From positions 1 to 22,338 of the forward strand of contig CALFNC010000227.1 in the NCBI GenBank assembly GCA_937902605.1: 22,338 nucleotides of DNA, written 5' to 3'. Within the stretch, counting starts at the first letter, position 1. The number at the start of each line of letters is the position of its first letter. The DNA is from an uncultured Acidobacteriota bacterium (GTDB lineage: Bacteria; Acidobacteriota; Thermoanaerobaculia; UBA5066). The notes under the pieces were generated by a model. That model was not told where the DNA came from, made no database searches, and saw nothing but the letters and a program-made list of their open reading frames with translations. Shown one piece after another: positions 1 to 22,338 of this stretch. Made by a program: the position numbers and the translations under genes.

Positions 1-52
1 GGCATACGAGATATTGGCGTGACTGGAGTTCAGACGTGTGCTCTTCCGATCT
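1..52 (+). other. Illumina TruSeq index adapter (assembly contamination)
   Basis: Bases 1-12 match the P7 flow-cell end, 13-18 read ATTGGC (reverse complement of the TruSeq index GCCAAT) and 19-52 match the read-2 primer site that ends in GCTCTTCCGATCT. Translations of this stretch give peptides familiar as adapter artefacts (such as TGVQTCALPI). Genomic sequence starts at 53. Basis: direct match to a well-known synthetic sequence. Confidence 0.98.
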
Positions 53-502
53 ATCGACGCGGCCAGGGACGCGCTTTACGCGAGCAAGGTCACCTCGTAC
101 GCCCAGGGGCTCGGCCTCCTCTCGATCGCGTCGAAGGAGTACGAGTGGGACCTCCGGATGGAGCGGATCGCAAAGATCTGGAGGGCCGGCTGCATCATCC
201 GCGCGACGCTGCTCGACGACATCATGGCGGCGTACCGCCGAAACCCGGCACTCGAGAACCTCCTCCTAGACGAGGCCTTCCGCAACGCGACCGCAGCCCG
301 ACAGGACGCATGGAGGTGGGTGGTCCGGACCGCGGTGGACCTCGGCATCCCGGTCCTCGCGACGGGAGCATCGCTCGCGTACTACGACGCATACCGGAGC
401 GAGCGCCTCCCGGCGAACCTGACGCAGGGCCAGCGGGACTACTTTGGAGCCCATACCTATCGCCGCGTGGACCGACCCGGTACGTTTCACACAACGTGGT
501 GA
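53..502 (+). CDS. gnd: 6-phosphogluconate dehydrogenase, decarboxylating (C-terminal part, 5' truncated)
   Basis: Only the last 149 or so residues are present; the upstream part is lost at the contig end. The enzyme oxidises and decarboxylates 6-phosphogluconate to ribulose 5-phosphate in the cytosolic pentose phosphate pathway. The remaining part is the all-helical C-terminal domain and tail. Recognisable blocks are YASKVTSYAQG, the IWRAGCIIR block, LPANLTQGQRDYFGAHTY and the end FHTTW, which closely match the NADP-dependent Gnd family (about 470 residues). The reading frame can be extended artificially into the adapter to a GTG at 38, but those five residues are not real. The gene is followed by a weak hairpin and has no visible link to the transport genes downstream. 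Confidence 0.96.
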   Translation: MDAARDALYASKVTSYAQGLGLLSIASKEYEWDLRMERIAKIWRAGCIIRATLLDDIMAAYRRNPALENLLLDEAFRNATAARQDAWRWVVRTAVDLGIPVLATGASLAYYDAYRSERLPANLTQGQRDYFGAHTYRRVDRPGTFHTTW

Positions 503-516
503 GAGGGCCCGGAGCG

Positions 517-534
517 GGACGGGCAACGCCGTCC
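517..534 (+). terminator. hairpin after gnd, possible terminator
   Basis: GGACGG (517-522) pairs with CCGTCC (529-534) around a 6-nt loop, 15 bases after the gnd stop codon. There is no T-tract, so factor-independent termination is uncertain. Confidence 0.3.
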
Positions 535-575
535 GCCGCGGCTGACCGGCGCCGTTCCGCTCCGCGCTGATCGCT

Positions 576-591
576 GCGTTTACGCGAACGC
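576..591 (+). promoter_or_regulatory. inverted-repeat operator candidate, copy 1
   Basis: GCGTT (576-580), six bases, then AACGC (587-591) form a perfect inverted repeat. The same element (one mismatch) lies at 3321-3336 in the second repeat copy, and in both copies it begins 44 bases before the CRP-like box. No cognate repressor is encoded next to it. Confidence 0.45.
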
Positions 592-619
592 TTCGCACAA
601 ACCGGATGACCGTTCGATC

Positions 620-635
620 TGTGACACTCGTCATC
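620..635 (+). promoter_or_regulatory. CRP/FNR-family-like binding box, copy 1
   Basis: TGTGA-CACTCG-TCATC resembles the CRP consensus TGTGA-N6-TCACA. Its centre lies about 15 bp upstream of the TTGACA -35 hexamer. The equivalent box in copy 2 (TGTGA-N6-TCACC) is even closer to consensus and at identical spacing. A Crp/Fnr-family protein is encoded at 14700-15401; linking the two is inference. Confidence 0.45.
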
Positions 636-642
636 GAAACGC

Positions 643-671
643 TTGACATTCGTTTCGCGCTCGGGGACTCT
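643..671 (+). promoter_or_regulatory. sigma70-type promoter candidate, copy 1
   Basis: A perfect -35 TTGACA (643-648) is followed after 17 bp by GACTCT (666-671), a weak -10 that keeps the A2 and T6 positions. The same spacing occurs in copy 2 with GATCCT. Predicted transcription start is near 678, giving a leader of about 360 nt before the permease. Confidence 0.5.
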
Positions 672-700
672 AACGCAAAATTGAAAAGTCCGTGGATGGT

Positions 701-882
701 CCTTCTGGGAAGGAATCCCGGAGAAGGAGTGGTCGCACTGCAGGAGCCGAGGCACTTTCCGGTCGTCGCTCATCGCCGCCTCTCGGCGGACGTGGAGAGG
801 GCGCGGTTGCTCGGAGCCGGACGTGCCAGCCGAGGACGGGAAGCCGGTATTCGAATCGCAGAACGCGGCGAACGGGTCGCCG
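701..882 (+). ncRNA. structured 5' leader candidate, copy 1
   Basis: Three hairpins can be drawn that recur in copy 2: CCTTC/GAAGG (701-705 with 709-713), a GCCGCC/GGCGG stem with TCTC loop around 776-790, and CGGCGA/TCGCCG (866-871 with 877-882). Stems are kept while loop bases differ between copies. Just after the first hairpin lie several GGA motifs, as seen in CsrA/RsmA targets. It matches no riboswitch class I recognise. Confidence 0.4.
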
Positions 883-1035
883 AGGTCGACATCAACGATT
901 CTGGAAATGGATGAGAAACCGAGAACGGCTACGGGCTCGGCGGGACGAACCTGGGGAAGAAATAGGACGTCCTTATGAAGACCAAGAATTAGGAGTCCCC
1001 GAGGACTACGCAAGAAACGGAAAGGGGAAGTCGAC

Positions 1036-2655
1036 ATGAGCAGTGCACCCAGAGCCGCCGGCGCAGCCGGCCCGCCCACCCTGACCGCCGCCGAAGGACG
1101 CCGCGTCATCATCGCGTCGTCCGTCGGCACGGTGTTCGAGTGGTACGACTTCTACCTCTACGCGACCCTCGCGCCGTTCTTCGCGGCCCTCTTCTTCCCG
1201 AAGGGGAATGATACGGCCGCGCTGCTCTCGGCGTTCGCGACCTACGCGGCGGGCTTCCTCGTCCGTCCGTTCGGCGCGATCTTCTTCGGCCGGATCGGCG
1301 ACACCGTCGGGCGCAAGTACACCTTCCTCATGACGATCATCCTAATGGGCTGCGCGACCGCCCTCGTCGGCTTCCTCCCGACGTACGAGACCGTCGGCAT
1401 GCTCGCTCCGATCCTGCTGGTGACGCTGCGCTGCCTCCAGGGACTGGCCCTCGGCGGTGAGTATGGCGGCGCTGCGACCTACGTCGCCGAGTACGCTCCG
1501 GACGGCAAGCGCGGGTTCGCGACGAGCTGGATCCAGACGACCGCCACCATCGGCTTCTTCCTCGCCCTCATCGTCATCGTTTCCTGCCGTTCCGCGATGG
1601 CACCGAAGATGTTCGCGACCTGGGGATGGCGGATTCCGTTCATCCTCTCGATCTTCCTCCTGGGGGTCTCCATCTACATCCGGATGAAGCTGCAGGAATC
1701 GCCGCTCTTCACGCGCATGAAGCGGCAGGGGAAGGCGTCGCTCTCGCCCCTCATCGACAGCTTTGCGAAGTACCCGAACAACAAGTACGTGGCCCTCGCG
1801 CTCTTCGGCGCGACGGCGGGCCAGGGCGTCGTCTGGTACACGGGCCAGTTCTACGCGTTGTTCTTCCTATCGATCACGTTGAAGGTGGACTGGCTGACGA
1901 CCTACCTGCTGATCGGTGCGTCGCTCGTCATCGGCACCCCGTTCTTCATCCTCTTCGGCTGGCTATCCGACAAGATCGGCCGCCGGAACATCATCCTGTT
2001 CGGTTGTCTGATCGCGGCCGCCACCTACTTTCCGCTCTTCAAAGGGCTCACCCACTACGCGAATCCCAAGCTCGAGGCATACCAGGCGGCCACGAAGATC
2101 TCCGTTGCCGCGAGCAACTGCAGCTTCCATATCTTCGTCGGGCCGAACACGAAGTTCACCCCCTGCGACAAGGCGAAGGACCTCCTGACCAAGAGCGGCC
2201 TCTCCTTCGAGTCGCTGCCGGCCGTCGCCGGCGAGACGGTCGTCACGAAGATCGGGAACCAGGAGCTGAGGGGCTTCGACGCTGGCAAGTTCAAGGAGGC
2301 CCTGAAGACGACGGGCTATCCAGGCGCCCCGAAGAGGGAGGACATGAACTACGCGATGATCATCGCGATCCTCACGATCATGATGATCTACGTGACGCTC
2401 GTGTACGGCCCGATCGCGGCGTTCCTGGTCGAGCTCTTCCCGACGAACATTCGGTACACATCCATGTCGCTCCCGTATCACATTGGAAACGGGTGGTTTG
2501 GCGGCATGCTCCCGCTGCTCGCGACCGCCATGGTCGCTGCGGCGGGCGACATCTACTACGGGCTCTGGTACCCGATCATCGTCTCGCTGAGCACGGTCGT
2601 GATCGGGGCGATCTTCCTCCGCGAGACAAAGGACGTAAAATTCCACGAGGACTGA
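1036..2655 (+). CDS. MFS permease, metabolite:H+ symporter (MHS) family, with large loop insertion
   Basis: The 539-residue inner-membrane protein probably imports an organic acid with protons. MHS-type features are the FEWYDFYLYATLAP start of TM1, the RIGDTVGRK loop 2-3 motif, GLALGGEYGGA in TM4, and the second-half motif SDKIGRR. Twelve membrane segments can be traced. Family members are usually about 430-450 residues; the excess is mainly a hydrophilic stretch at residues about 338-436, between TM9 and TM10, predicted outside the membrane, with Cys362 and Cys377. The ATG at 1036 follows AAGGGGAAG. It is preceded by repeat copy 1, which should control it, and is followed by a terminator, so it is probably a single-gene transcript. 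The substrate cannot be read from the sequence; dicarboxylates, aromatic acids and betaines are all transported by relatives. Confidence 0.9.
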   Translation: MSSAPRAAGAAGPPTLTAAEGRRVIIASSVGTVFEWYDFYLYATLAPFFAALFFPKGNDTAALLSAFATYAAGFLVRPFGAIFFGRIGDTVGRKYTFLMTIILMGCATALVGFLPTYETVGMLAPILLVTLRCLQGLALGGEYGGAATYVAEYAPDGKRGFATSWIQTTATIGFFLALIVIVSCRSAMAPKMFATWGWRIPFILSIFLLGVSIYIRMKLQESPLFTRMKRQGKASLSPLIDSFAKYPNNKYVALALFGATAGQGVVWYTGQFYALFFLSITLKVDWLTTYLLIGASLVIGTPFFILFGWLSDKIGRRNIILFGCLIAAATYFPLFKGLTHYANPKLEAYQAATKISVAASNCSFHIFVGPNTKFTPCDKAKDLLTKSGLSFESLPAVAGETVVTKIGNQELRGFDAGKFKEALKTTGYPGAPKREDMNYAMIIAILTIMMIYVTLVYGPIAAFLVELFPTNIRYTSMSLPYHIGNGWFGGMLPLLATAMVAAAGDIYYGLWYPIIVSLSTVVIGAIFLRETKDVKFHED

Positions 2656-2679
2656 CCCGGCTTCCATAGAAGACGACCC

Positions 2680-2723
2680 GTGGGGGGGTGGAGGCCTCAG
2701 TCCGGGGCAGCCCCCCCCTTTTT
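2680..2723 (+). terminator. Rho-independent terminator after MHS permease
   Basis: GGGGGGG (2682-2688) pairs with the C-run at 2711-2718 and is followed immediately by TTTTT (2719-2723). It starts about 25 bases after the permease stop codon. This is the only hairpin in the window with a clear T-tract. Confidence 0.8.
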
Positions 2724-2804
2724 CATGGCAGGCGACCGAAGAGATCCGAGGCAGCGCAGCGGCCTTTCGATATCTCGACAGCCTGCCGGGAAGGAGTGGA
2801 CGTC

Positions 2805-3254
2805 ATGGCGAACCGGATTCTCTTCGCAACGGATTTCTCGGAGATCTCCTCGAACGCATTCGACGAGGCCATCAAACTTTCGAAGATGCTGGGGGCGGAG
2901 CTCGTCATCGCGAACGTGCTTCACTACCCCCCGATACTCTCCGACCTCCGGGCCCAGGCCGAGGAAGTCGAGACGGCCATGAAGCAGTGGTGCACCCACC
3001 GCCTCGACCAGCTCGCGGCCAACGCGCGCTCGGCAGGGATCAAAGCCGAGACGGTCCTGCGGGAAGGAGCCGTCGTGCACTCCGGCATCCTGGCGATCGC
3101 GGAGGAGTTCGGGACGATCATGATCGTCCTGGGGACCCACGGCCGCACCGGACTCTCCAAGCTCGTGATCGGCAGCGTGGCGGCGCGCGTGATCACCGAG
3201 GCGACTTGTCCCGTCGTGACCGTCCGGTCGAAAATAGCCCGTCGCGCCCCGTAG
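2805..3254 (+). CDS. universal stress protein, UspA family
   Basis: A 149-residue cytoplasmic single-domain Usp protein. It begins with the typical ILFATDFSE strand-loop and ends with the ATP-binding signature G-2x-G-9x-G-S (GTHG...IGS) near residues 109-123, so it is probably a nucleotide-binding UspA of the MJ0577 type. The ATG at 2805 is chosen because AAGGAG lies just upstream; the frame stays open further upstream, but that would run into the terminator. It lies between the two repeat copies. Whether it has its own promoter in 2724-2790 is not clear. Its role, such as stress tolerance or modulation of neighbouring transporters, cannot be deduced. Confidence 0.92.
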   Translation: MANRILFATDFSEISSNAFDEAIKLSKMLGAELVIANVLHYPPILSDLRAQAEEVETAMKQWCTHRLDQLAANARSAGIKAETVLREGAVVHSGILAIAEEFGTIMIVLGTHGRTGLSKLVIGSVAARVITEATCPVVTVRSKIARRAP

Positions 3255-3271
3255 GGCGCCAGGGCCGCGCC

Positions 3272-3308
3272 CAGGCGGGCGCTGACTCTCAATGGGACGG
3301 CCCGCCTG
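3272..3308 (+). terminator. hairpin after uspA, possible terminator
   Basis: CAGGCGGGC (3272-3280) pairs perfectly over 9 bp with GCCCGCCTG (3300-3308). It lies 18 bases after the UspA stop codon and has no T-tract. It directly precedes repeat copy 2. Confidence 0.45.
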
Positions 3309-3320
3309 CCAGTGATCGCC

Positions 3321-3336
3321 GCGTTTACGCGATCGC
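3321..3336 (+). promoter_or_regulatory. inverted-repeat operator candidate, copy 2
   Basis: GCGTT, six bases, then ATCGC: the counterpart of 576-591, with one mismatch in the right arm. It is exactly 44 bases upstream of the CRP-like box, as in copy 1. Confidence 0.42.
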
Positions 3337-3364
3337 TCTACACAAACCGGACGACCGTTCAATC

Positions 3365-3393
3365 TGTGACGCTCGTCACCGAAACGCTTGACA
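3365..3393 (+). promoter_or_regulatory. CRP-like box and -35 element, copy 2
   Basis: TGTGA-CGCTCG-TCACC (3365-3380) matches nine of the ten half-site positions of the CRP consensus. TTGACA follows at 3388-3393, and GATCCT at 3411-3416 is the -10 candidate after a 17-bp spacer. The box centre would lie near -50 relative to the predicted start, which is neither a classical class I nor a class II position. It could serve activation through a partner, or repression. Confidence 0.48.
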
Positions 3394-3445
3394 TTCGCTT
3401 CGGGCTCGGAGATCCTACCGCGCAACCGAAAAGTCCATGGGTGGT

Positions 3446-3640
3446 CCTTCCAGGAAGGAATCCCGGAGAAGGAAGTAGTCCCATTGCACAGGAGCCGAGG
3501 CGCGGTCCGGTATTCGCTCATCGCCATCTCTATCTCTCGGCGGTGGTGGAGAGGGTGCGGGGCGGTTCTGAGCGGGGGACGCGGCGGCCGAGGACGGGAA
3601 GTCGGTATTCAGGTTGCAGGACGCGGCGAATGGGTCGCCG
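3446..3640 (+). ncRNA. structured 5' leader candidate, copy 2
   Basis: CCTTC/GAAGG (3446-3450 with 3454-3458) has loop CAG in place of TGG in copy 1. ATCGCC/GGCGGT forms a stem around a longer pyrimidine-rich loop near 3519-3544. CGGCGA/TCGCCG (3624-3629 with 3635-3640) has loop ATGGG in place of ACGGG. Loop changes with conserved stems support an RNA rather than a protein constraint, but two sequences alone are weak evidence. Confidence 0.4.
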
Positions 3641-3697
3641 ATGTCGATATCAATATCAATGATTCGGGGATAAGGGGATAAGGAGGAGAAAAGAACC

Positions 3698-4819
3698 GTG
3701 AGGACAAAACAAGCTCTGACGACGTGGGTTTCGAGGTGGGTTGCCGCTGCCGCCGTGCTAGTCGGCATGATGGCGCCCGGCGCGGCACAGGCCCAGGCGA
3801 TCATCAAGGTGAACGATGACGTGAACGTCAAGTTCGGCTTGCTCCTGCAAGGCTGGGCGGACTGGAACCAGGACACGTTATCCAGCGGATACGCCGAGAA
3901 TCTATTCCTGCGGCGTGCCCGGTTCATCATGGGCGGGCAGGTTGCGAAGAACGTGACGTTCTTCTTCGAGACCGACAACCCGAACCTGGGGAAGGTGCCG
4001 AAGGCGCTCGGGACGGGGTTCATCGTCCAGGACGCGTATTTGGAGTGGAAGATCGCCGACGCGTTCGCGCTCGATGGCGGCCTGATCCTGATCCCGATGA
4101 GCCGGAACGGCCTGCAGAGCGCGGCGTCGCAGCTGTCGATCGACTACGGAACCTTCACGTTCCTCAACAGCGCGCCGACGCAGTCTTCGGTCGGGCGTGA
4201 CACGGGGTTCCAGGCGAAAGGCTACCTCGTCGACAAGCACCTGGAGTATCGGATCGGCGCCTTCCAGGGATTCCGGAATCCGGCGGTCGCGAATGTCGAT
4301 GGTGGCTCGCGGAACTCGTTCCGGTCGGCCGGGCGGCTGCAGTACAACTTTCTCGACACGGAGGTCGGCCCCTTCTACACCGGGACGTACCTCGGAAAGA
4401 AGAAGATCCTCTCGATTGGCGCCGGCTATGACACCCAGTCGTACTACAACGCCTACTCGGGCGACCTCTTCTTCGACCTTCCGGTCGGAACGGCGGGCGG
4501 TGTCACGGGGCAGTTCGACTGGGTCCACTGGGATGGCGAGAAGACCTTCACGGCGCTCGCCCAGCAGAGCGACTGGTTCGGAGAGCTTGGCTTCTTCCTG
4601 GCCGGCGCGAAGACGCAGCCATACGTCAAGTATGAGAAGCAGAGCTTCGCCCTCAGCGACAGCACGAAGGGCCAGAAGAGGTTCCAGGTCGGCTTCAACT
4701 ACTACGTCTCCGGCCAAAACTTGAAGGTCACCGGCGCGTTCACGAAGATCATGCCGAACAACCCGGCGACCTCCTCGACGAACGAATTCACCGTCCAGCT
4801 CCAGCTCTTCTACTTCTAG
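3698..4819 (+). CDS. outer-membrane porin, phosphate-selective porin O/P-like
   Basis: A 373-residue protein with a Sec signal peptide: basic start MRTKQ, a hydrophobic core, and probable cleavage after AQAQA near residue 33. The mature part is rich in alternating aromatic/polar beta strands, such as GLLLQGWADWNQ, FLRRARFIMGGQV and the repeated Y-x-F strands. It ends in phenylalanine (LQLFYF), as expected for recognition by the beta-barrel assembly machine. Overall pattern and length fit the Porin_O_P family, which form channels for anions in the outer membrane. The GTG at 3698 is preceded by AAGGAGGAG. Control is expected from repeat copy 2, the same element that precedes the MHS permease, so the outer- and inner-membrane steps of one uptake route may be co-regulated. 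Phosphate itself is not implied by this context. Confidence 0.85.
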   Translation: MRTKQALTTWVSRWVAAAAVLVGMMAPGAAQAQAIIKVNDDVNVKFGLLLQGWADWNQDTLSSGYAENLFLRRARFIMGGQVAKNVTFFFETDNPNLGKVPKALGTGFIVQDAYLEWKIADAFALDGGLILIPMSRNGLQSAASQLSIDYGTFTFLNSAPTQSSVGRDTGFQAKGYLVDKHLEYRIGAFQGFRNPAVANVDGGSRNSFRSAGRLQYNFLDTEVGPFYTGTYLGKKKILSIGAGYDTQSYYNAYSGDLFFDLPVGTAGGVTGQFDWVHWDGEKTFTALAQQSDWFGELGFFLAGAKTQPYVKYEKQSFALSDSTKGQKRFQVGFNYYVSGQNLKVTGAFTKIMPNNPATSSTNEFTVQLQLFYF

Positions 4820-4829
4820 AGTTCTTTCA

Positions 4830-4868
4830 GAAGGGGCGGGGAACCCCGCGTCGGGGCTCTGCCCCTTC
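4830..4868 (+). terminator. hairpin terminator after porin
   Basis: GAAGGGGC (4830-4837) pairs with GCCCCTTC (4861-4868), with further G/C pairing possible inside the loop. It starts 10 bases after the porin stop codon. There is no T-run. Confidence 0.55.
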
Positions 4869-4878
4869 CTCACGAACA

Positions 4879-5200
4879 GGCGTTAACGCCTTACGCGAAT
4901 ATCGACCGCACGACCAATCGCCCCGGAGAAGAAAATGATCGGACTCCTTGACTTTCAGGGTTCGCTTGCCGAAGACTCACGCTCAATCGAAGGGTCGATC
5001 CCCAGACACGAAGGGAATCCTAGGAGGTCTTCTCTCAGTGAACGCTTCAGGCGGAGTTGGAGGTCTCGGCGTCGCTCGCCCGGGCCGGAAGCGCCTTCTC
5101 CGCCATCTCTCCTCGCCGCCAGCGAAGCAGTACGACTTTTCTCTGACGGAAGTCCCGGTCGAATGTGGCCGGTTTCCAATTCTGATTCGGCAATTTCTTA
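4879..5200 (+). promoter_or_regulatory. leader of OFA permease, possible diverged third copy of the repeat element
   Basis: No gene is visible in 4820-5213. It holds the palindrome GGCGTTAACGCC (4879-4890), directly followed by TTACGCGA (4891-4898), which also occurs inside the operator of both repeat copies. TTGACT (4948-4953) and a GACTC-ACGC-AA-TCGAA-GGGTC block (4974-4998) resemble the corresponding part of copy 1. GAAGGGAATCC and a late GACGGAAG...CCGGT block are also shared. No CRP-like box is seen. The relationship is suggested by order and motifs, not by a clear end-to-end alignment. Confidence 0.35.
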
Positions 5201-5213
5201 AGGAGGTGTGATC

Positions 5214-6437
5214 GTGGAGGAAAAGGTACCCAATCGGTGGACAATGGTTGTCGCGGCGCTGGTCATGCAGATCTGCCTCGGCGTCCTTTACGCCTATAGC
5301 GTCTTTAGGGGCCCCTTGACGAAGGAGCTTGGCTACACCGTCAAGCAAACCGGCTACCCGCTCATGGCCTCGTTCCTCTTCTTCGCCGTCGGCATGATCT
5401 TCGCCGGCCGCTGGCAGGACAAGGCGGGGCCGCGGACCGTCGGGCTGGTGGGGGGCGTGCTCCTCGCTATCGGGTGCGTGATCGCGGGCGTCATGTACAA
5501 GGATCTCGCCGGCCTGATCATCGGCTACGGGGTCATCGGCGGGCTGGGTGTCGGGTTCGCATACGTGACCCCGATCGCGACCTGCATCAAGTGGTTCCCG
5601 GACAAACGAGGGACGATCACCGGGCTCGCGGTCTTCGGCTTCGGCGCAGGGACCCTGGTCTTCGGGCCTCTAATCGGCAAGCTGATCGCGAGCAACGGGA
5701 TCGCGACCACGTTCTTCATCATCGCGGCCATCATGCTCGTCTTCGTCTGCGGCGCGGCGGCCACCTTCAAGGTCCCTCCGGCCGGATACAAGCCGGCTGG
5801 CTGGAATCCGCCGGCCCCGGCGCCGGGCGCGCAGATCGTCAAGACGAACTACCTTCCGAACGAGATCATCCAGACCAGCTCGTTCTGGGTTCTCTGGTTC
5901 ATCTTCTTCATCGGCGCGGCGGCCGGCCTCATGATCATCGGTCAGGCCGTGCCGATCGGCGTCGAGGTGGCCAAGCTCGACAAGGCGACTGCTGCCGCCG
6001 GGCTGGGCACCATGGCCCTGCTGAACGGCATCGGACGGCTGTTCTGGGGCAGTGTCTCGGACAAGCTCGGAAGGACGAAGACCATCATCGCCTGCTTCGT
6101 CATGTACATCCTGGCCTTCGTCTTCGTCCTCCCGAACAGCAATACCTTCATGCTCTGGCTCGTCGGCGTCTGCGCGGTCGGTTTCGCCTACGGCGGATAC
6201 CTCGCTCTAATGCCCTCGCTCACGGCCGACTACTTCGGCACGAAGTCCCTCGGAGCGAACTACGGCTATCTCTTCAGCGCGTGGGGCATCGCCGGCGTGT
6301 GCGGACCCTTCATGATCGACTTCATCAAGACGTCCACAGGCGCGTTCACGAACGCCATGTACGTCACGGCCGGCGCCTGCGTGGTCGGAATCATCCTGGC
6401 GCTCATCGCCAAACCTCCGAAGGCAGAGGCCGCGTAG
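5214..6437 (+). CDS. OFA-family MFS permease (oxalate:formate antiporter-like)
   Basis: A 407-residue inner-membrane protein with twelve predicted helices. OFA traits are the start WTMVVAALVMQICLG with YAYSVF in TM1, the loop motif GRWQDKAGPR, GLGVGFAYVTPI in TM4, SDKLGRTKT in the second half and GFAYGGYLALMPSLTADYFG. Relatives exchange or import small carboxylates such as oxalate/formate or monocarboxylates. Arg275 in GIGRLFWG probably equals OxlT Arg272. The position I would match to OxlT Lys355 lies in YLFSAWGIAG (around Trp357) and shows no Lys, so oxalate should not be assumed. The GTG at 5214 is preferred over the GTG at 5208, because 5208 lies inside the AGGAGGTG ribosome binding site. 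It sits 203 bases upstream of the CoA-transferase operon, so it may import the operon's substrate. Confidence 0.88.
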   Translation: MEEKVPNRWTMVVAALVMQICLGVLYAYSVFRGPLTKELGYTVKQTGYPLMASFLFFAVGMIFAGRWQDKAGPRTVGLVGGVLLAIGCVIAGVMYKDLAGLIIGYGVIGGLGVGFAYVTPIATCIKWFPDKRGTITGLAVFGFGAGTLVFGPLIGKLIASNGIATTFFIIAAIMLVFVCGAAATFKVPPAGYKPAGWNPPAPAPGAQIVKTNYLPNEIIQTSSFWVLWFIFFIGAAAGLMIIGQAVPIGVEVAKLDKATAAAGLGTMALLNGIGRLFWGSVSDKLGRTKTIIACFVMYILAFVFVLPNSNTFMLWLVGVCAVGFAYGGYLALMPSLTADYFGTKSLGANYGYLFSAWGIAGVCGPFMIDFIKTSTGAFTNAMYVTAGACVVGIILALIAKPPKAEAA

Positions 6438-6468
6438 CGAAGAAGACTGAACTTAAACCCGGGGGAGG

Positions 6469-6504
6469 CCCACGAGGCCTCGGCCAACAATCAGGCCTCG
6501 TGGG
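6469..6504 (+). terminator. 12-bp perfect hairpin between OFA permease and CoA-transferase operon
   Basis: CCCACGAGGCCT (6469-6480) and AGGCCTCGTGGG (6493-6504) form a perfect 12-bp stem with a 12-nt loop. It starts 31 bases after the permease stop codon. The sequence after it (TCAACTTTCG) has no proper T-tract, so it may be a partial terminator or an RNA-stabilising element. Confidence 0.6.
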
Positions 6505-6510
6505 TCAACT

Positions 6511-6538
6511 TTCGACGATCCTGGAACCGCTCTATTAC
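6511..6538 (+). promoter_or_regulatory. weak promoter candidate for the CoA-transferase operon
   Basis: TTCGAC (6511-6516) and TATTAC (6533-6538) are separated by 16 bp, immediately after the hairpin and about 100 bases before the first CoA-transferase gene. The -35 match is poor, so this is a tentative call. Confidence 0.25.
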
Positions 6539-6640
6539 CGGTGAGGAGTTTCTCGACGATTCTTCCGGCCCGCATCCCCCTCCGAAGGCGGCGCCCTCTC
6601 CGGGGGAAACAGGCTCTTCTACAACCATCAGGAGGTGATA

Positions 6641-8056
6641 ATGAGTAGCACCCCGTCCCCGAAGCACAAGGTTCTCCCCTGGCCGGCCGTCCCGATCCCC
6701 ACGCCCGACGAGGTTTACGCGGGCATGTCGGATCAGGCCAAGGAGTACCCCCTCTCGCTGGAAGCGCAGCTCCGCCAGAGCGAGAACCACAAGAAGCCCG
6801 AGTGTCTCACCAATCTCCGTGTCCTCGACCTCAGCAAGGGAATGATCATCGGCAACTGGTGCTCCTCGATGCTCTCGGAGCTGGGCGCCGACACCATCAA
6901 GTGCGAGCCGCCGTCCGGCGACCCGTTGCGCTGGCAGACCCCCTTCGGACGCAAGGAGTACATGGTCAAGGACGCCGAGACGGGCGAGGCGATCGGCCTG
7001 CACTTCCTCAACGAGATGAGGAACAAGCAGTCGATCACGCTCAACCTCGAGAAGGAGGAGGGCCGGGAGCTCCTCAAGAAGCTCGCCGTCCACTGCGACA
7101 TCCTCATCGAGAACTACCCGCCGGGCCAGTTCGACGCGTGGGGGATCGGCTACCGTCAGCTGAAGGAGATCAACCCTCGGCTCGTCTATTGCTGGGTCGG
7201 GCAGAAAGGCCAGTGGGGCCCCTCGAAGGACAAGCCGGGCAACCTCGACCCGACGGCGCAGGCCGCCTGCGGGTTCGTCCACGGCACCGGTCTCCCCAAG
7301 GAGTTCGGCGGACGCCCCATGCGCTCGGCGATGTGGGTGGCGGACCAGGTTGGAGGAACCGCGGCGGCCATCGGGATCCTCGCCGCGATCATTTACCGGG
7401 AGAAGGTCTCCGGCAAAGGCCAGTTCATCGAGGCGACGGCGGCCGAAGGGATCATCCGGATCCTCGACTACAACTGGGGCTGGTACGGATTTGACGGGAG
7501 CATCCGCCCCCGCTACGGCAACTGGGACCTGGCCATCAACATCTACGCGGTCAATCCCTGCAAGGACGGCTATTTCATGGTGGGCGGCGGACACGATCGC
7601 CTCTGGTACCGGATCTGGCGGACGGTGGGGCAGACGCGTCCCGACCTCGAGGACGAGATCCTGGACGACAAGAGCCTCCGGGTCGTCACGGCGCGGCTTC
7701 CGCACATGAAGCAGGTAAAGACCTACACGATCCTCGCCGATTGGCAGAAGGACCATTCCCGGGCAGACGCCATGCACCAGCTGCTCGCCCAGCAGGTCGC
7801 GTCCGGCGGCGTCAACTACATCGACGAGGTCGCCGAGGACCCGCACTTCAAGTACCGCGGACACGTCGACGAGATCGACGACCGGCTTTACGGGAAAGTC
7901 CTTTACGGCACGTCGCCTTTGCTCGAAGACAAGGCTCCCGCGCGCTTGAAGTGGATCGGCCGGCCGCTCGGATACGACAACGAAGAGATCTACCTGAAGC
8001 TGCTCGGGCTTGGTCCGGCCGAGGTCGCCGGGCTCAAGAAGCGCGGCGTGGTTTAG
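6641..8056 (+). CDS. family III CoA-transferase, first of a tandem pair (CaiB/BaiF type)
   Basis: A 471-residue cytosolic enzyme of the formyl-CoA transferase/CaiB family, which moves CoA between carboxylic acids through aspartyl-CoA anhydride intermediates. Family blocks in order: LRVLDLSKGMIIGNWCSSMLSELGAD (strand-loop that binds CoA), RNKQSITLNL, DILIENYPPGQFDAWGIGY, GQWGPSKDKPG, and WVADQVGG carrying the probable nucleophile Asp235, followed by REKVSGKGQFIEAT. The ATG at 6641 follows AGGAGGTG; an in-frame GTG at 6635 lies within that site. The N-terminus extends about 50 residues beyond typical members. The partner gene starts 19 bases after the stop, suggesting a two-gene, possibly heteromeric enzyme like succinyl-CoA:benzylsuccinate CoA-transferase (BbsEF). 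The acid substrate is unknown. Confidence 0.9.
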   Translation: MSSTPSPKHKVLPWPAVPIPTPDEVYAGMSDQAKEYPLSLEAQLRQSENHKKPECLTNLRVLDLSKGMIIGNWCSSMLSELGADTIKCEPPSGDPLRWQTPFGRKEYMVKDAETGEAIGLHFLNEMRNKQSITLNLEKEEGRELLKKLAVHCDILIENYPPGQFDAWGIGYRQLKEINPRLVYCWVGQKGQWGPSKDKPGNLDPTAQAACGFVHGTGLPKEFGGRPMRSAMWVADQVGGTAAAIGILAAIIYREKVSGKGQFIEATAAEGIIRILDYNWGWYGFDGSIRPRYGNWDLAINIYAVNPCKDGYFMVGGGHDRLWYRIWRTVGQTRPDLEDEILDDKSLRVVTARLPHMKQVKTYTILADWQKDHSRADAMHQLLAQQVASGGVNYIDEVAEDPHFKYRGHVDEIDDRLYGKVLYGTSPLLEDKAPARLKWIGRPLGYDNEEIYLKLLGLGPAEVAGLKKRGVV

Positions 8057-8075
8057 GGCAGAGGAGGCAGAACAG

Positions 8076-9419
8076 ATGGCCACACCCGATTTCGAAACCT
8101 ACTGTCAGGGGCTCTTCGACCACAAGACGGCTTCCGGAAAGCCGGAGGTCTTGAAGGGTTATCGCGTTCTCTCCTGCACGCAGTACATCCTCGGTCCTTC
8201 CTGCGCGGCCTACCTGGCCGAGCTGGGAGCCGAGGTCATCAAGATCGAGACGCCGCGGCGCGGCGAGCCGATGCGTCACACGACCCCGTTCAACGAGCCC
8301 CTTCTCTTCCCGCTCTCCCGCTGGGTGCCGGAGGCGGGGACGGGCCTCGGCTTCTTCGGGGCCAACACCAACGAGGAGTTCATCACCCTCGACTTTCACC
8401 GGCCGGAGGCGAGGCAAGCCATGCTGGAGCTGGCGGCCAAGACGGACGTCTTCGTCCAGAACTTCCGGCCCGGAACTTTCGACCGGTGGGGGATGGGATA
8501 TCAGCATCTCTCCAAGGTCAACCCCCGCATCATCTACCAGTGGCTCGGCGGATTCGGCGGCTGGGGCCCCGGGCGCGTCCGGGCCTCCTACGACATCCTG
8601 GGCCAGGCCATGGGCGGAGCGTTCGGGATCACGGGTGAAGCCGCGGACCGGGGCGGGACGCCGTCCAAGCACACCATCTGGCTGGCCGACTACTGGGGCG
8701 GCATGATGGCCGCGGTCACGGTCCTCGCGGCGCTCTACTACCGGGACACGGTCTCGGGCAAGGGAACCTTCATCGAATACTCGCAGGTGCACGGCGTCCA
8801 GAGAATGCTCGAATACTCGTTGCCTCTCTATGGCCGCTATGGCGTCCGGCGCGAGCGCTGGGGCAACTGGGACACGGAGCTCTGCCCCCACGGGATCATC
8901 CAGTGCGGCAAGTCGTCCTATCCCGACTCCAAGAATCCGCAGGAGGCGGAGGTCGGCTACATCCTCATCACGGCTCACACGGACGAGGACTTCAAGAAGC
9001 TGACCGACGTGATCGGGCGGAAAGATCTCGCCACGACCTACGCCAAGCACGACGACCGGGTGAAGGCGGAGAACCAGGGAGTCCTTTACGAGGCGCTCGA
9101 AGCCTGGGCCAAGGACAAGACCAAGGAAGACGTGGCCACCATTCTCGACAAGGCCGGCCTCAACAACCAGCCGGTCTGGAACGCGAAGGAAGTCGCCGAG
9201 AATCCCCATTGGAAGATGCGCGGCGCCGTCCAGTGGTACGACGATCCGATCTACGGCGACCTTCACCACCAGGGTCCGGCCTTCATGATGTCCGACACGC
9301 CCCCGCGCCTGAAGTGGGCGCTGAAGCCGGTCGGCGCCGACAACGAGCGGGTCTACGGCCGCCTCCTCGGGTGGTCGAAGGCGAAACTGGCCAAGATGGA
9401 AGAGGCGGAGGTAATCTGA
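8076..9419 (+). CDS. family III CoA-transferase, second of a tandem pair
   Basis: A 447-residue paralogue of the preceding gene. It shows the same order of family blocks: YRVLSCTQYILGPSCAAYLAELGAEVIKIE, EEFITLDFHRPEAR, DVFVQNFRPGTFDRWGMGY, and WLADYWGG with the probable catalytic Asp205, then YRDTVSGKGTFIE. Both paralogues therefore keep the nucleophile. The ATG at 8076 is selected by GAGGAGG just upstream. The two proteins also share the RWGNWD-type segment and the late NPHWKMRG / DPHFKYRG block, so they are probably an old duplication forming a heteromer, as in BbsE/BbsF. The last codons contain the GGAGGT site for the next gene, which starts one base after the stop, so translation is likely coupled. 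Confidence 0.9.
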   Translation: MATPDFETYCQGLFDHKTASGKPEVLKGYRVLSCTQYILGPSCAAYLAELGAEVIKIETPRRGEPMRHTTPFNEPLLFPLSRWVPEAGTGLGFFGANTNEEFITLDFHRPEARQAMLELAAKTDVFVQNFRPGTFDRWGMGYQHLSKVNPRIIYQWLGGFGGWGPGRVRASYDILGQAMGGAFGITGEAADRGGTPSKHTIWLADYWGGMMAAVTVLAALYYRDTVSGKGTFIEYSQVHGVQRMLEYSLPLYGRYGVRRERWGNWDTELCPHGIIQCGKSSYPDSKNPQEAEVGYILITAHTDEDFKKLTDVIGRKDLATTYAKHDDRVKAENQGVLYEALEAWAKDKTKEDVATILDKAGLNNQPVWNAKEVAENPHWKMRGAVQWYDDPIYGDLHHQGPAFMMSDTPPRLKWALKPVGADNERVYGRLLGWSKAKLAKMEEAEVI

Positions 9420-9420
9420 C

Positions 9421-9834
9421 ATGGCGAGCGAGACACGACACGTCATCAAGCAGGGGCTCGTGCTGACCTGCGCGAAATGCTCCACGAAGAACTTCCTCGA
9501 CCCGTATCCATTCTGGAACTTCAGCGGCAACACCAAGTGCGCAGGCTGCGACACCCTCTATGCCGTGACGTTCGTCAACGGCCAGGAGACGAGCGGGCCG
9601 ACGGTCAGCTCCGGGAAGGCCGACCTGCTGCCGGGCTACGCCGAGGACAAGAACGGCGCCGGCATCGGCGGGGACAAGATCCGTCCCGCTCCGCAGGCGC
9701 GGCCCGATCCCTTCAGCGGGAAGCAGAAGCACATCACGAAGAGCCTTCGGGGCAAGCCGGTCAGCGGCAGTCCGCTCAAGAAGGAAGATCTCGTGGGTAG
9801 CCGGGCCAAGTTCATCGCGGACCAGTACAAGTAA
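9421..9834 (+). CDS. small zinc-ribbon protein of the CoA-transferase operon
   Basis: 137 residues with a four-Cys zinc-ribbon at the N-terminus: Cys17-x2-Cys20 and Cys40-x2-Cys43, spaced 19 apart, within a beta-rich stretch (YPFWNFSG between the pairs). The rest is polar, Gly/Pro/Lys rich and probably extended. I do not recognise a named family. It starts one base after the second CoA-transferase, with its GGAGGT (9407-9412) inside that gene, so the products are probably made in fixed ratio. By position it could be an accessory subunit or chaperone for the transferase or ligase; that is inference. Small zinc proteins also occur in the bbs operon (BbsA), but no sequence similarity is claimed. 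Confidence 0.8.
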   Translation: MASETRHVIKQGLVLTCAKCSTKNFLDPYPFWNFSGNTKCAGCDTLYAVTFVNGQETSGPTVSSGKADLLPGYAEDKNGAGIGGDKIRPAPQARPDPFSGKQKHITKSLRGKPVSGSPLKKEDLVGSRAKFIADQYK

Positions 9835-9849
9835 AGAGGAGAAGAGAAC

Positions 9850-10056
9850 GTGCACGACACGAAAGGAAAGGCACCGTCCACTTACAAGTGCTGCGACCAT
9901 TTCGAGGCGGCGTTGGACCCGAACATCCTGCGGGCCTACCTCGGCTATTGCAAGGCGCGTGAGTGGCCGTTCACCTTGATGGTTCCGATCGGCGGACTGG
10001 AGGGCCAGTGCCCGAAGCCCCCGATCAAGAGCAGCGCTAAGAGCGACAAGAAGTAG
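9850..10056 (+). CDS. small Cys-containing protein of the CoA-transferase operon, unknown function
   Basis: 68 residues beginning at a GTG preceded by AGAGGAGAAGAG. It has a Cys-Cys pair (14-15), Cys34 and Cys54, no signal peptide or membrane helix, and a Lys/Ser-rich tail. The middle reads like a short helix-strand unit (PNILRAYLGYCKAREWPFT). I do not recognise it. The gene lies 15 bases after the zinc-ribbon gene and 2 bases before the next, inside an operon without other gaps, which is the main argument that it is real. Cys residues suggest metal or disulfide chemistry, but none of the spacings is diagnostic. Confidence 0.65.
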   Translation: MHDTKGKAPSTYKCCDHFEAALDPNILRAYLGYCKAREWPFTLMVPIGGLEGQCPKPPIKSSAKSDKK

Positions 10057-10058
10057 GC

Positions 10059-10391
10059 GTGGCAACCCCCCGTGAAGAGTTCGATGGACGTTACGGACCG
10101 CTCTGGTCCGGGGCGTCGTCTGTCTCGATCGGGGGCGTCGCGTGGGAGATCTGGGATGTGATGCATCGGCTCGGCTTCGGCTTCGAGGGGCTAAAGATCA
10201 TCGATGCCCCTCGGGTCGACGCCGGGCGCTTTGCCGTCCGATTCTTCGACGGGGAGGAGCGGCGCATCGTCTGCCTGGAGATAGACGCGGACTTCAATCT
10301 CCTGGAGGAGCACCGGGTCCACATCGCCGAGTGGCTGGGCGATGCCTACTTCGAGACAGAGTGGCAAGTGAACTGCCCGATGGATTTTTGA
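10059..10391 (+). CDS. hypothetical protein of the CoA-transferase operon
   Basis: 110 residues starting at GTG, only 2 bases after the preceding stop and without a clear ribosome binding site, so it probably depends on translational coupling. It is acidic and aromatic rich (GGVAWEIWDVMHRLGFGF; DAYFETEWQVNCPMDF), with an alternating strand pattern in the middle (RFAVRFFDGEERRIVCLEI) that looks like a small alpha/beta domain. No family is recognised. Codon usage (strong third-position G/C) matches its neighbours, supporting coding. Context suggests a partner protein of the CoA-transferase or ligase. Confidence 0.65.
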   Translation: MATPREEFDGRYGPLWSGASSVSIGGVAWEIWDVMHRLGFGFEGLKIIDAPRVDAGRFAVRFFDGEERRIVCLEIDADFNLLEEHRVHIAEWLGDAYFETEWQVNCPMDF

Positions 10392-10403
10392 AGAGGAGTA
10401 ACC

Positions 10404-10781
10404 ATGAAGGTCAAGTTCTACTATTCCAGCAAGGACAAGCCGGGGCAGCAGTACCCGTGTGACACCGCGGCGTGCGTCGAGAAGGTCAAGGCGCTGAAGC
10501 TCGTCGGTGTTGATGCCGAGGCGATCGACATGGCCGGTGTGGAGGATGCCTTCCGTCCCTACCACTCGGCCCTGACGGGCCCGCCGGCGACGGTTCGAGC
10601 GGTCTTCGGCATGAAGGGAGCGCTGGAGGCCGACTTCGGCCGCGCGACGCCCGCCGTCCTCATTTTCGGCGATCCGAAGGACCGCTACCCGACGGATGCC
10701 TACCCGCGCCAGGATCAGGGTCGCGGGGGTCTCGTCGGGTGTCAGAAGGCCCTCGAAGACCTGGCGAAACACGAAGGCTAG
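10404..10781 (+). CDS. hypothetical protein of the CoA-transferase operon
   Basis: 125 residues; the ATG follows AGAGGAG. It opens with a beta strand (MKVKFYYSS), then has Cys19 and Cys24 (five apart), an alpha/beta pattern (VEKVKALKLVGVDAEAIDM) and a strand PAVLIFGDP. The order is reminiscent of a thioredoxin-like or Rossmann-type small fold, without a CxxC. I do not recognise the family. Its stop lies 10 bases before the ligase start, and the AGGAGG for the ligase overlaps its stop codon, so the two are likely translated together. Confidence 0.7.
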   Translation: MKVKFYYSSKDKPGQQYPCDTAACVEKVKALKLVGVDAEAIDMAGVEDAFRPYHSALTGPPATVRAVFGMKGALEADFGRATPAVLIFGDPKDRYPTDAYPRQDQGRGGLVGCQKALEDLAKHEG

Positions 10782-10791
10782 GAGGCCTCCG

Positions 10792-12456
10792 TTGAGTACG
10801 ATTCCCCCGGAGTACCTGCCCCCGAAAGAATTCCAGTCCCAGCGGATCTACAACCTGAAGGAGTTCGCCAGCTACCCGGATCCGCTGAACAGTACCGAGG
10901 AGCTTCTCGACAAGCAGGTGGCGGCTGGGAGGGGCGACAGCCGCGCCATCCTTTTCGGCGACAAGGTCATCACCTACAAGCAGCTCCTGGGAGCGGCCTG
11001 CAAGATCGGCAACGCCCTCAAGAAGCTCGGCGTCGGGGAGACGGACCGCGTCATGCTCCGCTCGCCCAATGTTCCGCCGGCCCTCTTCACGAATTTCGGT
11101 GTGCTGAGGCTCGGGGCCGTGATGGTCCCGACCTCGCACATGCTCTCTCCGAACGAGATCGCCCACATCGCCAACAACGCGGAGGCGAAGGTGATCGTCG
11201 TGGCGGCAGCGTTCGTGGAGGGAGTCGTCAAGGCGCGACCGAACCTCAAGACGGTGAAGCATGTCATCGTCTTCGGAGGCCAGCCAGAGGAGCTGAAGGC
11301 TCAGGGCCTCCTCTCCTACGAGGAGCTGACCGCGAACGAGGCCCCGACCCTCGATCCGGTCCGTCGCGCGCGCACGGCGGTTTCCGTGCTCCTCTACACC
11401 TCGGGCACGACCGGAATGCCGAAGGGAACCGCCCACTACATGGAGGAAGCCCTGATCGTTCCGGATACCATGGGCAAATACGGCTGGAACGTCCAGCCCG
11501 ACGACGTCCTCTGCGGCCCCGCTCCAATCTCGTTGGCGGGCGGCTACTCGACCGTGGCGACGATCCCCTTCCGATTCGGCGCCGCAATTTCTCTCATCCC
11601 CAGGTTCACGCCTGACGGGCTCTTCGAGCTGATCCAGAACCACAAGGTGACCATCCTGAGCGCTCTGCCCACGGCCTACCGGAAGATGCTTGAGGTGGAG
11701 GGCGCGGAGAAGAAGTACGACCTTTCGAGCCTCCGGGTCCTGACGGGTGGCGGCGAATCGCTGACGGCCAAGACCTACCAAGACTGGAAGGCCAAGTTCA
11801 ACCAGGAGATCTACGAGGGTCTCGGGACGACGGAGATGATGTACGTCTTCGTCTCCAGCGTCGTCACGCGAAAGGTGAAGCCCGGAGCGATCGGCACCGC
11901 GGTCCCCGGATACGAGATCAAGGTCCTCACGGAGGAGGGGAAGGTCGCTGGGCCCGGAGAGCTAGGCCGGCTCTACGCACGCGGGCCGACGGGAACCCTC
12001 TACTGGCGTCCGTACGAGGACGGCGGCAGCATGCTCGAGAAGCAAAAATCGGTCATCCGCGAAGGGTGGGTCCTGGTCGGCGACTTCTGCACGGTGGACG
12101 ACGAAGGGTACCTGAGCTTCGTGTCGCGCCAGGAGGATCTGATCAAGAGCTCGGGCTACCGGATCGGACCTGAGGAGGTCGAGGACGGCCTTCTCAAACA
12201 TCCGGCCGTGGCCGACGCCGGTGTGATCGGGGTGCCCGACCCCGTCCGCGGTCAGAACGTCAAGGCCTTCGTCATCCTCAAGCCCGGCCAAACCCCGAGC
12301 GAGGAGCTCAAGAAGGCCATTATCGAAAGCTGCCGCGAGCACATCGCGATCTACAAGCTGCCGCGGCAGATCGAGTTCGTCACCGAGCTCCCGCGCACCC
12401 TTCAGGGCAAGCTCCTGCGGCGGATCCTGCGGGATAAGGAGGTCGCGGCGAAGTAG
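10792..12456 (+). CDS. AMP-forming acyl-CoA ligase, benzoate-CoA ligase-like
   Basis: A 554-residue member of the ANL adenylating superfamily. It would convert a carboxylic acid, ATP and CoA to acyl-CoA, AMP and pyrophosphate in the cytosol. Signatures: TSGTTGMPKG (residues 203-212, phosphate-binding loop), GTTEMM (motif A5), GDFCTVDDEGYLSF and RQEDLIKSSGYRI (hinge region), and PRTLQGKLLRR with the adenylation Lys540. The overall style (YNLKEF, PLNSTEELLD at the start; GPAPISLAGGYS) resembles benzoate/aminobenzoate-CoA ligases. TTG at 10792 is chosen because AGGAGG lies 6 bases upstream and the longer reading frame would overlap the previous gene. Last gene of the operon. Ligase and transferases together suggest one acid primed with ATP and a second activated by CoA exchange. 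Confidence 0.88.
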   Translation: MSTIPPEYLPPKEFQSQRIYNLKEFASYPDPLNSTEELLDKQVAAGRGDSRAILFGDKVITYKQLLGAACKIGNALKKLGVGETDRVMLRSPNVPPALFTNFGVLRLGAVMVPTSHMLSPNEIAHIANNAEAKVIVVAAAFVEGVVKARPNLKTVKHVIVFGGQPEELKAQGLLSYEELTANEAPTLDPVRRARTAVSVLLYTSGTTGMPKGTAHYMEEALIVPDTMGKYGWNVQPDDVLCGPAPISLAGGYSTVATIPFRFGAAISLIPRFTPDGLFELIQNHKVTILSALPTAYRKMLEVEGAEKKYDLSSLRVLTGGGESLTAKTYQDWKAKFNQEIYEGLGTTEMMYVFVSSVVTRKVKPGAIGTAVPGYEIKVLTEEGKVAGPGELGRLYARGPTGTLYWRPYEDGGSMLEKQKSVIREGWVLVGDFCTVDDEGYLSFVSRQEDLIKSSGYRIGPEEVEDGLLKHPAVADAGVIGVPDPVRGQNVKAFVILKPGQTPSEELKKAIIESCREHIAIYKLPRQIEFVTELPRTLQGKLLRRILRDKEVAAK

Positions 12457-12481
12457 AGGCAGAGATTCAACGACTTCTTCC

Positions 12482-12538
12482 AGCGCCCCGTCCGCCCTCT
12501 CGCCCGGTCTATGAGCCGGGAAGGGCGGGCGGGGCGCT
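12482..12538. terminator. strong hairpin between convergent genes, bidirectional terminator
   Basis: Bases 12482-12498 pair with 12522-12538 over 17 positions, with one G-U wobble, and an inner CCCGG/CCGGG stem continues the hairpin. It lies between the ligase end and the end of the minus-strand synthetase gene, so it can serve both. Confidence 0.75.
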
Positions 12539-12596
12539 TCGTCTCGATGCGAGCCCGCGCCCAGCCCGGATCGAGTCGGGCCTCGCGTCAGGCTGG

Positions 12597-14612
12597 CTAG
12601 GAGAGGACGACCCGTGAGTCGACCACCGTCAGCCCCTTCTCGTGGACGATGACCGGATTGAGGTCCATCTCGTCGATCTCCGGATGATCGGCCACGAGAT
12701 CGGAGACCTGGACGAGGAGCTCCCGAAGCGCCGCCACGTCCGAGGGTCTCCTTCCACGAACCCCCTCGAGGAGCCTTGCCCCCCGGGTCTCCTCGATCAT
12801 CTCCGCCGCGTCCTTCGCAGCGAAAGGGACGACCCGGAACGAGACGTCCTTCAGGACCTCGACCAGGATCCCGCCGAGGCCGAACATCACGGCATGGCCG
12901 AACTGGAGATCGCGGGTCACCCCGATGATGACCTCCTGTCCCGGCGCGGCCATCGCGCTCACGAGGACGCCGCCCGGCCGCGCCCCGAGCCTTTGGCCGA
13001 TGCCGAGGACGTCGCGGAACGCTTTCCGGACCCCCATTTCGTCGGCCACGTTCAGGAAAACTCCGCCGACGTCGCTCTTGTGCGTCACGTCCAGGGAGTT
13101 CATCTTCACCGCGACTGGAAAGCCGATCTCCCGGGCGGCGGACGCCGCCTCGTCCTCGGTTCCAGCGTGCCGGGAAGGGACGACGCAGATCCCGCCGCGT
13201 TCGACGAACCCCATCGAGTCGAACGGGGAAAGCGGTTTTCCGGTTCCGGAGGGTGTCTCGGTCGTCGGGGGCTCCTCCTTCGGACGGGGAAATGCCCCTC
13301 GCGTGAACCGGAGGTGACAGGACAACGCCTTGACGGCGCGCTCCGGCGTCGGAAATACGGCGATCTTCTTCTCGTGAAGGAGGAGCCGCTCCGCCCGTTC
13401 GACGTCGGCGCCGCCGAGGTACGCGACCAGTTCCGGCCGGCCCGGTTCCATGATCTTCGCGGCGCCCGGGATGGGGTCCCCGAAGATCGTCATGACGACG
13501 TCGTAGTGGTCCCTTGAAACGGCGATGACCTGGCGGAAGCGCTCGGCGTCGCCATCGCCCGTCAGATCGAGCGGGTTCCCGACGATGCAATGGGGGGGGA
13601 GGATCTCCCGGAGCCGCGGCACCAGAGAGCTGGGAAGGGGGGTGACGCGGAGCCCGTTCTCCTCCGCCACGTCCGTCGCGATGATCGCCGATCCTCCGGA
13701 GCTCGTGACGATCAGCATCCGCGGCCCGGCGGGGGGAGGAACGTAGGCCAGGGCCTTCGAAAAGTCGTAGAGCTCCTCGAGGGAGGAGGCCCGGTGAATG
13801 CCGAACTGCCGGAAGACGGCGTCGTAGATCTCGTCCTTCCCGGCGAGCGACCGGGTATGCGACTCCGCGGCCTTGCGCCCCTGAACGGTCCGCCCCGCCT
13901 TGAAGACGACGATCGGCTTCGCGCACTTCTTGACGGAGGCCAGGAATTTCCGGGCGTCCTTCACCCCCTCGATGTAGAGCGTGATGACCTTCGTGTTGGG
14001 ATCGGAGGCGAAGAAATCGATCAGATCGGCCTCGTCCACGTCGACCCTGTTTCCCATGCTGACGAACGCCGAGAAGCCGAGCTTCTCCTCGGCGGCCCAG
14101 TCGATGAGCGCCGCCCCGACCGTTCCGCTCTGTGAGGCGATGGCCATTCCGCCCCTCTGTGTGATGAGGGGCCAGGAGGCGCAGAGGCCGTGGTAGGGGT
14201 AGTTCACCCCCTGGCAGTTCGGGCCGACGACGCGGATGCCGCACCGGGCCGCGTTCGCTTTGAGCTCCTCCTGGAGCCGGGTCCCGTCCGCCCCCGATTC
14301 GGCGAACCCGCCGGTGATGACGATCGCCGCCCTCACCCCGCGTTCGCCCAGCTGGAGGATCGTTCCGGGGACCGAAGCCGCGGGGATGATGACGACGGCG
14401 AGGTCGGTGCCTGCTGGGATCTCCTCGACCGATTTGATCGAGGGGACCCCCAGGATCACCTCCCCCTTGGGGTTGACCGGGATGACCTGGCCGCCGAAGC
14501 CGGCGTCGAGGATGTTCCGGAGGATTTGAAATCCCATCTTCTCGGGCTTTGCCGAGGCGCCGACGACGGCGAGCCGATTGGGCCGAAAGAGCGGCCGGAG
14601 GGAATCACTCAT
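12597..14612 (-). CDS. NDP-forming acyl-CoA synthetase (acetate-CoA ligase type), fused alpha-beta
   Basis: 671 residues. The family converts acyl-CoA, phosphate and NDP to acid, CoA and NTP, or the reverse. Domain order: CoA-binding Rossmann domain (RLAVVGASAKPEKMGF, residues about 13-135), two succinyl-CoA-ligase-like domains (MAIASQSGTVGAAL; GNRVDVDEADLIDFFASD), then a linker near 435-455 and an ATP-grasp domain (residues about 455-671; FPVAVKMNS, THKSDVGGV, the end EMDLNPVIVH). The phospho-acceptor His252 lies in ESHTRSLAG, so the enzyme should be active. ATG at 14612 has GGAG upstream. The gene follows the Crp-family gene by 87 bases in the same direction. A CoA-binding domain of this type recurs in the Pat-like gene at the window end, but there without the catalytic His. 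Confidence 0.92.
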   Translation of the reverse strand: MSDSLRPLFRPNRLAVVGASAKPEKMGFQILRNILDAGFGGQVIPVNPKGEVILGVPSIKSVEEIPAGTDLAVVIIPAASVPGTILQLGERGVRAAIVITGGFAESGADGTRLQEELKANAARCGIRVVGPNCQGVNYPYHGLCASWPLITQRGGMAIASQSGTVGAALIDWAAEEKLGFSAFVSMGNRVDVDEADLIDFFASDPNTKVITLYIEGVKDARKFLASVKKCAKPIVVFKAGRTVQGRKAAESHTRSLAGKDEIYDAVFRQFGIHRASSLEELYDFSKALAYVPPPAGPRMLIVTSSGGSAIIATDVAEENGLRVTPLPSSLVPRLREILPPHCIVGNPLDLTGDGDAERFRQVIAVSRDHYDVVMTIFGDPIPGAAKIMEPGRPELVAYLGGADVERAERLLLHEKKIAVFPTPERAVKALSCHLRFTRGAFPRPKEEPPTTETPSGTGKPLSPFDSMGFVERGGICVVPSRHAGTEDEAASAAREIGFPVAVKMNSLDVTHKSDVGGVFLNVADEMGVRKAFRDVLGIGQRLGARPGGVLVSAMAAPGQEVIIGVTRDLQFGHAVMFGLGGILVEVLKDVSFRVVPFAAKDAAEMIEETRGARLLEGVRGRRPSDVAALRELLVQVSDLVADHPEIDEMDLNPVIVHEKGLTVVDSRVVLS

Positions 14613-14637
14613 GTCGCTTCTCCGAATTGTGCTTTTT

Positions 14638-14658
14638 GGGAGTCTATCGCGGGAGTCT
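14638..14658 (-). promoter_or_regulatory. 8-bp direct repeat upstream of the synthetase gene
   Basis: AGACTCCC occurs twice on the minus strand, 13 bp apart (14638-14645 and 14651-14658 read as GGGAGTCT on plus), within the 87-base gap before the synthetase. It may be a regulator site; no match to a known operator is claimed. Confidence 0.25.
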
Positions 14659-14699
14659 GCTGGCGGCCACGGCGAGCGCCCCGATCCGACCTCCCCGCC

Positions 14700-15401
14700 C
14701 TACTGGCGGGCAGGCCCCGGGGACGCCACCGCCTCCGGATACAGGAACCTCATGAGCAGAGGCTTGTTCACGATGAAATGGGGGCCCTCCCGCTTCAGCA
14801 GGCCAAATCGCTTGAACTTGTTGATCTGCGTGCTGACCGTCTCGCGGGTGGTCCCGATCAGCTTCGCCAGGTCCTCATGGGTCAGGCGGAGCGGGATGAC
14901 GGTTCCCTTCGGCGTCTCGACCCCGTGTTCGGCACCGAGCTGCAGGAGGACGCGTCCCAGCCTGTGATACGACCAGGTGTGGCCGAATCCGGCCAATCCC
15001 TGCTCCACCGCCACGAGCCGTCGCGACAGGAGGCGGATGAAGTTGTGGGCCACGGGAGGAAACCTGGTCAAGATCTCCTGGAAGCTCCTTCGCGGTATGA
15101 CGGTGACCCGGACGTCGGTTGCCGCGATGGCTTTGAAGGCCCGCTTCTCCTCCGAAAAGAGAAGCTCGCCGAAGATCTGGTCGGGCTTCAGGATATGCAG
15201 GATCGTCTCGGCGCCCTTGTCCGAGACCGAAACAAGCTCCACCAACCCCTCCGCCACGATGAGGACCGAGTCACTGGCATCGCCCTCCGAGAAGATCGTC
15301 GCCCCAAGGGAGTACCGCCGCTCCGTGCACAAGCGGGCGATCTCCTTGACGTCCGCGTCAGAAATATCCCGGAAGAGCTCGACGGCCGTCGGTCTGGGCA
15401 C
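14700..15401 (-). CDS. Crp/Fnr-family transcription regulator
   Basis: 233 residues. The N-terminal cyclic-nucleotide-binding-type beta roll covers about residues 10-115, with FSEGD (37-41) and the cassette FGELLF...RA (Gly78-Glu79, Arg87-Ala88), which keeps the key Glu and Arg of cNMP binders. A dimerisation helix follows, then a winged HTH (residues about 170-215) with recognition helix GTTRETVSTQINKF. Arg186 and Glu187 match the DNA-reading pair of E. coli CRP; the CRP Arg185 position is Thr here. There are no Cys clusters like those of FNR. GTG at 15401 starts the protein with a normal family N-terminus. Likely target sites are the TGTGA-N6-TCA boxes at 620 and 3365, and possibly the adjacent synthetase gene; both are inference. 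Confidence 0.9.
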   Translation of the reverse strand: MPRPTAVELFRDISDADVKEIARLCTERRYSLGATIFSEGDASDSVLIVAEGLVELVSVSDKGAETILHILKPDQIFGELLFSEEKRAFKAIAATDVRVTVIPRRSFQEILTRFPPVAHNFIRLLSRRLVAVEQGLAGFGHTWSYHRLGRVLLQLGAEHGVETPKGTVIPLRLTHEDLAKLIGTTRETVSTQINKFKRFGLLKREGPHFIVNKPLLMRFLYPEAVASPGPARQ

Positions 15402-15409
15402 GGCCCTTT

Positions 15410-15438
15410 AGTTTAGAGTCCGTCCCTTACTCGATCAA
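15410..15438 (-). promoter_or_regulatory. sigma70-type promoter for the Crp-family gene
   Basis: Read on the minus strand, TTGATC (15438-15433), a 17-bp spacer and TAAACT (15415-15410). Transcription would begin about 2 bases before the GTG start codon, giving an almost leaderless mRNA unless another promoter is used. Confidence 0.5.
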
Positions 15439-15474
15439 TACAGCGCCGTGCCGCCGTCCGACAGAAGCACGGCT

Positions 15475-15503
15475 GCCGAGGACCTCACTGAGGGCCCCTC
15501 GGC
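15475..15503 (-). terminator. hairpin after small membrane protein gene
   Basis: GCCGAGG (15475-15481) pairs with CCTCGGC (15497-15503), with an inner CCTC/GAGG stem. It lies just downstream of the minus-strand gene ending at 15522 and before the Crp promoter. No T-run. Confidence 0.4.
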
Positions 15504-15521
15504 GAGTCGTGCCAGGCCCTT

Positions 15522-15740
15522 TCAGGCGGCCCGGTGAAGAGAAGTGACCTCTCGGGGAAGGAAATCGCGTAGCTCCGCCTCCGGAGGAGACGATTCCGTC
15601 CAGAAGAACCGCTTTCCGGCCTTCTCCATCTCGGAGAGGTATCCCAGCAGGATGCCTCCGAACGAAAGAGCGAGCAGGACGAGAGCGCCGAAGAAGGCTC
15701 CGGACCCGAGAACCAAGTAATCAGTGAGGATTGCTTCCAT
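15522..15740 (-). CDS. small single-pass membrane protein, unknown function
   Basis: 72 residues. One hydrophobic helix (about residues 8-36: YLVLGSGAFFGALVLLALSF and following) is preceded by a short acidic N-terminus and followed by a charged tail (EKAGKRFFW, then an acidic segment). ATG at 15740 is chosen because GGGGGTGAG lies 4 bases upstream; an in-frame GTG nine bases earlier falls inside that site. No family recognised. It is transcribed away from the GNAT-HDAC gene with about 100 bases between them, so a shared regulatory region is likely. Gene size and location suggest an accessory membrane protein, but no role can be assigned. Confidence 0.7.
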   Translation of the reverse strand: MEAILTDYLVLGSGAFFGALVLLALSFGGILLGYLSEMEKAGKRFFWTESSPPEAELRDFLPREVTSLHRAA

Positions 15741-15843
15741 TGTTCTCACCCCCTTTCTCTGTCTTCAATGTGGGGCCGGAAACCGGTTCTGTCCGTACGA
15801 CCTTTCACATCCGGTCCTAGAAACGCGATTAGACTGGTTGCTC

Positions 15844-17700
15844 GTGATCAGAGCCGAGAGTCGCCCGGACGCGAAGCCCTTCCTCTCCCCTCGGCCGAGA
15901 GAGGAGATCGTCCGGGATCTGGAGAAGCTGATCGAGGAGAGGAAGCTCTTCGGTGCCGAGCTCAACCCGACGGTTATCAAGAAGGCCGGCAAGGGAACCC
16001 GGTTCCTGATCAGCAAGGTTCCCTCGAGGCCGAAGCTGCTCAAACTCTGGGCGAACCTCTTCCGGAACGCGACCTCGCCGAGCTCCCTCCTGGAAGCGCT
16101 GTCCGCCAGGACGCATGAGTTCCAGCACCGGGAGAACATCCTTCTGTTCGGCAAGGACCGGATCATCTACGACACGCAGATCTTCCAGGGCGATGAGGGG
16201 ATCGGGGAGCTGACCCTCACGTTCGGCTCCCTCGCCGACCCGACGGCCGGCGTCCTCGCGTACCTGAAGGGCGCGAGGCTCCGGGTCGTCTACATCGAGC
16301 ACATCCGCGTGACGGCGCAGAAATCGGGCTACGCGTCGACGCTCTTCCGCCATTACGAGCAGCTCTTCCGCGACCTTGGCTTCAACCAGTTCCGGTTGAG
16401 CGCCGCCCTCTCCGTCGGCCGGTACTACTGGGCCCAGGAGGGATTCGACTTCTCGGACAGGTCGGAGATCGGCCGGAGGAAGGCGGAGCTGCGTGCGGTC
16501 GTCAGGAAGAGGAGCCTTCCTGTCCGGGAGGTCGAGATCGGACGTCTGAACCACGCCTACGATTTCGCCCGTTTCAGGCGAGACGTGAGGATTCCCGCCT
16601 ACCGGAACGCCGAAGGGTTCTATTCCTTGACGCGCCACGAGCCTTTCAACGAGGAGGTCTCTCTTCCGCTCGGGAAGGCGTTCCTTCTCTCCTCGGCGAA
16701 GTGGGACGGGTACAAAACCATCTACACGAATACCCCGCGGAGGACGGGCTTCGTGACCTCCAGAGAGTACCTCTCGCATCGTACGCGGGCAGGGCACGTC
16801 GAGAGCCCCAAGCGGCTCCGCACTCTCGTGAAGGCGGTCAGGAAGGACGATCTTCGAAGCAGCCTCGTCTTCCTGGAGCCGTACGTCCCGGACCTCGCGT
16901 TCCTCGAGGGGATCCACCGGGCGGAGTATCTGGCGAGATTCCGCGAGGCCGTCCGGAAGGGCAAGAAGGTCTTCTCCACGACGGACTGCTCGATCTGCCC
17001 GGCCAGCTTCGACGTCGCGCTCCTGGCGGCGGGCGGCGTGATGGCGGGCGTGGACGCCGTCATGAACGGGAGGGTCGACAACGTGTTCTGCGCCGTCCGG
17101 CCCCCCGGACACCACGCGGGACGGGATTCGACGACGGGCTTCTGCTTCATCAACAACGTGGCGGTCGGCGCCGTCTACGCGAGGACAGTCTACGGTGTGG
17201 AGCGGATCTTCATCCTGGACTGGGACGTCCATCACGGGAACGGCACGCAGGAGATCTTCGAGGAGGATCCGCTGACCTACTATTGCAGCATCCACGAGCA
17301 TCCCACGTTCTGCTTCCCGGGCACCGGCCGGCGGATGGAGCACGGGACCGGCGCGGGCGTCGGGTTCACCCTGAACCTGCCGCTCAAGCCGGGAGCGAAG
17401 GATCAGGAGATGATCGACACCTTCGAGAGGGATGTCGTTCCCGCAATCGACGGGTTCCGGCCAGGCCTGATCATGGTCTCCGCGGGGTTCGACGCGCACC
17501 GCAGGGACATGATCGCCGACCTCGAGGTCACGGAACGCTCCTTTGCCACCATGACCCGGAGAATCTGCGAGCTGGCGGACCGGCACTGCGGGGGCAGGAT
17601 CGTATCGGTCCTCGAGGGAGGCTACGACGGTCCTTCCCTCTCCTCGTCGGTCGTGGCTCATCTGAAGACGCTTCAGGGAAGGAGTCAGGAATGTTCGTAG
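15844..17700 (+). CDS. GNAT-like acetyltransferase fused to AcuC-type histone deacetylase family protein
   Basis: 618 residues from the GTG chosen here. The N-terminal half carries a GNAT-like unit (about residues 130-210): a strand IEHIRV, the acetyl-CoA loop Q-K-S-G-Y-A (159-164), then a helix and GFxxFRL strand ending WAQEGFDF. The C-terminal part (about 300-615) is a complete HDAC/arginase-fold deacetylase: HH423-424 in PGHHAG, zinc ligands Asp461 and His463 (WDVHHGNG) and Asp550 (GFDAH), and Tyr594 in GGY. Relatives such as AcuC remove acetyl groups from lysines of acetyl-CoA synthetase. The reading frame extends to 15724 but would overlap the start of the divergent gene; no good ribosome site marks 15844, so the start is uncertain. 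The stop overlaps the next gene by 10 bases, implying coupling with the AcuB-like protein. The GNAT catalytic state is unproven. Confidence 0.87.
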   Translation: MIRAESRPDAKPFLSPRPREEIVRDLEKLIEERKLFGAELNPTVIKKAGKGTRFLISKVPSRPKLLKLWANLFRNATSPSSLLEALSARTHEFQHRENILLFGKDRIIYDTQIFQGDEGIGELTLTFGSLADPTAGVLAYLKGARLRVVYIEHIRVTAQKSGYASTLFRHYEQLFRDLGFNQFRLSAALSVGRYYWAQEGFDFSDRSEIGRRKAELRAVVRKRSLPVREVEIGRLNHAYDFARFRRDVRIPAYRNAEGFYSLTRHEPFNEEVSLPLGKAFLLSSAKWDGYKTIYTNTPRRTGFVTSREYLSHRTRAGHVESPKRLRTLVKAVRKDDLRSSLVFLEPYVPDLAFLEGIHRAEYLARFREAVRKGKKVFSTTDCSICPASFDVALLAAGGVMAGVDAVMNGRVDNVFCAVRPPGHHAGRDSTTGFCFINNVAVGAVYARTVYGVERIFILDWDVHHGNGTQEIFEEDPLTYYCSIHEHPTFCFPGTGRRMEHGTGAGVGFTLNLPLKPGAKDQEMIDTFERDVVPAIDGFRPGLIMVSAGFDAHRRDMIADLEVTERSFATMTRRICELADRHCGGRIVSVLEGGYDGPSLSSSVVAHLKTLQGRSQECS

Positions 17701-18335
17701 GAAAGAGGATGACGCGAAACGTCATCACCGTCTCCCGGGGAGACACGCTGAAGTTCGCGAGCCACGTCATGCAGGAGCACCGGATCCATCAGCTGCCGGT
17801 CGTGGAAGGCGGAGAGCTGATCGGTTTCGTATCGGGCACCGACATTCGTAACTCGACGCTCGAGAAGACGACGGTCTCGGAGGGCGGCGAGATCGTAGTG
17901 AAGAACAAGACCGTCGGAGAGATCATGACGGTCGACGTGATCACGGTGAGCCCGTCCGATACCGTCGAAGACGCTCTCCTCATCATCCACCGGAGACGCA
18001 TCGGCGCCTTGCCAGTCGTGGAGGGGAAGAGGCTGCTGGGGATCATCACGAAAGCGGACGTGCTGGCGGCGTTCTGCGACACCCTGAGAATCGAGGAGGT
18101 CGGCGTCAGGATCGAGGTGCTCCTCCCACGCGACGTCGGCTCCTTCACCTCTCTCATTCAGCTCGTGCGCGCGCTCGGGGAGATCGACATCGAGATCCGG
18201 AGCCTGATCCTGACTCCCTCGCCGAACGGTTTCGTGGTCTTCGTCAGGATCTCGACGATCGACGTGGCGGCCGTGAAAAGGGAGCTGAGAGACAGGGGCT
18301 TCTCGGTGGCCGAGCTTCGGGATTTCCTCGAGTAG
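17691..18335 (+). CDS. acuB: AcuB-like protein, two CBS domains plus ACT-like domain
   Basis: 214 residues, about the length of Bacillus AcuB. The first CBS motif covers about residues 7-60 (MTRNVITVSRGDTL... HRIHQLPVVEGGELIGFVSGTDI), and the second about 80-135 (MTVDVITVSPSDTVEDAL... RRIGALPVVEGKRLLGIITKADVL). A C-terminal ACT-like unit covers about 140-214 (VRIEVLLPRDVGSFTSLIQLVRALGEIDIEI). CBS pairs bind adenine nucleotides and ACT domains bind small ligands, so it is a probable energy or metabolite sensor. ATG at 17691 follows GGAAGGAG and lies inside the end of the deacetylase gene. In Bacillus acuA, acuB and acuC form one operon; here the A and C activities seem to be in one polypeptide. 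Confidence 0.82.
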   Translation: MFVGKRMTRNVITVSRGDTLKFASHVMQEHRIHQLPVVEGGELIGFVSGTDIRNSTLEKTTVSEGGEIVVKNKTVGEIMTVDVITVSPSDTVEDALLIIHRRRIGALPVVEGKRLLGIITKADVLAAFCDTLRIEEVGVRIEVLLPRDVGSFTSLIQLVRALGEIDIEIRSLILTPSPNGFVVFVRISTIDVAAVKRELRDRGFSVAELRDFLE

Positions 18336-18367
18336 CGTCGGCCGGACGAGGCGCTACGGGTCACCTC

Positions 18368-19813
18368 TCAGGTCGCGAGGTGGACCCGCTTGGTATAGGC
18401 CATCTCCTCGATCTTGTCGGTCGAGCCGTTCACGCCGCTATCGCGGATCCCGCCGATCGGCAGGGAGATATCACTGTAGAGGGGCCCCTCGTTAATCATG
18501 ATCCGCCCGGCCGCCAGGCGTGCTCCGATGGCCGCCGCCTGCTCCTTCTCCCCGAAGACGCTGGCTCCCAGACCGTATGGACTGTCGTTGGCCAGCGTCA
18601 CCGCCTCCTCGATGGTGTCGAAGACGACGAACGAGCGGACGGGGGCGAACGACTCCTCGATCCAGAGGAAGGGCTTCTCATCCTCGCTCGCCCCCAGGAT
18701 CTGCGCCTTCTCGAACTCGATCAGCGTCGGGTGGAAGAACGAGCCGTCGGAGCGGCCGCCGATGAGGAGGCGGCCACCTCGCTCCAGGGCCTCCCGGACC
18801 TGGTAGGTCGCGATGTCGAGGCTCTCGTGCTTGCCGATGGGACCGATGTCGGTCTCCTCCAAGCCGGGGTCTCCCACCTTAAGCCGGCCGATCCCCTCGA
18901 TCAGGCGCTCCCGGAAGTCCGAGGCGACGGGGCGATGGACGAGGAAGCGTTTGGCGGCGATGCAGAGCTGCCCGCCGTGCGCGTATCCTCCGAGGAGGCC
19001 GGCCGCGGCGGCCTGCGGCAGGTCCGCGCTCTCGAGCACGATGAATGGGTCGTTCCCCGCCAGCTCGGGGACGTACTTCTTCATCCGGCCGCCCACGTGG
19101 AGCATGCATTCGCCGAGGGTCCTCTTCGTCCTCTCGAGGTACGAGCCCATCTTGATCAGGTTGTCCTTGCCGACGGGGCTGGAGGCGTAGTGGACGAGGA
19201 CGTGGACCTCGGGGTTCTCGATGAACTCCCAAGCGGCGTCCTCGCCGGGGCACGTGGAGAACTGGGCGCTGTCGGCCGGACAGCCCGCCTCGATGGCGAT
19301 CTGGACGACCCGCTGGCAGATGAGGGGGACCGAGCTGGAGGGCTTCTCCACCACCGAGTTCCCCGCGCCGATCGCGGCGAGCATCGTGTAGACCGGTACG
19401 ACGAGCGGCGTGTTGCGCGGCGGGAGGACGCCGACGACGCCGTACGGCTCGCGGTAGAGGATGTTCCTCCCCGACGCGGCGGAAAGCTCCCGTGGCTTGA
19501 CGAGCTCGAGCCTCCGCTCGAGATTCATCGCACTCGAGATGGCCCGCTCCATCTCCCACCTCGCGAACTTTCGGGGCTGGCCTCCCTCCCGGACCATCAG
19601 GTCGACGAACTCGGCTTGGCGCTCCTCGAGCTGCCGCCCGACCCGGCGTCCGAGCTCGGCGCGCTCCTCGAAGCTCGTCTGGCGAACCGCTTCCCTCGCC
19701 TGGAACGCCTTGTGGATCTTGGTGCGGAGGTCCCGGCGCGTGTCCTGCGACAGCTCGCCGATGACCTCTCCCGAGTACTTGTCGAAAATCTCGAACCTTC
19801 GGAGACTCAGCAT
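18368..19813 (-). CDS. aldehyde dehydrogenase family protein
   Basis: 481 residues, the normal length for NAD(P)-dependent aldehyde dehydrogenases. The catalytic Cys284 is in GGQLCIAAKR and the general base Glu250 in PELAGNDP. The coenzyme-binding Lys157 is in EKPSSSVP, and the oxyanion Asn134 in PPRNTPLV, where most relatives have Trp before Asn. C-terminal ESFAPVRSF and GGIRDSG are also family typical. The usual GSTxVG nucleotide motif is replaced by ASSPVG, a modest departure. ATG at 19811-19813 has GAGG directly adjacent, so the start is not firmly fixed. It lies downstream of and in the same direction as the amidohydrolase gene, 83 bases apart, so an aldehyde derived from that enzyme's product is a possible substrate. 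This is inference. Confidence 0.88.
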   Translation of the reverse strand: MLSLRRFEIFDKYSGEVIGELSQDTRRDLRTKIHKAFQAREAVRQTSFEERAELGRRVGRQLEERQAEFVDLMVREGGQPRKFARWEMERAISSAMNLERRLELVKPRELSAASGRNILYREPYGVVGVLPPRNTPLVVPVYTMLAAIGAGNSVVEKPSSSVPLICQRVVQIAIEAGCPADSAQFSTCPGEDAAWEFIENPEVHVLVHYASSPVGKDNLIKMGSYLERTKRTLGECMLHVGGRMKKYVPELAGNDPFIVLESADLPQAAAAGLLGGYAHGGQLCIAAKRFLVHRPVASDFRERLIEGIGRLKVGDPGLEETDIGPIGKHESLDIATYQVREALERGGRLLIGGRSDGSFFHPTLIEFEKAQILGASEDEKPFLWIEESFAPVRSFVVFDTIEEAVTLANDSPYGLGASVFGEKEQAAAIGARLAAGRIMINEGPLYSDISLPIGGIRDSGVNGSTDKIEEMAYTKRVHLAT

Positions 19814-19848
19814 CCTCGTTCCGCGCCGCCGATCCGCATGAGCACGAT

Positions 19849-19901
19849 CCTAGCAGCCGGTGGAATCACGGGCATAACGCCGCCCGCCCGACGCTGCTAG
19901 G
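19849..19901 (-). repeat. 9-bp inverted repeat spanning the amidohydrolase stop codon
   Basis: CCTAGCAGC (19849-19857) and GCTGCTAGG (19893-19901) are perfect complements separated by 35 nt, which can hold an inner GGGC/GCCC stem. It covers the amidohydrolase stop and the gap before the aldehyde dehydrogenase, so it could terminate or attenuate read-through. Confidence 0.4.
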
Positions 19902-20757
19902 ACCGGAAGAGCGCCTCGGCGTTCTCGAAGAGGATCTTCCGCCTGACGGCATCGGGCAACGGGAGGGAGAGGAAGTCCTCGACGTTCTGGCTCATCGAGC
20001 GGACCCCCATCGATGGCCAGTCCGTTCCCCACAGGACGCGGTCCGGTATCTCGGCGAGCCGTGGGAGGACATCGAGAAGCCTTTTCGGTGGGATCCCCGA
20101 GACGTCGAGCATGACGTTCGGATGACGGCGGAGAAGGAAGAACGCCGTCTCGTACCAGAGAGGACGGCCGGCGTGGCAGAGGACGATCGTCGTCTCCGGG
20201 AAGTCGACCGCCACGTCGTCGCAGGCCATCGGGTCCGCATAGACGTTTCGGGCGCCGGGAAAGATGGACGTCCCCGTGTGAATCATGACCGGCCGCTTCG
20301 CCTCTCCCGCCAGACGGTAGACCTCGGCCAGGGAGGGGCAGTCGGTCCTGTAGGCATTGGCCGCCAGCTCCATGTGAGGCGGGTGGAGCTTGATCGCGCC
20401 GACCCGGTAGACGTCGATGAGCCTCTTCATGTCACCGGCGATGTCCTTCGAGTGCCGCGGATGGATCCCCCCGACCGGGACCAGCCGGTCGCGGTGGCCG
20501 TCGACGTATCTGGCGATCCAGGGGTTAACGAGATCGGTCAGTCCCATCACCTCGGGAGCGACGGAGTTGATCAAGGCGGCCCGCGCGATCCCCTCGGCGT
20601 CCATCGCCTTCAGGAGCTCGCCGGGGGAGCTCAGGACCCTCTCGATGAGGTCCAGGTCGTTCCGCCCGCCCATCATCACCTGACGAGCCCTGTCATGCAT
20701 CTGGCCATGCGGGCCAACATGGATGTGGGCGTCGAAGACGGGAAAGGCCGATGCCAC
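19897..20757 (-). CDS. amidohydrolase family 2 (TIM-barrel metal-dependent hydrolase or decarboxylase)
   Basis: 286 residues with the metal site typical of the ACMSD/resorcylate decarboxylase group. His11 and His13 are in DAHIHVG, Lys123 and His125 in IKLHPPH, His160 in MIHTG, His195 in LCHAGRP, and Asp246 in WGTDWPS. These proteins hydrolyse or decarboxylate small carboxylic or aromatic substrates. The substrate here is not evident. The GTG at 20757 starts the protein close to the first strand, but no ribosome site is seen, so the start is uncertain. It is divergent from the Pat-like gene, with a shared region of about 77 bases, and is followed by an aldehyde dehydrogenase. Confidence 0.87.
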   Translation of the reverse strand: MASAFPVFDAHIHVGPHGQMHDRARQVMMGGRNDLDLIERVLSSPGELLKAMDAEGIARAALINSVAPEVMGLTDLVNPWIARYVDGHRDRLVPVGGIHPRHSKDIAGDMKRLIDVYRVGAIKLHPPHMELAANAYRTDCPSLAEVYRLAGEAKRPVMIHTGTSIFPGARNVYADPMACDDVAVDFPETTIVLCHAGRPLWYETAFFLLRRHPNVMLDVSGIPPKRLLDVLPRLAEIPDRVLWGTDWPSMGVRSMSQNVEDFLSLPLPDAVRRKILFENAEALFRS

Positions 20758-20834
20758 GGCAGGGATGATAGCGAACCACGCCGGCTCAGCCAGCCGTTGG
20801 AATGCTAAGCTGAACCCGGGGGAGGAACGGCGCG

Positions 20835-22338
20835 ATTTCCGCTTCCATTCGAACTCTCATCCTGCCGCCGACCTACCAGGACTCCGCGGAATCCGGCCGT
20901 CTGATTCTGCGCGACGGGTCGACCGCCGTCGTCCGCCTCTCGGAGCCCGGGGATCGCGAGGCGCTGCGCGAGTTCTTCCGCCGTCTCTCGCCGGAGTCGC
21001 GGCGCCGCCGCTTCTTCTCGATCGCAGAGCCGGCGGAGAAGCTCCTGGAGCGGCAATGCGATTCGTCCAATCCCCGGACACAGCTGACGCTGATCGTGAG
21101 CCGGGTCGCGGACGGCCTCTCCCGGATCATCGCGACCGGTTCGTATGTCGCCCGCGACGAGACCACCGCCGAGGTCGCGTTCGCGGTCGACGACGAGCTC
21201 CAAGGAAAGGGCCTGGGCGGTCTTCTCCTCGAGCGGCTGGCCCTCCTGGCGGCGCGCCACGGCTTCGTCCGCTTCTGGGCCCTGACCCTCCTCGGAAACC
21301 AGCTGATGCTGGAGACCTTCCGCCACTCTGGCTTTTCGATTCACTCGCGCATCGAGGATGAATGCGTCGAGATCGACTTCTCCGTCGCTCCGAGCGAGGA
21401 CAGCGTCAGCCACTCGGAGATGCGGGACCGGGTCTTCACGACCGCCTCGCTCCATCCCTTCTTCCGGCCGCAGTCGGTCGCGGTGATCGGTGCGTCCCGC
21501 GACCCGACTAGCATCGGCTACCGGATCCTCGACTCGCTCATCCGGGGCGGCTTCCGCGGCTCCATCCACGCGGTGAATCCGAACGCCACGCGCGTCCACT
21601 ACCTACCGGCCTATCCCTCGGCCAGGCAGATTCCGGAAGGGGTCGATCTCGCCGTGGTGGCCGTCCCGCGCGAGGCGGTGTGGGAGGTCGTGGACGACTG
21701 CGCGGCCCGGGGAGTCCGGGCGCTCGTCGTCATCTCGGCTGGCTTCGCGGACGCGGGCGCCGAGGGGTGTGCCCAGCAGGAGAGGCTTCTCGAGAAGGTG
21801 CGCGGCCTCGGGATGCGGATGGTCGGACCCAATTCGATGGGCCTTCTGAATGCCGACGAGGGGGTCCAGCTCAACGCGTCGCTCTCTCCCGCCCTGCCGC
21901 CGCCCGGGAGCGTCGCCATGTCGTCGCAGAGCGGCGCGCTCGGTCTGGCCATGCTCGCCCTGGCCAGGCAGCGCCACCTCGGGGTCTCGACCTTCGTCAG
22001 CGTCGGGAACCGGGCCGACATCTCCGGCAACGACCTTCTCCAGTACTGGCAAGGCGACGAGGCGACGCGAGTCATCCTCCTCTACCTGGAGTCCTTCGGG
22101 AACCCGCGGCGCTTCGCGCGGCTCGCCAGGGCCGTGAGCCGCACCAAGCCGATCGTGGTCGTAAAGGCGGGGTGCCGGGCGGCGGGGCGGGACGCGGAAG
22201 GGCCGGGCCTGTCGGACCTCGTGACGGGCGAAGCTCCGGTCGACGCGCTCTTCCGCCAGACGGGCGTCATCCGGGCCGAGACACTGGACGAGATGTTCGA
22301 CCTGGCCGCGGCGCTCGACCGCCAGCCGCTGCCGGCGG
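20835..22338 (+). CDS. Pat-like GNAT acetyltransferase fused to acyl-CoA synthetase-like domains (3' truncated)
   Basis: 501 residues are present before the window ends. Residues about 24-195 form a GNAT domain with the acetyl-CoA motif Q-G-K-G-L-G (123-128) and WALTLLGNQLMLETFRHSGF. From about 206 follows an NDP-forming synthetase-like part: FFRPQSVAVIGASRDPTSIGYRI, MVGPNSMGLLN, VAMSSQSGALGLA, GNRADISGNDLLQY. The segment that should hold the phospho-His (near residue 457-460) reads GPGLSDLVTGEAPVDALF, with no His, so the ligase part is probably regulatory, as in Salmonella Pat. The upstream frame closes at TGA (20811). No ATG, GTG or TTG lies before the GNAT domain; ATT at 20835, 9 bases after GGAGG, is the best start. 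CTG at 20862 is the alternative. Confidence 0.82.
   Translation, partial: MSASIRTLILPPTYQDSAESGRLILRDGSTAVVRLSEPGDREALREFFRRLSPESRRRRFFSIAEPAEKLLERQCDSSNPRTQLTLIVSRVADGLSRIIATGSYVARDETTAEVAFAVDDELQGKGLGGLLLERLALLAARHGFVRFWALTLLGNQLMLETFRHSGFSIHSRIEDECVEIDFSVAPSEDSVSHSEMRDRVFTTASLHPFFRPQSVAVIGASRDPTSIGYRILDSLIRGGFRGSIHAVNPNATRVHYLPAYPSARQIPEGVDLAVVAVPREAVWEVVDDCAARGVRALVVISAGFADAGAEGCAQQERLLEKVRGLGMRMVGPNSMGLLNADEGVQLNASLSPALPPPGSVAMSSQSGALGLAMLALARQRHLGVSTFVSVGNRADISGNDLLQYWQGDEATRVILLYLESFGNPRRFARLARAVSRTKPIVVVKAGCRAAGRDAEGPGLSDLVTGEAPVDALFRQTGVIRAETLDEMFDLAAALDRQPLPA

Follow-up and report, generated by a model that had tools for sequence, protein, structure and literature searches.

The window analyzed here, the whole stretch of 22,338 nucleotides on one contig of an uncultured Acidobacteriota bacterium, raises the question of whether a single polypeptide may both add and remove acetyl groups, opposing activities that normally belong to separate proteins and whose balance is hard to control in experiments. 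The gene in question lies at 15844..17700 (+) and encodes, from a probable GTG start, a protein of 618 aa in which an N-terminal GNAT-like half is followed by a class II-type zinc deacetylase. The frame ends at the stop codon at 17698-17700, and the open reading frame list extends it to an earlier GTG at 15724 (658 aa); since relatives begin, in the alignment, in a manner resembling GTG 15844, we placed the probable start at that position. Judging from its sequence, one part of the chain looks as though it may be able to add acetyl groups, and the other should remove them.

A search with the N-terminal residues 1-330 found 180 relatives, of which 120 were listed, including the window's own protein. 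The Pfam domain PF00850 was present in the same protein in 116 of these 120, and the fusion is therefore not a matter of chance. An assembly artefact was ruled out because this fusion recurs across many contigs. Both halves are under purifying selection: dN/dS (Nei-Gojobori, computed with our own script on five pairs per half) ranges over 0.28-0.35 in the N-terminal half, and over 0.15-0.27 in the deacetylase. The preliminary description had placed two opposing units in one chain, and the single open frame, which joins a GNAT-like half to a PF00850 half and recurs in relatives, bears this out.

What supports the N-terminal half as GNAT-like is its predicted fold together with a motif; its sequence matches did not reach significance. 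Its putative core spans residues ~93-205 (16120..16458, +), and the comparison of a predicted structure with GNAT folds that had been proposed as a check recovered a GNAT core, with strand 4-helix 3-strand 5-helix 4 and an acyl-CoA loop. The Q-x-x-G-x-A motif noticed earlier is confirmed as Q159-K-S-G-Y-A164, which agrees with motif A of the GNAT superfamily, (Q/R)-x-x-G-x-(G/A); among 36 aligned fused proteins Q159 is found in 32 and is replaced by R in three, while G162, Y163 and A164 are invariant (36/36). The core also contains E199-G-F201, a putative catalytic acid on strand 4 (E/D152, kept in 35/36 fused proteins) and Y194-Y195-W196, all three invariant in 150/150 sequences. Pfam gave no significant match within the first 300 residues, NCBIfam gave no GNAT match for the 36 N-half sequences, and profile matches to GNAT families were all sub-threshold. 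Alignment of the half with four GNATs by hhalign gave a probability below 1%, in a run whose controls failed, and against PDB sequences its profile matched, up to E 10, only a lipocalin (E 0.41). The AcuA structure 2Q04 was not among the 50 fold matches listed, which excludes nothing. From fold and motif together, we infer that this half may be capable of GNAT catalysis.

The deacetylase half (residues ~301-618; 16744..17697, +) matches PF00850 (Hist_deacetyl) over residues 318-610 with an E value of 8e-93. H423-H424, the zinc ligands D461, H463 and D550, and Y594 are invariant in 36/36 aligned fused proteins, in agreement with the earlier claim of an HDAC with all catalytic and zinc residues. 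The half thus has the HDAC fold, His-His pair, Asp-His-Asp zinc site and Tyr of class II / HdaH-type enzymes. Its best sequence matches among those listed were HdaH (210 bits) and HDAC6 domain 2 (195 bits), with 121 bits for the acetylpolyamine amidohydrolase 3q9b, and HDAC1/2/8 were not among the best 60 of 137 matches to the fused domain. We classify it by sequence as a class II / HdaH-type deacetylase that is predicted to be intact. Compared with the bacterial HdaH / class II HDACs (cluster 1 in PMC11532494), the fusion adds the 300-residue GNAT-like half and an AcuB partner gene.

That partner gene (17691..18335, +; 214 aa) has its ATG at 17691 and overlaps the fusion stop at 17698-17700 by 10 bases, exactly as first described. 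Its product had been called CBS-CBS-ACT. Pfam finds the two CBS stretches, but ACT is not matched even at E 1; the third domain rests instead on an alignment of residues 4-206 with residues 4-204 of Geobacillus stearothermophilus AcuB (PDB 9s4w, E 5e-26), which runs the full length of the protein and spans the ACT region missed by Pfam. With this arrangement and full-length similarity to AcuB structures, the protein is an AcuB homologue. Its coupling to the fusion proved tight: AcuB lies directly 3' of the fusion in 19 of 20 contexts in which the 3' end is present (the window and 18 of 19 loci), the sole exception being L156 (G239), and its start overlaps the fusion stop in 12 of 19. The AcuB gene is cut by the contig end in L155 and interrupted in L147.

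Two acyl-CoA synthetases encoded nearby are candidate targets. The ADP/NDP-forming enzyme (12597..14612, -; CoA_binding_2, Succ_CoA_lig and ATP-grasp_5) is the divergent neighbor and keeps S-H-T, which we take to be where the catalytic His is expected. The AMP-forming enzyme (10780..12456, +) ends in PRTLQGKLLRR, which resembles the A10 Gly-Lys motif at which AcsA is acetylated. Between the ADP-forming synthetase and the fusion is a CRP/FNR-type regulator (14700..15401, -), for which tblastn (E 1e-5) gave no match in L106, L107 and L109. The divergent upstream ADP-forming synthetase is found in all four fusion-bearing genomes examined from the window's family, and such a synthetase is convergent to the fusion in one of 16 contexts of the other class. 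The idea that the neighborhood fixes the synthetase target was rejected, as a synthetase neighbor was observed only in the window's family and L150. Elsewhere in the window, a Pat-type protein (20814-22337, +), truncated at the contig end, carries a GNAT domain (PF00583, E 5e-07) with CoA_binding_2 and Succ_CoA_lig behind it; A-E-G-P-G stands in place of the A-E-S-H-T of the nearby synthetase, so the synthetase part of the Pat-type protein may lack activity. An MFS transporter (5208-6437, +) scores 416.5 against a cut-off of 320 for the NCBIfam 'L-lactate MFS transporter', and by eye open reading frames with a similar start sequence are seen near the fusion in L149, L151, L154 and L156. Two class III CoA-transferases (PF02515; 6635-8056 and about 8076-9419, both +) look like members of an organic-acid activation cluster.

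The distribution of the fusion is patchy. Among 148 genomes in the window's class, 4 had a match to the N-terminal half, and a sample of its phylum gave 3 of 396 (3 of 199 in another sample). The phylum to which G217 belongs gave 5 of 198, one a fragment; in a sample from that of the Nitrospirae record G219, a search run without a known positive match gave none of 245. Within the class of G217, one match spanned both halves in 15 of 26 genomes, and in one further genome it extended over two contigs. Source names of the relatives listed include Thermoanaerobaculia, Deferrimicrobiaceae and single others. A search with the N-terminal half alone found 146 proteins, and PF00850 was missing from 115 of the 120 listed, under a length limit that favors short proteins and with some marked partial. 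The 112 counted as stand-alone include one fused form (P0242) in error; 98 of the 112 have the end motif in its strict (G-K-A...P-W-x-G-Y-K) or a looser version, and in 78 of the 98 the chain stops within 18 residues of it. Because this is approximately where fused proteins pass into the deacetylase, the half seems to form a unit of its own. Several stand-alone forms come from long contigs, among them P0287 (1.34 Mb) and P0304 (0.95 Mb); a search of 396 genomes of the window's phylum for their gene context found none.

In a midpoint-rooted tree of the N-terminal half, with labels assigned by text motif (P0242 mislabeled), stand-alone forms branched from among the fused ones at two or more points, which may be consistent either with splitting or with fusion as the direction of change. 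The deacetylase tree, from which L009 was left out because of a stop codon, recovered the fused forms as monophyletic (18/18, support 0.999) and likewise the stand-alone paralogues with AcuB (13/13, support 1.0). The sister relation between these groups has a support of 0.105, so that duplication of a deacetylase-AcuB pair followed by fusion to the N-terminal half is only a guess. AcuB is directly behind the stand-alone class II-type deacetylase in all 13 loci from the class of G217 (L129-L133, L135-L142), with no GNAT-like half within the ~4 kb stretch around them. Outside that class, the link was not seen in the other 79 loci of the genome collection (L003-L082 without L010; many short), save for a weak AcuB match in L007. 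By eye, the next open reading frame resembles a zinc alcohol dehydrogenase in L131, L133, L135 and L010, of eight loci inspected.

We consider the chances slightly better than even that a GNAT writer and a class II-type eraser work in one chain, probably on synthetase lysines, with AcuB docking and shifting the balance by nucleotide. The writer would be the N-terminal GNAT-type acyltransferase and the eraser the class II-type zinc lysine deacetylase, and both would probably act on lysines of neighboring acyl-CoA synthetases, of which the window encodes one that is ADP-forming and one that is AMP-forming. For Bacillus and Geobacillus proteins, two reports describe binding of adenine nucleotide or Ap4A and inhibition of the deacetylase by AcuB (PMC13121692, PMC13039410); AMP-bound AcuB inhibits AcuC (PMC13121692), and through its ACT domain AcuB contacts AcuC around the active site (PMC13039410). 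If this carries over to a class II enzyme, the CBS pair would bind adenine nucleotides and AcuB would dock on the deacetylase, throttling the eraser half. With the eraser throttled, the writer half would dominate when AMP or Ap4A rises, and acyl-CoA synthesis would stop; low energy or stress would move the balance toward acetylated, inactive synthetase.

The N-terminal half might instead be a GNAT-derived sensor that binds acetyl-CoA without transferring the acetyl group and gates the deacetylase allosterically, writing being left to, for example, the Pat-type protein ~3 kb downstream. The presence of that protein and the distance of the N-half sequence from known GNATs fit such a sensor, but we think it unlikely given the retention of the putative catalytic acid and of Y194, Y195 and W196. 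In addition, stand-alone copies without a deacetylase appear to exist, which argues that the half is useful apart from gating. It is quite improbable that both halves work on a polyamine or other amine, in a reversible N-acetylation cycle of a small molecule within one chain. The gatekeeper residue speaks for this, as Ile occupies that position in 17 of 18 fused deacetylases (Val in one) and in 34 of 36 in a wider alignment, and the PIS motif of bacterial polyamine deacetylases places Ile there (PMC11532494). Nevertheless, the HDAC10-type Glu gatekeeper is absent from the 18 compared, HdaH and HDAC6 domain 2 outscore 3q9b, and the AcuB linkage, along with the synthetase linkage in one family, suggests a protein target.

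We regard a true rearrangement of acuABC, with AcuA fused to AcuC as the organism's AcuC orthologue, as highly improbable. As in Bacillus, acetyltransferase-like, AcuB and deacetylase functions are linked, and the window's family has a divergent acyl-CoA synthetase, just as acsA in Bacilli lies upstream of the acu operon and is transcribed in the opposite direction (PMC13121692); AcuB and deacetylase genes overlap in both, by four bases in B. subtilis (PMC13039410). However, writer and eraser are in one chain here, the divergent synthetase is ADP-forming, and no AcuA match was found for the N-terminal half among the 50 fold rows listed or the PDB sequences at E 10. The deacetylase is of another class: class I is where AcuC falls (PMC11532494), whereas the best listed matches of the fused domain are HdaH and HDAC6 domain 2. 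Moreover, the window's genome has a separate acuB-acuC pair on another contig (G000:C396, L110; 5286-6802, -), beside which is a MarR-type regulator (3307-3837), so the fusion is not the organism's only such system. G204 also has a separate pair on another contig, and in G098 and G055 such a pair, acuB2 and acuC, comes immediately after the fusion and acuB1. In a comparison of the C396 acuC with the sequences of structures, HDAC1/2/8 filled most of the match list, with three two-domain HDAC6 chains at the top by summed score. The fused deacetylase was therefore discarded as an AcuC orthologue. Of the original interpretation, the GNAT-like half, the predicted intact deacetylase and the AcuB coupling are supported; the rearranged acuABC is not.

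Returning to a writer and eraser in one chain, the parts of the system are of known kinds and their union is new. In Pat/PatZ, too, a GNAT is built into a larger enzyme, but there it is joined to an acyl-CoA synthetase-like domain and not to a deacetylase, and a Pat-like protein is encoded separately in the window. AceK, GlnE and GlnD combine opposing modifications within a single chain under the control of metabolites, as proposed for the fusion; their chemistry is that of phosphate, AMP and UMP, on other proteins, and not of acetyl. We tentatively propose, at somewhat less than even odds, an acetyl-lysine writer and eraser of GlnE/AceK-like design, in which AcuB, through AMP/ATP or Ap4A, would set acetylation against deacetylation of an acyl-CoA synthetase, possibly an ADP-forming one. 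We know of no earlier polypeptide that both writes and erases acetyl-lysine, nor of an ADP-forming acyl-CoA synthetase controlled by such an acetylation switch. A title and abstract search of literature outside most subscription journals and all preprints found no such fusion, nor is one mentioned in the accessible portions of PMC11532494, PMC13325672, PMC8603916, PMC13121692 and PMC13039410. With writer and eraser naturally fused and a nucleotide sensor dedicated to them, two proteins would be enough to test directly how the opposing activities escape futile cycling. If the proposal is true, control by AcuB would reach beyond class I-like AcuC to class II-like enzymes; each of the 13 stand-alone paralogues from the class of G217 is likewise followed by AcuB.
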